From Opitutales bacterium (GTDB lineage: Bacteria; Verrucomicrobiota; Verrucomicrobiia; Opitutales; Opitutaceae): a stretch of 64,000 nucleotides of DNA. Below the pieces are notes generated by a model. It saw nothing but the letters and a program-made list of their open reading frames with translations, was not told the DNA's origin and ran no database searches. Below, one piece after another: positions 1 to 64,000 of the stretch. Within the stretch, counting starts at the first letter, position 1, and every line of letters begins with the position of its first letter. The stretch spans positions 1 to 64,000 of the forward strand of contig JABITN010000057.1 of the NCBI GenBank assembly GCA_018700525.1, in the 5' to 3' direction. A program made the translations under genes and the position numbers.

Positions 1-68
1 AAGAAAGCGTTCGGCGACTATTTTTTGGTGCCGCGTTTGGGCCGTGCCTTTTCGCCTCTCTGTTCGAG

Positions 69-1949
69 CTAGATCTTGCTTTTCCAATATTTTGTAGGAA
101 TCGCAGCTAGGGCGATCACGAGCATGTTAACCGCCACAAATGCAGCGAGGTAGACGAACGCTTTGTCCATGAAACCGTAGGCGTGCAAACCGATTCCTAG
201 CATGTTTGTCCCAAACCAGGACCAGCTGAATACGACATTGCCAAATATAGCCATTGCCATGGTTCCGCGAGTGCGAACGAAACCTCCCCAGCGAGCATGC
301 AGGATGATCGCATTCCAAATTACAATTAGGAGCGCCCCATTTTCTTTTGGATCCCAGCCCCAAAAACGACCCCATGATTGGTCCGCCCAAATCCCGCCAA
401 GGATTGTTCCGACGAAGCTAAAGAGCATGGCGAAGCAAACAATCCCGTATACCATCGTAGCGAACGCTCGGGAGCTCTTTTTGTCGATGCGATCGGAAAA
501 GAGCGACATGAGGATAAAGATGAAGCCGATACAGCCTGCTAGGAATGTAGCTGAATAGCCGAGCGTTATGATGGTCACATGGGTCGCTAGCCAGAAGTTG
601 TTGTCTAGAACGGCTCGTAGCATTTCTAGCGTGTCGCCGTCCGCGGATAGGTGATGAGCGACGAGTAGAGTCGAGAAACCGATTATCGATGCCGTAGCAT
701 TGCCGATGCTGTTCTTGAAGAACTTCTCCAATCCCAGCGCAAGTAGAACGGCTCCCCAGCCAACGAATATCGCTGAGGAGTAGAGGTTGATGACTGGTGC
801 GTATCCGATGATGTACATGCGGAATAGCATACCGATCGTGTGGATCACCGCGCAGGCGATAACCAGCCAATACGCGGCTTGATTCATACGGCGCGGCGAT
901 CGTATCCATGATATAATAACCGCGATGAACGCCATGACGTATCCCACTGAAGCGATGTAGAATGGTTCGAGGAAATTGAAGGTCAGCTCAACGCCTGAGT
1001 CGCTAAGTAAAGAGCGATCGATCGCATTGAGGTCAGCGTGAAGCGCTCTGACTTGTTCGTTGAATACGTTGGCATCGTCATTCCGATAAGCATCGACGAT
1101 CGATGCGTAACTGCGTGCTACCTCACTGGCTTGTCCTGTTTGAAGAATCTGACTTAATACGGTGCTCATTTTTTCCCAGCTGAATTCTCCGGATTCGGAT
1201 TTCGATGGAAGGCTGAGAAAGTGCCCTGATTGCTCGAACCCTTGGTAAAGGTATCCGATATTCATTATTTTGTTGAAGTCGTTTTCGTCGAACTCCTGTC
1301 CCATCTGACGCTGATTGACGGCGGCGATTCCTGCTGGAGCGAATGCTTCCAGATCTTGGAGCTCTTGGGAAAACGAAGCGACCTGTCCGTGGTGGAGCGT
1401 TTGACTGAGACTTGTGTATGTCGAAAGGGCTCGGGCCAACTTAAGCACGGCCTTTTGGAAGCGCGAACGTTGAGCGTCCTCAAGTTCTCCAGCTTTCTTG
1501 GCCTGTTCGCTAATCGTTTTCAGTGATGGAGCCAGTTCGTGGAACGAATAGAAGAAGTGGGCACTACCTGGGCCAAGTAGGGCGATTAACAGGTCATTTC
1601 GTTTGCTCGGTTTTTTAGGGAGTTGAAGGAGCGAGCGAATGTCCTCGTCGGTGATTTTGAAAATGGGCCGAGCGTGAGCCAGATCAGGGCTCATGAGCAA
1701 TTCGGTCAGCCATACGATCGCAGGAGCTTTCTTACCGCTTTCATCACGAATTGTCCGCTTGTACTGGATGCTTAGCAATGCGTTTCGAGCGACGGAATCT
1801 AGAGGCTGAGCGCGTCCGTTTAAGTGGACAGGAGTCTTGCCAAAGGCCGTATACTCAATCTCGGTGCGGGGCGACTGCTTGGAGTAGTTCGAAGCGAAGT
1901 ACGCGAAAAAAATGGTGAGAGCTATTATTGCAGGTATTCGCTTTTTCAT
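69..1949 (-). CDS. ccsA: Cytochrome c biogenesis protein ResC/CcsA
   Basis: Integral membrane partner of ResB in system II cytochrome c maturation, which delivers haem to apocytochromes outside the cytoplasmic membrane. The haem-handling motif WGWDPKE lies at about residues 530-536 of 626, within a C-terminal block of repeated membrane segments typical of CcsA. The N-terminal part has one membrane anchor and then roughly 290 mostly soluble, helical residues, longer than a minimal CcsA. I chose the start at 1949 because its ATG overlaps the resB stop as ATGA and has AAAGAGG just upstream; the longer frame upstream runs inside resB. Translational coupling with resB is likely. The family call is secure; the role of the N-terminal extension is not known to me. 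Confidence 0.9.
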   Translation of the reverse strand: MKKRIPAIIALTIFFAYFASNYSKQSPRTEIEYTAFGKTPVHLNGRAQPLDSVARNALLSIQYKRTIRDESGKKAPAIVWLTELLMSPDLAHARPIFKITDEDIRSLLQLPKKPSKRNDLLIALLGPGSAHFFYSFHELAPSLKTISEQAKKAGELEDAQRSRFQKAVLKLARALSTYTSLSQTLHHGQVASFSQELQDLEAFAPAGIAAVNQRQMGQEFDENDFNKIMNIGYLYQGFEQSGHFLSLPSKSESGEFSWEKMSTVLSQILQTGQASEVARSYASIVDAYRNDDANVFNEQVRALHADLNAIDRSLLSDSGVELTFNFLEPFYIASVGYVMAFIAVIISWIRSPRRMNQAAYWLVIACAVIHTIGMLFRMYIIGYAPVINLYSSAIFVGWGAVLLALGLEKFFKNSIGNATASIIGFSTLLVAHHLSADGDTLEMLRAVLDNNFWLATHVTIITLGYSATFLAGCIGFIFILMSLFSDRIDKKSSRAFATMVYGIVCFAMLFSFVGTILGGIWADQSWGRFWGWDPKENGALLIVIWNAIILHARWGGFVRTRGTMAMAIFGNVVFSWSWFGTNMLGIGLHAYGFMDKAFVYLAAFVAVNMLVIALAAIPTKYWKSKI

Positions 1950-3097
1950 GACCTCTTTAAGCGTTTTCCAATGAAGGTTATGAGGCCGAATCCGAATTGA
2001 AAGGACAGACCTGCGAAAATCAAGATACAAGAGATGTATGGCAAGTGACGCCCAGGGTTGCTGACAACTTGAAGAATCGTAGTGAGTTCGTCGGGCGTGA
2101 AGGAGCTTTGGAAGAACGTTAGTCCGCTATATCGCAACGGATGATTCATATAGATCAGGAATTCCCGGTTCTCGCCGGTGTCGTAATTCGTGAGCTCGAT
2201 CATACTGGAATAGTTCATCGGTATGTTCGTTCCCAAGTAACGATCGAAACTGAAGTCGATGAGTTTTATTTCAAAGGGATGGTAGTAACGTTTATTACGT
2301 ATTTGGAGAGAGTAGTCTTTGCCTTCGAAAGAAAATCTTTGTAAGGGAAAAGCAAGACTGGCTAGCCAAGTACCAGCTACATTTCCCTCGGAATCAAAAA
2401 TGGTTAGATTCGCTGTGTTCCGGTTGATTTCATCCATCTTGCCGGTTTTCGGAGTTTCGATTGCATAGTAATCGAGGCCGATGTCTTTGTTCGCAATGAG
2501 CGATTTGGACGGAGTGTTTTCGTCGCGTTTCCGAATGACGGAATTAGTCATGAATTGATTGATGCTAATAGAGAAAGGTAGATCTTCGTGTCTTACGTCG
2601 TGATTGGTTTTTAGCATCGCTTTCGGAAAGGCGTAAACACGATCAGTCGTTGTTGAATGACTGTGATCAATAATTACGAGTTCGCTAATTGTGCGGTCTT
2701 CCGAGTAGTTTTTGGTCGCCCCTTCGTCTATGGCCATGTTGCTATCGACTTGCATCATGCTTGAGACCAGTTCGCCGATTAGTAGCGAGATGACTCCAAA
2801 ATGAATCATGAGGACTCCAGCCTTTTTCCACGAAAAGCGAAAACGAGTGAATAAAGCCGTAATTAAATTGATTAGCAAAGTCGTTCCGACTGTGTATCCG
2901 CCTGGGAGGTACGGAATGGCTACCTCCGAGTTTGGGATTTCCCACATTACAAAGAACGAGTAGAAGTAACGCTCGGTCGCTCCGTGAATGCCAAGATGCA
3001 CTTGATCGAGCGTTCCTACAAATACAAGGACGAGTCCCAAAACCATGCAAGCAATGGCGAGCTCCAGAGATGAAAAAAATTTGATAAACGGTTTCAT
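1946..3097 (-). CDS. resB: ResB-like cytochrome c biogenesis protein
   Basis: Membrane protein of the system II (ResB/ResC) haem delivery complex. The 383 residues begin with a membrane helix (about 11-31), have further hydrophobic segments near 70-90 and 100-120, a large extracytoplasmic domain in the middle, and a final helix near 355-375, which is the ResB layout. The start has AGGA about nine bases upstream. It overlaps the downstream ccsA by four bases, so the pair is co-translated. The gene order resB-ccsA is usual for this system. Confidence is high for the family and lower for exact topology. Confidence 0.87.
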   Translation of the reverse strand: MKPFIKFFSSLELAIACMVLGLVLVFVGTLDQVHLGIHGATERYFYSFFVMWEIPNSEVAIPYLPGGYTVGTTLLINLITALFTRFRFSWKKAGVLMIHFGVISLLIGELVSSMMQVDSNMAIDEGATKNYSEDRTISELVIIDHSHSTTTDRVYAFPKAMLKTNHDVRHEDLPFSISINQFMTNSVIRKRDENTPSKSLIANKDIGLDYYAIETPKTGKMDEINRNTANLTIFDSEGNVAGTWLASLAFPLQRFSFEGKDYSLQIRNKRYYHPFEIKLIDFSFDRYLGTNIPMNYSSMIELTNYDTGENREFLIYMNHPLRYSGLTFFQSSFTPDELTTILQVVSNPGRHLPYISCILIFAGLSFQFGFGLITFIGKRLKRS

Positions 3098-3115
3098 GTC
3101 GTTGGTCCTAGACGC

Positions 3116-4201
3116 TTATAGATCGTTATTTCCGGGAGAGGATTCGAATCGACTAGTCAAGAGGACATCTCTGAATTTGTTCCGCTGCGTCTCGAGGAGA
3201 AATACATCGCCTTTCAGTTTATAGAACCAGCTTCGGTCGTCACTTTTCAAGATGGCTGCCAATACGCGTTCTTTGACGTTGGCTTTTTCGTCATCGGTCA
3301 CAGGTTTTAGATCGAAGAGGGCAAATGTGAACGAGTCGCTCTTGACTGTTTTCAACTCGGTTTGAATTTGCTCATCGCTCCATTTCGGCAGACCGATTTG
3401 TTGACGCCAGCGATTCACATTGGCACTCAATCCGCCTGCCTCGCCTGGGAAGCTCGTAATCGAGAAATCAGCAGATGGAAAGCTATCCTTGACGATTTCA
3501 TAGCTCGCCAGACGCATGGAAGAGCCCTTCGATTCAGTCCACCCAGCGGGGACGTCAAATGCAAGCTCACCGTCTGTCGGCTTGATCGCTGCAGCCTCGG
3601 GTTCTGGTTCGGTATCGAGAAAGGCCAAACCGTTTACGAATTGCTCGAAGGTCGCGATTTGAGTAGAGACAATCTCCTGAGGGCCTGACATCTTGAAAAA
3701 CCAGCTTTCTCCTCCGTACAAAAAAATAGCTGCTACGATATAAATAGCTGACGGGTCGGTCGATTCCGGTTCGATGTCGACGAATTGCCCTGATTGCCCT
3801 TGAACGGAGATTTGAGTGAGTGATCGCGCTAGCTCATCGCTTGTAATTGGCGAGAGGCTGGCTTGTCCTCTCCAGCGATTTACGTTAGCCAAAATTCCAC
3901 CGACACTCCCGGGGAATGAAGAAACGGTGATTTCGGTTTTCGCGCCGCTTGATCCTTCGACGATGTAGTTACCTTTGCGGAATGCAGTGGGCACAAGCTC
4001 GGTCCAGGCGTCTGGCTTGGTCCATTGGATACGTCCCTTGGGAGCGTTTTGATTGGGAAGCGTGGCAGCGGTTTTTGGTTTTGACGAAGGATTAGCCTCT
4101 TTCGGCACATCATAGACGGCGACCGTAGCTCGCTTGCAACCGCTGAAAGCTAATGCTGAAACGAGCAAAGTCGTCCAAATTAGTCGAAGAATTCGAGTCA
4201 T
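3116..4201 (-). CDS. Lipoprotein with two tandem repeats, function unknown
   Basis: Predicted envelope lipoprotein of 361 residues. The N-terminus is a lipoprotein signal ending in LAFSGC, so Cys22 should be lipidated. I prefer the start at 4201 to the ATG at 4222 because it gives a compact signal peptide; neither has a clear ribosome site. After a proline- and lysine-rich linker, the mature part holds two homologous copies of about 140 residues. Each contains a W-rich start, an SFPG motif and the shared ANVNRWR block (about residues 105-111 and 255-261). It lies 18 bases upstream of resB on the same strand, so it may be the first gene of that operon. I do not recognise a catalytic motif. Confidence 0.75.
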   Translation of the reverse strand: MTRILRLIWTTLLVSALAFSGCKRATVAVYDVPKEANPSSKPKTAATLPNQNAPKGRIQWTKPDAWTELVPTAFRKGNYIVEGSSGAKTEITVSSFPGSVGGILANVNRWRGQASLSPITSDELARSLTQISVQGQSGQFVDIEPESTDPSAIYIVAAIFLYGGESWFFKMSGPQEIVSTQIATFEQFVNGLAFLDTEPEPEAAAIKPTDGELAFDVPAGWTESKGSSMRLASYEIVKDSFPSADFSITSFPGEAGGLSANVNRWRQQIGLPKWSDEQIQTELKTVKSDSFTFALFDLKPVTDDEKANVKERVLAAILKSDDRSWFYKLKGDVFLLETQRNKFRDVLLTSRFESSPGNNDL

Positions 4202-4344
4202 TGAAGGCGGAGCAAAATGCACAATTTTTAATTTGGCAAGCAGGACCGACCTTCAAATCAGCTATATCGAGCGAAAGTAGCTAATTAAATAATCGCTAGT
4301 ATGATGGCTAACCCTCGCCCGATTCTAGGATTAGAATCTTGAGC

Positions 4345-5445
4345 TTATCTGTCCACACGGGCGGATCCGCCCCTTATTAGTTTTTCTACCTCGGCCAGAG
4401 TGACCATCGATGTGTCCCCCGAGGTGGTCATTGCCAGAGCTCCGTGGGCCGCTCCGTATTCGACTGCCTGCGATGCATTGCCGGTCGTGAGAAGTCCGTA
4501 AATCAATCCGGAAGCGAATGAGTCGCCTCCACCAACGCGATCTAGGATTTCCAATTCAGAACGATGGGTTGCTTCGTGGAACTTCCCACCTGCCCAGCAG
4601 ATCGCTCCCCAGTCGTTGATCGTTGCGGTTATTACGCTACGCAGAGTCGTCGCGACTACTTTGAAATTGGGGAAGTCCGCCACGGCGTGATTGATCATTG
4701 TCTTGAAACTGTCCGTTTCGAGATTCGACAAAGACTCGTCGACTCCTTCGATTTCGTAGCCCAAGCTCGCGGTGAAATCTTCTTCATTGCCGATCATAAC
4801 GTCGACGTACTGTGCGATTTCACGGTTTACCTCCTGAGCTTTTTCGATGCCGCCGATATCCTTCCAGAGGGAAGGGCGGTAATTGAGGTCGTAGGATACG
4901 ATCGTGCCAGCGTTTTTTGCGGCCTTGGCTGCTTCGATCACCAAATCAGCTGTGGTTTCGCTGAGCGCGGCGTAAATGCCGCCGGTATGTAGCCAGCGTG
5001 CCCCCTCCTTTTCGAACAGAGTTTTCCAGTCGACATCGCCTGGCTTCATTTTGGATGAAGCTGTGTTGCCACGATCCGGCACGCCTTTGGCTCCACGAAT
5101 ACCAAATCCGCGTTCAGTAAAATTCAATCCATTGCGCGTCGAGCGGCCGATTCCGTCATAGTCTACCCAATTGATGTAGTCAGTATCGACCCCACCTTGG
5201 AAGATAAAATCTTCTAGTAGGCGACCGATTTCGTTGTCGGCGAGTGCAGTTACTACAGCCGTTTTTAGGCCGAAACAGCGACGAAGTCCACGGGTGACGT
5301 TGTACTCGCCTCCGCCTTCCCATGCGGTGAATCCGCGAGCGGTGCGCGTGCGGCCTTCGCCCGGATCTAGGCGAAGCATTATTTCGCCAAGCGAAACACA
5401 CGAATATTTACAGTCAGATGCCGATCTTAGTTCTAAAACGCTCAT
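4345..5445 (-). CDS. kdgK: PfkB-family sugar kinase, probable 2-keto-3-deoxygluconate kinase
   Basis: Cytoplasmic ribokinase-fold kinase of 366 residues, most like KDG kinases, which phosphorylate 2-keto-3-deoxygluconate to KDPG in hexuronate and Entner-Doudoroff catabolism. The PfkB signature GGGDSFASG lies near residues 305-313, with Asp308 as the expected catalytic base. The N-terminal MLRLDPGEGR segment resembles the substrate loop of this subfamily. It is transcribed alone and divergently from the histidine kinase gene. A palindromic site about 50 bases upstream of its start is identical over 14 bases to one in front of the LacI-type gene at 18.4 kb, so the two are probably co-regulated. 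Substrate is inferred; a fructokinase-like role is possible. Confidence 0.75.
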   Translation of the reverse strand: MSVLELRSASDCKYSCVSLGEIMLRLDPGEGRTRTARGFTAWEGGGEYNVTRGLRRCFGLKTAVVTALADNEIGRLLEDFIFQGGVDTDYINWVDYDGIGRSTRNGLNFTERGFGIRGAKGVPDRGNTASSKMKPGDVDWKTLFEKEGARWLHTGGIYAALSETTADLVIEAAKAAKNAGTIVSYDLNYRPSLWKDIGGIEKAQEVNREIAQYVDVMIGNEEDFTASLGYEIEGVDESLSNLETDSFKTMINHAVADFPNFKVVATTLRSVITATINDWGAICWAGGKFHEATHRSELEILDRVGGGDSFASGLIYGLLTTGNASQAVEYGAAHGALAMTTSGDTSMVTLAEVEKLIRGGSARVDR

Positions 5446-5493
5446 AAATTAGGTGTCAAGAAAGCCGTCAGGTGGGGAAAGGCAAGCGGAAAC

Positions 5494-5507
5494 AAACACG
5501 TGTGTGA
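5494..5507. promoter_or_regulatory. Candidate LacI-type operator upstream of the sugar kinase gene
   Basis: The 14-mer AAACACGTGTGTGA contains the 8-bp palindrome ACACGTGT with a central CG, the usual centre of LacI-family operators. It lies 49 bases upstream of the kinase start at 5445. The same 14-mer occurs at 18373-18386 in front of the LacI-family regulator gene. I infer that this regulator binds both. Confidence 0.55.
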
Positions 5508-5562
5508 TTCTTCTTGTTACGAAGGGTTGCTATCGCTTGGCTTTCGTTTCTACTTAAGCCTT

Positions 5563-6741
5563 ATGATTTCCGGAAAAAAGGGTTCGTCGCTCGATCGCGC
5601 TTTGGGGCGAGTGGATACATTGGACGCGACCAATCTCGCCAATTTGGTGCAGCGGTTGGCTCGCGAGCGTTCGTTTCTGGAAACGATTTTCAATACGGCT
5701 CTCGAGGGAATCTTGGTCATCGATAAGCATGGTCTGATCGAATACGCCAACCTTGCGAGCCGCAAAATGATAGGGCTAAAGGACGGGGACCTCGGAGATC
5801 TCACGCTCTGGCGTATGATCCCGGAATTGCGAAGCTCGCTCGGTTTGGAGGAGGGAGATCGCTTGCAGTCGTCCGTTAGTTCGCGTGAGTTAGAGCTCGC
5901 GTATCCTGAGCGTCGCTACGTTAGGTTGTATATTCTGCCATTCGAGGAGTCCGAGGATAGCGAGGAAGGGGAAGCACGCTTTGTAGTGATCCTTTCGGAC
6001 ATTACGCGCGAAAAACAGTCTACGGAAGAGTTCATCGAATCAGAGAAGGTTACCTCTATTTTACTTTTGGCGGCAGGCGTGGCTCATGAGCTCGGAAATC
6101 CGCTCAATTCGATTACCATTCATCTCCAATTGATGGAGCGCCAACTTGCGAAAGCGAATGGAACGGCTGCTAGCGACCGAATAGCTTCATCGCTTGAGGT
6201 GTGTCTGGAGGAGGTAGCCCGCCTGGATGGAATCATAAAGAATTTCCTGGAAGCGATTCGTCCGCAGGAGCCGGACTTTCAAACTTTGAATCTCTACGAA
6301 GCCTTGGAGGAAACAATTGAGTTTCAATCGGGAGAATTGGAAGACCGGGGAATAAAGGTGGAGCTTGAAGCGGGATCCGAACATCCGGTCGTCCGGGCTG
6401 ACAAGCAGCAGATCAAGCAAGTTTTCTTTAATGTAACGAAAAACGCGATGGAGGCAATGCAGCCTGGCGGTATCATCAAGGTTAAGGTTGAATCGAACGA
6501 TGAGCGTTTTTATCTCCGATTTGGGGATTCAGGCTCAGGCATTAGTCAGGATAATCTCTCTCAGGTTTTTCAGCCATATCACACTACGAAAAAGACAGGT
6601 ACGGGACTGGGTTTGATGATTGTTCAACGAATCATGCGCGAGCATGGGGGACAAGTTGGCATAGATAGTAAAGAGGATATCGGAACTGTGGTTACATTGG
6701 AATTTCCGAAACAAAACCCTAAATTCAAGATGTTGGAGTAG
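5563..6741 (+). CDS. PAS-domain sensor histidine kinase (NtrB/AtoS-like)
   Basis: Sensor kinase of 392 residues with no membrane segment, so probably cytoplasmic. Order: short N-terminal helix, PAS domain (about 30-150), HisKA with HELGNP (phospho-accepting His at about 175), and a HATPase_c domain with GDSGSGIS and TGTGLGL boxes near the C-terminus. The HELGNPL H-box is typical of kinases paired with NtrC-type regulators. I start at 5563 because the PAS-proximal region begins shortly after it; the upstream in-frame ATG at 5500 gives an odd Cys-rich leader and overlaps the operator. It lies 87 bases upstream of the sigma-54 response regulator and is very likely its partner. The signal is unknown. 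Confidence 0.85.
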   Translation: MISGKKGSSLDRALGRVDTLDATNLANLVQRLARERSFLETIFNTALEGILVIDKHGLIEYANLASRKMIGLKDGDLGDLTLWRMIPELRSSLGLEEGDRLQSSVSSRELELAYPERRYVRLYILPFEESEDSEEGEARFVVILSDITREKQSTEEFIESEKVTSILLLAAGVAHELGNPLNSITIHLQLMERQLAKANGTAASDRIASSLEVCLEEVARLDGIIKNFLEAIRPQEPDFQTLNLYEALEETIEFQSGELEDRGIKVELEAGSEHPVVRADKQQIKQVFFNVTKNAMEAMQPGGIIKVKVESNDERFYLRFGDSGSGISQDNLSQVFQPYHTTKKTGTGLGLMIVQRIMREHGGQVGIDSKEDIGTVVTLEFPKQNPKFKMLE

Positions 6742-6828
6742 GGCAAGACTTGGAGTTTTCCTTATTTTCAAAAATGTGTGTCAGAATTTCCCATTGACCA
6801 ATAGACTTAAAGCCCATTGTAAGAACCC

Positions 6829-8193
6829 ATGCTTCCTACTGTTTTAATTGTAGATGACGAGCGTCACACGCGCGAAGGGCTGCAGCAAGTTCTAGAGGAT
6901 CAATATGACATCTACCTCGCGGAGAATGCGGAACAGGCGTTTACGCTCATGGAAAGCGAGAAATTCGATCTGGTACTGACGGATTTGAGGATGCCCGGGA
7001 AGTCGGGTTTAAAAGTGATCGATAAAGCGTTGGGTTTGAAGAATCGCCCGCCGGTCATTATGATGACCGCATATGGGAATGTGTCCTCGGCTGTAGAGGC
7101 GATGAAGCGTGGGGCTTACGATTTCCTGACGAAGCCAGTGAATTTGGAGAAGCTTGAGATCCTCGCAAAACGGGCTCTTCAATCGAGGGATCTCGAGCTG
7201 GAAGTACAGCACCTTCACGAGCGCCTTGACGTCAAATACACTTTTGAGGGTATTATTGGAAATTCAACTGAGTTGAAGAACGTTATCGAGCGCGTCAAAT
7301 TGGTGGCGCCTTCCAGGGCGAATGTTTTAATTGAAGGGGAGACTGGAACAGGCAAAGAGCGCATTGCTCAGGCAATCCACCAAAATAGCCCTAGAGGTCG
7401 GGGACCGTTTGTGGCGGTGCACTGCGCGGCTTTGCCGTCGAATCTATTGGAGAGCGAGTTGTTCGGGCATGAAAAAGGCGCATTTACTGGAGCGACTGAG
7501 CGACGGATTGGTCGCTTCGAGTTAGCGAATAAAGGGTCATTGTTTCTTGATGAAATTGGTGAAATCAGTTTGCCGACTCAGGTTAAGCTACTTCGTTTTC
7601 TCGAACAGCGCTCCTTCGAGCGAATTGGTAGTTCAAAATCTATTACGGTCGATACTCGAATCGTAGCCGCAACGAACCGGAACTTGGAGGCAATGGTCAA
7701 GGAGGGGACTTTTCGCGAGGATTTGTACTTTCGTTTGAATGTTGTACAGATTACGATGCCGCCCTTGCGGGATCGAAGCGAAGATCTGCCGATACTTCTT
7801 AATCACTTTCTTTCGGAGTTCGCTAAGGAGAATGCAATCGACACTCCGAACTTCGAGCCAGGAGCGATGCAATGTTTGAGGAGATACGGTTGGCCAGGCA
7901 ATATTCGAGAGCTGCGAAATTTTGCGGAAAACATAGTCGTTTTACATCGAGGCGGAGTTATTCACGACTACGATCTTGAACCGAAATTTCGGGGAGAGAC
8001 ACGTTCGATCGACGGTTCGAACCGGGTGGTTTCCCCATTGGACAAGGAGGAGAATGAGAAACGCTTGGTGCGAGAAGCGTTAGCCGATTCCAAGGGAAAC
8101 CGAACACGCGCCGCGAAACTGCTCGGAATTAGCCGACGAACGCTTCACCGCAAACTCCAGCTTTGGCCCGAGTTGGATGTTGTGGATCGTTGA
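6829..8193 (+). CDS. Sigma-54-dependent response regulator, NtrC family
   Basis: Transcription activator of 454 residues. A receiver domain (1-120) has the acidic pair at 10-11 and phospho-acceptor Asp52 in LTDLRMPG. The AAA+ domain has Walker A GETGTGKE (170-177) and the sigma-54 contact loop GAFTGA (217-222). A Fis-type helix-turn-helix closes the protein with [19 protein letters not shown]. It should activate RpoN promoters when phosphorylated by the kinase encoded immediately upstream. Every catalytic motif is intact. The target genes are not apparent in this window; I looked for an obvious GG-N10-GC element near the neighbouring genes and did not find a convincing one. Confidence 0.92.
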
Positions 8194-8198
8194 GGGAT

Positions 8199-8977
8199 CT
8201 ATTGCCCTTTCGTTTTGAAGGCGTATACGCGCTCCATGGTGCGGATGTATGCGGTGTTCCATTGAAAATGGGCGTGCTGCGGCATTCGCGAATATTGAAT
8301 CGAGCTATTTCTTGGTACTCCCTGCCTGGATTGAGAAAAAAGTAATGCCGTTTTCGTCATTGGCATATATCATAACGTTCACCAGAAGAAGTCTCGGGAA
8401 AGTTCGTTCCATGCGACCCTGAATTTTCTTGCTGTAGACGAGCTTGCCTGTACTCGCTTCGAGGACTTGAAAAACTTGTCCCATCGAGAAAATGCAGACA
8501 AGTCCTTCGTGGACGAGCGGCGATACGTAGTAACGTTCTTTTGAGACATCTGCATGCCAGATTTGCTTTAATCCATAGCTTTCAACTTCTGTTAATGTAT
8601 CTGGAAATTAAATACTAAAAAATATCGTCTTTAATGCCAGCTGCGCGTTCTGTTGTCGTGAAGGCGGTCACGTCTTCGTAAGCATTGGAATCTTGCCAGA
8701 GTAGTTTTCCGGTTTTGCTGTCGACGCAGATTAGGTCCGCGGGTTCGGTTGTGTAAATGAGGCGATTGCCAATCAGTATGGGGCAGGCAATGCCCCCAAG
8801 CGGGTGTATCGATTTGCCAAAGAATATTTTCAGAGTCGTCCCATTGCAGCGAAGGGCGCACACCTGAGTAGAGGTCGTTGCCTCCGTTCGCCAGGAAGTA
8901 ACGTCGTCTGAATATCCGAAAGCGATCAGTGCTAAAAATAGAATGGCGAGCAGGGTAGATCAATAAGATAGGCACAT
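8199..8977 (-). pseudogene. Decayed PQQ-binding-like beta-propeller gene
   Basis: Remnant of a secreted outer-membrane-associated PQQ/BamB-like propeller. The pieces are spread over all three minus frames: a signal-like leader near 8975-8930, interrupted by a stop five codons after the ATG at 8977; a frame with GVRPSLQWDDSENILWQ; then, after a shift near 8800, PADLICVDSKTGKLLWQ; then, after a shift near 8600, a long segment with FQVLEASTGKLVY; then, near 8330, ECRSTPIFNG and finally TMERVYAF. Each piece matches successive propeller blades, whose DxxTGKLLW-like repeats are recognisable. At least four frame changes are needed, so no functional product is expected. It ends six bases from the response regulator stop. 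Confidence 0.8.
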
Positions 8978-9673
8978 TGGACTATTGATTGAATTCTGTT
9001 TGGGTTGCGTTTGAAGAACGTTTTGAGTTTTTATTGTTCGAGTGCGGGAATCGAAATTTATTTTGGGGACTATTGGAATTAGGAAATCGGAGTTTTGGGT
9101 AATCCGCTAATGCACTCCAAATCAAAATTCGTAAATAAAGTTTGGATACTCCGAGAAACCTATGTCCGGAATTACGGTTTCGGTTTTTTCGTCGAAGAGC
9201 TGTATTGCAACCTCTAAGGATCTGTTAGTGTTTTTACAATGCCGCCGGGCGGTCTTTGAATTGTAGGTGTTTTCGTCTGTCGACTTGATTCGAGGCGTGC
9301 GTCCGACTGGAAGTTTTCTTGGAAAAAACAAGCGTCTATTATGAATTGAGCGACGACCTCCAAGGTAACCCAAGCAAGGGTGCTTGGAAATGAGAAAAGT
9401 GATTAAGCAGCTAGGATCGGCTTTCTCTAATAAATCGATCGGATCGTTTCTGCTTGCCGAGGAAAATGTAATATCAGATTTTATCGGCTTGGTGTTGATG
9501 GACCTACAAGTGCGGAGAGTGAATAGTGTCGAGACTACGTGCTCTATTCGGGGCGGCGCATTATCGTGTTGCTTATCGCGAAAATCCTATTGGAAGAGGT
9601 TTTTAGCGGAGGAAATGGGTGATTTTATATCAAAACCATGTATATTTGATACAGTCGGAAAAGTGCTTTGAAA
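8978..9673. other. Gene-poor stretch between two decayed genes
   Basis: About 700 bases with no convincing gene. A minus-strand open frame at 9122-9373 and plus-strand frames at 9384-9671 have no recognisable motif, no good ribosome site and irregular composition. With decayed genes on both sides, this is probably eroded coding DNA that I can no longer identify. Confidence 0.5.
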
Positions 9674-10806
9674 ATGGCCAATTACAAAGCCTTTCGATTC
9701 CGAAGTCGACGAAAGCGATTGATTTTCGCCACTATGATTATTCGAAATTTCAGTTTAGTGATATCGGTCGTTGCAATCAGCCTATCCGGATGGAGCGCTT
9801 CTATTGAAACGATAGTAGGATCCGGGCGAGAAGAGACTAAGGATGGCCACTCATTGCGAGCCGATACGAACAATCCTTTTGGGGTTACCAGGGGCCTGAT
9901 GGAGCGTTGTGGTTTGGCGAATACGGTGGGCACACGATTAGGCGAATCGATGGGGAAGGTAATGTAGTCACTGTCGTGGGCAAAGTAATAGCTGGATACG
10001 GTGGAGATGGCGGTCTGATGTTGAAGGCGTCTTTGAATAAACCTCATGAAATTCGTTTCGATGGCGTAGGTAATTTATATGTCGCGGATATGGCTAATCA
10101 CGCTATACGTAAGGTTGATCTCAAGCTGGGTTTAATCTCAACGATTGCGGGGACAGGAGAACCGGGATTTTTCGGAGATGGTGGAATCGCCAGCGAGGCT
10201 CAATTGAATAAGCCGCACAGTATACAATTTGGTCCTGATGGATTGCTTTATATCGCGGATGTCGGAAACAATCGGGTTCGCGTAGTGGATTTGTCGACCG
10301 GATTGATCGATACGCTTTCAGGAGACGGCAGGACTAACGCAACAGCTGATGGCGAGCAATTTTCCGAAGTTTCGCTCAATGGTCCACGTTCAATTGACTT
10401 CGATATGAATGGCGACCTTTGGCTTGTTTTGAGAAATGCAAATCAGGTTTTCAGGTTGGATATGCAAAAGGGTTCGATTCATCATGTTACGGGAACAGGT
10501 CAAAAAGGTTTCGAGGGAAATGATGGACCGGCTAAGCTCGCAACTTTATGGGGGCCTAAGGGAATCGCTTTGGCGCGGAACGGCGATGCATATTTGGCAG
10601 ATACGGAAAACCATTCGATTCGAATGATTGAAGCGAAGACCGGAAAATTGCGTTTGATTGCTGGAACTGGAGAACGGGCAGATGGTCCTGATGGGGATCC
10701 ATTAAAATGCGGGCTGGCTCGACCCCATGGAGTTTTTCTGGATACGGATGGATCGCTTTTTATCGACGATAGCGAGAATCACAGAGTGCGCGTTCTAAAA
10801 CCTTGA
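9674..10806 (+). pseudogene. NHL-repeat beta-propeller protein with a frameshift
   Basis: The gene starts at 9674 with a signal-peptide-like segment (basic residues, then a hydrophobic run ending WSA) and the first blade, then loses frame between about 9875 and 9890. Inserting one base after GTTACC restores the reading GPDGALWFGEYGG and joins the two parts into one propeller of about 380 residues. Downstream, five or six NHL-type blades are clear, with repeats such as LYVADMANHAIRKV, LYIADVGNNRVRVV and AYLADTENHSIRMI. These are usually secreted binding or scaffold domains. Apart from the single shift the frame is clean, so this could be a recent mutation or a sequencing error. An internal start at 9907 would give a propeller without a leader. 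Confidence 0.75.
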
Positions 10807-10809
10807 ATG

Positions 10810-10830
10810 CCGACAGGCTAATCCTGCCGG
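10810..10830. terminator. Possible bidirectional terminator hairpin
   Basis: CCGACAGG and CCTGCCGG can pair with one mismatch around a 5-base loop, in the 30-base gap between two convergent genes. There is no T-tract, so this is tentative. Confidence 0.3.
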
Positions 10831-10836
10831 ATAGGG

Positions 10837-11784
10837 TCAGCCGTCTTTCAAGAGTTTGAAAATGTCCCGAGTGCAGTCGTCGAGCTCGTAAACGGGATTC
10901 CATCCCCAGTCACTTCGGGCATTGTCATCTTGAAATCGATTGGGAGCTGGGCGGAGCATCGATTCGACTGTCTCGTTGGGCTCGAAAGTGTATTGGAAAT
11001 TTGGACGAAAACGCACTATCGAATCGGCGACCTCTTGAGCGCTTGGGCAAAAAGCATGAAGATTATAGGCGTGGTGATTGAGCGCGTCTTTTTCGGCGTA
11101 CGCTAATCGAACGAACCCTTCGACGAGGTCCTGGATGTAAATAGTTGACATGCCGATTTCAGGGGAAACGGGAAAGGTGAACGAATCTTCTTTGAAAGCG
11201 GCGACGTAGGCGTGCGAAGCGTAGGCGGTTAGAGCGCTTTGCGGCGCAAACGGCGAAAGCACCAGTGGAGGCCTTAGGCAGCGAAAATCGAGTTCATGTT
11301 TGAGTTTATAGTAAACTCCAAGGCGTTCGACGGCGACCTTGGTAGCTCCATAAATGTTTTCGGGCCACTGCTCGTAGATTTCGGGTAGCTCGGAAGGAAC
11401 ATTGGCTCCGTAAGACGCTCCTGTGCCGGGAAATACAATCGTTGAGGTTGGATTGAGTTTCAGCGAGAGCTCGAGAAGATTGAAGCTTGCGATGGCGTTT
11501 ATTTGAAAAGCCTTTCGGCGATCGATCTCGGAGCTACCCGAGAGGAGGGATGCTAGGTGAAAAACGATGTCAGGGCGTCGCTTTACCAAAAGGGTTTCCA
11601 GATGGGTTTCGTGGCAAATGTCAGCTGTTTCGTAATGAACATTAGGCAAACGTGCGGAAGGACGCGGTTCGATGATATCCGTGCAGATGATTGTGTGCCC
11701 ATCTTGGATCAGCCGTTTTGCCAGTAGGCAAGCGATGTTACCGGCGCCTCCGGTGATGAGAATCGATTTTGAGGATTGAGACAT
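10837..11784 (-). CDS. NAD-dependent epimerase/dehydratase family protein
   Basis: Extended short-chain dehydrogenase of 315 residues acting on a sugar-nucleotide or sugar-acid substrate. The N-terminal Rossmann motif is GGAGNIA (about 12-18), and the catalytic YGATK lies near residues 145-150. The C-terminal half is the variable substrate domain. It resembles the D-erythronate dehydrogenase/uronate dehydrogenase-like branch more than UDP-glucose epimerases, but I cannot fix the substrate. It is a single gene, convergent with the broken NHL gene and divergent from the small gene at 11851. No odd features. Confidence 0.75.
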   Translation of the reverse strand: MSQSSKSILITGGAGNIACLLAKRLIQDGHTIICTDIIEPRPSARLPNVHYETADICHETHLETLLVKRRPDIVFHLASLLSGSSEIDRRKAFQINAIASFNLLELSLKLNPTSTIVFPGTGASYGANVPSELPEIYEQWPENIYGATKVAVERLGVYYKLKHELDFRCLRPPLVLSPFAPQSALTAYASHAYVAAFKEDSFTFPVSPEIGMSTIYIQDLVEGFVRLAYAEKDALNHHAYNLHAFCPSAQEVADSIVRFRPNFQYTFEPNETVESMLRPAPNRFQDDNARSDWGWNPVYELDDCTRDIFKLLKDG

Positions 11785-11850
11785 AAGTTAATGAGACTGG
11801 CGTGTTGGTGAAAGCTTGGCTAGCTTAGATTTTTATGGAATGGATTGGAC

Positions 11851-12390
11851 ATGGCGGACGTAAAGACATTGGAGGAGGCTTTCGAGTTCGTCGAATCTGC
11901 TGGCATATGCACGATTTTTAGCGAAAAAGCGAAGGGAATTCCATCGCTTTGGGACGCGGTTGATCTCCCTGAGGGTTCAGGAGGACAAACGAAGTGGGGG
12001 GCGAAGGTCGAAGCTATTTGGGCCTGGAAAAATGAATTGCCTGAAACGTATCCAGAGGATGTTTACTATGGGAAAATACCAGGTGGTCATGCTGCCTTGA
12101 TGACGATACAGTATTTGCGGGAAACGCACTATGCCGTAGCTCGCAAGCCAATCTCCGATTGCTCGGAGTTGGCACAGCATGTGTATGAGATGATTCGCCT
12201 CAATCCAAACGTAACAGGCGAGTTCCGAAGGGAATCGGTGGAACTGTATGGTTGTACGAAGAGCCGTTTCGATACGGCTTTAAAACAACTGCAGGTAACG
12301 CTGAATATCGTTCGCAGCAACGAACCTGGTTTGAATAGCGATACTTGGGTGCCGTTTAGCGAAGTGTATTTGGACTTGGTAGGAGAATGA
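11851..12390 (+). CDS. Conserved AlkZ-related-like protein
   Basis: Soluble protein of 179 residues without signal or membrane segments. The block GIPSLWDAVDLPEG near residue 35 and the WGAKVEAIWAWKNELP segment resemble small proteins labelled AlkZ-related in genome annotations, distantly tied to the winged-helix fold of the AlkZ/YcaQ DNA glycosylases. The C-terminal half (about 100-165) looks like a winged helix. I recognise no catalytic residue, so a repair role is speculation. The ATG at 11851 is preferred over the TTG at 11845. The stop lies two bases from the convergent dienelactone hydrolase stop. Confidence 0.6.
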   Translation: MADVKTLEEAFEFVESAGICTIFSEKAKGIPSLWDAVDLPEGSGGQTKWGAKVEAIWAWKNELPETYPEDVYYGKIPGGHAALMTIQYLRETHYAVARKPISDCSELAQHVYEMIRLNPNVTGEFRRESVELYGCTKSRFDTALKQLQVTLNIVRSNEPGLNSDTWVPFSEVYLDLVGE

Positions 12391-12391
12391 G

Positions 12392-13279
12392 CTAGAGCTT
12401 GTCTTTGAAGAACGCGATTGTGCGGTTTTCGGCAAGCTTTGCAGCGGCCTCGTCGTAGCGAGGAGTCGTGTCGTTGTGGAATCCGTGATTGGTCTTGGGG
12501 TATATGTGAGCCGTGTAGTCTATTCCATTCGCTTTTAACGCAGTCTCGTAATCTGGCCAACCTGCATTGACGCGCTTGTCGAGTTCTGCGTAGTGCAGCA
12601 GCATTGAAGCTTTGATCTTTTCGGTGTCTTCCGCAGATGGTTGTCCGCCGTAGAATGGAGCCGAGGCTTTTATGATGTTTGGAAGCCGGACGGCTAGCGT
12701 ATTGGACATTCCGCCACCGAAGCAAAAACCGACTACGCCAATTGATTGATTACAGGTGTCGTGTTTGTGAAGAAAATGCGTTGCGGCGACGAAGTCCTCG
12801 ACGATTTTTGCGCCATCCAATTTGCGCTGCATGGTCCGGCCTTCGTCATCGTTTCCAGGGTAGCCGCCTAGCGGAGTAAGAGCATCGGGCGCGAATGCAA
12901 CGAATCCAGCGACTGCAGCACGACGAGCCACATCTTCGACGTATGGATTGAGACCGCGATTTTCGTGGACGACAATAATTCCAGGGAGCTTGCTTTGAGC
13001 GTTTGCGGGTCGAGCAAGATATCCGCGCATTTTTCCGTGACCTTTCGGAGAGTCGTAGGATGCGTATTCGGTTTTTAACCGTGAGTCGGTTATGGATACT
13101 TGTTCAGCCCAAGCGTAGTGGGGACTGAGGGAATCGACCAATGCGGCTACAGTGACGCCAGCGACAGCGAATTTTGCGGACTTACTGAAGAAAATGCGCC
13201 GGTCGATGATGCCGTGCACGTATTCGTCGTAAATGTCTAGTAGCTCTTGGGGAAAATCTTCAGCGTTTTTTCGATCCAT
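12392..13279 (-). CDS. Dienelactone hydrolase family protein, exported or anchored
   Basis: Alpha/beta hydrolase of 295 residues. The dienelactone hydrolase fold is marked by HENRGL (Glu106), nucleophile Cys186 in GFCFGGG, Asp234 and His265 in NHGFHND, the expected Cys-Asp-His triad with the helper Glu. Residues 26-58 form a basic DRR segment, a hydrophobic stretch and a YAWA end, resembling a Tat-like export signal after an unusual 25-residue cytosolic-looking N-terminus. The substrate is unknown; family members open lactones or act on carboxylic esters. It is alone, with only a 2-base gap to the convergent gene. Confidence 0.8.
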
Positions 13280-13390
13280 AATATAGGTTGATTTGGGTTA
13301 ATTGATCTGGGGTGAGGCATTGTTCGAAATTATGATAATTGTAGAGTCAAATACAATGCATCTTTGCGTGCCTTGCATCGTTGATTGTCG

Positions 13391-14014
13391 CTACTCTTTC
13401 GAGCGTTGATCGAATGTGTATTTGGCGTGGAGACCAATGCGGCAAGCTTGGAGGAGGAGGAGTGGAGCGAATATTTTGGCGGTTTCGCGGTAGCCCGTCT
13501 TTTCCTGAGTCGCTTGATGGTAGATCAAGAGGAACATGATCGCGTAAGCTAATCGGTGAATGCGCTTCCAGCGTTTCCCACCAAGGATTCGGACTGATCG
13601 GTTGTTGCTTGTGGTGGCCAGAACGAGAAGAAGGACCAGGGCTACTATTCCGGACAAGATGAAGAGCTTTTCCCAGTCTTTAACGAATCCTGACCAACTT
13701 CCAGTGTAAGCGAAATAGATCAATAGATGGAGTAATGCGTATATGAATACGCTGACGCCAATTTGACGGCGATTAAAGGCGAATGCTTTGATAATTGGCG
13801 ACTTTGGAAAGATTTTCCTTAGCGGAGTTATCATCAACACAATGACAAAAAGGATAGTGGCCGATAGGCCAACGTATTCTAGCAGGTATTTCGCCGGGTC
13901 CGCCAAATATTCCGTATCCGATCGTGATTGCGGTATGAAAAGGTAGAATACCGGCGTTAAAAGAAGGATATAGAGGACCCAACTTTTTTTGAGAAACCGT
14001 GCGATTTCGTTCAT
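13391..14014 (-). CDS. msrQ: MsrQ haem-binding membrane subunit
   Basis: Membrane partner of MsrP that passes electrons from the quinone pool or flavin reductases to the periplasmic methionine sulfoxide reductase. The 207 residues have about five or six hydrophobic segments and conserved histidines in the transmembrane parts (for example YALLHLLIYF and IHRLAYAIMFLLIYH), consistent with the ferric-reductase-like b-type haem domain. It begins 23 bases after the msrP stop on the same strand, forming the usual msrP-msrQ operon. Confidence 0.9.
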   Translation of the reverse strand: MNEIARFLKKSWVLYILLLTPVFYLFIPQSRSDTEYLADPAKYLLEYVGLSATILFVIVLMITPLRKIFPKSPIIKAFAFNRRQIGVSVFIYALLHLLIYFAYTGSWSGFVKDWEKLFILSGIVALVLLLVLATTSNNRSVRILGGKRWKRIHRLAYAIMFLLIYHQATQEKTGYRETAKIFAPLLLLQACRIGLHAKYTFDQRSKE

Positions 14015-14037
14015 CGTTTTGCGAGTTGAGTCGCTAC

Positions 14038-14997
14038 CTAAAAGTTGCGTCTAAGATCCAGGCCTTCGTAAAGCGAAGCGACCTGTTCGGCATATCCGTT
14101 GAACATTAGCGTATCCTTGCGACTGCTGAAGAATCCTGAACCAATAACGCGTTCGCTCGCTTGCGACCAACGGGGGTGATCGACCTCCGGATTGACGTTA
14201 GCATAGAATCCGTATTCGCGAGATTGTAGGGCTTTCCATGTATTGAGGGGGGGCTTGCTGACGAACTCTATTTTCGAAATCGATTTGATACCTTTGAATC
14301 CATATTTCCAGGGGACGACCAATCGAATCGGAGCTCCATTTTGATTAGGGATCGGTTTTCCGTAAATTCCAGTTGCCAACAATGTGAGCTCGTTTCGGGC
14401 TTCTGCGATTGTAAGGCCTTCGACGTAGGGCCAATCGATCGATCCACTCTTCTGGCCAGGGGCGGATTTGGGGTCGTAGAAAGAAGTGAATTTTACGTAT
14501 TTCGCTTTGGCATTCGGTTGGACTAGGTCTATAAGCTTACTCAATTGGAAACCGTCCCAGGGGATGACCATCGACCAGGCTTCGACGCAGCGCATACGGT
14601 AAACTCGTTGTTCGATTCCGCCCACTTTCGAGATGCAATCGTTGACGTCGAGCTTCATGGGTTTGTCGACCAGTCCGCCGATCTCTATTTCCCAGGGCTC
14701 TGACTGCCAGCCTTGATTGGCGAGTTTTTGAACGTCGCCTTTGTCTGTAGTGAATTCGTAGAAATTATTATAACCCTTTATGAGATCGTAGGGAGTGGGC
14801 TCGAGATCCTCGAGTTTGTAGGCGCTGTTGAGAGGCGAGGGGAACCCACTGGTTGCGGCGTGCGCGATCGACTGTCCGAGCAGGGCTCCGGAACCGAGGC
14901 CAACGGCTTTTAGAAAGCGGCGGCGATTGATGAAGTCTTGTTCGGAAGTTACGGCAGATTCTGGGAGCTCCCAGGATTTTTTCTTAAGAATACGCAT
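14038..14997 (-). CDS. msrP: Periplasmic methionine sulfoxide reductase catalytic subunit MsrP
   Basis: Molybdopterin enzyme of the sulfite-oxidase fold that repairs methionine sulfoxide in envelope proteins. A Tat signal is present (NRRRFLK at 24-30, then a hydrophobic stretch and AHA). The molybdenum-ligating cysteine is Cys137 in RMRCVEAWSM. The length of 319 fits the family. It is the first gene of the pair with msrQ. The presence of MsrPQ implies a Tat pathway, molybdopterin synthesis and an envelope exposed to oxidative chlorine or similar stress. No defects seen. Confidence 0.93.
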   Translation of the reverse strand: MRILKKKSWELPESAVTSEQDFINRRRFLKAVGLGSGALLGQSIAHAATSGFPSPLNSAYKLEDLEPTPYDLIKGYNNFYEFTTDKGDVQKLANQGWQSEPWEIEIGGLVDKPMKLDVNDCISKVGGIEQRVYRMRCVEAWSMVIPWDGFQLSKLIDLVQPNAKAKYVKFTSFYDPKSAPGQKSGSIDWPYVEGLTIAEARNELTLLATGIYGKPIPNQNGAPIRLVVPWKYGFKGIKSISKIEFVSKPPLNTWKALQSREYGFYANVNPEVDHPRWSQASERVIGSGFFSSRKDTLMFNGYAEQVASLYEGLDLRRNF

Positions 14998-15079
14998 AGA
15001 AGATTTAGTTGACGGTTTTGGGGCGGACAGCGGTGCTTTAGTAAGATTATCAAGGACTGCTGTTTATTCCCTTTTTTCG

Positions 15080-15913
15080 TTAGGATTGTTCGCTTAGATC
15101 GCTGTTTGTGTTTTGCTGCGATACGATATGGACGTCGCGTTGGGGGAATGGGATCGTGATACCGGCGTTTTCCAAAGCCTTGAAGACTGCTAGATTTGCA
15201 GCGTATTGAATGGGGTAATAGTCGCTGGTTTTTATCCAATAACGATAAGCGATATTGATGGAAGAGTGGCCGAAGGCTTCGATTCCAGCCGTATGGGTTA
15301 TCACTTGTTTTACGCAGGATATCGCCGATTCTGGATCTGCGTTGTAGTCGAACCCGACAACCCCTTCAACTACCAGATTGGTGAAGGAATTGGTTAGAAG
15401 TTCCCCTAGGATCTTCTTATTCGGTATTGTGATCTCCTGTCCGTCTTCCGTCTCGAGGCACGTGTAGCCGAGGCTTATGACGGAAACAATTCCGGTTCGG
15501 CCATGGATGGTTAAAGTATCATGCATCTTGAATGGGCGCGTAAGAATAATTGCGATACCGGATCCATAGTTGGAAATAGGGCCTTGTATCGCCAAGGTTA
15601 AACCAAGGGCGCCAGCTCCGACTATAGCTATGATCGGGCTGATATCTATCCCGATTTTTCGAATTGCGATTAAGAGGAATATTAAGAGAACGAATAGCTT
15701 GATCGAACTTGCGAACAAGTGGGAAAGGGTAACGTCAATCTCACGCATGGCACAAACACGTAGTATTAGCTTTGAAATCGACGAGCCGAAAATAAATCCG
15801 ATTATCATAATGATCGATGCTGCGATCAATTGAGGCGAATAATCGATGAGCTTGTTTGTTAAGCTTTCGACGAGGGAGTGTATTTGGTCGATTTCCTCAG
15901 GCATAGAGGGCAA
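15080..15913 (-). CDS. Small-conductance mechanosensitive channel, MscS family
   Basis: Membrane channel that opens under tension to release solutes during osmotic downshock. The 277 residues contain three hydrophobic helices (about 28-50, 68-88 and 92-115), with a glycine/alanine-rich third helix (IAIVGAGALGLTLAIQGP) that lines the pore in MscS. The beta domain and C-terminal alpha/beta domain follow. The start may be either 15913 or the Met three codons later. Single gene; length matches compact MscS proteins. Confidence 0.88.
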   Translation of the reverse strand: MPSMPEEIDQIHSLVESLTNKLIDYSPQLIAASIIMIIGFIFGSSISKLILRVCAMREIDVTLSHLFASSIKLFVLLIFLLIAIRKIGIDISPIIAIVGAGALGLTLAIQGPISNYGSGIAIILTRPFKMHDTLTIHGRTGIVSVISLGYTCLETEDGQEITIPNKKILGELLTNSFTNLVVEGVVGFDYNADPESAISCVKQVITHTAGIEAFGHSSINIAYRYWIKTSDYYPIQYAANLAVFKALENAGITIPFPQRDVHIVSQQNTNSDLSEQS

Positions 15914-16012
15914 GAATAGGAATCTTTATGCCGGGAACAAGCGCGAACCGTCCTCATCTGCTTAGTTGCAACGCGTTAGAGTCCTGGGAGTTTGGTGAGT
16001 TTTCATAGGAAC

Positions 16013-16267
16013 CTAGTACTCGATCCCCAATTTCTTGAGAAATCGTTCGAGTTCTCGCGTTTCGAAATCGGGTAGAATATGTCCATCTATGTCAATGCTG
16101 GGAGCTTTGGTCTGGCCTGTGAGGTTTTTCATTTCCAAGGCTGCCGCACGATCGGATGTGACGTCCAGCTTGGTGTATTTAAAGCCATGAGCGTTGAGCC
16201 AGTCGATGGCTTCGTGGCACCAGCCGCAAAAGGGCTTAATGTAGATTCGAATGGATTTCGGTTTCAT
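16013..16267 (-). CDS. Glutaredoxin-like protein
   Basis: Thiol-disulfide protein of 84 residues with a Grx fold. The active site is CGWC (Cys14, Cys17), where canonical glutaredoxins have CPYC; the cis-proline KAPSIDIDG motif and a GG-less C-terminal helix are also visible. It may serve as a reductant for cytosolic enzymes. The atypical CGWC site makes its redox potential hard to predict. The downstream 330 bases hold only a decayed fragment. Confidence 0.82.
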   Translation of the reverse strand: MKPKSIRIYIKPFCGWCHEAIDWLNAHGFKYTKLDVTSDRAAALEMKNLTGQTKAPSIDIDGHILPDFETRELERFLKKLGIEY

Positions 16268-16367
16268 AGAAGGTTTGGTCTCTCCTGTAGATACGGACGT
16301 GGTGGGCCAATGGCTGCAATTGAAATCGGAATACCGGGTCGTCGCTATCCTCTGTCAGGGCTTTCTC

Positions 16368-16605
16368 CTAGGTGGTAGCGGCCTGGCTGGTTCGGGCGGA
16401 TTTTAGGGCGACGGCTCGGCACCAACCTTCTTTGTCGCTGCATGCATGGTAATAGATAGAGGGTTCGGCTGTCTGGGTTTCGCCAAGACTGGAAACGGCA
16501 AGTGCGAATTTGCGAGGATCGCTGTCGACCTCCTGTTCGACGATGGGCGGTTCTTAATGACTACTTTCGAGTTGTAGAGAGAACAGATAAGGCTTTCCTT
16601 TAGGA
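16368..16605 (-). pseudogene. Fragment of an unidentified gene next to glutaredoxin
   Basis: A minus-strand frame ending at a TAG at 16368 reads through QEVDSDPRKFALAVSSLG and YYHACSDKEGWCRAV with no start codon; an upstream TAA lies in frame near 16555. The preceding segment in another frame (KPYLFSLYNSKVVIKNR) seems to be its continuation, implying one shift. The ACxxxEGWC pattern recalls the C-termini of thioredoxin-like secreted proteins in Planctomycetes and Verrucomicrobia. The assignment is loose, but coding origin is likely. Confidence 0.4.
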
Positions 16606-16629
16606 CATAGCGATTAGAAGGTGGACGTT

Positions 16630-17613
16630 ATGAAGTATCGAGCGTTTGCAAAGGATGGTGCTAGTGTTTCTGAAGTTGGCCTGGGTTGCTGGCAGCTTGG
16701 CGGAGATTGGGGGCACGTGGATGATGAAACGGCCTTGGCTATACTTAGGGCTTCGTATGATTCGGGCGTGACGTTTTTCGATACGGCGGATGTTTATGGA
16801 GGAGGTCGTAGCGAACGTATCGTCGGGCAGTTCCTGAAATTGATCCGAGGTGACGCGCCGTTCGTAGCGACGAAAGTCGGACGTGGCGAAGTGTATCCAG
16901 ATGGTTATACGGAGGAGGCGATTCGGAGCCGGATTGAGGATTCGCTCAATCGATTGAATGTGGAGGTTCTGGATTTGGTCCAGACGCACTGCGTACCGCT
17001 TGAGGTGATGCGCTCAGGGGAGATTTACGAATGGCTTGGGCGGCTTGTTGAAGCCGGAAAAATCCTTCAATTCGGAGCCAGTGTAGAATCTGTCGCTGAG
17101 GCTGATATGCTTTTGGAAAACTGTTCTGGGCTTTATTCGCTTCAAATCATTTTCAATATATTTCGACAGAAGCCGATCGACGCGCTTTTCGATAAAGCGC
17201 AACGTAAGCAGATCGGCATCATTGCTCGCGTGCCTTTGGCAAGTGGAGTCCTGTCTGGAAAGTTTGAAGCGAAAACGATTTTCGGCGAAAACGATCATCG
17301 TAACTATAATAAGGACGGAGAGATGTTTAATGTGGGCGAAACGTTTGCAGGCGTTCCGTTTGAGAAAGCTGTTGAGCTGGCGGATCGCCTGGGTTCGATG
17401 ACTCCTGCCCGAACCGGTTTGGCGAAAATGGCACTGCGTTGGATCTTGGATTTCGATGCGGTTACGACTGTTATACCTGGCGCGACGCGAATTGAGCAGG
17501 CTAGGGGAAATGCAGGCGTTTCCGATCTGCCGAGCCTGAACGATTCGCTGCATGGAGATCTAAAAGCTCTCTATGATTCAGAGATTGAGGCTTTGATTCG
17601 CGGCATCTATTGA
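16630..17613 (+). CDS. Aldo/keto reductase
   Basis: NADPH-dependent TIM-barrel oxidoreductase of 327 residues. The tetrad is visible as Asp and Tyr in FFDTADVYGGG, Lys in VATKVG and His in VQTHCV. The C-terminal cofactor segment with TTVIPGATRIEQARGN fits the AKR family that acts on sugars and aldehydes. I prefer the ATG at 16630 because AAGGTGG precedes it; the GTG at 16621 overlaps that ribosome site. The substrate is unknown. It is isolated between two decayed regions. Confidence 0.85.
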   Translation: MKYRAFAKDGASVSEVGLGCWQLGGDWGHVDDETALAILRASYDSGVTFFDTADVYGGGRSERIVGQFLKLIRGDAPFVATKVGRGEVYPDGYTEEAIRSRIEDSLNRLNVEVLDLVQTHCVPLEVMRSGEIYEWLGRLVEAGKILQFGASVESVAEADMLLENCSGLYSLQIIFNIFRQKPIDALFDKAQRKQIGIIARVPLASGVLSGKFEAKTIFGENDHRNYNKDGEMFNVGETFAGVPFEKAVELADRLGSMTPARTGLAKMALRWILDFDAVTTVIPGATRIEQARGNAGVSDLPSLNDSLHGDLKALYDSEIEALIRGIY

Positions 17614-17677
17614 TTCTGCTGTGAATTTCCGTTTAATCATAGTTTTTTCTCATATTATAAGCGTTGAACTTTACGAA

Positions 17678-18327
17678 ATGGAACACAGGCCTTACGCTTA
17701 CTTATTGCTCAGGCTATGGTTGCATTAAGGGTGCCGTATAAAAGCAAATTAGCGCCCAACTGGGATCGAGCGGTGGTGATTCGATTGACGAATGGGACTT
17801 GTTACCAGGTGCCGGTTCATGAAGGCGAAGTCGTTATGTAATCGGATTCAGTTAGCATCGATATTGCGCGTTACGTGGATAGGTCATTCAGCGGCGGGAG
17901 GCTTTTCCCGGATGAGACGCTGGGTTTGCATGAGATTTTGATCGAATTCATCGAAAATGAATTGGAATTAGCTACGTTCAAGTTAGTCGATCCCCATTAT
18001 GTGGAGACGATCGATGACATTGTGAATCGTGTTCGTACGATACGCCATATAGCGCGTCGATTTGGGATAGGATGTGTCGATCGATGGCGAGCATAGGTTG
18101 TTGGGTTGCGGCACGAAGCCGATCGATTATTGGTCCGATTCGAGCCTATGCTCAAAACGTCCGATTATTTGTTTGGCTAAACTCCCGTGTATGCGGATTT
18201 TGCTCTGCTCGGTATCATTGGAAGCCTAACCTACCGACAGTTTAATGATTTGGGTTTTGATCAAGAAAATATGGGGGGTGGAGCAATCGATTGGTTGCCT
18301 TCCGTTATTGATGTTCAAGCCGGGTAG
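17678..18327 (+). pseudogene. Glutathione S-transferase fossil
   Basis: One plus frame from about 17716 to 18327 reads as a GST broken by four in-frame stops, with an N-terminal shift. Its start (ATG at 17678) is in a second frame reading MEHRPYAYLL. Then come VPYKSKLAPNWDRAVVIRL and NGTCYQVPV (thioredoxin-like domain), TAA, DSVSIDIARYVDRSFSGG with RLFPDETLGLHEILIEFIE, HYVETIDDIVNRVRTIRH, TAG, then RLLVRFEPMLKTSDYLFG, TAA, TPVYADFALLGIIGSLTYR (C-terminal helical domain), and a final TAG. These blocks are in correct order for a GST of roughly 220 residues. The CysSer/active-site area near the N-terminus is missing. No product is expected. Confidence 0.75.
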
Positions 18328-18372
18328 AGAACACGTTTTGGGTCGCCAAAATATTTAGATATTGCATTTTCC

Positions 18373-18386
18373 AAACACGTGTGTGA
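18373..18386. promoter_or_regulatory. Candidate LacI-type operator in front of the regulator gene
   Basis: The 14-mer AAACACGTGTGTGA with palindromic core ACACGTGT ends ten bases before the regulator's ATG at 18397, a position that suits repression of its own operon. It is identical to 5494-5507 upstream of the KDG-kinase-like gene. Because it overlaps the possible GTG start at 18379, it also argues for the later ATG start. Confidence 0.55.
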
Positions 18387-18396
18387 AAAGCGCGGA

Positions 18397-19446
18397 ATGA
18401 GTGTTTTGAAGCAGTCTCAGAAGGTGAATACAACACTGGCATTGGCCCAATACTTGGGCCTGTCTCGGTGGACTGTCTCGCGCGCCTTGAATGGTCATCC
18501 CGGAGTTAAGGCCGAGACTGTGGATCGAGTAAAGGAGGCGATGAATCAATTAGGCTTTAGCCCGAACGCACTTGCTCGCGGTTTGCGCGGCGGTAAGACA
18601 GGTGTTGTTGGGGTTTGCTTTCAAACCTTTGGAACGCCGGTTTTTTCCAAAAAGCTGATTGCTTTGCAAAAAACGTTATGGGGAAAGCGATACCGCGCGA
18701 TTATCGAGTTGATCGAGAAAGACGCGGAAGCGGAGCGCCAGGTTATCCGTCATTTTCAATCGCTCAAAGTCGAAGGCATCATTTTCGTTGGCGGACCTCA
18801 TGATGAAAACCTGGGCTTTGTCGAAGGGCTTTGCAAAAATTCGCCATTGGCTATTGTGGCAATCGATCCGGTTTCGAAAGTGAATTTGCCGCAGATTAAT
18901 CTCGATAGAGAATATGCGATGACTCTTTCGATCGAGAAACTTTTCGAATTGGGACATCGGAAAATTGCCCTATTTGGTATTCGCGATGATATTATTTACG
19001 GGACCGAGCGAGTGAGAGCCTTGAAGAGCGCCTCCAAAAAATTGGGACTGAAATGGGGGACTGACGTTGTGGCGGTTTCCGATGATTTGTTCGATGGCAT
19101 GAATTACGAAGGAGGTAGGCGCCTGGCGTCTCGCTTTATTGAGGATAAGCTCGATTGCACTGCGATACTAGCGATTAACGATCAGGTTGCAATCGGGGTC
19201 ATGGGCTGTTTGCAGGAGAATGGAATTTCAATCCCGAATGACGTTTCGGTCATGGGCTTCGATAATTTAGATGTATCTTCGCATTTGCATCCTACATTGG
19301 CTAGTATCGATCAGTGTATTAACTATACGACGACAGAGGCAGTGGGATTACTGCTAGGCGGCATGAAGGGAACTGGAACTAATCGTCAATTGAAAGTTCA
19401 GCCAATGGTGATCGACGGGGAGTCCGTCGGGCCGGCTCCGAAATAG
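18397..19446 (+). CDS. LacI-family transcriptional regulator
   Basis: Repressor of 349 residues. The N-terminal helix-turn-helix (NTTLALAQYLGLSRWTVSRAL) and hinge SPNALARGLRGG precede a periplasmic-binding-like effector domain with VSVMGFDNLDVSSHLHP typical of the family. The start at ATG 18397 is favoured; upstream DNA carries a palindromic operator. It lies 14 bases before the first of three dehydrogenase genes and most likely controls them, itself, and the KDG-kinase-like gene 13 kb away. The effector may be a sugar acid or its keto intermediate. Confidence 0.9.
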   Translation: MSVLKQSQKVNTTLALAQYLGLSRWTVSRALNGHPGVKAETVDRVKEAMNQLGFSPNALARGLRGGKTGVVGVCFQTFGTPVFSKKLIALQKTLWGKRYRAIIELIEKDAEAERQVIRHFQSLKVEGIIFVGGPHDENLGFVEGLCKNSPLAIVAIDPVSKVNLPQINLDREYAMTLSIEKLFELGHRKIALFGIRDDIIYGTERVRALKSASKKLGLKWGTDVVAVSDDLFDGMNYEGGRRLASRFIEDKLDCTAILAINDQVAIGVMGCLQENGISIPNDVSVMGFDNLDVSSHLHPTLASIDQCINYTTTEAVGLLLGGMKGTGTNRQLKVQPMVIDGESVGPAPK

Positions 19447-19460
19447 CGTATTTTAGACTG

Positions 19461-20426
19461 ATGTTTATTATGAGAATACTACTTACAACGACGAGTTATC
19501 AGGACACTCCGGGTCCGCATCATGATCTCCTGGCCACGCATGGCTGGGAAATTGTCCGCGAGCGTGGACCTTTGAAGGAGGAACGCATGCTAGAGCTTGC
19601 AGGCGAATTCGATGGTTTTCTCTGCGGGGACGATGGAATTACACAAGCGGTAATCGATAAATCGTTACCACGTCTAAAAGTAATCAGCAAGTACGGGATC
19701 GGCTTGGATAAAATTGATGTCGAATATGCTACGAGCCATAAAATTCCTGTACTCTTTACGCCAGGGGTTAATCACACGACGGTCGCGGAGCATACGTTTG
19801 GACTTTTGATTGGCATTACGAAGCATATTGTGACGACTGCAGCAGCTGCTCGGAATGGAGAATGGTGCAGGCTGACGGGGCACGAAATAATGGGTCAGAC
19901 GATCGGGATTGTCGGCCTGGGACGCATCGGCAAGGAAGTCGCTATTCGAGCAAACGCATTCGGAATGAAGGTGATAGCGTATGATATTTATTGGGACGAG
20001 GCGTTTGCCGAAGAGCATGGCGTTGCTCGATGCGAATCGATGGATGACGTTTTGGTGAACTCCGATGTAGTGTCGCTTCACTGCTTTCTATCGGATGAAA
20101 CGCGCGGGATAATCAATAAAGATAAGATTGCGGAAATGCGCGACGGGGCGATTGTCCTTAATTGTGCTCGAGGAGAATTGGTAATCACCGATGATATGAA
20201 CGAAGCTTTGCATTCGGGAAAGATCGGCGGCTACGGAGCGGATGTGCTTGATGTAGAGCCACCGCCGGTAGATCATCCATTGCTCAGCGCCCCGAATACG
20301 GTCATTACGAGTCACATTGGATCGCGTACTCACGAGTCGGTTATTCGTCAAGCGACGATGGCGACTGAAAATCTGCTTCGCTACTTAAACGGCGAATCTC
20401 CTTTGGCTCAGGCAAACAAATTCTAA
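19461..20426 (+). CDS. D-isomer-specific 2-hydroxyacid dehydrogenase
   Basis: NAD-dependent dehydrogenase of 321 residues related to phosphoglycerate dehydrogenase but without the C-terminal regulatory domains. The nucleotide-binding GLGRIGKEVA lies near residues 153-162. The catalytic Arg is in NCARGE, Glu in DVLDVEPPP and His in TSHIGS. The start may be 19461 or the Met three codons on (MRILLTTTS), which fits the family better. It is the first structural gene after the LacI regulator; the next gene follows by seven bases. In this context it probably oxidises or reduces a sugar-acid intermediate, not 3-phosphoglycerate. Confidence 0.85.
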   Translation: MFIMRILLTTTSYQDTPGPHHDLLATHGWEIVRERGPLKEERMLELAGEFDGFLCGDDGITQAVIDKSLPRLKVISKYGIGLDKIDVEYATSHKIPVLFTPGVNHTTVAEHTFGLLIGITKHIVTTAAAARNGEWCRLTGHEIMGQTIGIVGLGRIGKEVAIRANAFGMKVIAYDIYWDEAFAEEHGVARCESMDDVLVNSDVVSLHCFLSDETRGIINKDKIAEMRDGAIVLNCARGELVITDDMNEALHSGKIGGYGADVLDVEPPPVDHPLLSAPNTVITSHIGSRTHESVIRQATMATENLLRYLNGESPLAQANKF

Positions 20427-20433
20427 AAGAACG

Positions 20434-21531
20434 ATGTCTACAAAATTTTTTATAGTACCTATACAGGATCATAATGAACTCGTCGCCGCGGCGTACTTTA
20501 AGCGTGGCTTTACGGCCGAGGAGTCGAATGACGCGGCTCGCCTATCGGCGGAGGCAGCTAGGCATGGTATTCGAACGCACAATGCCATCAAAGCGCTCCA
20601 TTTAGACGAGGCATTTGGAAGCGGCTCGCAAGGTTGCGTTCCGGGAGCGGAGATCATCGAGAAGGAATCTCGGTTCTCTGCGGTTAAAATCTGGGATGCT
20701 CAGAAAAAACTTGGTCAGTCGACCGCTTATCGAGCTCTTGAGAAATGTATACAAATGGCCGATACCCATGGAGTAGGTATTGTCGCGGTCGATAATGCTT
20801 TTCATTATTTGTGGGGAGGCGGATATATGATCGAAGCAGCTCGTCGCGGATATATTGCCTACACCAATTGTACTGCCGCGTTGGCGGAAGTGGTACCGTT
20901 TAAGGGAAAGTTTCCTACTTTGGGAACAAACCCTCACTCGTGGGGATTCCCTACTACGGATGCAATTGGCTATCCTATTGTGGTCGATTGGGCGACTTCA
21001 GTTATTGCGATGGGGCGTGTGGAGCAGTTCAAACGGGAAGGCATGACCTTGCCGCCGGAAGCCGCGGTGGATGCGGAAGGCAATGTTACGCAAGATCCGT
21101 TCAAAGCTTCTTCACTGCTTCCGTTTGGCGCTCACAAAGGGTACGGGTTATCGTTGGTGAATGAATTGGTTGCCGGATTAATTGGCGGATCTTTGCCGAC
21201 TATTAGAAGTCGGTGGACCGAAAAAGATGGGGAAAAACGCACTCCTTGTTTCTTTTTTCAAGTGATCCACCCCGATGCTATTTCGAGTGGAGCGTTTGCA
21301 AAAGAACGTAATCAGGCTGCTAATGTAAAGGCGGTTATCGAAGATATCCTCGGACATGGAAACGAAGGGTGTCTATTGCCTGGGCAAATGGAAGCAGACA
21401 CGGCGAAACTCACTGAAGAGCATGGCGGCTTGATGTTCTCGCAAGCGGAAGTCGAGGCGTTTGGCGAGCTATCCAAAGAATGTGGTCTTCCAGCTTGGTC
21501 AATGGATACCTTAAAATCGATTAACGTCTAA
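20434..21531 (+). CDS. Ldh2-family malate/L-lactate-type dehydrogenase
   Basis: NAD(P)-dependent oxidoreductase of 365 residues in the Ldh2/malate-lactate-ureidoglycolate dehydrogenase superfamily, distinct from Rossmann LDHs. Diagnostic blocks include RHGIRTHNA near residue 44, [26 protein letters not shown] and [15 protein letters not shown]. Members reduce or oxidise 2-oxo acids such as 2,3-diketo-L-gulonate. It lies between the 2-hydroxyacid dehydrogenase (7 bases) and the SDR (16 bases) in a compact operon under the LacI regulator. The exact substrate cannot be read from sequence. Confidence 0.87.
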
Positions 21532-21547
21532 GAATAGGAAAACGACT

Positions 21548-22330
21548 ATGGCATCTTATATTGAAAAATTGTTTAGCCTAAAAGGGCAGGTTGCTGTCGT
21601 TAGTGGCGGTACGGGAGTGTTGTGCGGCGCAATGGCCGAAGGTTTAGCGGGAGCGGGAGCCGAGGTTTATTTACTCGGAAGAAGCATTGAAAAGGCGACT
21701 GCTCGTATCGAACAGATTGAATCGTTAGGCGGTTCCGCTAGTTTTCTGCCGATGGAGGCGACGAATCGCGATTCGATCGAATCCGTTAAGAACACGGTTT
21801 TGGAGCGAAGCGGAAAAGTCGATATACTGGTTAATGGTGCAGGGGGTAATTCCGCGACTCCGTTTTTCGATATATCGGATGAAGAGTTTCAATCGATTCT
21901 AGACCTGAACATTCGCTCGGTTTTCGCATCGAGTCAGGTTTTCGGAAAACATATGATTGAGCAAGCGGATGGAGGATCTATTATCAATGTGGGTTCTATG
22001 TCTGGATTGATTCCTCTTTCGCGAGTGTTTACGTATTCATTGACGAAGGCGGCAGTGCATAATCTCAGTAAGAATTTGGCACGCGAATGGGCAGTGCATA
22101 ACGTGCGGGTCAATACGATTGTGCCCGGGTTTTTCCCAGCTGAACAAAACCGCAAAGTCTTGAATGCGGAGCGTATTGAGGGTATTATGCGACATACGCC
22201 TATGAATCGTTTTGGAAACGCCGAAGAGTTAATTGGAGCAACTTTGCTTTTGGCATCCCATAATGCAGGATCATTTATCACTGGTGAAGAGTTGGTTGTA
22301 GATGGTGGATATGCATCGATGACGATATAG
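21548..22330 (+). CDS. SDR-family oxidoreductase in the LacI operon
   Basis: Classical short-chain dehydrogenase of 260 residues. The N-terminal glycine motif is [13 protein letters not shown], a variant of TGGxxGIG in which the usual isoleucine-glycine is replaced by LC-G. The NAG motif is NGAGG near residue 97, and the catalytic set is Ser in NVGSMSG with YSLTKAAVH. It resembles SDR-type D-mannonate or gluconate 5-dehydrogenases. A ribosome site (GAATAGGAAAACG) precedes the ATG. It is the last of three dehydrogenases behind the LacI gene, so it probably completes a sugar-acid route that feeds the KDG-kinase-like enzyme. Confidence 0.87.
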
Positions 22331-22605
22331 AAATATGGCTTCGAGCGATACTCGGTCGAACCATTTTCACCTGTGTTTACACGTTCTAAAAAAGGCGATT
22401 CGAGCTAGTGATTACGGAGGAACTGCTTTTAATGTCAGCCCGTCTGAGGATTCCAGTATATTAACCGAAATCACGGAACTCACGGTATGCCGAGGGTTAA
22501 TGTACGGAGATGTAGGTAATGTAGTGCGTGAAATAGTATCTTTTTATAGAAAATCTATCAAAAAGAAGTTGTATTTAGAGAAAAACGGACTTTTGTAATT
22601 CCCTC

Positions 22606-23103
22606 ATGACTTCAAAAATACAAAAAGAAATAGTAGCTACTAAGAATAAACTTGCAGCGTTGGAAAAGAAGGCAGCCGCCGAAGAATTGCAAAAGATTGC
22701 AAATCTTCACAAGGAAGCTGGTTTCGCCACTCGTGCTGATTTGATCGTCGCTTTGCAAGCATTGGGTACCGTTTCTGCTCCACGAGGCCGCAAGGCATCG
22801 AAAGCAAAGAAAGCTCCCAAGGCATCTAAAGGTAAGAAAGCTGCAGCTCCTAAAGCGAAGAAGGCTGTAAAAAAAGCAGCTCCAAAAGCTAAGAGGGCCG
22901 CACCTAAAGCGAAGAAGGCTGCTAAGGGATCAACTGGACGCGCAAAGCGCACGCTTATCACAGCTGAATTGCGTCAAGGAATCATAGACGCATTGAAGGT
23001 TGGCGGTAAGGGTAATGCAGTCGCTGCTAAGTTCGGCGTATCCGTTCCTACTTTACATAACATCAAGAAAGCAGCTGGCCTTACCAAGGCACGTAAAAAG
23101 TAG
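22606..23103 (+). CDS. Histone H1-like protein with a C-terminal helix-turn-helix
   Basis: Basic protein of 165 residues in three parts. Residues 1-55 form an acidic/basic coiled-coil-like helix region. Residues about 60-120 are a histone H1-like tail of repeated AAPKAKKA/KKA units that would bind DNA non-specifically. Residues about 122-160 (ELRQGIIDAL and NAVAAKFGVSVPTLHNIKKA) look like a resolvase- or transposase-type helix-turn-helix. It probably coats or bends nucleoid DNA. The fusion of a low-complexity tail and a sequence-reading-like domain is unusual. A strong terminator follows, so it is monocistronic. Confidence 0.8.
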   Translation: MTSKIQKEIVATKNKLAALEKKAAAEELQKIANLHKEAGFATRADLIVALQALGTVSAPRGRKASKAKKAPKASKGKKAAAPKAKKAVKKAAPKAKRAAPKAKKAAKGSTGRAKRTLITAELRQGIIDALKVGGKGNAVAAKFGVSVPTLHNIKKAAGLTKARKK

Positions 23104-23120
23104 CTTCTCGATTGAATTTC

Positions 23121-23151
23121 AAAAGCCCGTTCGAAAGAGCGGGCTTTTTTT
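23121..23151 (+). terminator. Rho-independent terminator of the histone-like gene
   Basis: AAAGCCCG and CGGGCTTT pair as an 8-bp stem around a 10-base loop and are followed by a run of T. It begins 17 bases after the stop codon. Confidence 0.85.
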
Positions 23152-23221
23152 ACGTCCAATTTCAGGTTCATCTTGAGCATTGGGTATTGTCGAGAGAGGT
23201 ACTGGTTTGTCGACTATCGAC

Positions 23222-24385
23222 TTAATAGCGTTGCATCGAGGAATCGTGATTCAATGCCCAGGCCTCGATTCCGCCTCCCATGTTGATGGCGTTTTCAAAA
23301 CCGTTTTGGCGAAGGTAGTGAACGACTTGAAGACTTCTTCCTCCATGATGGCATTGAATAAGCAATGGTCCTTCTTTGGGTAACTCCTCTAAGCGCTGGG
23401 GAATTTTATTCATTGGTATGTTTTTAGAATTTTCGATTTGGCAAATGCCAAGCTCAAGAATTTCGCGTACATCGATGAGGATTGCGTTTTGATTATCCAG
23501 AAGGTTTTTGGCTTCTTGGATATCGACTTCAATTGGGTAGGTGCTGGGCATGGTTTCGATGGTGTTGGTTTCGCATTGATTTCGGCAGCGATCTGCTTGG
23601 ATGGAGCTGATGGATGCGTGAGGACTGCAAAGCGGGCATTGAGGGTCCTTTCTGATTCTCAATTTTCGCGTATGCATCGATAGCGTATCGATGATGAGCA
23701 GGGAAGCGGCGAGCGATTCGCCGGCTCCAGTTATAACTTTGATTGCTTCAAGGGCTTGCATGCTTCCGATGATTCCACAGAGTGCTCCGAGTACACCAGC
23801 TTCGCCGCAATTGGGAACGCTTCCTGGAGGCGGAGGTTCGGGGAAGAGGCATCGATAGCAGGGTGCTTCATACGAAGCGTTAAAGAGAGATACTTGTCCT
23901 TCGAATTTAAATATACTGCCGTAGACGAGGGGCTTTCTAGCAAAGAAGGATGCGTCGTTATTTAGATAGCGCGTCGGGAAATTGTCAGTGCCGTCTACTA
24001 TTATGTCATATGCCTTAAAGAGCTCGACGGCATTGTCGGCTTGGACGCCGTTTTCGTGGAGAACAATGGATACGTAAGGATTGATTGCTTGGAGGCGTTT
24101 CTCGGCGGAGAGGGTCTTGGGAGTGTCGACGTCGGCAGTCCCGTGAAGTAGTTGACGCTGTAGGTTGTGAAGCTCGACTTTATCGAAATCGGCGATTCCG
24201 AGTTGTCCGACACCGGCTGCTGCGAGGTACATAGCTGCCGGACTGCCTAGCCCGCCGGCTCCGACTACGAGAACCTTGGCACTTTTGAGGCGTTCCTGGC
24301 CGTTGGCTCCGATCTCGTCGAGTAGAATTTGTCGACTGTAGCGCGCGAGTTCCTGGGAGTTAAGCTGACTGGAATCTCCGTTCAT
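23222..24385 (-). CDS. moeZ: MoeZ-type adenylyltransferase with rhodanese domain
   Basis: E1-like enzyme that adenylates the C-terminus of small ubiquitin-like sulfur carriers (MoaD, ThiS) and passes sulfur to them. The 387 residues begin with a ThiF/MoeB domain: GAGGLGSPAAMYLAAAG near residue 41, DxxxxxNLQRQ, the adenylating Asp, and two CxxC pairs (CYRC, CPLC) for structural zinc. The C-terminal rhodanese domain (about 280-380) has its active cysteine in IQCHHGGRS. The fused layout equals MoeZ/MOCS3. It supports molybdopterin synthesis, needed by MsrP. No carrier gene lies adjacent. Confidence 0.88.
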   Translation of the reverse strand: MNGDSSQLNSQELARYSRQILLDEIGANGQERLKSAKVLVVGAGGLGSPAAMYLAAAGVGQLGIADFDKVELHNLQRQLLHGTADVDTPKTLSAEKRLQAINPYVSIVLHENGVQADNAVELFKAYDIIVDGTDNFPTRYLNNDASFFARKPLVYGSIFKFEGQVSLFNASYEAPCYRCLFPEPPPPGSVPNCGEAGVLGALCGIIGSMQALEAIKVITGAGESLAASLLIIDTLSMHTRKLRIRKDPQCPLCSPHASISSIQADRCRNQCETNTIETMPSTYPIEVDIQEAKNLLDNQNAILIDVREILELGICQIENSKNIPMNKIPQRLEELPKEGPLLIQCHHGGRSLQVVHYLRQNGFENAINMGGGIEAWALNHDSSMQRY

Positions 24386-24491
24386 TAGGAGCGTTTGATA
24401 GGAATCGATGTGGATAGATCAAATGTATTCTCGATGGGCTTGATTTGTTAAGCGTTGACCTTGGGGAATTCGCGTGAAGCGTTATGGGTAT

Positions 24492-25565
24492 ATGGCAGGT
24501 CGTTATGTGGTAATTATGGCAGGAGGAAAAGGCGAACGGTTTTGGCCGGCTAGCCGGCTGAAGCGTCCGAAGCATTTGCTTCCGATTGTGGGAGACAAAC
24601 CGATGCTGACGCAGACGGTTGATCGATTGAAGGGCTTTATCGATCCTTCATGCATTTATGTGATCACCAATAGCGAGCAACTCGAAGGTGTCCGCGATGT
24701 ATGCCCGATGTTGCCAGAAGAGAATGTTGTGGCAGAGCCGGTTGGTCGCGATACGGCGGCAGCGGTCGGGTTGGCAATGCTCTTAATTAAAAAAGAAAAC
24801 CCGGCTGCTGCGATGGCAATGTTGCCAGCAGATGCATTTATCGAGAACCATGCAGGCTTCCAGAAGGCCTTGGACGTTGCTTTTCAAGCGGCGGAAGGTT
24901 CGTCGAGTTTAGTTACTATTGGTATTGCTCCAACTGAACCGGCAACGGGGTATGGGTATATTCAGAAGGGTTCCGCGATCGCCAATTTTGCAGGGCAGGA
25001 TGTCTTTCGTGTGGCCGAATTCAAAGAGAAGCCCGACCTGGCGACTGCTAAAATGTACGTTGATAGCGGCGATTACTATTGGAATGCGGGAATGTTCGTT
25101 TGGAGCGTAGCCGCTATTTCCGATGCGTTGGCTCGGTTTACCCCGATCTTGAAGACTGGGTTGGATGAGTTGGAGAACCGTTTGAATGCCGGTGAAGCTT
25201 TGGCGACTCTTCTTAAGGAATTGTATCCAAATTTAGAAAAGATTTCCATCGATTTCGCAGTCATGGAAAAAGCGGATAATGTTCAAACTTTGGCTGCAAC
25301 TTTCGATTGGGATGACGTTGGCGCTTGGCCAGCAATCGAGCGTCACTTCCCGAAAGACGATGCAGGAAACGTAGCCGACGGCGAAGCGGTGTTCGAGGCA
25401 AGTTCGGGGAATATTACTGTTGCTCCGGATGGGCATGTTTTGGCGCTTGTTGGGGTTGACGATCTAATCGTCGTACACACGAAAGATGCGACGTTGGTTT
25501 GTCGGAAAGGTGAGTCTCAAAAAATCAAAGACTTGGTCAAGCGACTCGACGCGGATATCGTATAG
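24492..25565 (+). CDS. manC: Mannose-1-phosphate guanylyltransferase
   Basis: Nucleotidyltransferase that makes GDP-mannose from GTP and mannose-1-phosphate for capsule, glycan or fucose synthesis. The N-terminal signature is VIMAGGKGERFWPASR, followed by KHLLPI and the DNA-like acceptor loop EPVGRDTAAA. Substrate-contact blocks FKEKPD and YYWNAGMFVW are present. At 357 residues it lacks the C-terminal isomerase domain of bifunctional ManC/AlgA. The ATG at 24492 begins the conserved part; a GTG at 24474 with GGGGAA upstream is an alternative. It is the first gene before ruvX and truA. Confidence 0.9.
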   Translation: MAGRYVVIMAGGKGERFWPASRLKRPKHLLPIVGDKPMLTQTVDRLKGFIDPSCIYVITNSEQLEGVRDVCPMLPEENVVAEPVGRDTAAAVGLAMLLIKKENPAAAMAMLPADAFIENHAGFQKALDVAFQAAEGSSSLVTIGIAPTEPATGYGYIQKGSAIANFAGQDVFRVAEFKEKPDLATAKMYVDSGDYYWNAGMFVWSVAAISDALARFTPILKTGLDELENRLNAGEALATLLKELYPNLEKISIDFAVMEKADNVQTLAATFDWDDVGAWPAIERHFPKDDAGNVADGEAVFEASSGNITVAPDGHVLALVGVDDLIVVHTKDATLVCRKGESQKIKDLVKRLDADIV

Positions 25566-25585
25566 CCATTTCCCTGTTTAAACAA

Positions 25586-26032
25586 ATGCGTTGTATTGGA
25601 ATTGATTACGGAGAGCGGCGGGTCGGATTGAGCTATGGCGACGAAATTGGCGTGGCGACTCCTGTCGATGCGGCTGTGCAGGACTTTGAATTTGAGCGTA
25701 TCGATTATCTGGTTAAGCTTGCTCGAGATCGAGAGGCCACGGATTTGGTAATTGGCTATCCTTATAATATGGATGGATCGGTTGGCTTTAAAGCGAAGGA
25801 AGTCGATGCGTTTATTGAAAAAATTTTGGCCAAAATCGATTTGCCCATCCATCGCGTTGACGAGCGCCTGACCTCTCACGTTGCTTCGGAGGGCTTTAGC
25901 AAAAAGCGGGATGACGCGCTACGTCGTTCAGGAAAAATCGATTCAGCAGCAGCGGCATTGATATTGCAGGATTTTCTGGATCAGCGTGTGGCGCTCCCGG
26001 AACACGATCCTTACGAGAACGAGGAGCAATAG
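25586..26032 (+). CDS. ruvX: Holliday junction resolvase-like RuvX (YqgF)
   Basis: RNase H-fold protein of 148 residues implicated in 16S rRNA 5' end maturation and in Holliday junction cleavage. The first catalytic Asp is in GIDYGERRVGLS, a second acidic residue is in LVIGYPYNMDGS, and the third is in VDERLTSHVA. It is 20 bases downstream of manC and 2 bases upstream of truA, forming a compact operon. Confidence 0.9.
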   Translation: MRCIGIDYGERRVGLSYGDEIGVATPVDAAVQDFEFERIDYLVKLARDREATDLVIGYPYNMDGSVGFKAKEVDAFIEKILAKIDLPIHRVDERLTSHVASEGFSKKRDDALRRSGKIDSAAAALILQDFLDQRVALPEHDPYENEEQ

Positions 26033-26034
26033 GC

Positions 26035-26769
26035 ATGCGGTGGAAATGTGGATGTTCGTATGACGGTACCGATTACTTCGGCTGGCAGATTCAGAAAAAT
26101 GGACAGTTAACCGTCCAGGAAGCGATTGAGAACGCCTTGGCGGAGCTGTTTAAAGAGCGTGTAACGATCACCGGTAGTGGTCGGACGGATGCCGGCGTAC
26201 ATGCGTTGGAACAGGTGTTTCATTTTGACTATGATTGGAATCACGGCTCGGAAAAACTGATTCGTGCGATGCGTTCGCTTTTGCCTGAAACGATCCAGCC
26301 GCTTTACGCGAATTTGGTTTCCTGTGACTTTCACGCGCGTTTTTCCGCGTTATCAAAACGTTATGAATACCGTCTGTATCTTGGTGAAGCGTCACCTGTC
26401 GACACGCGCTATTGTTGGTCGGTACAAGATACAATAGATATTAATGCTATGAACGAAGCACTTCCGTATTTGATCGGGCAACACGATTTCGCTGGATTCG
26501 CGGTCAATCGCGGGGTGAAATACGAGTCAACCGTAAGAACTTTATCGCAAGCTGAAATTATTAAAGACGGAGCTGTTTTACAGATTCGTTTTCAGGCAAA
26601 CGGTTTTATGTATAAAATGGTCCGAAGTCTCGTTGGCACCTTGGTTAATATAGGGATGGGGAGGGCAAGGCCCTCAAGTGTTGGGGCTATACTAGAATCG
26701 GGTAGTCGTACTCCCTTTGTTCTTGTTGCTCCAGCGAAGGGCCTGTTTCTGGTAAAACCATTTTATTAG
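26035..26769 (+). CDS. truA: tRNA pseudouridine(38-40) synthase TruA
   Basis: Modifies uridines 38-40 in the anticodon arm. The catalytic aspartate lies in GSGRTDAGVHALEQ near residue 50. The family block YDGTDYFGWQIQ opens the protein, and a conserved MVRSLVGTLVNIG-like motif lies near residue 200. At 244 residues the length fits. The ATG comes two bases after the ruvX stop, so translation is coupled. A good terminator follows 22 bases after the stop. Confidence 0.93.
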   Translation: MRWKCGCSYDGTDYFGWQIQKNGQLTVQEAIENALAELFKERVTITGSGRTDAGVHALEQVFHFDYDWNHGSEKLIRAMRSLLPETIQPLYANLVSCDFHARFSALSKRYEYRLYLGEASPVDTRYCWSVQDTIDINAMNEALPYLIGQHDFAGFAVNRGVKYESTVRTLSQAEIIKDGAVLQIRFQANGFMYKMVRSLVGTLVNIGMGRARPSSVGAILESGSRTPFVLVAPAKGLFLVKPFY

Positions 26770-26791
26770 GTTAGTGGATACGAGGGCAATT

Positions 26792-26830
26792 AGCCATTGC
26801 TTCCTAGTGAGCGATGGCTCTACCTTTTTT
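26792..26830 (+). terminator. Rho-independent terminator after truA
   Basis: AGCCATTGCT pairs with AGCGATGGCT (10 bp with one G-U pair) around an 8-base loop, then TTTTTT at 26825-26830. It closes the manC-ruvX-truA unit. Confidence 0.75.
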
Positions 26831-26886
26831 GAATCGGAATCTCTCTTGTAAATCTGTTTCGAAAAGCGGAGCGGTGGGGCAACGCC

Positions 26887-27585
26887 TTGCTAGATTTGGC
26901 CTTTCCATCGAGCTGCGCGACTTGTGGTGGCTTGGTGGAAGAGTCGCCGTTGGGGCATGTTTGCGAGCGATGCTTCTCTAGGATTCATGTAGTTGAGGAC
27001 CCCCGATGCTTCACCTGTGGGTATCCGTTTTTTGGTGAAGCGGAATCGCATGGAGAGTGCCAGCATTGTTCGCGCTTAAGTCCGCAGTTTTCTCGAGGGT
27101 GGTCGGTGGCTTTATTTCGGGGACCGGTGCGCGACCTGATATATGCCTTGAAGTACAGCAATGCTTATTGGGCCGTAGACGATTTGGGTCGAATAGCGGA
27201 ATACGCGGAGGGATTGGGGGATTACCTGGTTGAGGCGATCTTAGTTCCGGTTCCTCTCCATCCGAGAAAGGAGCGTGAGCGTGGATACAATCAAAGCGCA
27301 TTGATCGCAGAGTCGATTGCGGGTCGATTCGAAGGGGTTCGATTGCGGTTTCTTCTGGAGCGGATTGTCGATACTCGCTCGCAAACGCAGTTCAATCGTC
27401 AGGAGCGCTATCGCAATTTGAGAAATGCCTTTTCTTTGGCCAAAAAAAGTGTCATAGACCCAAGCCAACGTTATATTATTGTTGATGATGTCTTTACAAC
27501 AGGTTCAACCCTTAATGCTTGTGCGGCTACGCTTCGCAAAGCGGGAGCGAAACGCGTAGACGTGTTGACCTTGGGTCACGGTTGA
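26887..27585 (+). CDS. comF: ComF-family phosphoribosyltransferase-like protein
   Basis: ComF homologue of 232 residues, linked to competence or DNA uptake in other bacteria. An N-terminal zinc ribbon has four CxxC pairs (CATC, CERC, CFTC, CQHC). The PRTase domain carries the PRPP-binding motif [14 protein letters not shown] near residues 197-210, preceded by the [17 protein letters not shown] block. The start is uncertain: the frame stays open upstream to 26833 with family-like residues ([16 protein letters not shown]), but contains no ATG, GTG or TTG before the TTG at 26887. The true start may be non-canonical or lost. Confidence 0.85.
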
Positions 27586-27622
27586 CTATCGATTAACAGT
27601 ACACTTAGCAAGGAGCCTTACG

Positions 27623-28483
27623 ATGCCGATTTTTCATAAGCCAAAGTATTCCACCGTTCAGGTGAAGAAAAAAGACATCCCACAGGGATTGTGGCAGAAA
27701 TGCCCTGCCTCAGGTGAGATCATTTATAATAAAGAACTGGAGCAGAATCAGAATGTCGTTCCAAAGAGCGGTTATCATTTTCCGATCGGGAGTCAAAAGC
27801 GGCTAGATTTTCTCTTAGATAGCGGATCTTGGGAAGAGTTTGATAAGGATTTGAAGCCGAATGACCCGTTGGGGTTCGTGGACACGAAGGCTTACAAGGA
27901 TCGTGTTTCGGGCTACCAAGCCAAGACGGGCATGAACGATTCGGTTATCGATGGCCTTGGAAAGATCCATGGAATTCCGATTTCGATTGCTGTAATGGAC
28001 TTCAAGTTTGGCGGTGGATCCTTGGGATCGGTTGCTGGCGAAAAGATCGCTCGAACGATTGAGAGGGCCTTGGAGATGAAGATACCGTGCATTATTGTTT
28101 CCTGCTCTGGTGGAGCCCGCATGCAAGAGGGGATTTTGAGCCTCATGCAAATGGCGAAAACGAGTGCGGCTTTAGCTAAGCTTTCAAAGGCGAAATTGCC
28201 GTTCATTTCAGTTTTGACCAATCCGACAACTGGCGGAGTAACTGCGAGTTATGCGGCTCTAGGCGACGTAATTATTTCTGAGCCAGGTGCTTTAATCGGT
28301 TTCGCCGGTCGACGCGTTATTAAGGAAACGACCAACGAGGATTTGCCGGAAGGCTTTCAGTCTGCGGAGTTTTTGCTAGAGGCTGGATTGATTGATATGG
28401 TCGTGGATCGCAGAGAGATGCGGGATAGTTTGCGTGATATTTTGTCCGCCCTCTATCTAGGTAAACAGCCCAAGACGGCGTAG
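27623..28483 (+). CDS. accD: Acetyl-CoA carboxylase carboxyltransferase beta subunit, zinc finger degenerate
   Basis: Beta subunit that, with AccA, transfers the carboxyl group from carboxybiotin to acetyl-CoA in fatty acid synthesis. The 286 residues have the crotonase-like fold with [28 protein letters not shown] and [13 protein letters not shown] blocks. The N-terminal zinc ribbon, CxxC-x15-CxxC in E. coli AccD, here reads CPAS and VPKS, so three of four cysteines are missing though the surrounding sequence is retained. An AAGGAG ribosome site lies eight bases upstream. It is followed 30 bases later by folC, the classic accD-folC order. Confidence 0.93.
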
Positions 28484-28513
28484 ATTCGGATTTTCTCTTC
28501 TTCAACGAATGAG

Positions 28514-29818
28514 ATGAGTGGGGGACTTGCTACTTACGAGGAGGCTCGGGATTGGCTGTATTCTCTAAAGAACCAGGGTTCGACCTACGGGATTGAGCGG
28601 ATGGAGTTGTTTGCCGAGCGATTGGGGAATCCTCAGCAATCGTATCCCGTTATTCACATTGCGGGAACCAATGGCAAAGGCTCGACGGCCGCTATGCTTG
28701 AGTCGATCTTTCGAGCACACGGATTTAAGACGGGATTGTCGACCTCTCCTCATTTGGTGAGACAGGGCGAGCGCATCCAGGTTGATCGGAAGATATTGAG
28801 TGAAAATAAGATTCTCGAGTACACGCGAACTCTCAAGGCGGTAGGTGAGGAGATCGGACGAGCAACGCCGGCACTACATCCGAGTTTTTTCGAATTGATG
28901 ACAGGGATGGCTTTGTTGCGCTTTCAGGAGGAAGCGGTGGATGTGGCCATGGTCGAAGTGGGTCTTGGCGGTCGACTGGATGCGACGAACGTGGTGGACC
29001 CAGAGGTTTCCGTGATAACGTCTATTGGATTGGACCATTGCGAGATCCTTGGGGACACACATGAGAAAATTGCTCGGGAAAAGGGCGGCATCATAAAACC
29101 CGGTCGCCCAGTCGTCGTAGGCGTTTTGCCGGAGCAGGCAGAGGCAGTGATTCGCGAATTGTGCGATCAACGTGGTTGCGATCTCACTCGTATAGGCGAT
29201 CGCTACGGAGAGGGAATGGAACCCTATCCGGGGACCAATTTGGCTGGTGGCTATCAGAGCTTGAATGCGGCGATTGCACTGTCTGTGGTTGATCTTGTGC
29301 AGCAGCGGTTCAATCTCGATATCTCGCTTTGCCGGTCAGCATTAAAAGACGTGCACTGGCCAGGGCGGTGGGAGGTTTCCCAGTTAAAGCATCGCCAAAT
29401 TATTTTCGATGTATCCCACAATGCGGAAGGGGCTCTTTGGCTAGAGGATAGCTTATCCAAACTCGTGGCGAACGGGGCTCCAGCTCCTGATGTAGTTATG
29501 GGCGTTATGGGCCAATACCGGGCGAAGGCATTGATTCCAGTGGTGGCTCGCTATGCTCGTTCCATAACATTCGTAATGCCCGAGCAGTCGCGATCCGCTT
29601 CTTTCGATGAGTTGGAACGCTGGATTCCTGGATGTTTTTCAGGGCCTATGCATCGCGGGTCGATTGCGGAGTTGTTTCCGTCGAAAGGGATTTGCACCCT
29701 GGACGAGCCCAGCGATCATCCTATTCTAGTTACCGGTTCGATCTATTTAATCGGCGAAGTATGGGAGCGCTTCCTTGAGGATTCTCCCATAGGGCAGGGC
29801 GTTCTTCAGGATTTTTAA
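28514..29818 (+). CDS. folC: Folylpolyglutamate/dihydrofolate synthase
   Basis: ATP-dependent ligase of 434 residues that makes dihydrofolate and adds glutamates to folates. The P-loop GTNGKGST is near residue 51, the family block STSPHLVRQGERIQ follows, and the central ligase motif EVGLGGRLDATNVV lies near 147. A ribosome site-like AATGAGATG context precedes the start. It follows accD closely, and a terminator lies just downstream, before tRNA-Lys. Confidence 0.92.
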   Translation: MSGGLATYEEARDWLYSLKNQGSTYGIERMELFAERLGNPQQSYPVIHIAGTNGKGSTAAMLESIFRAHGFKTGLSTSPHLVRQGERIQVDRKILSENKILEYTRTLKAVGEEIGRATPALHPSFFELMTGMALLRFQEEAVDVAMVEVGLGGRLDATNVVDPEVSVITSIGLDHCEILGDTHEKIAREKGGIIKPGRPVVVGVLPEQAEAVIRELCDQRGCDLTRIGDRYGEGMEPYPGTNLAGGYQSLNAAIALSVVDLVQQRFNLDISLCRSALKDVHWPGRWEVSQLKHRQIIFDVSHNAEGALWLEDSLSKLVANGAPAPDVVMGVMGQYRAKALIPVVARYARSITFVMPEQSRSASFDELERWIPGCFSGPMHRGSIAELFPSKGICTLDEPSDHPILVTGSIYLIGEVWERFLEDSPIGQGVLQDF

Positions 29819-29838
29819 AAACGGGGTTGACATAGGGA

Positions 29839-29870
29839 CTCGAAACTAGATTTTCGAGCCTCTTTTATTT
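29839..29870 (+). terminator. Terminator after folC
   Basis: CTCGAAA and TTTCGAG form a 7-bp stem over a 6-base loop followed by CCTCTTTTATTT. It lies between folC and tRNA-Lys. Confidence 0.6.
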
Positions 29871-29876
29871 GGGCAT

Positions 29877-29952
<76 letters not shown>

Positions 29953-30007
29953 AATTAAAGATTCAGGTCCGCGTTGACATTATTGAAAGCGCAGTCTGGA
30001 AAGATTT

Positions 30008-30083
30008 GCCGGCGTAGCTCAATTGGTAGAGCAACTGATTTGTAATCAGTAGGTTGCGGGTTCGAGTCCCATCGCCGGCTCCA
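30008..30083 (+). tRNA. tRNA-Thr (anticodon TGT)
   Basis: A 76-base cloverleaf with encoded CCA. The acceptor stem GCCGGCG/CGCCGGC is perfect, the D arm is GCTC/GAGC, the anticodon stem ACTGA/TCAGT holds TTTGTAA with anticodon TGT, and the T arm has GCGGG-TTCGAGT-CCCAT with pairing weakened at one end. It reads ACA. It lies 55 bases after tRNA-Lys and may be co-transcribed with it. Confidence 0.94.
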
Positions 30084-30226
30084 GTCTTTACTGGAGGAAA
30101 TCAACAGTGCCTTTAATAGGATCTTAGCACTCAGTGATCAATCCCTAGGTTTTAACCAAAAATAGCGTGCTTTCCGCTTTACATGCTTGGGTTTTTACAT
30201 CTTTGTCTTCGGTTTTCCTAAAAGTC

Positions 30227-30421
30227 ATGCAAAAGACTAAGAAATCCATAGCAAAACGTTTTAAGCTAACCGGTACTGGAAAGTTGATGCGGCGTTCTCC
30301 TGGAACGCGTCACCATCTTCACCAAAAGACCACGAAGCAGAAGCGTACTCTCGGTAACGACAAGCCTGTGTCTCCAGGTCGCCAAAAAGATCTCATGCGC
30401 GGCCTTCCACACGGACTCTAA
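30227..30421 (+). CDS. rpmI: Ribosomal protein bL35
   Basis: Basic protein of 64 residues with the bL35 pattern: [19 protein letters not shown] at the start and [14 protein letters not shown] following. I start at 30227 because this gives the exact family length; the longer upstream frame is a hydrophobic non-homologous leader. rplT follows 85 bases later. The usual upstream infC gene is absent here; the preceding 144 bases are free for a regulatory leader. Confidence 0.93.
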
Positions 30422-30506
30422 TTACTGAACATTATAAATTATTTCGTACGGGTAAAAGATTAATAATTGGGCGACCTGACGAAATTGAATACCAGAAAGG
30501 GACAAC

Positions 30507-30878
30507 ATGCCTAGAGCAACTAATTCACCAGCATACCTAAAGCGTCGTAAGAAGATGCTGAAGCAGGCCAAGGGCTACTTCGGCAACAAATCACGTTTGT
30601 ATAAATACGCGAAAGAAGCTGTAGCGCACGCGCTGCAGTACGCTTATCGAGACCGTCGGGCTAAGAAGCGTAGTTGGCGCCGTCTATGGATCGTTCGCAT
30701 TAACGCTGCATGTCGTGAAAACGGTATGAACTACAGCCGTTTCCAAGAAGGTTTGAAAGCCGCGGAAATCATCCTGGACCGGAAGATTCTGGCTGATCTC
30801 GCAGTTAATGATGCGACGGCATTCGCGGGCTTGGTCGTTAAGGCCAAGGACGCATTGAAAGCGAAGACTGCTGCCTAA
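30507..30878 (+). CDS. rplT: Ribosomal protein bL20
   Basis: Large-subunit assembly protein of 123 residues with the typical start [20 protein letters not shown] and the [17 protein letters not shown] block. A ribosome site AAAGGGA lies seven bases upstream. In many bacteria L20 represses its own operon by binding the leader; I see no firm leader structure here. A terminator follows before pheS. Confidence 0.95.
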
Positions 30879-30942
30879 GACTCGAATAGCGGCGAGAAAG
30901 ACGGATTTTCGTCTTAAAAACAATTTTCGCCTTTAACGGGAT

Positions 30943-30977
30943 GGAGTTCGGGTATTTGCTCGGACTCCTTTTTTTTA
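30943..30977 (+). terminator. Terminator after rplT
   Basis: GGAGTTCGGG pairs with CTCGGACTCC (10 bp with two G-U pairs) over a 6-base loop, followed by eight T. It separates rpmI-rplT from pheST. Confidence 0.75.
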
Positions 30978-31074
30978 ACCAAACAATAGGGTGGTTTTGA
31001 GTATGCAAAATCGTTTCCTGCGCTAATAGAATTTTTTCAAACGCTCCCATAGCAATATCCCTCCGCAGACCATC

Positions 31075-32115
31075 ATGGAAGAGGAACTTAAACAGATCGT
31101 AGAATCCGCGAAAAGCGGCGTTAGCGGCGTAAGCAATCGAGCTGGCTTCGAGGCCTTAAAAGCAGAGATCACTGGTCCCAATGGATCCTTGACGAAAGTA
31201 ATGAAGGGCATGGGCAAGGTAGCCAAAGAAGACCGCCCGGTGTTCGGCAAGCTGATCAACCTAGCGAAGCAGCAAGTACACGCGGTTTACGATGAAGCGA
31301 TGAGTGTGATCGAAGCCTCGGAGATAGCTGAAAAGCTTGGTCCGCCAATAGATCCGTCACTTCCATCGCCTGATTCGGGTCCGGGAAGCTTTCATCCTTT
31401 GACTCAGGTGCGCGAAGAAGTTTGCCGCATTTTCAAAGAGATAGGATTTACTGTCGCGGAAGGAACGGAAATCGAAACGGAGTACTATTGCTTCGACGCC
31501 CTGAACACACCGAAGGATCACCCGGCACGCGATTTACAGGATACTTTCTACATGCCGGATAATGCGGATTTCGGTAATGTATCCAAAAAATCGGATGAGC
31601 GGTACTTGCTGCGTACGCATACTTCGTCGGTTCAGATTCGCTCAATGCTGAAAGGCGATCCGCCGATTCGTATCATTTCACCAGGTCGCTGTTTCCGCCG
31701 TGATACGGTAGACGCGACGCATAGCGCGAATTTCCATCAAGTCGAAGGTCTCTATGTTGACAAAAACGTGACGGTACGAGACCTGAAAGCTATCTTGGAC
31801 TACTTTTTCGAGCAACTCCTAGGAAAGGGGACCACGACTCGCTTTCGCCCGCATTTCTTCCCTTACACAGAGCCAAGCTTCGAAGTGGATTTCTCTTCGA
31901 GCCATTTGGCCAAACTGGGCAGCGATTGGGTCGAGATTGCCGGTTGCGGGATGGTCGAGCCAGAGGTTTTCGCTTCGGTTGGATATGATCCAGAAGTGTA
32001 TTCAGGATTTGCATTCGGCATGGGTATCGAGCGCATCGCTATGATTATCTATGGGATCGATGATATTCGTTACTTCTATCAAAACGATCGCCGGTTTCTA
32101 AACCAATTCGCCTAA
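31075..32115 (+). CDS. pheS: Phenylalanine-tRNA ligase alpha subunit
   Basis: Catalytic subunit of 346 residues of the class II synthetase. An N-terminal coiled coil (about 1-90) for tRNA contact precedes the catalytic domain with FHPLTQVREEV, SPGRCFRRDTVDATHS (motif 2) and GFAFGMGIERIAMI (motif 3). No clear Shine-Dalgarno sequence precedes the ATG, but the N-terminal coil starts with it. pheT follows after 47 bases, the normal operon. Confidence 0.95.
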   Translation: MEEELKQIVESAKSGVSGVSNRAGFEALKAEITGPNGSLTKVMKGMGKVAKEDRPVFGKLINLAKQQVHAVYDEAMSVIEASEIAEKLGPPIDPSLPSPDSGPGSFHPLTQVREEVCRIFKEIGFTVAEGTEIETEYYCFDALNTPKDHPARDLQDTFYMPDNADFGNVSKKSDERYLLRTHTSSVQIRSMLKGDPPIRIISPGRCFRRDTVDATHSANFHQVEGLYVDKNVTVRDLKAILDYFFEQLLGKGTTTRFRPHFFPYTEPSFEVDFSSSHLAKLGSDWVEIAGCGMVEPEVFASVGYDPEVYSGFAFGMGIERIAMIIYGIDDIRYFYQNDRRFLNQFA

Positions 32116-32162
32116 GCTATTTGAGCGATTGCTGACTTGTATTCTTCTAGACATTACGTTCG

Positions 32163-34607
32163 ATGAAAATTTCTCTTACTTGGCTGAAACGCTATATCGA
32201 TCTTCCGGAAACTCCGAAAGATCTCGCGGCTTCCTTGACCTTGCTCGGTTTCGAGGTTGATGACATTCAAACAACTGGAGTGCCTCAGCTCGAAAACGTC
32301 CTAGTGGGCGAAGTTCTCGAGCGCGTGCAGCATCCGGATGCGGATAAACTGGGAGTTTGTCGAGTAGCTCTTGGCTCTGAGATTGGCGAAAAGTCAATCG
32401 TGTGCGGAGCGAGCAACTACAAGGTAGGCGATCGCGTCCCAGTTGCGCTTCCTGGAGCGCGGCTTCCGGGTGGATTCAAGATCAAGCGCTCTAAGTTGCG
32501 TGGGGTTGAATCCGATGGGATGATGTGTTCGGGCAAGGAAATCGGAGCGGGTGAGGATGCTGCCGGTCTTTTGATCCTCGAAGGTTTTCCGGAAATCGGT
32601 ACGCCAATCAATGAAGTGCTTACGGAAAGCGACACGGTATTCAATTTGGAAGTAACTCCGAATCGTCCGGATTGTTTGTCGCATATAGGTATTGCTCGTG
32701 AATTAGCTGCTTGGTACCGCAGAGAGGTCAGGTATCCAGCGCTTGATGACTTGACCAGCGTAGATTCCCGTCCGTCTGGCGACGATATCTTCGAGGGTGC
32801 CAGCGTTGATTGTGAAGAAGATTGTCCACTTTACCGAGCGACCGTTATCAAAGGCGTGAAAATTGGACCAAGCCCTGCCTGGATGCAGGAGTTGTTGAGT
32901 TCGATTGGGCTTCGTCCGATCAATAATGTGGTAGACGTTACGAATTTCGTTTTGCACGAGACGGGTAATCCGCTGCACGCATTCGATGCTCGTGATATCA
33001 ATGGCAAGAAGATAGCCGTTCGCAATGCCGCCGAAGGAGAAACGATGAATACTTTGGATGGCGAGGAGCGTAAGCTGGCTAGCCGCATGGTAGTCATTTC
33101 CGACGAAAAGCGTGCATTGGCGATTGCCGGCGTTATGGGCGGTCAAAATTCCGAAGTTAAGGACGATACGACGGATTTAGTTCTAGAGGTCGCTTATTTT
33201 AATCCGACGACGATTCGCTGGGTATCCAAGAATTTGGGACTATCGACCGACAGTTCCTATCGTTTCGAACGTGGCGTCGATCCGAAGTCGCTTCGCTTCG
33301 CGACCGACAGAGCAGTTCAGCTCATCTTGGAAACGGCAGGCGGAGAGGTTTGCGGTCCCGAGCACGTTGCGGGATCCGAGCCTGTTTCTCAGAATGAAAT
33401 CAAACTTTCGCCGGACTGGATTCGGGCTAAGGCGGGATTCGATATTCCCGATACGCAGATCCAAGAGAGCCTGGAGTTATTGGATATGGTGGTCTCGCAT
33501 GGCGACGATGGAGCTGAATGGACGGTTTCGATTCCAAGTTATCGTGGAGACTTGGATCGTCCGATTGATTTGCTCGAAGAAGTTTTACGTATTTACGGAA
33601 CGAATAAGATTCCATCAGGAGTTGTTAAGGCAACGGCGACTGGGGCAAACGATCATCCGATAACCGAATTCGTACGCCAATCCGGTGCCTATCTCGTCGG
33701 GCAACATTTTGCCGAGACGATTACTTATACGCTTCGTTCCGAGAGCGAACAGAGCGATTGGTCGGAGAGTGTCGCAGCGATGGACTTGGGACTGAAGAAT
33801 CCTATTAGTGAAGATCAAACGCAGTTACGTCATAGTTTGATACCGGGAATGCTGGAATCGCTGCGCTTGAATCAGTCACGAAAAACCGGAGCAACGCGCT
33901 TTTTCGAGACAGGTCGTGTTTTCAGAGAAATCAATGGCAAGCTCATTGAATTGATATCGGTTGCATTTTTGGAGTGTTCCCATGGGGCGGCTAGAAGTTG
34001 GAAAGAACGTGGAAGCGATGATTTCTATTTGGCTAAGAAGCGTGTCGAGATTCTCGCTGGATTTGCTGGAATGGAATTGGGTCGTTTCGGAATCAAGCCG
34101 ATCGAAGGCGACCATACTGCATGGCAAGAAGGGCACGCAGCATTGGTAGACGATCCTCGAGCTGGTATTTTAGCTGAAATTGGGTTGATGAACCTGGCTC
34201 GTATCAAAGCTCTGGATATTCAAGGCGAAATTGTCGCTGGCTCGTTTTGTATTTTACCAGAGCGCTTGAGGGCTGCGAAGCGCGTTAAGTTTCAATCATT
34301 CAGTCTTTTCCCACCTTCTTCCAAGGATCTCGCATTGGTAGTCGGTAAAAGCGAGCTGGCCAGCAATGTGGTCAAGGCGGTCAGCAAGATTGCAGCCAAA
34401 GCGACGAAGAACGCCTTTGCATTGGAGGCTCTCGATGTTTTCGATGTGTACGAAGGCGAAGGCGTACCCATTGACAAAAAGAGCGTTGGCGTTTCGATGA
34501 GCTTTCGTTCGCAAGAACGTACTCTGAAAGATAAGGAAGTTAACCAAGCCTTTGAAGTGATCCAAAGTGAAATTAAGGCGAAAACCAATTACGAGATTCG
34601 CGATTGA
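32163..34607 (+). CDS. pheT: Phenylalanine-tRNA ligase beta subunit
   Basis: Large subunit of 814 residues, needed for tRNA recognition and editing of mischarged Tyr-tRNA. The start MKISLTWLKRYIDLP, the OB-fold tRNA-binding domain (about 40-150), the B3/B4 editing region (RPDCLSHIGIARELAAW), B5, a catalytic-like B6/B7 core, and the C-terminal ferredoxin-like anticodon-binding domain (about 720-814) are all in order. Length is normal. It is followed by gatC after 36 bases. Confidence 0.95.
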   Translation: MKISLTWLKRYIDLPETPKDLAASLTLLGFEVDDIQTTGVPQLENVLVGEVLERVQHPDADKLGVCRVALGSEIGEKSIVCGASNYKVGDRVPVALPGARLPGGFKIKRSKLRGVESDGMMCSGKEIGAGEDAAGLLILEGFPEIGTPINEVLTESDTVFNLEVTPNRPDCLSHIGIARELAAWYRREVRYPALDDLTSVDSRPSGDDIFEGASVDCEEDCPLYRATVIKGVKIGPSPAWMQELLSSIGLRPINNVVDVTNFVLHETGNPLHAFDARDINGKKIAVRNAAEGETMNTLDGEERKLASRMVVISDEKRALAIAGVMGGQNSEVKDDTTDLVLEVAYFNPTTIRWVSKNLGLSTDSSYRFERGVDPKSLRFATDRAVQLILETAGGEVCGPEHVAGSEPVSQNEIKLSPDWIRAKAGFDIPDTQIQESLELLDMVVSHGDDGAEWTVSIPSYRGDLDRPIDLLEEVLRIYGTNKIPSGVVKATATGANDHPITEFVRQSGAYLVGQHFAETITYTLRSESEQSDWSESVAAMDLGLKNPISEDQTQLRHSLIPGMLESLRLNQSRKTGATRFFETGRVFREINGKLIELISVAFLECSHGAARSWKERGSDDFYLAKKRVEILAGFAGMELGRFGIKPIEGDHTAWQEGHAALVDDPRAGILAEIGLMNLARIKALDIQGEIVAGSFCILPERLRAAKRVKFQSFSLFPPSSKDLALVVGKSELASNVVKAVSKIAAKATKNAFALEALDVFDVYEGEGVPIDKKSVGVSMSFRSQERTLKDKEVNQAFEVIQSEIKAKTNYEIRD

Positions 34608-34643
34608 GTTTGTCGTTATTTTGAAATCGGAGAGATAACTGTC

Positions 34644-34934
34644 ATGTCGGAAACAGGAAAAATTGACATTGATTATGTCGCAAAGCTCGCACGTATCGCT
34701 CTGAGCGAAGAGGAGAAGGCCAAGTTTTCGGACCAATTGGGGTCAATTCTCGGGTATGTAGAAAAGCTCGAAGAATTGGATACGGAAGGAGTCGAAGCGA
34801 CTGCCCACCCGTATCCGATGGAAAACGTTTGGCAAGAAGATGTCGTCTCTAGTGAATTGCCTGTTGAAGGAGCTTTGAGAAATGCTCCCAAACAACGCCA
34901 AAACATGATTGTAGTCCCCAAGGTGGTAGAGTGA
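34644..34934 (+). CDS. gatC: Asp/Glu-tRNA amidotransferase subunit C
   Basis: Scaffold subunit of 96 residues of the GatCAB complex, which amidates misacylated Glu-tRNA(Gln) and Asp-tRNA(Asn). The pattern IDYVAKLARIALSEEEK, a central LGSILGYVEKLEELDTEGV helix and the Pro-rich stabilising loop are standard. A GGAGAG ribosome site lies upstream. gatA follows by seven bases. Confidence 0.94.
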   Translation: MSETGKIDIDYVAKLARIALSEEEKAKFSDQLGSILGYVEKLEELDTEGVEATAHPYPMENVWQEDVVSSELPVEGALRNAPKQRQNMIVVPKVVE

Positions 34935-34941
34935 TTGGAAA

Positions 34942-36414
34942 ATGTCAGAAGAACTTTATTACAAATCGGCTAGGGAACTGAGTGGGCTTTTGAAGGCGGG
35001 CGAAGTTTCGGCGGTCGAACTTACTCAATCTATTATCGGTCGTACGAAAGCGGTTGAAGAGCGAGTGGGAGCGTTCAATTCCTACGATGAAGGAGATGCT
35101 GTCTCGCAGGCAGAAGCTTCTGATCAACGGAGAGCGGCGGGTGAGACCGTTGGTGCTCTCGACGGCATTCCTGTTGGGATAAAAGATGTTCTAGCCGTAA
35201 AGGATCAGCCGTTGACCTGCTCAAGCAAGATGCTTGAAAATTTCATTTCCCCCTATGACGCGACATGTATTCAAAAGTTGAAGCAATCGGGCGCTGTTTT
35301 GTGGGGACGTTTGAATATGGATGAATTTGCGATGGGTTCTTCAACGGAGAATTCGGCGACTCACCCGACTTCGAATCCCTGGAATCTCAATTGCGTTCCC
35401 GGCGGGAGTTCCGGTGGATCCGCTGCAGCGGTTGCTGCTGGCGAAGCCGTCTTGACCTTGGGAAGCGATACGGGAGGTTCTATACGTCAACCGGCATCAT
35501 ATTGCGGGGTGGTTGGCTTGAAGCCTACTTACGGACGTGTTTCTCGTTTTGGCCTGGCGGCCTTTGCATCTTCCCTAGATCAAGTAGGACCAATGGCTCG
35601 ATCCGTTGAAGACGCAGCTTTGTTGCTCCAAGCGATATCCGGGCATGACCTTCGGGATTCAACCTCCTTTCGAGCCGAAGTTCCCGATTTTTCAAAGAGT
35701 TTCGAATCGCTGAAAGGTAAGAAGTGGAAACTCGGGCTACCGAAAGAATATTTCGAAAAAGCATTGGATTCAGCTGCGATGGAGCCAGTTCAGCAGGCGA
35801 TCGATTTCTATCGGGAGCTGGGTTGCGAAATTAAGGAAGTTTCTTTGCCGCATACTGAGTATGCCGTTGCTGTCTACTATATCATCGCAACTGCGGAAGC
35901 GTCTTCCAATTTGGCCCGCTATGACGGTATCCGTTACACGCATCGCGCAGAGAATTTCGATCCGAAGGATTCGGTCGACGTGTACAACCAATCGCGAGCG
36001 GAAGGATTTGGCGAAGAGGTTAAGCGTCGTATAATCCTGGGTACGTATGCGCTTAGCAGCGGCTACTACGATGCCTATTTCCTAAAAGCCCAAAAAGCGC
36101 GGACCTTGATTCGTCAAGATTTCGAAAAGGCTTATGAGGAGGTTGATGCCTTGCTAACGCCTACATCCCCATCTCCAGCTTTTGAAAAGGGGGCTAAGAT
36201 GGAAGATCCTTTATCGATGTATTTGAGCGACATTTATACGATATCGGCAAATCTCGCGGGTATTCCCGGGATGTCCTTGCCGTGCGGGTACAGCGATGGG
36301 ATGCCAGTTGGGCTGCAAATTCTTGGAAAGCCTTTTCGGGAGGAGGAAATGTTGGCTATCGGGCAAGTATTCGAAGATGCCCACGATTTTAAGAACCAAC
36401 ACCCAGAGCTATAA
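34942..36414 (+). CDS. gatA: Glu/Asp-tRNA amidotransferase subunit A
   Basis: Amidase-signature glutaminase of 490 residues that frees ammonia from glutamine or asparagine. The Ser-cisSer-Lys triad is visible: Lys in VGIKDVLAVKD, and serines in PGGSSGGSAAAVAAG and LGSDTGGSIRQPA. Complex partners lie on both sides. Length is normal. gatB follows after a 19-base gap. Confidence 0.95.
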   Translation: MSEELYYKSARELSGLLKAGEVSAVELTQSIIGRTKAVEERVGAFNSYDEGDAVSQAEASDQRRAAGETVGALDGIPVGIKDVLAVKDQPLTCSSKMLENFISPYDATCIQKLKQSGAVLWGRLNMDEFAMGSSTENSATHPTSNPWNLNCVPGGSSGGSAAAVAAGEAVLTLGSDTGGSIRQPASYCGVVGLKPTYGRVSRFGLAAFASSLDQVGPMARSVEDAALLLQAISGHDLRDSTSFRAEVPDFSKSFESLKGKKWKLGLPKEYFEKALDSAAMEPVQQAIDFYRELGCEIKEVSLPHTEYAVAVYYIIATAEASSNLARYDGIRYTHRAENFDPKDSVDVYNQSRAEGFGEEVKRRIILGTYALSSGYYDAYFLKAQKARTLIRQDFEKAYEEVDALLTPTSPSPAFEKGAKMEDPLSMYLSDIYTISANLAGIPGMSLPCGYSDGMPVGLQILGKPFREEEMLAIGQVFEDAHDFKNQHPEL

Positions 36415-36433
36415 TTTTGAAGGCTTAGGTAAA

Positions 36434-37879
36434 ATGGAATACGAAGCAGTAATTGGTTTAGAGGTTCACGTTCAGATAAAGGCGGAATCGAAGATATTCA
36501 CTCGGTGTAGAGCAGGGTTTGGCTATGAACCGAACACTTTGGTGGATCCGGTGATCATGGGACTTCCTGGAGCCTTGCCGGTCATGAATAAGAAGGCGCT
36601 TGATGGAATCATCAAAGCCGGATTAGCCCTTAATTGTAGGATTCCAGAAGTGTGCAAATGGGATCGGAAAAACTATTTCTATCCTGACAGTCCGAATAAT
36701 TATCAAATAACGCAATACGATCAGCCAATTTGCGAAGGCGGTTTAGTCGAGATCGAACTTTCGAGCGATTCGCGTGCTTCGATGGGCGAGCACAAAAGGA
36801 TTCAACTAACGCGTATCCATTTGGAAAACGATGTAGGCAAGCTGAACCATTTCAGCGAAGATAGCTTGGTTGACTATAATCGAGCAGGTACTTCGTTGAT
36901 GGAAATCGTAACTGAACCTGACATGCATTCCGGCGAAGAGGCTTTCGCCCTGCTAACTGCCGTACGTCAAATTATGGTGTATTGCGGTATCTCCGATTGC
37001 GACATGGAGAAGGGGCAGATGCGTGCGGATGCGAATATATCAGTCCGTCCAGTTGGCCAAAAAGAACTCGGTTCGAAAATCGAGTTAAAAAACCTAAATA
37101 GTATCACTGGCGTAAAAAATGGTATCGAATACGAAATCAAACGTCAGACTCGCGAGCTAAAGAAGGGCAATACTATCGTCCAGGCGACATGGCGTTGGGA
37201 TGCTGAGCAAGGGCGTACCGAGTCGATGCGGGAGAAGGAGGATGCTCACGACTATCGCTATTTGCCAGACCCAGATTTGATGCCGGTACGAGTCGATGAA
37301 GAATGGAAAAATCGGATACAGTCGGAAATTCCCGAATTGCCATTCGATAAACAACGCCGGTTTTTTGAAGAATATGATTTGCCCTATACGATCACATCAG
37401 TGCTGGTTCCCGATCGGGATTTGAGCGATTATTTTGAAGCGGCGGCTAAGCAGTCGCCAAAGATGGCTCAGGCCATTGGGAATTACGTAACGAACGATTT
37501 ATTGCGTGAACTTTCGGAAGCCGGGCAATCGTTAGCGGACTGCAAGGTAACCGCAGAGCATTTGCTTTCCCTGGTAAGCACAGTGGATAAGGGAACTATT
37601 ACCAAGCAAATTGGAAAAGACGTTTTCCTGGAGATGTTCAAAAGCGGGGAGCTAGCAGATGCAGTTATTGAGCGAAAAGGGCTGAAGTCGGATTTCGATG
37701 ACGATCAGGTAAAAGCTTGGTGCCAAGAAGCAATCGATGAGAATTCGAAATCCGCTGAAAATTTTAAATCAGGAAATGAAAAAGCGCTCAATGCATTGCT
37801 CGGTCCTGTGATGAAAAAAAGTCGTGGAAAAGCCAACCCACAGACAGTTAATAAACTACTTCGAGAATTGATTCGTTAG
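36434..37879 (+). CDS. gatB: Asp/Glu-tRNA amidotransferase subunit B
   Basis: Kinase/transamidase subunit of 481 residues that activates the tRNA-bound Glu/Asp and adds ammonia. The start MEYEAVIGLEVHVQIK is the family N-terminus and has AGGT just upstream; the longer frame from 36296 overlaps gatA and is not used. The catalytic block and DANISVRP, plus the C-terminal YqeY-like tail domain (about 400-481), are present. It ends the pheST-gatCAB unit; only a weak GGGGGACTCCC hairpin follows. Confidence 0.95.
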   Translation: MEYEAVIGLEVHVQIKAESKIFTRCRAGFGYEPNTLVDPVIMGLPGALPVMNKKALDGIIKAGLALNCRIPEVCKWDRKNYFYPDSPNNYQITQYDQPICEGGLVEIELSSDSRASMGEHKRIQLTRIHLENDVGKLNHFSEDSLVDYNRAGTSLMEIVTEPDMHSGEEAFALLTAVRQIMVYCGISDCDMEKGQMRADANISVRPVGQKELGSKIELKNLNSITGVKNGIEYEIKRQTRELKKGNTIVQATWRWDAEQGRTESMREKEDAHDYRYLPDPDLMPVRVDEEWKNRIQSEIPELPFDKQRRFFEEYDLPYTITSVLVPDRDLSDYFEAAAKQSPKMAQAIGNYVTNDLLRELSEAGQSLADCKVTAEHLLSLVSTVDKGTITKQIGKDVFLEMFKSGELADAVIERKGLKSDFDDDQVKAWCQEAIDENSKSAENFKSGNEKALNALLGPVMKKSRGKANPQTVNKLLRELIR

Positions 37880-38180
37880 TAACTCGCTGGGGGACTCCCT
37901 TATATTGAGCTGGGTGTAGATTCTCAACCGGGAGCGGCAGGTTCCGTGTGAATTGACTAGACGAGGATGATTATCTGATCGAAATAATCTCTGAATAGCA
38001 GTAGGAGAAATTAGAAGATACTGTCATCTTTAATAAGAAAAGATATCACCAACGAGATGATAAATCAGTAGATAAGCGACTAAATCAAGTGTTACACTTG
38101 GTTCACGCTTGAAATACCTCCCATGCGCTAGGATATTCGAATAATGTTGTCAGATTAGCTCAACATTGGGCGGTAGAAAA
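37880..38180. other. Intergenic stretch after gatB
   Basis: About 300 A/T-rich bases with stops in all frames. I found no tRNA, clear terminator, fossil or repeat; it probably holds the promoter of the FAD oxidoreductase gene that starts at 38181. Confidence 0.5.
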
Positions 38181-39854
38181 ATGGGTAGCTATATCATCAG
38201 GTTCACACTTTTAATTTTCATCTGTTGCGTTCATCGACTTGGGGCAGAGCCAGCTCAACTGAAAGCAGACGTCGTTGTGTATGGCGATGCGGCCGTTGGT
38301 GTCGCTGCCGCGGTGCAAGCGGCGCGGATGGAAAAATCCGTAATACTCGTTTCTCAATACGGGCATCTCGGAGGGATGAGCAGCAGTGGCCTCGGTTGGA
38401 CAGATATCGGAAACTCCGAGATATTGGGAGGGATTTCTCGAGAATTCTATCATAAAGTCTACCGCTATTATCAGAAACCCGATACCTGGGTGCATCAGAG
38501 CAAAAACGAATTTTCAGTAATGGGACAAGGGACTCCCACCTTTAACAAGACGACCCAACTTGCTTCGGTTTTTGAACCTAAGGTGGCCGAGTTGATTTTC
38601 AAGCAACTGGTCGAAGAAGCGGGCGTCCGAGTTATTGAGGGGCGTTTGAAGCTAAAGGAGGGAGTCGCGATGGATGGCCAGCGCATTGTGGAATTTAACC
38701 TTGAAGACGGCACCATTATCAAAGGAAAAATGTTCATTGATGCCTCCTATGAGGGTGATCTATTGGCGACGGCGGGTGTCACCTTTGTAGTCGGACGCGA
38801 GGCGAATGCACAATATAAAGAGGTCTCCAACGCTATCACTAGTCCTGTGCACGGGAACAATCTGCACGAAGGGATCGACCCCTATCTTGTAAAAGGTGTT
38901 CCGTCCAGTGGAGTGCTGTCGGGCGGCAATGAGTTCGATGGGGCAGATGTCGGGAAAGCTGACCACAGACTGCAAGCCTTCTGTTACCGCATGTGTCTGA
39001 CCAACGTGCCTGACAATAGGGTGATGGTGTCCAAACCAAATAGCTACAATGATGGCGATTACGAAATTTTGTTTCGGGCGATTGAAGCAGGTCAATCGAG
39101 TCAGTTTTTCAAGCTCTCCCCTATGCCGAACATGAAAACGGATTCGAATAATTTGGGTGGAATTTCAACCGACTACATTGGAATGAATTATAGTTCTCTC
39201 CCGCCGGACCATCCGGATTACTGGGATTGGACCACATTGTCGCACGAAGAACGCGAAGCCATCGCCGCAAAACATCGTGACTGGCAAATGGGGATGATCT
39301 GGACATTGCAGAACCATCTTCGTGTGCCGGACCCCATCAAGAGGAGATACGCTGGCTGGGGATTGCCAGTCGATGAATTTACTGACAACGACAACTGGCC
39401 ATACAATTTGTATGTTCGTGAAGGTCGACGAATGGTATCTGACTTTGTCATGACTGAGCACCAATGCCGCCAAAACCCAGATTACCCTCAAGTGACAGAC
39501 TCTATCGGAATGGGTGCCTATACCATGGACTCACACAACGTCCAACGCGTCATCTATAAAGGGCAACTGAGAAATGAAGGTGACATCCAACGAAGTCTTG
39601 GTGGCAAACCTTATCCGATCTCATACCAATCGACTGTCCCAAGCAAAAGCGAATGCGAAAATCTGCTTGTTCCTTGGTGCCTTTCCGCTTCCCATATAGC
39701 CTTTGGCTCGATTCGCATGGAGCCGGTCGGCATGGTTCTTGGACAGAGTGTGGCTACAGCTGCATCTCATGCCCTCGACGATGGCATCGCCGTTCAGGAT
39801 GTGGATTACAACAAATTGAGAGAACGATTAATCAAAGATGGGCAACAATTATAG
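38181..39854 (+). CDS. Secreted FAD-dependent oxidoreductase (FAD_oxidored family)
   Basis: Exported flavoenzyme of 557 residues. Residues 1-22 form a signal peptide ending near GAEP. The flavin-binding fold starts ADVVVYGDAAVGVAAAVQAA, a variant of the dinucleotide motif, then HLGGMSSSGLGWTD, characteristic of the family often found beside sulfatases and glycan-degrading enzymes in Planctomycetes and Verrucomicrobia. FAD-contact Cterm block RMEPVGMVLGQSVATAA is intact. The substrate is unknown. The start at ATG 38181 is preferred over the TTG at 38166. It is followed by a sulfatase remnant, suggesting both once belonged to one catabolic locus. Confidence 0.82.
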   Translation: MGSYIIRFTLLIFICCVHRLGAEPAQLKADVVVYGDAAVGVAAAVQAARMEKSVILVSQYGHLGGMSSSGLGWTDIGNSEILGGISREFYHKVYRYYQKPDTWVHQSKNEFSVMGQGTPTFNKTTQLASVFEPKVAELIFKQLVEEAGVRVIEGRLKLKEGVAMDGQRIVEFNLEDGTIIKGKMFIDASYEGDLLATAGVTFVVGREANAQYKEVSNAITSPVHGNNLHEGIDPYLVKGVPSSGVLSGGNEFDGADVGKADHRLQAFCYRMCLTNVPDNRVMVSKPNSYNDGDYEILFRAIEAGQSSQFFKLSPMPNMKTDSNNLGGISTDYIGMNYSSLPPDHPDYWDWTTLSHEEREAIAAKHRDWQMGMIWTLQNHLRVPDPIKRRYAGWGLPVDEFTDNDNWPYNLYVREGRRMVSDFVMTEHQCRQNPDYPQVTDSIGMGAYTMDSHNVQRVIYKGQLRNEGDIQRSLGGKPYPISYQSTVPSKSECENLLVPWCLSASHIAFGSIRMEPVGMVLGQSVATAASHALDDGIAVQDVDYNKLRERLIKDGQQL

Positions 39855-39952
39855 TGTAGCCCAAGAAGGTGCCGTAGATAACGGCTAACGCTGCAAGCGT
39901 TCGCTGCTCTCTAAGTATGGAAAAAGAGTAATACCATAAAATAAGGGAGGCC

Positions 39953-40352
39953 ATTAAGGTATTAATTGCGTTTTACTCCTATTAACAAGCACGGCCTTAT
40001 GCGTCGCGGAACGGCCCAATATCCTCTTCTTTTTGGTCGATTTCATGTGTATTGGCAAAACTTCCGTGCCTTTTTTATATAAGGATGGAGAAGTTCGAAA
40101 GATCGGGTTAAATAATCTTTATCCGCATAGTCACTGTAATACTCTTTTTTCTACATATCGGCAAAAAACTGGAAAATCATCTACAATTACGAGTCTGAAA
40201 CCTGGGAATTGTGCAATCTCAAAGACGATCCGTTTGAGAAAATAAACATACTCGGTAAAGAACCGGAATTGGCCTTAAAACTGGCAAAGAACATGGTGGA
40301 AAAACTCGATTCACCGAGGGCGATGTACCCTGAGAGCATTAGTTCAGGGTAA
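39953..40352 (+). pseudogene. Gutted sulfatase gene (only ends remain)
   Basis: Both ends of a secreted sulfatase are visible in about 400 bases, against the roughly 1.4-1.5 kb expected. After an AAGGGAGG site, an ATT sits where an ATG is expected (39953), followed by KVLIA, a frame change, VLLLLTSTALCVAERPNILF (signal peptide plus N-terminal sulfatase block RPNILFFLVD), and then, with no middle, a C-terminal part with NWKIIYNYESETWELCNLKD and KLAKNMVEKLDS, ending at TAA 40350. The catalytic CxPSR region and the centre are deleted. It is non-functional. Confidence 0.72.
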
Positions 40353-40529
40353 GGACTGAAGCCAGGCCTCAACACACAGAGAGCGGGCTGGTGACCAGGA
40401 GAATCGCAGACTACCTGAAAATTTTTGTGATGCACGACCGCAGAAACAACTCTATCATCTGTTGTACGGAAGAAACGACAGCATAAAAATGGCTCTTTTT
40501 GTGTTGATCGACGCCACTGTTTCCTTGCT

Positions 40530-42626
40530 ATGTATCAAAAAATTCTATTACAAGTTGGAATGGTAAATACTTCGCTTCTGTTTTCTATTGTGGCTGCAAT
40601 CTTCGCCCTTGGCTTCGCCCTCGCCAAATATAAAGGCATAATGAAGTGGGACGAGGGAGACGATAAGATGAGGGAGATCGCGAAGATGATCCAAGAGGGT
40701 GCCTTCGCGTTTTTGAAAGCGGAATATAGATGGCTATGTGTTTTTGTGGGGATTGTTTTCGTCGCGATCGCGGTTTCGCCAGAAGATCAAGGGTTGGGGA
40801 TTCGGACGGCTATAGCATTTGTAAGCGGAGCGTTTGCGTCAGGGCTTGCGGGCTTTTTCGGTATGCATACGGCGACGCGCTCTGCGGTGCGTACCGCTGA
40901 AGCGGCTCGGAAGGATTTGAAGGATGCGTTGTCGGTATCATTTAGCTCGGGAATCGTGATGGGGTTTTCGGTAGTGGGACTGGGTTTGGTAGGCATCGCG
41001 GTATTCGTTTCACTCTTTTCTCAAGGCGGTCCGATTACGGAAGGCGTTTTGGAGCAGGTTCTGGGCTTTAGTTTTGGAGCGTCGTCTATTGCACTATTTG
41101 CTCGTGTTGGCGGAGGTATATTTACGAAGGCGGCTGATGTGGGGTCAGACTTAGTCGGAAAAGTCGAAGCGGGTATCCCGGAGGACGATCCGCGCAATCC
41201 AGGAACCATAGCCGATAATGTGGGAGACAATGTGGGAGATGTTGCGGGTATGGGAGCGGATCTTTTTGAGTCTTACGTGGGATCGATTATAGCGGCTATG
41301 ATTCTCGGGGCGGCGCTATTTGCAGGACAAGAGAATGTATCGAGCGTCATTCTACTGCCGATAGCGGTCGCATCTTGCGGAATCGTGGCTTCGGCGATTG
41401 GCAGTTTTTTCGTATCCGCAAAAGACGAACACTCACTCCACCTAGCGTTGTTTCGTGGGTTGCTCGCGGCTTCCATCATATCGATGGGTGCGGTATTCGT
41501 ATTGACGAAATGGGTTTTCAATTTCGAAGGGCTCCGTTTGAATGGTCAGGACATTGGTGGGATGAACGTATTTTGGGCTGTAATCGCAGGTTTGATCGCG
41601 GGAGTAGCTATTGGGAAAGTAACGGAATACTATACCGCATTGGAGGCGAAGCCTGCTCAGTTTATCGCTGCTCAATCTAAGACCGGCGCTGCAACGAATA
41701 TTATCCATGGTTTGGCTACGGGCATGGAGTCAGTAGCATTGCCTGTATTGTTGCTGTGTGGGGCGATCTATTTCGCTTACGATCAAGCGGGGGTTTACGG
41801 CGTTGCGATATCGGCGGTAGGTATGCTTTCGACTTTAGGAATCTCGCTGGGAGTGGATGCTTATGGCCCTGTTGCGGACAACGCAGGAGGCATGGCCGTT
41901 ATGGCCGGTCTGCCTGAGGAGGTCCGGGCCCGGACTGACGCTTTGGATGCGGTCGGCAATACGACGGCTGCTGTAGGAAAAGGTTTTGCGATTGGATCGG
42001 CAGCCTTGACGGCCTTGGCCCTTTTTAATGCATTTTGTGAAAAAGCGATTCCGGGTACTGGTAAGCTGGTGCTCGATATCAACAATTCGGATGTGATGAT
42101 CGGGCTCCTCCTAGGCGGGTTCTTGCCATTTCTTTTCAGCGCATTGACTATGAGGGCTGTCGGAAGAGCTGCAGGGGCGATGGTTGACGAGATTCGCCGT
42201 CAATTCCACGAGATCCCGGGGATTCTTGAGGGTACAGGAAAGCCGGATCCGGCGCGTTGCGTTCAGATTTCAACAACCGGTGCACTTAAGCAGATGGTTT
42301 TACCTGGGTTGATGGCGATCGTTATTCCCATCGTGGTTGGCAAGTTAATGGGCGCCGAAATGTTGGGAGGTTTGCTAGCTGGGGCGCTCATCACGGGTGT
42401 TATGATGGCTATTTTTATGGCGAATGCGGGGGGAGCTTGGGACAATGCCAAAAAATACATCGAAGAAGGAAACGAAGGCGGCAAGGGCTCTGAAGCTCAC
42501 AAGGCCGCGATTGTCGGCGATACGGTGGGCGATCCTTTCAAGGATACGTCTGGACCAGCTCTGAATATTTTGATTAAGCTGATGACGGTAGTCGGCTTGG
42601 TATTCCTGCCTTGGTTTGTTGGATGA
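40530..42626 (+). CDS. hppA: Membrane-bound ion-pumping pyrophosphatase
   Basis: Integral membrane pump of 698 residues that couples pyrophosphate hydrolysis to Na+ or H+ transport. The substrate motif [11 protein letters not shown], the following [19 protein letters not shown] and the C-terminal [14 protein letters not shown] carry the Mg-PPi ligands. About 16 hydrophobic helices are visible. In [10 protein letters not shown], alanine replaces the lysine found in K+-independent pumps, so this is the K+-dependent class, which includes Na+-PPases. The start may be ATG 40530 or ATG 40560. It is the sole gene of its unit. Confidence 0.95.
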
Positions 42627-42633
42627 AAAATTA

Positions 42634-42655
42634 GCGGTCGCTCAAGGTCGACCGC
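42634..42655. terminator. Hairpin between convergent hppA and sulfatase
   Basis: A perfect 7-bp stem GCGGTCG/CGACCGC over an 8-base loop begins eight bases after the hppA stop. It lacks a T-run and could act for either convergent gene. Confidence 0.4.
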
Positions 42656-42689
42656 CACTGCTTTACTGAATACGGCGAAGAGGAAGGTT

Positions 42690-44045
42690 CTACTGTAGGA
42701 CCTCTTCTTCGAAAATGGTGCGTTGGGACTCGGGCCTGGTGATCTCGTGATCCGTTATTTGCGGCCGCAATTCTCCTGCTCGTTCCATTGCGTCGAGAAT
42801 CTTGATTTTCAGATGAGCCTTCACTTTGTTGTGCGAGGCGTAGCCGATAAGGTTTTGAAGCTCGTAGGGATCGGAGTGTAGGTCGTAGAGATAGCTTTCG
42901 GTGTAGGTGTCGGAGCGGGACTCCGTTTCGCCGTCAGCATCGGGAGCAACGATTCCGTATTTCCATCGGGCGGTCCGAATCGCTCGGCCGACTTGAGATT
43001 CGCTTATCTGGATGAACGCTTCCTGCTCCCATTCGTGGCTCTGGCCACGGAGGATTGGCATGAGTGAGCGTCCAGGCAGAGAATCCGGCGGAGTGATACC
43101 GCATGAGTCGAGGAGCGTTGGAACGAGGTCCACTAGGCTAGTGACTTCCTGGCGTCGACCGCCTCCATCGAAGCCGGGGCCGCAAAACGCGGTCGGGACG
43201 CGAACGGATGCTTCGTGACCGGAGCGTTTGTACTCCGAGTTGCGCGTCTTGAAGTGGCAGGCGTGGTCGGCCGTGAAGAGAATGATGGTTTCCTTGTCTA
43301 TTCGGAGGCTCTTGAGCGCATCCATGATGCGACCGAGCGCTTCGTCGAGACGTTTGATCATGCCCAAATAACCGCCGAGGTGCTGCCCAGAGCTGCCTCC
43401 AAGGGCTTGAAGGTCGGGTGGTATCCACTTGCCTGTGTAGCGTTCGCGATAGCCGTCTGGGGGCGGGTAGTCGTCTACATGGTTCTGGTGATGCGGCTCG
43501 AGGTAGGAAGTGAAGAGGAAAAATGGTTTGTCTTCTTTGCTTTTCTCGTCGACGTAGCGGATAACCGCATCGGTCATAGCATCCACGCGATACCCTGGAA
43601 GATGGACCATTTCGTTGTCGTTGTTCCAGAGGTTGCAATCGTAGGCGTCCGATTGGAATTCGAGTAAGTTGGTCGCGAGCCAGTAATCGTATCCGCCGCG
43701 TTCTTCGGCCGGGACGAAGTCATCGTTCGAGCCTAAATGCCATTTGCCGATGTAGCCGGTATTGTAGCCGGCCTCGGTGTAGTGTTGAGCGATGGTCTTG
43801 AGGGTTTTGTCGAGCGGGATCCCGTTGCGCCAACTTCCGGTTTGGGTCGCGTAGAGACCTGTCTGTAGACAGGAGCGGGCAGGGCCGCAAACAGGTTGGC
43901 AGGTGATCGAATGGTCAATGTGAGTCCCGAAATTGGCCATTCGATCAAAATTCGGTGTCACATCCAGTGGATTGCCGTGGGCTCCACAAGTGTCCCAGCG
44001 TTGCTGGTCCGTGAAAAATACGATCACGTTGGGTTGTTTCGTCAT
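42690..44045 (-). CDS. Sulfatase, type I
   Basis: Hydrolase of sulfate esters, 451 residues. The formylglycine cysteine lies in [11 protein letters not shown] (Cys53), matching CxPxR; metal-binding residues are in FFTDQQRWD and FTADHACH. There is no signal peptide, so a cytoplasmic location is indicated, unlike many polysaccharide sulfatases. Conversion of Cys to formylglycine needs a maturase that I do not see here. It is divergent from an SDR gene with only 150 bases between starts, so the two may be co-regulated. Confidence 0.88.
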
Positions 44046-44195
44046 AATGTGGGGCCCGAGTATCGTGATATTTCCTGCATTCGTAAAATCCTAAGAAGAT
44101 GAAAATTGGTTCGCCGTGCGATTGCAAGTTGGATTTACGAGGTCTCGACAAGATTGACGCTTGAGAAAGTCCGGTTGCTAGTTCGTTTTGAAAAC

Positions 44196-44951
44196 ATGCC
44201 AGATCAATTGCTAAAAGGAAAGGTGGTGCTCATTACAGGAGGAGGACGCGGCCTGGGTCGCACGATAGGGCTCGGCTATGCTACAGAAGGAGCTCAAGTG
44301 GTTGTTTGCTCTCGCACGTCGAGTGAGGTTCGGGAAACGGTATCGCGGATACGCGAAAACGGTGGAGAGGCTATTGGCATAGCGGCGGATTTATCGGAAG
44401 AGGCGGAGTCCGAGCGGGTAATGGATGAGATCGAAGCTGTGTTTGGCAGGCTCGATATCGTGTTTCTCAACGCTGGGGGTAATTCCTGCGGAGCGCGCGA
44501 GCCAATCGAGACTGTAGATGCGAAGGCTTGGATTAAAACTATAGAGATTAATCTGTATACGGCGTTTCATGTCGCCAAAGCATCGATACGCCTGCTAAAG
44601 CAAAGCGACAATGGAAAAATTCTGACAATGGGCTCTGGAATGGGGAGGAAGCCTAATGGGCGAAGTTCTGCTTACAGTGCCTCGAAAGCAGCGCTTTGGA
44701 TGCTGACCCAATCGTTGTCGATCGAGCTTGCTGAATATGGAATTACGGTCAACGAAATGATCCCGGGGCCGGTGAAATCAAATGTTCCGAGCGACGAGCT
44801 TTTCGAACCCTATTTGATCGAAAAAGGTGATTGGCAGAACGAATGGATGAAAGGTTCGGAGGACGTCGTTCCGATGGCTATCTTTTTGGCGAGTCAACAC
44901 GAATTCGGACCTTCCGGACAGAGCTTCGCTTTGAATCGAAGGTTGCTTTGA
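44196..44951 (+). CDS. SDR-family oxidoreductase divergent from sulfatase
   Basis: Short-chain dehydrogenase of 251 residues. TGGGRGLGRTIG (about 14-25) binds NAD(P), NAGG is near residue 90, and the catalytic set is in SSAYSASKAALWM. The C-terminus SGQSFALNRRLL resembles a subgroup of sugar-alcohol or polyol-type SDRs. The start at 44196 gives the standard N-terminus; the frame opens at a TTG at 44106. It ends close to the convergent RND gene with an inverted repeat between. Confidence 0.85.
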   Translation: MPDQLLKGKVVLITGGGRGLGRTIGLGYATEGAQVVVCSRTSSEVRETVSRIRENGGEAIGIAADLSEEAESERVMDEIEAVFGRLDIVFLNAGGNSCGAREPIETVDAKAWIKTIEINLYTAFHVAKASIRLLKQSDNGKILTMGSGMGRKPNGRSSAYSASKAALWMLTQSLSIELAEYGITVNEMIPGPVKSNVPSDELFEPYLIEKGDWQNEWMKGSEDVVPMAIFLASQHEFGPSGQSFALNRRLL

Positions 44952-44979
44952 TTGCACGTGAACAGAGCGTCGGTGCAAT
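44951..44979. terminator. Inverted repeat between convergent SDR and RND genes
   Basis: ATTGCAC and GTGCAAT form a 7-bp stem with a 15-base loop that overlaps the SDR stop. It may be a bidirectional terminator; no T-run is present. Confidence 0.35.
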
Positions 44980-44990
44980 ACCGTTTGCTA

Positions 44991-47900
44991 CTAGCCCTGA
45001 CGAGTAAACCCACGCCACCATTTCCCCATGAAGGATTTGAAGTCTTCTAGGATGAGATAAGCGCACGGTACCAAGAGGAGGGTGATGAATGTCGCGAAGA
45101 GTACTCCAAAAGCAAGCGAGGTGGCCATTGGTATCAGAAACTGGGCCTGAAGGCTGCGTTCGAGGAGAATAGGGACTAAACCAGCGAAGGTTGTAATCGA
45201 CGTCAGAATGATTGCCCGAAAGCGTTGACTCCCTCCAACATGAACGGCTTCGAACACGGTCATGCCCCCGTTTCGCAATCTATTTATCCGTTCTACCAAT
45301 ACAAGCGAATCATTCACAACCACCCCAGCCATAGCAATAATTCCAAGCATTGAGAGAAGGCTTAAATCTTGGAAGGTTATTAAGTGTCCATAAATGGCTC
45401 CGCCGATTCCAAACGGAATAATGGATATGACGATCAAAGGCTGGAGGTAGCTTTTGAATGGAATCGCCAGCAATGCGTAAATTAAAACCATAACCAGAAG
45501 CATACCGCCAATTATAGCCGGTATTGACTCTTCCATGTCCTTAGCTTCGCCGCCTTTCATTGGGATGACCCCTGGGTATTTCGCTAAAACACGACCCAGT
45601 ATGCTGTCAGGATCGCCCGAACCCTTTCCATACAATGCGACATTAATAGAATCGGTATTGGCAACATCCTTGTCGGCATCGGCTTGGACGTTGATGATGC
45701 GTTGGCGGTCCAGTCGTGAAATCGCCGGATATCCTACGCCATAATTTAGGTTCGCCACTTCGGAGATGGGAATGCGTGAACCGTTCGGTGCGACAATACG
45801 CATCGACTCGAGGTTTCCGAGTGATTCACGCTCTTCTTTGGGGTAGCGAATCATGACGCGAACATCTTCTTTATCTCGCTGGACGCGTTGGGCTTCGGCT
45901 CCGTAAAAGGCGTATCGGATTTGACGGCCCAGATCGGTTGAAGTGAGGCCAAGCGATCGAGCATTGTCCTTCAGCGACACTTTGAGTTCTCGTTTTCCTT
46001 CCGCATAGGTGTCGCGAATATCAAGGAGTCCATCGTATTGTTTGAGTTCTTCTTGAATCTCCATGGAGGCCGCTTTCAGGTCGCGGAAGTTTCTTCCGGT
46101 AAGGCGAATATCCACCGGGAGACCAACGGGACCGGCAGCGCTGGAAAGGAAATTGAGTTTTCGAGCTCCTGGTATTTCACCCACTTTTTCTCGCCATCGC
46201 TGAGAAATATCATCCGCATTGGAATCGATAAGCTCGGCCTTGGCTAATTCCAAAATAATGGAAGCTATGTTGCCGCCGCTGCTAAATGAGGCCGGGGTTG
46301 GGCCGCCTGATAGAACGCTGTATCCAAGGAAGGAGGCCCTGTTCTTTACGGGGTCGATAAAACCTTTGGCAATTTCCTCTTCGGAAATTTCCGTCAAAGA
46401 ATCTTCGATACGTTTAAAGGCTTTTTGCGTTTCCGATAATGGTGTGCCTTTCGCCATATTCAGTTCTACGAAAATATAGTCTGAAGGCACGTTTGGAAAA
46501 AACACGAATCGGACCGCTCCGAAAATGACTAGCGCGAATGAGAAAATCAGCATCGCCACAAAAGCGGATAAGGTCACCCAGCGAAATGTTAGCGCTTTAT
46601 CAAGAATAGGCATGTAAACGTTCTGAATGAAACGTTCTAACCCGTCTGAGAATCGTCTCTGCCATCGAGAGAAAATGTTGAGGTTTTCGCGACCGTCTTT
46701 GTCGCCTACATGGCAGAGTGACAAGTGGTAAGGAAGCACTAGCTTACTTTGAACAAGCGAGAATAGGAGAGTGGGGACTACGACGATTGGGATAACGTAC
46801 ATGAATTTCCCGATCATGCCTGGTAAGAAAAAAACGGGGATAAACGCAACGGCGGTCGTGATCACTGCAAAGGTTACCGGCATCGAGACGAGCTTGGCTC
46901 CCCGAACGGCGCTATCGACTCCGGGACCGCCTTTTTGAAACTCTGTAAACACACTTTCGCCTACGACGATGGCGTCATCGACAACAATTCCCAAAACTAG
47001 AATGAAAGCGAAAAGCGAGAGCAGGTTGATTGAGACTCCAATGAGCGGAGCTATTGCGATGGTTGCCAGAAAGCTGACCGGGATTCCAATTGCCACGAAA
47101 AATGCAAGTGAGGGCCGCAGGAAAATCGTCAGCGTAATGAGTACTAACAGGAATCCAATAAATCCATTCTCGAGGAGCATGTCGATACGGCCTTGAAGGT
47201 AGAAAGACGAATCGCTCCAGGCCTCTAGCTTTACGCCATTGGGGAGCCAGGTTTTAGAGGCGTTTTCTACGTAATCGTAAACTAACTTCGAAATCTCCAG
47301 AGGATTTTCGGACCCGACTTCTCGAACTAGAATTATCCCGGCAGGTTTTTCGTTGAACTTGGTGATCATATCCTGATCGGCGAAGCCATCTTTGATCGTC
47401 GCAACATCTCCAAGATAAAGTTTTCCACCATCCGGATTACTGAGAAGTACGATGTTTTGGAAGTCTGCGCCGACGTAGGCTTGTTCTTTGGTTCGCAGTG
47501 AAATCTCGCCCCCATCGGCTTTGATAAGTCCTCCGGGTAGATCGAGCGAGTTCGATCGAACGGCTTGCACTACTTGCTCGAAGGTTATGTCGTAGTTGAG
47601 TAGTTTAAATTCAGATACTTCTATCGATATTTCATAGTCGCGCACACCTTGAACTTCTGCCTGACTGATACCTTCTAGTTCGACGATTTCATCTCGCACG
47701 CGTTCGGATATTTTCTTGATTTCCTTTTCGCTCGCGTCGCCGTATACGGATACGCGAATGACGTCTTTTTGAATGAGTGGTTCGTCGACGATGGGACGTT
47801 CAGTGTCGGCAGGAAACGAGATAATCGAATCTACTCGGGATTTGATGTCGTCTTTAACCTTAGCGAGATCGTAGCCTTTGTTGATGGTAGCCGTTACGGC

Positions 47901-48161
47901 CCCGTAACCTTCTTGAGCCGTCGAGCTCATTTCCTTGATGCCATCGACGGCTTGGATGGCTTCTTCGATGCGAATCACGACTGACTCTTCGACTTCTTCG
48001 GGCGAAGCTCCCAAGTAGGGAACCCGCACCGTTACCAAGTCCAGCGAGAATTGCGGAAAAAGCTCCCGCTTGACAGACATATAGGAGGCAATTCCGCCAA
48101 TGACGAGGAGGAGCATGACAAGATTGGCTGCGACTCCGTTTCGTGTAAACCAGGCTATCAT
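44991..48161 (-). CDS. RND efflux transporter, HAE1-like
   Basis: Inner-membrane drug/proton antiporter of 1056 residues. Twelve transmembrane segments and two large periplasmic loops are readable. The proton-relay pair lies in GIVVDDAIVVGESV, as in AcrB-type pumps, with no metal-type motif, so hydrophobic compounds are the likely substrate. The final segment GVVVNDSLVLVERINRLR is normal. It is the last gene of a tetR-OMF-MFP-RND operon; the MFP stop is 26 bases upstream. Confidence 0.93.
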   Translation of the reverse strand: MIAWFTRNGVAANLVMLLLVIGGIASYMSVKRELFPQFSLDLVTVRVPYLGASPEEVEESVVIRIEEAIQAVDGIKEMSSTAQEGYGAVTATINKGYDLAKVKDDIKSRVDSIISFPADTERPIVDEPLIQKDVIRVSVYGDASEKEIKKISERVRDEIVELEGISQAEVQGVRDYEISIEVSEFKLLNYDITFEQVVQAVRSNSLDLPGGLIKADGGEISLRTKEQAYVGADFQNIVLLSNPDGGKLYLGDVATIKDGFADQDMITKFNEKPAGIILVREVGSENPLEISKLVYDYVENASKTWLPNGVKLEAWSDSSFYLQGRIDMLLENGFIGFLLVLITLTIFLRPSLAFFVAIGIPVSFLATIAIAPLIGVSINLLSLFAFILVLGIVVDDAIVVGESVFTEFQKGGPGVDSAVRGAKLVSMPVTFAVITTAVAFIPVFFLPGMIGKFMYVIPIVVVPTLLFSLVQSKLVLPYHLSLCHVGDKDGRENLNIFSRWQRRFSDGLERFIQNVYMPILDKALTFRWVTLSAFVAMLIFSFALVIFGAVRFVFFPNVPSDYIFVELNMAKGTPLSETQKAFKRIEDSLTEISEEEIAKGFIDPVKNRASFLGYSVLSGGPTPASFSSGGNIASIILELAKAELIDSNADDISQRWREKVGEIPGARKLNFLSSAAGPVGLPVDIRLTGRNFRDLKAASMEIQEELKQYDGLLDIRDTYAEGKRELKVSLKDNARSLGLTSTDLGRQIRYAFYGAEAQRVQRDKEDVRVMIRYPKEERESLGNLESMRIVAPNGSRIPISEVANLNYGVGYPAISRLDRQRIINVQADADKDVANTDSINVALYGKGSGDPDSILGRVLAKYPGVIPMKGGEAKDMEESIPAIIGGMLLVMVLIYALLAIPFKSYLQPLIVISIIPFGIGGAIYGHLITFQDLSLLSMLGIIAMAGVVVNDSLVLVERINRLRNGGMTVFEAVHVGGSQRFRAIILTSITTFAGLVPILLERSLQAQFLIPMATSLAFGVLFATFITLLLVPCAYLILEDFKSFMGKWWRGFTRQG

Positions 48162-48186
48162 TTCAGTATATCGATTTTAGCGGTTA

Positions 48187-49413
48187 TTAGTCTTTTTCGA
48201 AAGACGTGGGTGAGATCGTTTCAGGCTCGATTTCGATCTGCATTCCCATCACTGCGTATTCCAGCGGCGTCAGACAAACGCGATCGCCGTCATCGAGGCC
48301 GCCCGTAATGATGGCCCATTCCGTATCCGTTTTATAAACCTTTACGGATATAAATTCCAAGCGGTTTTCTTTATCGACGATGTAGACCGTGTTATCTTGG
48401 CGTAGTGCTTGACGAGGAATCTTGATGGCAGTTGAAAGCTGTTTCCCTTCGATTGTCGCCTCGACAAATAGACCGACCTTTAGTGGAGGGCGGTCGCTGC
48501 CATTTTTCTTTTCGTATGGAGCATCGATCTGGGCGACCACATAGGAAAGGCGGGTTCGGGAATCGATCGCTCCTTCGGTTCGGTCGATAACCCCTTCCCA
48601 TGTATAGGTTTCGTCGCCGAAACGGGCGTTGATGGAGACCTTGGGTTTCGACTTCGTTTGGGCGTTGTTGCTGTAGGCTTCCGGAAGATCGAGATATTGA
48701 ATGTCGTTCAATGCGATGGGCAGTCTAATTTCAGCGGTATCGGTAGAATAAATACGAGTGAGCTGGCTTTGTCGGGCGGAGACCATTTGGCCTACGTCGA
48801 CGAATTTCTCACGAATGCGTCCATCGTAGGGCGCTCTGACAGTGGTTCGCTCTAGATCTCTCTGAGCCATTTCCACACCCACTTTGGCGGATTCGAGTCG
48901 AGCCTTGGTCATTTCCAATTGCGGCTTGCGAAGGGCTAGGTTTGAGCCTTTGCCTTTGCCTTTGCCGAGTTCGTTCCAATCTTCGATTGCTTGTTCCGAA
49001 AGCGCTTTCTCCTGCTCGTAGGCGAGTCTGGCTTCAGCGTAGCGACTTTGTGCTGTAGCGAGACTCCCTCGGTAATCGATAGGGTCTATCTCGATGAGGG
49101 GATCGCCTTTCTTGAAGTAGCCTCCTGCGAAAAAGGAATTGGAAATTGATTGAATACGACCCGAGACTTCGGCGATGAGCATCGTTTCCGTGCGCGATTC
49201 GACGGTACCTTGGCTCTTCGCCTCGACGGTTAGTCCAGTGGATTTGGCCACGAAGATCTCCACTTTAGGAAGAATGGCTGTTGGCTCCTTCTTTTCCGGC
49301 GTTTCAAGCGTGAGTATCGCTAAGATTACTAAGGTTATTGCCGTGAAGACGATAACGAATGGCAATATGTATTTTATAAGCCAAATGGTGTTTGATTCCT
49401 TATTTTCGGACAT
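48187..49413 (-). CDS. RND periplasmic adaptor (MFP)
   Basis: Membrane fusion protein of 408 residues that bridges the RND pump and outer-membrane channel. A single N-terminal membrane anchor (about 11-32) precedes a lipoyl/biotinyl-like half-motif, a helical hairpin (about 120-190) with YEQEKALSEQAIEDWNELGK, a second half-motif TVRAPYDGRIREKFVDVG, and beta-barrel/membrane-proximal domains. The layout is normal for the family. It lies between the OMF and RND genes in one operon. Confidence 0.92.
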   Translation of the reverse strand: MSENKESNTIWLIKYILPFVIVFTAITLVILAILTLETPEKKEPTAILPKVEIFVAKSTGLTVEAKSQGTVESRTETMLIAEVSGRIQSISNSFFAGGYFKKGDPLIEIDPIDYRGSLATAQSRYAEARLAYEQEKALSEQAIEDWNELGKGKGKGSNLALRKPQLEMTKARLESAKVGVEMAQRDLERTTVRAPYDGRIREKFVDVGQMVSARQSQLTRIYSTDTAEIRLPIALNDIQYLDLPEAYSNNAQTKSKPKVSINARFGDETYTWEGVIDRTEGAIDSRTRLSYVVAQIDAPYEKKNGSDRPPLKVGLFVEATIEGKQLSTAIKIPRQALRQDNTVYIVDKENRLEFISVKVYKTDTEWAIITGGLDDGDRVCLTPLEYAVMGMQIEIEPETISPTSFEKD

Positions 49414-49467
49414 GCTAAAGCGTGTGTTGAATCTAGATTCTGGTGACAGGTTACTGTTTTTTGAGGA

Positions 49468-50904
49468 CTATTGGAAATCGCCTCCGAGCGCTATATGCAG
49501 ATTGATGCGATTTTGAAGACGTTGGTTTTGGACGGAAATGAGTTGGCTTGCGCTGTCGTCGGCACGGCGTTGAGCGTCAAGCAGCGTGGTAATGTCAATA
49601 ATCCCCCGTTCGTATTGATCCCAAGCGAGATCTTCCGCCTTTTCGTTTTCGAAAGCGGCAATAGCAGTGTCTTGCGAAAGTTGGGCCAAGTCGGACTCAG
49701 CGGAGAGGGCATTCTCGACTTCTTGGAACGCTGTGAGCGCAATATTGCGAAATTGGGCAAGCTGTGCTTCGGCTTGAGCCTTGGCCTGATCACGTTCGCT
49801 TTGAAGGCGACCACCGCTAAAGACGGTAGTCGCAAGATCACCCGCGATCGACCAAATGGAAAAATCGGTGTCTAGCAATTCCGTTAGTTGGTCGCTTGTG
49901 GTTCCCGCACTCCCGGTGAGGTTCATTTGAGGAAGCCAGTTGCGATTGGCAACTTCGCTTTGAGCAAGACTGGCAGCCAGTCTGCGTTCGGCGGCGTAGA
50001 GGTCCGGGCGACGGGCAACGAGAGCGGATGAAAGTCCTGAAGGAATTGCATTGGCGATCTCAGGCAGTGTTTGATCGCTGTTTTGCCTAGCGGAAGGGTA
50101 GCGACCGAGCAATGTTTCGAGAGCCCGTTTGGAATTATTGAGCGCGGTTTTTCGTTGCTGAGTAATCGCTCGACTGCTTGCAGCCTGGGCTCTGGTGAGT
50201 CGTAGGTCTAGACTGGTTACAAGACCACGTTTGTAACGTTTCTCCAAAGAGGAGAGTTTTTGTTCGCGAGAGAGAGACGAGTCTTGGGCGAGTCGCCATT
50301 GATTGTCCGATTCCAAAACATTGAACCATGCTTTGCCTACTTGTCCGGCAATTGATAACTTGAGTGCTTCGACATCTGCCTGGGCGGCTTCCCAATTGGC
50401 CAAACCGGAAGCATGCGTTTTTCGCAGTTTTCCCCACAGGTCGAGTTCCCACCTGGATCCGAGCGACAGGGAGTGTGACTCGCTATCGATTTCTTGAAAA
50501 TTGAGAAAGGAAAGTCGGCTCTGTTGGCGTGAAGAATTCAAACCGAGGGAAGCGGATGGCATTTTGAATGAACCGGAAATACGAGCCGCGGCGTCGGCTG
50601 CACGAGCATTCGCTTTGGCGGCTTCCAGACCAATATTCGATTCGAGGGCTTCGGCGATTAATGCTGTTAGAACATCATCATTAAACCCCTTTGCCCATTG
50701 ATAGGCGGGATCGTCGACGGATGGGGTCTTCACTTCAAACGCTTCGTCCCGACCCGGTAGATCGACGCTTTCGGTTTTTAGCGGCGTGGTGGCACAACCA
50801 GCGATGCCAACCGTTATCAACGTAAGGCCTATTCGAGCGAAGGATTTCCCCTTCAAGCTCGTTAGCCGTTTGGTTGGAATCGTATTGAATCTTGAGAATT
50901 CCAT
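49468..50904 (-). CDS. Outer-membrane efflux lipoprotein, TolC/NodT family
   Basis: Outer-membrane channel component of 478 residues. The signal peptide ends with the lipobox VGIAGC (Cys37), so it is probably lipidated. Two repeated helical blocks follow, and the NLTGSAGTTSDQLTELLDTD region and EVENALSAESDLAQ block are typical of the NodT lipoprotein group. It is the first structural gene after the TetR-type gene, which ends seven bases upstream. Confidence 0.92.
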   Translation of the reverse strand: MEFSRFNTIPTKRLTSLKGKSFARIGLTLITVGIAGCATTPLKTESVDLPGRDEAFEVKTPSVDDPAYQWAKGFNDDVLTALIAEALESNIGLEAAKANARAADAAARISGSFKMPSASLGLNSSRQQSRLSFLNFQEIDSESHSLSLGSRWELDLWGKLRKTHASGLANWEAAQADVEALKLSIAGQVGKAWFNVLESDNQWRLAQDSSLSREQKLSSLEKRYKRGLVTSLDLRLTRAQAASSRAITQQRKTALNNSKRALETLLGRYPSARQNSDQTLPEIANAIPSGLSSALVARRPDLYAAERRLAASLAQSEVANRNWLPQMNLTGSAGTTSDQLTELLDTDFSIWSIAGDLATTVFSGGRLQSERDQAKAQAEAQLAQFRNIALTAFQEVENALSAESDLAQLSQDTAIAAFENEKAEDLAWDQYERGIIDITTLLDAQRRADDSASQLISVQNQRLQNRINLHIALGGDFQ

Positions 50905-50910
50905 TGCGTA

Positions 50911-51561
50911 TCAGTTTATTGGTTTCACTTCGGACACAGCTTTTAGGCCGGCGGAAATAAAAGCGACAAGATGATCGACCAATCCGTCTATGTCGTTCAA
51001 ATCTATTGTGCCTCCAGATACCATTGCGAGACGCGTATGCTGCATCATTTCTCCAATTATACAGCAGGTCAGAAAATGAATTCCGTAGGCGATTTTATCG
51101 AATTGCGGATTTCCGAGGGAATTGGATATCGCACTGATAAACTTCGGCATTATCTCTTTCAACATATCCTGTTGAAGGTCCTTCATGAATGACCGTTCCT
51201 CGACCATACCTTTGCCCATGGCACGCATAAAGTGAAAATCATTGCAACTTTCGCTGATGAGGGCTGCAAGAAGTGGCCTGACGATAATGTCGACGACTTC
51301 CTCCAGGGGAAGCGGCTTGGAATCGTTGTTCGCGAGAGCATCGGCAAGCAACGTCATTCTCACCTGATTTATGGGCTCTATATGATATAGTACCATCTCT
51401 TTGAATAGAGCTTCCTTACTTCCAAAGTGGTAATTGATAGCTGCAATGTTGACACCTGCACGATTGGTTATTTCTCGTATTGATGCTCCGGCGTAACCCA
51501 TTTCAGCGAATTCAATTTCCGCTGCTTCTATGATTTTTATCTGCGTTTCGGTTAGCTTCAT
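50911..51561 (-). CDS. TetR-family regulator of the efflux operon
   Basis: Repressor of 216 residues. The N-terminal helix-turn-helix is in ASIREITNRAGVNIAAINYH, followed by FGSKEALFKEM; the helical effector domain extends to the end. Just upstream of the ATG lie two copies of AAACGATCGTTT, so it likely represses its own operon. The ATG has no clear Shine-Dalgarno sequence. First gene of the tetR-OMF-MFP-RND unit. Confidence 0.9.
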   Translation of the reverse strand: MKLTETQIKIIEAAEIEFAEMGYAGASIREITNRAGVNIAAINYHFGSKEALFKEMVLYHIEPINQVRMTLLADALANNDSKPLPLEEVVDIIVRPLLAALISESCNDFHFMRAMGKGMVEERSFMKDLQQDMLKEIMPKFISAISNSLGNPQFDKIAYGIHFLTCCIIGEMMQHTRLAMVSGGTIDLNDIDGLVDHLVAFISAGLKAVSEVKPIN

Positions 51562-51562
51562 T

Positions 51563-51594
51563 TTAAAACGATCGTTTTAATCAAACGATCGTTT
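51563..51594. promoter_or_regulatory. Double TetR-type operator
   Basis: The 18-bp perfect palindrome TTAAAACGATCGTTTTAA (51563-51580) is followed by AAACGATCGTTT (51583-51594). Centres are 17 bp apart. The first palindrome begins two bases upstream of the tetR start codon, so the repressor could block transcription or the leader itself. Confidence 0.7.
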
Positions 51595-52123
51595 AAAAAA
51601 TGCAAGGATTTTATGGGGTAGAACCCGCATTGGTACACAAGCTCCTAAAGCTGTTAAGCCATGTTCTTCCTCTAGAATATTGTTAAGTTTTATCTAACTC
51701 GATTGTCCTGTTTAAAGTACTGCCAACAAGGTAGTTGTTCTGTCTGCAGTGCAGTTTATTGTCGCATTCCCTCTACACTTTTGAGGGCGAACTATTGTAG
51801 AGGGAATAATCTAAAAAAGCTCCTTTCCGAGTCCGCTTTAGCCATCTTAATTACCGGTTTCCAATATCATGCCATGAGAAGGCGACGATCGCATAGAATC
51901 GGGGCAAGGCCTAACGACGCTTCATGAATCCTGGTCTTGTGCGATTGCTTTGCTAGCATAGACCTTGCTCGTGGATAGTGTTTAATGAAATTAATCGTTT
52001 AATCTAGGGTAAGGGCCTTTGCTGGTGCTCGTTCCGGTAAAGGAATCGCTAACGTTGCTAAAAGCGTATGAGGCTCAAGGGAGTGCGTCGGTCAAAGGGA
52101 ATATAATATGTATCAATTGCTAA
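51595..52123. other. Intergenic stretch beyond the efflux operon
   Basis: About 530 bases without a convincing gene. It holds the efflux promoter at its left end, a perfect 12-bp inverted repeat at 51766-51807 and an otherwise stop-rich sequence up to a fossil gene at 52124. Confidence 0.5.
51766..51807. repeat. Perfect 12-bp inverted repeat
   Basis: ATTCCCTCTACA (51766-51777) and TGTAGAGGGAAT (51796-51807) are exact reverse complements with an 18-base loop. No T-run follows on either strand. It may be a transcript structure or a protein site; nothing in the area explains it. Confidence 0.7.
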
Positions 52124-52264
52124 ATGAAGTGCTTAATCATAGGAGACGCTAGATTTTTCGGCTCACTAGTTGCTGAGGAATTGTTGGCGTATAACTGCCA
52201 GGTTGCGATTCTCGACCAGAATCCGCTTCCCGAGAAATTAAAGCACGATTTACTGGCTTTTTGA
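52124..52264 (+). pseudogene. Truncated NAD-epimerase-like N-terminus
   Basis: A 46-codon frame begins MKCLIIGDARFFGSLVAEE, then LLAYNCQVAILDQNP, and stops. This resembles the first beta-alpha-beta unit of extended SDR epimerases, with the glycine motif decayed (GDARFFGS for GGAGFIGS). The rest of the gene is missing; the pgi gene stops five bases further on the opposite strand. Probably a residue of a deleted gene. Confidence 0.5.
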
Positions 52265-52268
52265 GGGC

Positions 52269-53849
52269 TTAGGCGCTCATTGAGAACGTGGCCGCATGCC
52301 AATGGCCGGTTTCGGTTTTCGAGACCCCGGCGGTTCCATTTGCTGCCATGTGGGTGGCTAGTTTATAGATCATTTCTGCGCTGTCGCTTTGTCCAATTGC
52401 GGCTGCCAGGGTCGGAGCGTCAAAGCTTTGGCCTCGGTTTGCCTTCAGTGTGGATAAGATTGATCGACAAAGTTCGATTGCCACTCCGGCTGCTTTTTTA
52501 CCAGCTTCGACCCCGGGTTGGTGATAGGCATTAATTCCGACCAAGGTGGCGTAGAAACCGACAGCCCGCTCGTAGAGGCCGATGAGTCGGCTTACTGATT
52601 CCGGAGTTATTGCGTCTGTGGTGATTGTGATTGAAGTCCGGCATTTTTCGCTTAGAGCTTCGCGCGTTCCCAAGTAAAAGCCTTGGAGGAAGTCACCCGA
52701 GGTTATGGCGTCCTCGACTTGCATGGATTCGCCGGTTCGATCTTTCAGGATTTCGATAAACGTAACGAAAAAATTGGGGACGCCTTCCCGTAGCTGCTGT
52801 ACGTAGGCATGTTGATCGGTGGATCCTTTGTTACCGTAAACGGTGATGCCTTGATTGACTACGTTACCTTGCAGATCGAACTCCTTTCCCAGGCTCTCCA
52901 TTATCAACTGCTGCAAATAGCGGGAGAACAGCAAGAGGCGGTCTTTGTAAGGAAGGACTACCATGTCCTTGCGCCCCTTGCCGCTGGTGGCATGAAACCA
53001 GGCGAGCGCGAGTAGAGCGGCGGGGTTTTCTTTTAGGCAATGCTTTCGTGTGAGGGCGTCGATTGCTTTGGCTCCATGCAATAGGGCGTCGATGTCGATC
53101 CCTTGAAGCGCGGCTGGTACGAGACCGACGGCGCCTAGCACGGAGGTGCGTCCACCGACCCAGTCCCACATGGGAAATCCGCTCAGCCAATCTTCGGTTT
53201 TGGCAACTTGATCCAGCTTGCTGCCTTCGCCAGTGATAGCGACAGCATGACGGCCGAAGTTTAAGCCATTCGCCTCGTAGGCCTTTTTCGCTTCCAACAT
53301 TCCGTTACGCGTTTCAGCGGTGCCGCCGGATTTCGAAACGACTAGTGAGAGTGTTCGATTGAGATTGTCTCCGATTTCGTCGAGAACGAGATCCATGCCA
53401 TCGGGATCGGTGTTATCGAAGAAATGAATACGTGCTTTGTCGGTGCTAGGTTGTCCGAGAGCGTGAGAGATGAACTGAGGACCTAATGCTGATCCACCGA
53501 TTCCGATGACTAATACGTCAGTGAAGAGACCGCCATCTCCTTGAATACCTCCTTCGTGCACTTGAGTTGCGAACGATTTGATGTTTTCGATGGTCGAGCG
53601 GATTTCGCGGGCGAGGTCTGCGGTAGGAGCTAGATCTGGATCACGCAACCAGTAGTGACCGACCATGCGGTTTTCGTCGGGATTGGCGATCGAGCCTTTT
53701 TCGAGAGCGTCCATTTTCTCGAAAGCATTAGTGAATTTAGGTTCGAATGATTCGATGTCTCCGTCTTTCAAACCAAGTCGGCTTAGATCGAGATCGAGGT
53801 CTACTTCAGGAAAACTGAAGTTGTAGCGAGTGAATTGGTCCCAGGACAT
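52269..53849 (-). CDS. pgi: Glucose-6-phosphate isomerase
   Basis: Interconverts glucose-6-phosphate and fructose-6-phosphate. Length 526. The SIS-type sugar-phosphate block [24 protein letters not shown], and the late [20 protein letters not shown] active-site segment are present, of the type used by PVC and other bacteria with short pgi. Single gene, upstream of ilvD on the same strand in the direction of transcription. Confidence 0.94.
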
Positions 53850-53941
53850 TTTTTAAGGCAGAAGAATAGTGAGGCGGCAGGGCGATGAAGCGGCTCAAGT
53901 TTGGCGGCTTCTTCGCTCTGCATTCTCGATCCTTCAATTGG

Positions 53942-55639
53942 TTACAGGTACTTGTCTGTGACGGCTCCTTCGGATGCGGAGGCTACGAGTTTGGCGTATT
54001 TACCGAGGACGCCGCGTTTTTCGCCGGCACCTTTGGGTTGGAAGGCATCCATACGGTTTTTGTAATCGTCTTCGTGAATATTGACCGAAATCGAATTCTT
54101 GATAGCATCGATTTCGATCTCATCTCCCGTCTTAACGATGCCGATCGGTCCACCTTTAGCGGCTTCTGGGGTGATGTGGCCTACGTCGAAACCGTGACTG
54201 CCACCGGAGAAACGGCCGTCAGTGATGAGAGCAACGTCATTGATCAACCCACGTCCAGCAACGGCTGAAGTTGGCGAGAGCATCTCGCGCATTCCTGGTC
54301 CGCCAACAGGCCCTTCGTTGCGAATGACGACGACGTCGCCTTTGACCACATCCCCAGCGAGGATGCCTTCGAGAGCATCTTCTTCCCCTTCGTAGACCTT
54401 GGCAGTTCCTTTAAAGTGGAGCCCTTCCTTGCCGGTGATTTTTCCGATTGCTCCAGTAGGAGCCAAATTACCGCGCAATACGCGTAGGTGACTGGTTTCC
54501 TTAATCGGATCGTCCCAGTCGCGGATGATGTCTTGTCCTTCCGGGTAGGGTTGAACGTCTGATAGATTTTCCGCGATGGTTTTACCGGTGACGGTCATGC
54601 AATCCCCGTGGAGTAATCCGCGATCGAGGAGCATCTTCATCATTGGTTGAATACCGCCGATGCGGATCAGGTGGGACATGTTGTATTTTCCGAATGGTTT
54701 CACATCGCTGAGAAGTGGAACGGTTTCGCCGATGCGAGCGAAGTCATCGATCGTGATGTCGATACTGGCGCTGTGAGCGATGGCCAGCAGGTGGAGAACG
54801 ATGTTCGTCGAGCCTCCGAGGGTGATACACGTGGTGATCGCGTTTTCGAATGATTTCCGCGTGAGGATGTCGCTTGGCTTGATGTTTTTTTGCAGAAGAT
54901 TGCAAACAGCTTTGCCCGCGTTTTCGCAGTCGTCTCGCTTGTCTTGGCTGACCGCAAGTTGAGCGCTGCTTCCGGGCAAGCTCATCCCGAGCACTTCGAT
55001 CGCACTCGCCATGGAATTGGCTGTGTACATACCGCCGCAGGATCCAGGGCCGGGTATCGCGCATTTTTCGATTTCCTTCAGCTCTTCGTCGTCAATGTCG
55101 CCACGAGCATGACGGCCTACCGCTTCGAAAACGCTAACGATATCGACTGGTTTATCTCGGTGAATACCAGGGAGGATACTGCCTCCATATACAAAAACAG
55201 CAGGCCGATCGAGGCGAGCGATCGCCATCATGCAACCAGGCATATTCTTGTCGCAACCGCCGATTGCTACCAGGCCATCCATACCTTCACCGGCGACAAC
55301 CGTTTCGATGCTGTCGGCGATGACCTCGCGGGAAACTAGGCTAAAGCGCATGCCTTGCGTGCCCATGCTGATTCCGTCGGAAATAGTGATCGTGCTGAAG
55401 TTGACGGCTTTACCGCCAGCCAAATTGGCCCCGCGCGTCGCATGAGTCGCAAGCTCGTCGATGTGCATATTGCAAGGCGTGAGGTCGCTGCCAGTAGAGG
55501 CGATCGCGATTTGTGGCTTTTTGAAATCGTCATCGTCGAATCCGACGGCACGTAGCATAGAACGGGCAGCGGCGCGATCGTTGCCGTCGACAACGACTGC
55601 TGAGTGAGGACGTTTACTATCTTGGTTTTCCGAGGTCAC
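53942..55639 (-). CDS. ilvD: Dihydroxy-acid dehydratase
   Basis: Fe-S enzyme of the isoleucine/valine pathway. Cysteine ligands lie in GGCDKNMPGC and PGSCGGMYTANSM, with PCNMHIDELA upstream and FSGGSHGFDVGHITPEA near the C-terminus. The frame is open to 55705 but contains non-homologous residues; I choose the GTG at 55639, giving 565 residues and the start MTSENQDSKRPHS. No clear Shine-Dalgarno sequence precedes it, so the start is tentative. Monocistronic or with pgi. Confidence 0.9.
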   Translation of the reverse strand: MTSENQDSKRPHSAVVVDGNDRAAARSMLRAVGFDDDDFKKPQIAIASTGSDLTPCNMHIDELATHATRGANLAGGKAVNFSTITISDGISMGTQGMRFSLVSREVIADSIETVVAGEGMDGLVAIGGCDKNMPGCMMAIARLDRPAVFVYGGSILPGIHRDKPVDIVSVFEAVGRHARGDIDDEELKEIEKCAIPGPGSCGGMYTANSMASAIEVLGMSLPGSSAQLAVSQDKRDDCENAGKAVCNLLQKNIKPSDILTRKSFENAITTCITLGGSTNIVLHLLAIAHSASIDITIDDFARIGETVPLLSDVKPFGKYNMSHLIRIGGIQPMMKMLLDRGLLHGDCMTVTGKTIAENLSDVQPYPEGQDIIRDWDDPIKETSHLRVLRGNLAPTGAIGKITGKEGLHFKGTAKVYEGEEDALEGILAGDVVKGDVVVIRNEGPVGGPGMREMLSPTSAVAGRGLINDVALITDGRFSGGSHGFDVGHITPEAAKGGPIGIVKTGDEIEIDAIKNSISVNIHEDDYKNRMDAFQPKGAGEKRGVLGKYAKLVASASEGAVTDKYL

Positions 55640-55809
55640 GTATAGTTGTTTGTTGATAACTTTGCGTTGCGTTCTGGCTGAGAGCTTGTACCTCCGTTGC
55701 CACAATCGCGGATGTTTTCCTGAAAAAGAGACCCTTTACATCAGAGGTTTTAGTTGCGATCAAGTTATTCCCTCGCTCGAATCATACAATTTCCGGTTTC
55801 TAATTTTTC

Positions 55810-56769
55810 ATGGCATTCAGTTTAGACAGAGTATTGAAAGCGCTTCTTTTCGGAGCGTCGGGTCCTTTGAGTATTAAGGACATTCAAAAGGTATTCACCA
55901 AGTTTCACGAGCAAAGCGAGACCTTGCCCGAAGAGGAACCTGCGGTAGAGGAGGAAGAGGGCTCCGAATGTGTGGAAGCTCCGTTTCTCGAAGCGGAGGG
56001 AATGCCTACGTCCGACGTGCCTTCTTTGGTTACCGCGAGTCAGATTCGCGAGGCAGTTGATCGAATTTCGGCAGGATTGGAAGAGCACGACGAGGTTTAT
56101 CGCCTGATGGAAAGGCACAATGGTTTCGTGTTAGTGACGGCTCCGAATATAGGGGAATGGATTCGTCTCCTACGCGATGAGCCAAGGCCGATGAAACTAA
56201 GCCAATCAGCATTGGAGACTCTTGCAGTTATAGCCTACCGTCAACCTGTGATTCGATCAGAGGTTGAAAAGATTCGAGGCGTCTCAATTGACAGCGCCTT
56301 GAGCCGATTGTTGGAGCGCGAGTTCGTACAAGTAGTAGGGCGTGCGGATTTGCCAGGAAGGCCGATCCAGTACGGAACGAGCGAGACTTTCTTGGAGTTC
56401 GTCGGAGTGAGATCGATTGAGGAATTGCCTGCGTCGGATGTACTTTCGCCGCGCCAGATAGATGAATGGCTGCATGAAGTTTCCAATCAGCACGATGTGA
56501 CTGAAAAGGAAATGGGTTTGCCCGAAGGCGAACGCGTGGACAGGGAAAAAGAGGTGGCGGTTGAAGAAAGCGTTGGCGAGACGATTCCTGATAGCGAAGT
56601 TGCCGCGGATGGCGAGAGCGAAGTGGAATCTTTGGAGACCGAAGTCGTATCACCCAAAATCGAAGCGGAAAACGCTGGTGAGGAAACGGTTTCCGAAGAG
56701 GGGGTCACTGAAGACGTTCGAGAAGAAGTTGAAGACGAATCCGAGAAGCGTGTAAATCCAGTAAGCTGA
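55810..56769 (+). CDS. scpB: Segregation and condensation protein B with acidic tail
   Basis: Kleisin-associated winged-helix subunit of SMC condensin. The core (about 1-50 and 75-215) has two winged-helix units with LSQSALETLAVIAYRQPVIR and SEVEKIRGVS. An acidic insert lies at about 38-72 and an acidic Glu/Val-rich tail of about 80 residues closes the protein, making 319 residues where 180-220 is common. scpA is not next to it. pheA starts five bases after its stop. Confidence 0.88.
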   Translation: MAFSLDRVLKALLFGASGPLSIKDIQKVFTKFHEQSETLPEEEPAVEEEEGSECVEAPFLEAEGMPTSDVPSLVTASQIREAVDRISAGLEEHDEVYRLMERHNGFVLVTAPNIGEWIRLLRDEPRPMKLSQSALETLAVIAYRQPVIRSEVEKIRGVSIDSALSRLLEREFVQVVGRADLPGRPIQYGTSETFLEFVGVRSIEELPASDVLSPRQIDEWLHEVSNQHDVTEKEMGLPEGERVDREKEVAVEESVGETIPDSEVAADGESEVESLETEVVSPKIEAENAGEETVSEEGVTEDVREEVEDESEKRVNPVS

Positions 56770-56774
56770 ACGTT

Positions 56775-57839
56775 ATGAACCTAGAAGATCTCCGTAATCG
56801 AATCGACGTGCTCGACGAGCAAATTTTAAAACTGCTCAATGAACGTATTCGCTGCGCTGCGGAAATCGGTGCGATCAAACGCGGAAACGGTGGTCAAATT
56901 TACGTAGCCAGTCGCGAGCAGCAAGTCTTCCGTAAGCTCGAGGCCTTGAACGAGGGACCACTCGATAGTCCGGCTATTCGAGCGATCTACCGCGAGGTCA
57001 TGTCGGCTGCAATTGCATTGGAGAAACCGATGCTGATCGCTTACCTCGGACCGGAGGCGACTTTTACGCACCAGGCTGCAATGCGCAAGTTCGGCCAAAG
57101 TATCGATTATCTGGCTACGCTAACAATTCCCGATGTTTTCCACACGGTCGCGAATGGCGAGGCCGACTACGGAGTGATTCCGATCGAAAATTCGACTGGC
57201 GGATCCGTATTGGATTCAATGGATATGTTCTTCGATTCCGATCTAAAGATTTCCGCCCAGATATTTCTCACAATCACCCAAAACCTGATTTCGCAATCGC
57301 CTCTCGATAAGGTCAAGAGGGTGTACTCGAAAGATCAAGGTATCCTGCAGTGTCGTAATTGGTTGCACGCGCATATGCCCCAAGCATCGCTGCACAATTG
57401 CGACAGTACTACGAAGGCGGTTCAGATCGCATCGGAAAACGAAGACTGCGCGGCGATCGCTAGCTCTATCGCGGCGGATCTCTATAAAGTGCCCGTAGTG
57501 GCCGAGAGCATTCAAGATCGTACGGGTAATACAACGCGGTTTTTGGTAATCGGGAAAAAGTCGAGCGGCTACATTCCTAGCATTCAATTTAAAAGTAGCT
57601 TTCTGGTTTCCATCAGGGACGAAGTAGGCGCTCTCGAAAACGCGTTAGTCGTTTTCGCTAAACGCGGACTGAACCTGAGTAAGATTGAATCGCGTCCTAG
57701 CGGGAAAGCCGCTTGGGAGTATTGCTTTTTCGTCGACGTGATTGGCCACTATGAAGAAGCCCCTGTAGCTGAGGCGATTGCAGAGCTTAAGCAGAGCTGC
57801 CCATTCGTCAAGTGGTTGGGGAGTTATCCAGCTGAGTAG
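56775..57839 (+). CDS. pheA: Chorismate mutase/prephenate dehydratase
   Basis: Bifunctional enzyme of phenylalanine synthesis, 354 residues. Order: AroQ chorismate mutase (about 1-85, with LRNRIDVLDEQILKLLNER), prephenate dehydratase (about 90-270, GPEATFTHQAA, PIENSTGGSV and TRFLVIG) and an ACT domain (about 280-350) with the ESRPSG motif for phenylalanine feedback. Overlaps in function with no other gene here. It begins five bases after scpB, an apparent coupling. Confidence 0.94.
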   Translation: MNLEDLRNRIDVLDEQILKLLNERIRCAAEIGAIKRGNGGQIYVASREQQVFRKLEALNEGPLDSPAIRAIYREVMSAAIALEKPMLIAYLGPEATFTHQAAMRKFGQSIDYLATLTIPDVFHTVANGEADYGVIPIENSTGGSVLDSMDMFFDSDLKISAQIFLTITQNLISQSPLDKVKRVYSKDQGILQCRNWLHAHMPQASLHNCDSTTKAVQIASENEDCAAIASSIAADLYKVPVVAESIQDRTGNTTRFLVIGKKSSGYIPSIQFKSSFLVSIRDEVGALENALVVFAKRGLNLSKIESRPSGKAAWEYCFFVDVIGHYEEAPVAEAIAELKQSCPFVKWLGSYPAE

Positions 57840-57895
57840 GTTGCGGAAAGTCTATTTCGGGGCAGCGCGATTGCAGTTCCCGTGACGATTGCATT

Positions 57896-58778
57896 TTAGA
57901 TCATCTGTTCTTTAGCGACTGCTTCGGTTAAGCCGACACTGGCTACTTCGGGTTCTGTGTAGATGACATTAGGGATGACGTCGTAATTCACGTGTCCCGC
58001 TATACCGGCTAGCATTTCGGCGATAACGGTTGGTACACCATCGGCTTTTCTTATGTCGGTCACTTTGGATTTGGTGTGGAAATTGAGGCCTTGCTTTGTT
58101 AGGGAACGTTCCAATTGACTAGATACGTCATCATCGTAACCAGCCGCTATCTTCGGCGAGAATTCGACTACAGTGACATCGCTTCCGTAGCGGCTCCATA
58201 CCGAACCAAGTTCGAGGCCAATTGCTCCTGCTCCTATGACGACTAGTTTCTCAGGGACTGAGTCGAAGGCGATGGCTTCGTCGCTGGAGACGACGGTTTC
58301 GGTATCATAGGGAAGAAAGGGGTTCCACAACTGCTGAACCTGTGGCAAGAATTGTATTGGTTGTCTGGATGCGAGTTTCAACTGTTTCCGTTTGTACTAG
58401 TATGGATCTGTCGCCTTGAAGCGTCGCATGCCCGGTAATGCGCTCGATGCCACGTCTCTTGACGAGCATATTCACGCCACCGGTTAGCTGAGCGACAACC
58501 TGGTTTTTCTTTTTCAGAACCGTTTTTAGATTCAGGCCTACTTCGCCCAATTCTATGCCCTCGGCAGCCGCGTGACTGCCTGCGAATGCATAATGTCCGC
58601 TTGAGTGAAGCAGGGCTTTACTGGGAATGCATCCGAAGTTGAGGCAGGTACCGACGAGTGCTTTGCACTTGTCGATAAGAACCGTTCTTAGCCCTAGTCG
58701 AGCACAACGAATGGCGGCGACATAGCCGTCAGGTCCAGCACCGATTATGGCAAGATCGAATTGGGAATCTTGTGGTAT
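57896..58778 (-). pseudogene. lpd: Wrecked dihydrolipoamide dehydrogenase gene
   Basis: E3 remnant directly downstream of sucB. The presumed start is ATA at 58778, where ATG is expected, preceded by a stop. Then come FDLAIIGAGPDGYVAAIRCA and GTCLNFGCIPSKALL (the redox cysteines are still present), a run through to PLSSL, a frameshift near 58310-58320, and a second frame with [16 protein letters not shown]. About 80 residues of the central FAD/NAD region are missing between [10 protein letters not shown] and [19 protein letters not shown]. It ends at a stop after EAVAKEQMI, losing the dimer domain. No active E3 is possible. Confidence 0.85.
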
Positions 58779-58789
58779 TATTTACAAAA

Positions 58790-59986
58790 TTAGATTTCGA
58801 GAAGTAGGCGATAAGGAACTTCGAGGAGTTGCTTAACTTGAGCGAGGAAGGTTACCGCTTCTTTGCCGTCGATTATTCGGTGATCGTAGGATAGCGCCAA
58901 ATACATCATTGGTCTGACGACCACCTCACCATTGACTGCGATAGGACGATCTTGAATGGCGTGCATTCCGAGAATCGCACTTTGCGGTGGGTTGAGGATC
59001 GGGGTCGAAAGCATGGATCCAAAAATACCGCCGTTAGTGATCGTGAATACGCCGCCCTGTATATCATCGAGGGCGATTTTTCCGTCACGGGCTTTACCTG
59101 CATAATTGATAATTTCCTTTTCTATTCCGACAAGTCCGAGTTGTTCGCAATCGCGTACGACCGGAACAATAAGTCCTTTTTTAGTGGATACGGCTATTCC
59201 AATATCGAAATAGTTATTTTGGACAATCTCGTCACCTTCAAGCATCGTATTGACAGCGGGCACCTCTTGGAGTGCACGTACAACCGCTTTGACGAAGAAA
59301 GACATAAAGCCGAGCTTAATACCGTGTTTTTCGACGAAAGCTTCTTGGTGCTTGGATCGGATCGCTTTGATGGCTGTGAGGTCGATCTCGTTGAAAGTAG
59401 TCAGCATGGCGGTTTCCTGCTGGGCGGAGACTAGGCGTTCCGCTATCTTTCGACGGAGGGGAGTCATGCGTTTGCGAGTCGAACGGGCTCGTTTTAAGGC
59501 ACTTGCGGCGGGTGTCTCAGTCGGTGTGGCGGAAGGGGAATCGGAGGTCTTAGTCGGAGATTCCAGGGCTGCGAGCATATCGCCCTTGGTAACGCGTCCA
59601 GCGTTGCCAGTACCGTCGACATTTTGGAGGTCGAGGTCTTGCTCCGAAGCGATGTGCCGCACGGCGGGGGAGACGGCATCGCTGTTAGCTGTTTCGCATA
59701 TGGACTCGGTTTTGCCAGGAGTCTCGGCTTTAGAATTCTCAGGAGCGGTCGCGGTTTCGTCGATCTCGGCGATTGCTTGGCCAATTTCAACTTCATCGCC
59801 TTCGGCAGCTTTCAAACTGATCCTACCGGCTACTTCAGCGAGTCCCTCGGAGGTTATCTTATCGGTTTCGAGTTCGTAGATCGCTTGATCTCGTTGGACG
59901 TAATCTCCGTCCTTCACGTTCCATGCGGCTATGATCCCGCTTGTGATCGATTCGCCGAGGGCGGGTACTTTAATTTCGGTTGCCAT
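58790..59986 (-). CDS. sucB: 2-oxoglutarate dehydrogenase E2 (dihydrolipoyl succinyltransferase)
   Basis: Lipoylated acyltransferase of 398 residues. A lipoyl domain (about 1-75) has the modified lysine in [11 protein letters not shown]; a peripheral-subunit-binding domain (about 105-145) contains [12 protein letters not shown]; the catalytic domain (about 170-398) has [19 protein letters not shown]. It follows sucA by 35 bases and precedes the lpd fossil by 12 bases, so an intact sucA-sucB-lpd operon probably existed. Confidence 0.94.
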
Positions 59987-60021
59987 GATGAGCTATGGTC
60001 AGGTTATTGAGGAATTAAGGT

Positions 60022-62748
60022 TCAAGAAGAAAACGCTTCGCTGAGAAAGGTCTCCAGTTCGCTTTTGTGGAGGGCCATGGTTCCGACGGCTGGGCTGGCG
60101 CTCGCGTCGCGTCCGGCATAGATTGGCCTTATGCCGAGGATGGATTCCAGTTGCGGAGAAATGTATGTCCACGCCCCCATGTTTTCGGATTCCTCCTGGC
60201 ACCAGACTATGGATTTCGTTTTCGTGTATTTCGAAACGGTTTCCTTGAGTAGGTCTTTGTGGAGCGGATACAATTGCTCGACTCGGACGATTGCCGTATC
60301 TTGAACTTTGTTCAATTGCCGATAGTTAATGAGATCGTAGTAGACTTTACCTGAGCATAGAATCACGCGTTCGATCTTTTCAGGATCCTGATTATCGTCA
60401 TCCAGAATTTCATGAAAAACGTCATCCTGAAGAGTCTCCCAGGAAGATACGGCTTCCTTGTTACGCAAAATCGATTTTGGAGCCATAATGATTAATGGCT
60501 TTTTGAATTCGCGCATCATCTGCCGCCTCAATACATGGAAATACTGGGCGGGCGTAGTCATGTTGCAGACTTGGATGTTATCCTCGGCGCCGGCTTGAAG
60601 GAAACGTTCGAGGCGGGCGGAAGAGTGCTCGGGACCTTGTCCTTCGTATCCGTGGGGTAGAAGCATTACAATGCCGCTGACTCGTCCCCATTTAGATTCG
60701 CTCGAAGTTATGAACTGGTCGATGATTACCTGGGCACCATTGACGAAATCGCCGAATTGAGCTTCCCAGATGCAGAGCATTTTGGGGTAGTCGATCGAGT
60801 AGCCGAAATCGAATCCTAAAACGCCGACTTCGGAGAGTAGGGAGTTGTAAACGCAAAACCGTGCTTGGTCTTCGGCTAAGTTGAGCAAGGGGACATAGCG
60901 TTCGCCGGTCTCTTCGTTATGGACGACAGCATGGCGCTGACTGAATGTGCCACGCTCGCTATCTTGGCCGGAAAGGCGAACGGGAGTGCCGTCGACGAGG
61001 AGGGAACCGAATGCGAGCGCTTCCGCATATGACCAATCGATCGGCGTGCGTTCCTCGAAGGCCTTTCGACGCTGATTCAAGAAGCGTTTGATTTTTCGGT
61101 TCGCCTTAACCGTCTCGGGAATGGTCGAAAGTCCACGAACTAGCGTTTCCAGTTTCTGTTTACTTATATTTGTCTCGACCGGATCGAAGGAATACTTCGG
61201 CTGAAAGATCGCCGTGGAACCTGCAAATTGATTGCGGCCGCGGATTTTGGCCTCGGCAGCTTTTTTTACTCGATCCAATGAAGATTCCAGCGATGTCTCG
61301 TATTCCTTCAGGATCGCTTGAGTCTCTTCCTTGGTGAAGGTGCCGTCTTTTATGAGAGCATCCGAGAGTTTGGCGCTGACCGGAGGGTGCTTTGCGATCC
61401 GATCGTAGAGCTCGGGATTAGTAAACATCGGCTCGTCGGCTTCATTGTGACCGTGCTTACGGTAGCAATACATGTCGATCACGACGTCGCTTTGGAACGT
61501 GTTGCGGTATTCGACAGCGAGCATCGTCACGAATACCACAGCCAGAGGGTCGTCGCCATTGACGTGGAATATCGGTGCCTCGATCATCTTGGCGATATCG
61601 GTGCAGTAGCGAGTTGAGCGCGCTTCTTTGGGGGTTGTCGTGAAGCCGATTTGGTTGTTCACGATGACGTGCAAGGTACCGCCGGTCCGATAGCCGGGCA
61701 ATTGAGAAAAGTTGAGAACTTCCGACACCATGCCTTGGCCAGCGAATGCGGCATCTCCGTGTATGAGGAGCGGCAGGACTTGCCTGCGTTCCTTGTCGTT
61801 GAGGATGCGCTGCCGCGCTCGGGCCTTGCCTTGGACTATGGGATTGACCGCTTCGAGATGGGAAGGATTCGATGCTAGGCGAATTTCGACGATGTGGCTT
61901 TCTTTGGTTTCGATAACCTTTTTGTATCCGAGGTGGTACTTAACGTCGCCGTCGCCCGCCACGGTGTTGGGTACGTAGTTGTCGCCGAACTCCTCGAAAA
62001 CGAATTCGTAGGATTTCTTGAGCGTATTCGCTAGCACGTTTAGGCGACCGCGATGAGCCATGCCCATGACGACTTCCTTGATGCCTAGACGTCCACAATG
62101 CTCAAGGACGTTATCGAGACAGGGGATAAGGGTCTCGCCGCCTTCCAGTGAAAAACGTTTTTGTCCAGTGTAGCGGGTGTGGAGAAAACGCTCGAAGGTT
62201 TCCGCCGCGTAGACTTTGCGGAGAACGCGATTTTTGATTTTGTCCGAAAATTCAATACCACCTTGGAGTGGTTCGATCTTTTGCTGAATCCACCGACGAG
62301 CTTCGGTGTTCTGCATGTGAATGTATTCGTAGCCAATTGTGCCGCAGTAGGTTTTTTCAAGCGCTTCGATTAGGCTTTTAAGTTTGATTTTACTCCCGTT
62401 GAGGAAGTGACCAGAGTCGAATTCCTGATCGAGATCGCTTTCCAATAGGCCGAATTCTTCAAGGTTGAGGTCGGGATTGGCAGGAGGCGGGCCTGATAGG
62501 GGATCGAGATTTGCCTGGGTGTGGCCGACACTTCGGTAACGGTAGATCAAGCTCGAAACATTCATCTGTTTCGAAGCGATAGTATGTCCCTCAGTAGCGT
62601 TCGCGCTCTTGGACGGTGTGGTAAGACCTAGTTCGAAGCCCTCGAAGAATGCATTCCACTTTTCGTCGACCGAAGTCGGATCGAGTTTCCATTTCTCATA
62701 GTACTCGTCGATTAGGTCTAAGTTGGAACGTGTGGCGATCGTTACCAT
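60022..62748 (-). CDS. sucA: 2-oxoglutarate dehydrogenase E1
   Basis: Thiamine-diphosphate enzyme of the TCA cycle, 908 residues. The N-terminal domain [16 protein letters not shown], the thiamine motif in [18 protein letters not shown], and the dimer region VAVDNHTLR-like [17 protein letters not shown] are clear. Length matches the bacterial OdhA/SucA family. It is first in the sucA-sucB operon. Given the wrecked lpd, E3 must be supplied from elsewhere. Confidence 0.95.
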
Positions 62749-62966
62749 TGGATATTGGTCCTCGTTTATGGAATTGATTGTTAACCTGGTTTCCCGAACA
62801 CCTTAACAATTAAAGCACTCTGAAAGAAGCGTTAGAGCTCAGCGATTTGCGAGTAAAGCAAAACGAGTGAAAGTGGACCTCTTTTTACTAATTTTAGTCA
62901 CTCTTATCATAAAGATCCTCCTTGAGGCTTGTTCTCGGTTTTTCCCCGCGTATGAAAGGAAGAGTT

Positions 62967-63206
62967 ATGATTGAAGATGAACTCAAAGAAGCGCTTATTT
63001 CGTTGGAGGATGCCATTAGCAGTTCTGATGGATCAACCGTTTCGAAATGCTTGATTTGCTTGGATAGTTTGGTGAACGAAAACAAGCGAGTGCTGGACCC
63101 GCAACTGAAGCACTATCTCACGCGAAGAAGCTATGCCAAGGCATTGATGTTCCTAAATGCGGAAGGGGATATCCCGAAGGGTTTGTGTAGCAAAAAGAAT
63201 GCATGA
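62967..63206 (+). CDS. Hypothetical protein upstream of SUI1-like gene
   Basis: Small soluble protein of 79 residues, mainly helical, starting MIEDELKEALISLEDAISS and with SKCLICLDSLVNENKRV later. I start at 62967 because AGGAAGAG precedes it. It ends three bases before the SUI1-like gene, so they are co-transcribed. I do not recognise the family. Confidence 0.65.
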   Translation: MIEDELKEALISLEDAISSSDGSTVSKCLICLDSLVNENKRVLDPQLKHYLTRRSYAKALMFLNAEGDIPKGLCSKKNA

Positions 63207-63209
63207 GTC

Positions 63210-63605
63210 ATGGGGAAGCGAAACAAACGAATTAGTACGGAAGGCGACGGAGAAAACTTGGCGAACAATCCGTTTGGAGGTTTGGATCTTGGCGGTTTGA
63301 CTGAAGCGAAGGTATCGCCAATCGATAAGGTCGCTACGCCGAAGGCCGAAACGAAGAAGAACCGCGGTCGAGTCGATGTGGTGCGCCAACGTTCTGCAGG
63401 CGGCGCCGGGTGGACGACCATAGTTAAGAATTTCGTTGGAATATCCAACGAGGAGAAAAACGATCTGAAAAAGCAGATTCAAAAACGCTGCGGCGTTGGC
63501 GGTTCCCTTAAGGGCGGCGTGATTGAAATCCAAGGCGACAAGCGAGACGACGTTAAGGCAATTTTGGAAAAGGCTAGGTTCAGAGTTGTATTCGCTGGGG
63601 GCTGA
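63210..63605 (+). CDS. SUI1/YciH-like translation factor
   Basis: Protein of 131 residues. After a disordered N-terminal part (about 1-55), the C-terminal 75 residues form a SUI1 (eIF1) domain: RSAGGAGWTTIVKNFVG, CGVGGSLKGGVIEIQGD and a final beta strand. Bacterial YciH homologues influence start-codon choice. The basic linker rich in K and R could bind RNA. It follows the small unknown gene by three bases and is closed by a terminator. Confidence 0.85.
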   Translation: MGKRNKRISTEGDGENLANNPFGGLDLGGLTEAKVSPIDKVATPKAETKKNRGRVDVVRQRSAGGAGWTTIVKNFVGISNEEKNDLKKQIQKRCGVGGSLKGGVIEIQGDKRDDVKAILEKARFRVVFAGG

Positions 63606-63626
63606 TACTGAGAGGGTATCATTTTT
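63603..63626 (+). terminator. Terminator overlapping the SUI1-like stop
   Basis: TGATAC and GTATCA pair over a 7-base loop, followed by TTTTT. The stem begins with the stop codon. Confidence 0.65.
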
Positions 63627-63666
63627 GAATACGCGACGGAGCGGGACGCTTTTGTTCTACCGGTAT

Positions 63667-64000
63667 TTAGCGAGGTGTCGGCCAGATTAGGTCTCCTTGT
63701 TTATTGAATTCGTAAGGACGTGGCTCGCTACTTAGCCTGAGGTCGGGATTGTTTTCGATCTCTTGCAGGTAAGCTGTAGAGAGCAAGATGTTCTCAAGGT
63801 CTTTCGTGTTTCGGATATGGGCTATTCACAATGGCGCGTTTGGATTTACGATACACAAGCTATGGGCCATCTGGATTCCCTTGAGATCGTTGTCGGCGAT
63901 CATCGGAATCTTCCCTACCAAAGGGGCTCCGAAAGTGAGAACATTGGTGTATGTGTAAGCCAAATTGACTTTATCTTTGGCTCTACGGGTCATGATGTCG
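63667..64000 (-). pseudogene. Lipase-class-3-like gene end with an in-frame stop, cut by window edge
   Basis: A minus-strand frame enters from the right edge and reads NVLTFGAPLVGKIPMIADND, then VNPNAPL, a TGA at 63828-63826, and continues in the same frame IRNTKDLENILLSTAYLQE to TAA at 63669-63667. The TFGAPLVG block resembles class 3 lipases. The TGA splits the last 53 codons away, so the gene is broken or ends early. Identity is tentative because only the end is visible. Confidence 0.45.

Follow-up and report, generated by a model that had tools for sequence, protein, structure and literature searches.

Recurrent loss of the zinc-ligand cysteines of acetyl-CoA carboxylase AccD in a verrucomicrobial order and in Alphaproteobacteria

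The accD gene at 27623..28483 (forward strand) of the window, the whole stretch of 64,000 nucleotides analysed, raises the question of whether an AccD with a single zinc cysteine is a real and working form of the protein. In an initial annotation, three of the four zinc-finger cysteines were said to be gone and the flanking sequence kept, and this was confirmed by gap-free alignment of residues 10-277 to Escherichia coli AccD (2f9y_B). Zinc-binding AccD is marked by four cysteines in two CxxC knuckles; E. coli cysteines 27, 30, 46 and 49 correspond to C, S, V and S in the window protein. The zinc-free ribbon (residues 24-54) lies at 27692..27784 (+), with CPAS as first knuckle (residues 27-30, 27701..27712, +) and VPKS as second (residues 46-49, 27758..27769, +), the codons at the four positions being TGC (27701-27703), TCA (27710-27712), GTT (27758-27760) and AGC (27767-27769). 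The Pfam zinc-ribbon model of AccD (PF17848, cut-off 24.5 bits) scored 21.2 bits in the protein scan and 24.9 bits in the genome scan. Sequencing error was rejected as the source of the loss, as G003 (95% identical) shows the same loss, and so do the other seven congeneric genomes in which the ribbon was read.

In other respects the gene was identified as that of the carboxyltransferase beta subunit of acetyl-CoA carboxylase. The 286-residue protein starts at an ATG with a likely ribosome binding site (AAGGAG, 27610..27615, +) seven bases 5' of it, and scored 396.1 bits with the NCBIfam accD equivalog TIGR00515 (cut-off 317.45) and 87.8 bits with PF01039 (cut-off 22.3; residues 60-241). The latter stretch falls in the catalytic carboxyltransferase domain, taken as residues 57-272 (27791..28438, +) for the selection comparison and as residues 57-278 for the tree. 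A canonical second AccD, on whose absence the initial annotation had made its reading depend, was searched for in the 96.5%-complete genome by a protein search at E<=10, and the window gene alone was found. One AccA partner was found to be encoded in the same genome (TIGR00513 match at G000:C180, 450.4 bits, above cut-off). Downstream of accD lies folC (28514..29818, +; TIGR01499, 319.3 bits, cut-off 162.65), an adjacency also present in the Sinorhizobium meliloti and Ruegeria records and absent from the Microvirga record. Upstream lies a comF-like gene (26887..27585, +; PF18912, 41.5 bits, cut-off 27) whose double zinc ribbon has four CxxC pairs intact, so the window genome has not abandoned zinc ribbons as such.

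For the distribution of the loss, AccD sequences from relatives and from named genome contigs were assembled into a set of 266 rows after removal of protein duplicates, of matches that started beyond residue 17 or stopped short of 266, and of rows with an unaligned ligand position (L038, L046, L146, L210 and L217 among them); for one search of relatives, the low-scoring matches are those among the matches listed. At least three of the four zinc cysteines were missing in all 83 distinct AccD of the window's order. Four cysteines were present in 91 of 92 AccD of other Verrucomicrobiota, the exception (L188) having Thr at the second position, and in 21 of 21 from other groups. Loss of the zinc site itself is thus borne out by sequence across the sampled AccD of the order, where no canonical second copy was found. 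Position 27 is Cys in 62/83 order proteins and Asp in 21/83, and those 21 have none of the four cysteines. Position 30 (second ligand) is Ser or Thr in 83/83, position 46 (third ligand) is Val in 74/83 and otherwise Phe, Ala, Ile and others, and position 49 (fourth ligand) is Ser in 82/83.

Some single records stand apart. L188 (G342:C10:110-928), outside the order, has lost the second cysteine alone (CTCC), and the alphaproteobacterial L253 (G643:C45) has kept the third alone (STCS); either is a possible intermediate. In a member of the window's family (L146, G026:C54:31300-32400), AccD is in two pieces, with matches to residues 3-182 and 208-284, which may reflect a frameshift, an insertion or an assembly error. 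In two genomes of the order, G008 (85% complete) and G042 (0.9 Mb), AccA was found and no AccD match was obtained; both are outside the counts. Neither AccD above the cut-off nor AccA was found in G075 and G087 (same class, f23/g65), G012 and G020 (same family), or G051 and G195 (same order), and all that the accD model matched in these six genomes were PccB/MmdA-like carboxyltransferase frames 527-547 aa long. In g65, at least 15 genomes were without an AccD match. Where AccD and AccA are both lacking, the heteromeric carboxyltransferase has apparently been replaced, and this several times within the class.

Zinc-free forms were also found in Alphaproteobacteria. Seventy alphaproteobacterial AccD were read (the top 30 matches to a zinc-free query and a further 40 among the listed of 279 matches, from 289 genomes); 64/70 had four cysteines and 6/70, a proportion that is no frequency, were without three of the four (CTIS twice, CSVS, CSIS, STCS and CTSS). 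Position 30 is Ser or Thr, and position 49 Ser, in 6/6 of these. When Pseudomonadota genomes were scanned with a codon pattern written for the zinc-free first knuckle, 35/398 matched, against 2/398 for a reversed control pattern. Thirty of the 35 matches were read and 30/30 were AccD retaining one of the four cysteines at most; one of them, G587, is L231 of the earlier set. Among the five unread matches, that in G980 contains an in-frame stop and is probably due to chance, and the pattern overlooked two genomes (G487 and G667) that belong to its own sample and have zinc-free AccD. A distinct ribbon occurs in nine of the 30 (L377-L385): it is one residue shorter through a deletion, and its third and fourth ligand positions are taken by Thr and by Ala or Ser, respectively. 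Zinc-free AccD was found in S. meliloti (CP090106, pSymB; ribbon CPETGE...VIPQSG) and in Microvirga terrae; a plasmid-borne Ruegeria AccD has all four cysteines.

The history of these forms was followed on a tree of the catalytic domain with the ribbon excluded (84 rows, 27 of them from the order), in which the window's own AccD is absent and is represented by its congeners L004 and L010; a FastTree tree includes it. Alphaproteobacteria and betaproteobacteria were placed together, apart from the rest (99/85). A single clade of the 27 order rows and the six alphaproteobacterial zinc-free rows, or a transfer between the two groups, was rejected (p-AU 7.7e-5), which argues for separate origins of zinc-free AccD in the order and in Alphaproteobacteria. 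Within the latter, at least four changes of the zinc-free label were forced by well-supported branches. The order's zinc-free rows form one side of a FastTree branch with support 44; on the catalytic-domain tree the order requires two changes, and its rows are separated from all others by a branch in 23% of the 200 bootstrap trees. One single loss inside the order is likely, with weak support from these trees. Loss is also the likelier direction, because a regain would need several cysteines to reappear at the correct places; counts of label changes alone do not separate the two. A similar change of the zinc ribbon thus appears to be recurrent and to have arisen separately in other bacteria.

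Whether the altered ribbon still has a function was judged from its conservation. Among nine congeneric sequences, the uncorrected pN/pS was 0.023 for ribbon residues 24-54 (0.042 for residues 19-56) against 0.112 for residues 57-272; pS within the genus (0.73-0.76) is close to saturation, which bears on this contrast. Over the whole order, the ribbon residues P28, N42, V45 and H52 do not vary among the 83 AccD, and mean column entropy is 0.98 for the ribbon against 0.95 for the catalytic domain, so the ribbon is not the more conserved part at that depth; in four-cysteine Verrucomicrobiota it is the more variable (1.47 against 1.07). These values show purifying selection on the ribbon, with stronger constraint than on the catalytic domain within the genus. 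A ribbon that is decaying and functionless is hardly credible: the mixed residues at former ligand positions across the order (Cys or Asp at 27; Val, Phe, Ala, Ile and others at 46) would fit decay, but it is contradicted by a within-genus pN/pS about one-fifth of that of the catalytic domain and by the four residues invariant in 83 proteins. A hydrophobic residue at position 44, where the window has Asn, occurs in 69/83 order proteins and 6/6 alphaproteobacterial zinc-free forms, and in 2/91, 12/64 and 5/21 of the four-cysteine forms. In independent-pairs tests, co-change with zinc loss was not significant for hydrophobic 44 (median p 0.25) or for Lys37 (median p 0.625).

In the AlphaFold2 model of the window AccD, ribbon residues 21-50 have pLDDT block means of 82, 88 and 91 (fair to high confidence); a model of a four-cysteine control AccD has the same strands and ribbon blocks of 92-95, pLDDT being silent on metal. 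The window model was aligned to E. coli AccD 8uz2_D over 267 residues (Z 36.0, rmsd 2.1) and matched 2f9i_B with Z 36.4, so that the carboxyltransferase fold is predicted to be kept. A different interface, which had been offered in the initial annotation as one consequence of zinc loss, is not supported by sequence, in view of the four invariant residues, this model match and the presence of AccA.

The window protein is thus probably an ordinary, working AccD of the heteromeric acetyl-CoA carboxylase with a metal-independent N-terminal ribbon. Where E. coli AccD holds Zn(II), the knuckles here carry Ser or Thr at 30, mostly Val or Ile at 46 and Ser at 49; packing and hydrogen bonds would maintain the ribbon fold in place of zinc; and, with the structural job of the ribbon continuing, malonyl-CoA would be made without zinc in the AccD subunit. 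The absence of zinc, the retained activity and the packing mechanism in the order's AccD are what we infer from the patterns above, and zinc as a structural staple is the economical reading of them. Three points weigh against a working metal-free ribbon, namely the lower ribbon pLDDT (82-91 against 92-95), the lack of an order-wide conservation excess over the catalytic domain (0.98 against 0.95), and the statement in a review (PMC3896788) that E. coli AccD needs its zinc finger for activity, the finger also being reported there to bind the accA and accD mRNAs. Zinc dependence of AccD is likewise assumed in, for example, PMC7678824. The single zinc-free copies are conserved, however, and as conservation suggests they probably work; if so, the activity requirement for the zinc domain would not be general.

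Two alternatives concern what the ribbon now does. Metal might still be bound by a different set of ligands, such as the residue at 27, His52 and side chains close by, given that Cys27 or Asp27 is found in 83/83 order proteins and His52 is invariant. This is improbable, as the former ligands 30, 46 and 49 are now Ser/Thr, mostly Val, and Ser, and no new fixed Cys or His position was found in the ribbon of the 83 order proteins; His52 is equally invariant in four-cysteine forms (91/91 and 64/64) and was therefore not recruited along with zinc loss. The other alternative, compatible with a working metal-free ribbon, is that nucleic-acid binding was lost together with zinc, AccD no longer autoregulating translation of AccA and AccD. 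Such a joint loss, also raised in the initial annotation, would fit the mRNA binding reported for E. coli, but some other function would then be needed to explain how strongly the ribbon is constrained, and it is regarded as rather unlikely.

Two ribosomal proteins of the order were read beside AccD. At least two canonical ligands of bL36 were missing in 13/13 genomes of the order read (19 had matches), and bL31 had no cysteine in 8/9 read, the ninth (G042) having three cysteines without a CxxC pair; both proteins presumably resemble known zinc-independent forms. In L300-L323 the bL36 and bL31 genes of the order adjoin, and these apparently zinc-free types were the sole complete copies found; the window genome gave one further bL36 match, to a partial copy at the end of a contig. 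Outside the order, bL36 was of the zinc-free type in 5/21 Verrucomicrobiota, of the cysteine form in 15 and not read in one. The loss from AccD might then be part of a general zinc economy, in which several zinc ribbons were replaced under zinc scarcity, a reading compatible with a working metal-free ribbon. The bL36 (13/13) and bL31 (8/9) of the order fit such an economy, as do the six of six alphaproteobacterial genomes with zinc-free AccD in the 70-protein set that also have such a bL36. The type of bL36 is nevertheless no predictor of AccD: four of the five Verrucomicrobiota with zinc-free-type bL36 outside the order had their AccD read and each has four cysteines, alphaproteobacterial bL36 is of the zinc-free type in 20/20 read whatever the AccD (23/24 genomes had matches), and the comF-like neighbour retains its CxxC pairs. 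General zinc economy is a possible but rather doubtful driver, and apparently zinc-lean ribosomes accompany zinc-free AccD and do not predict it.

Judged by the sequence evidence, the presumed zinc-free AccD is a real form that is found throughout the sampled order, has arisen repeatedly and is under selection. No description of one was found in the titles or abstract beginnings of the open-access literature searched; protein databases may already treat the zinc site of AccD as optional. A broader reading, put forward tentatively and at slightly less than even odds, treats the zinc of AccD as a staple that can be replaced. In lineages with zinc-lean ribosomes, the ribbon would then have been rebuilt several times as a metal-free module that has Ser or Thr in place of the second ligand, in many cases a hydrophobic residue in place of the third and, as a rule, Ser in place of the fourth. 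Fatty acid synthesis would thereby have its first step uncoupled from the supply of zinc, and perhaps from autoregulation through mRNA as well. If a working zinc-free AccD is fixed across the order and in rhizobia, zinc is not part of AccD chemistry, models that assume zinc in AccD are not transferable to zinc-free lineages, and natural proteins would allow the proposed regulatory role of the zinc finger to be separated from catalysis; S. meliloti offers a tractable organism for zinc-free AccD.

Compared with E. coli AccD (PDB 2F9Y, 8UXZ, 8UZ2), the window protein is alike in ribbon length, predicted fold and AccA partner and differs in having one zinc cysteine instead of four. The AccD of S. 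meliloti (CP090106, pSymB), M. terrae and related alphaproteobacteria have likewise lost three of the four cysteines, with replacements like those of the order, but they differ from the order's AccD in their separate origin on the catalytic-domain tree, and some also in Thr and Ala or Ser at ligand positions and a one-residue deletion. Zinc-ribbon loss of this kind is already known for bacterial ribosomal proteins, among which, in PMC3087516 (which cites Makarova et al. 2001), disruption of the ribbon is described as recurrent and zinc-free (C-) S4, L31 and L36 similarly lose the cysteines and keep the protein. Some of those C- proteins occur as zinc and zinc-free paralogues, whereas the AccD described here is a single-copy catalytic subunit.
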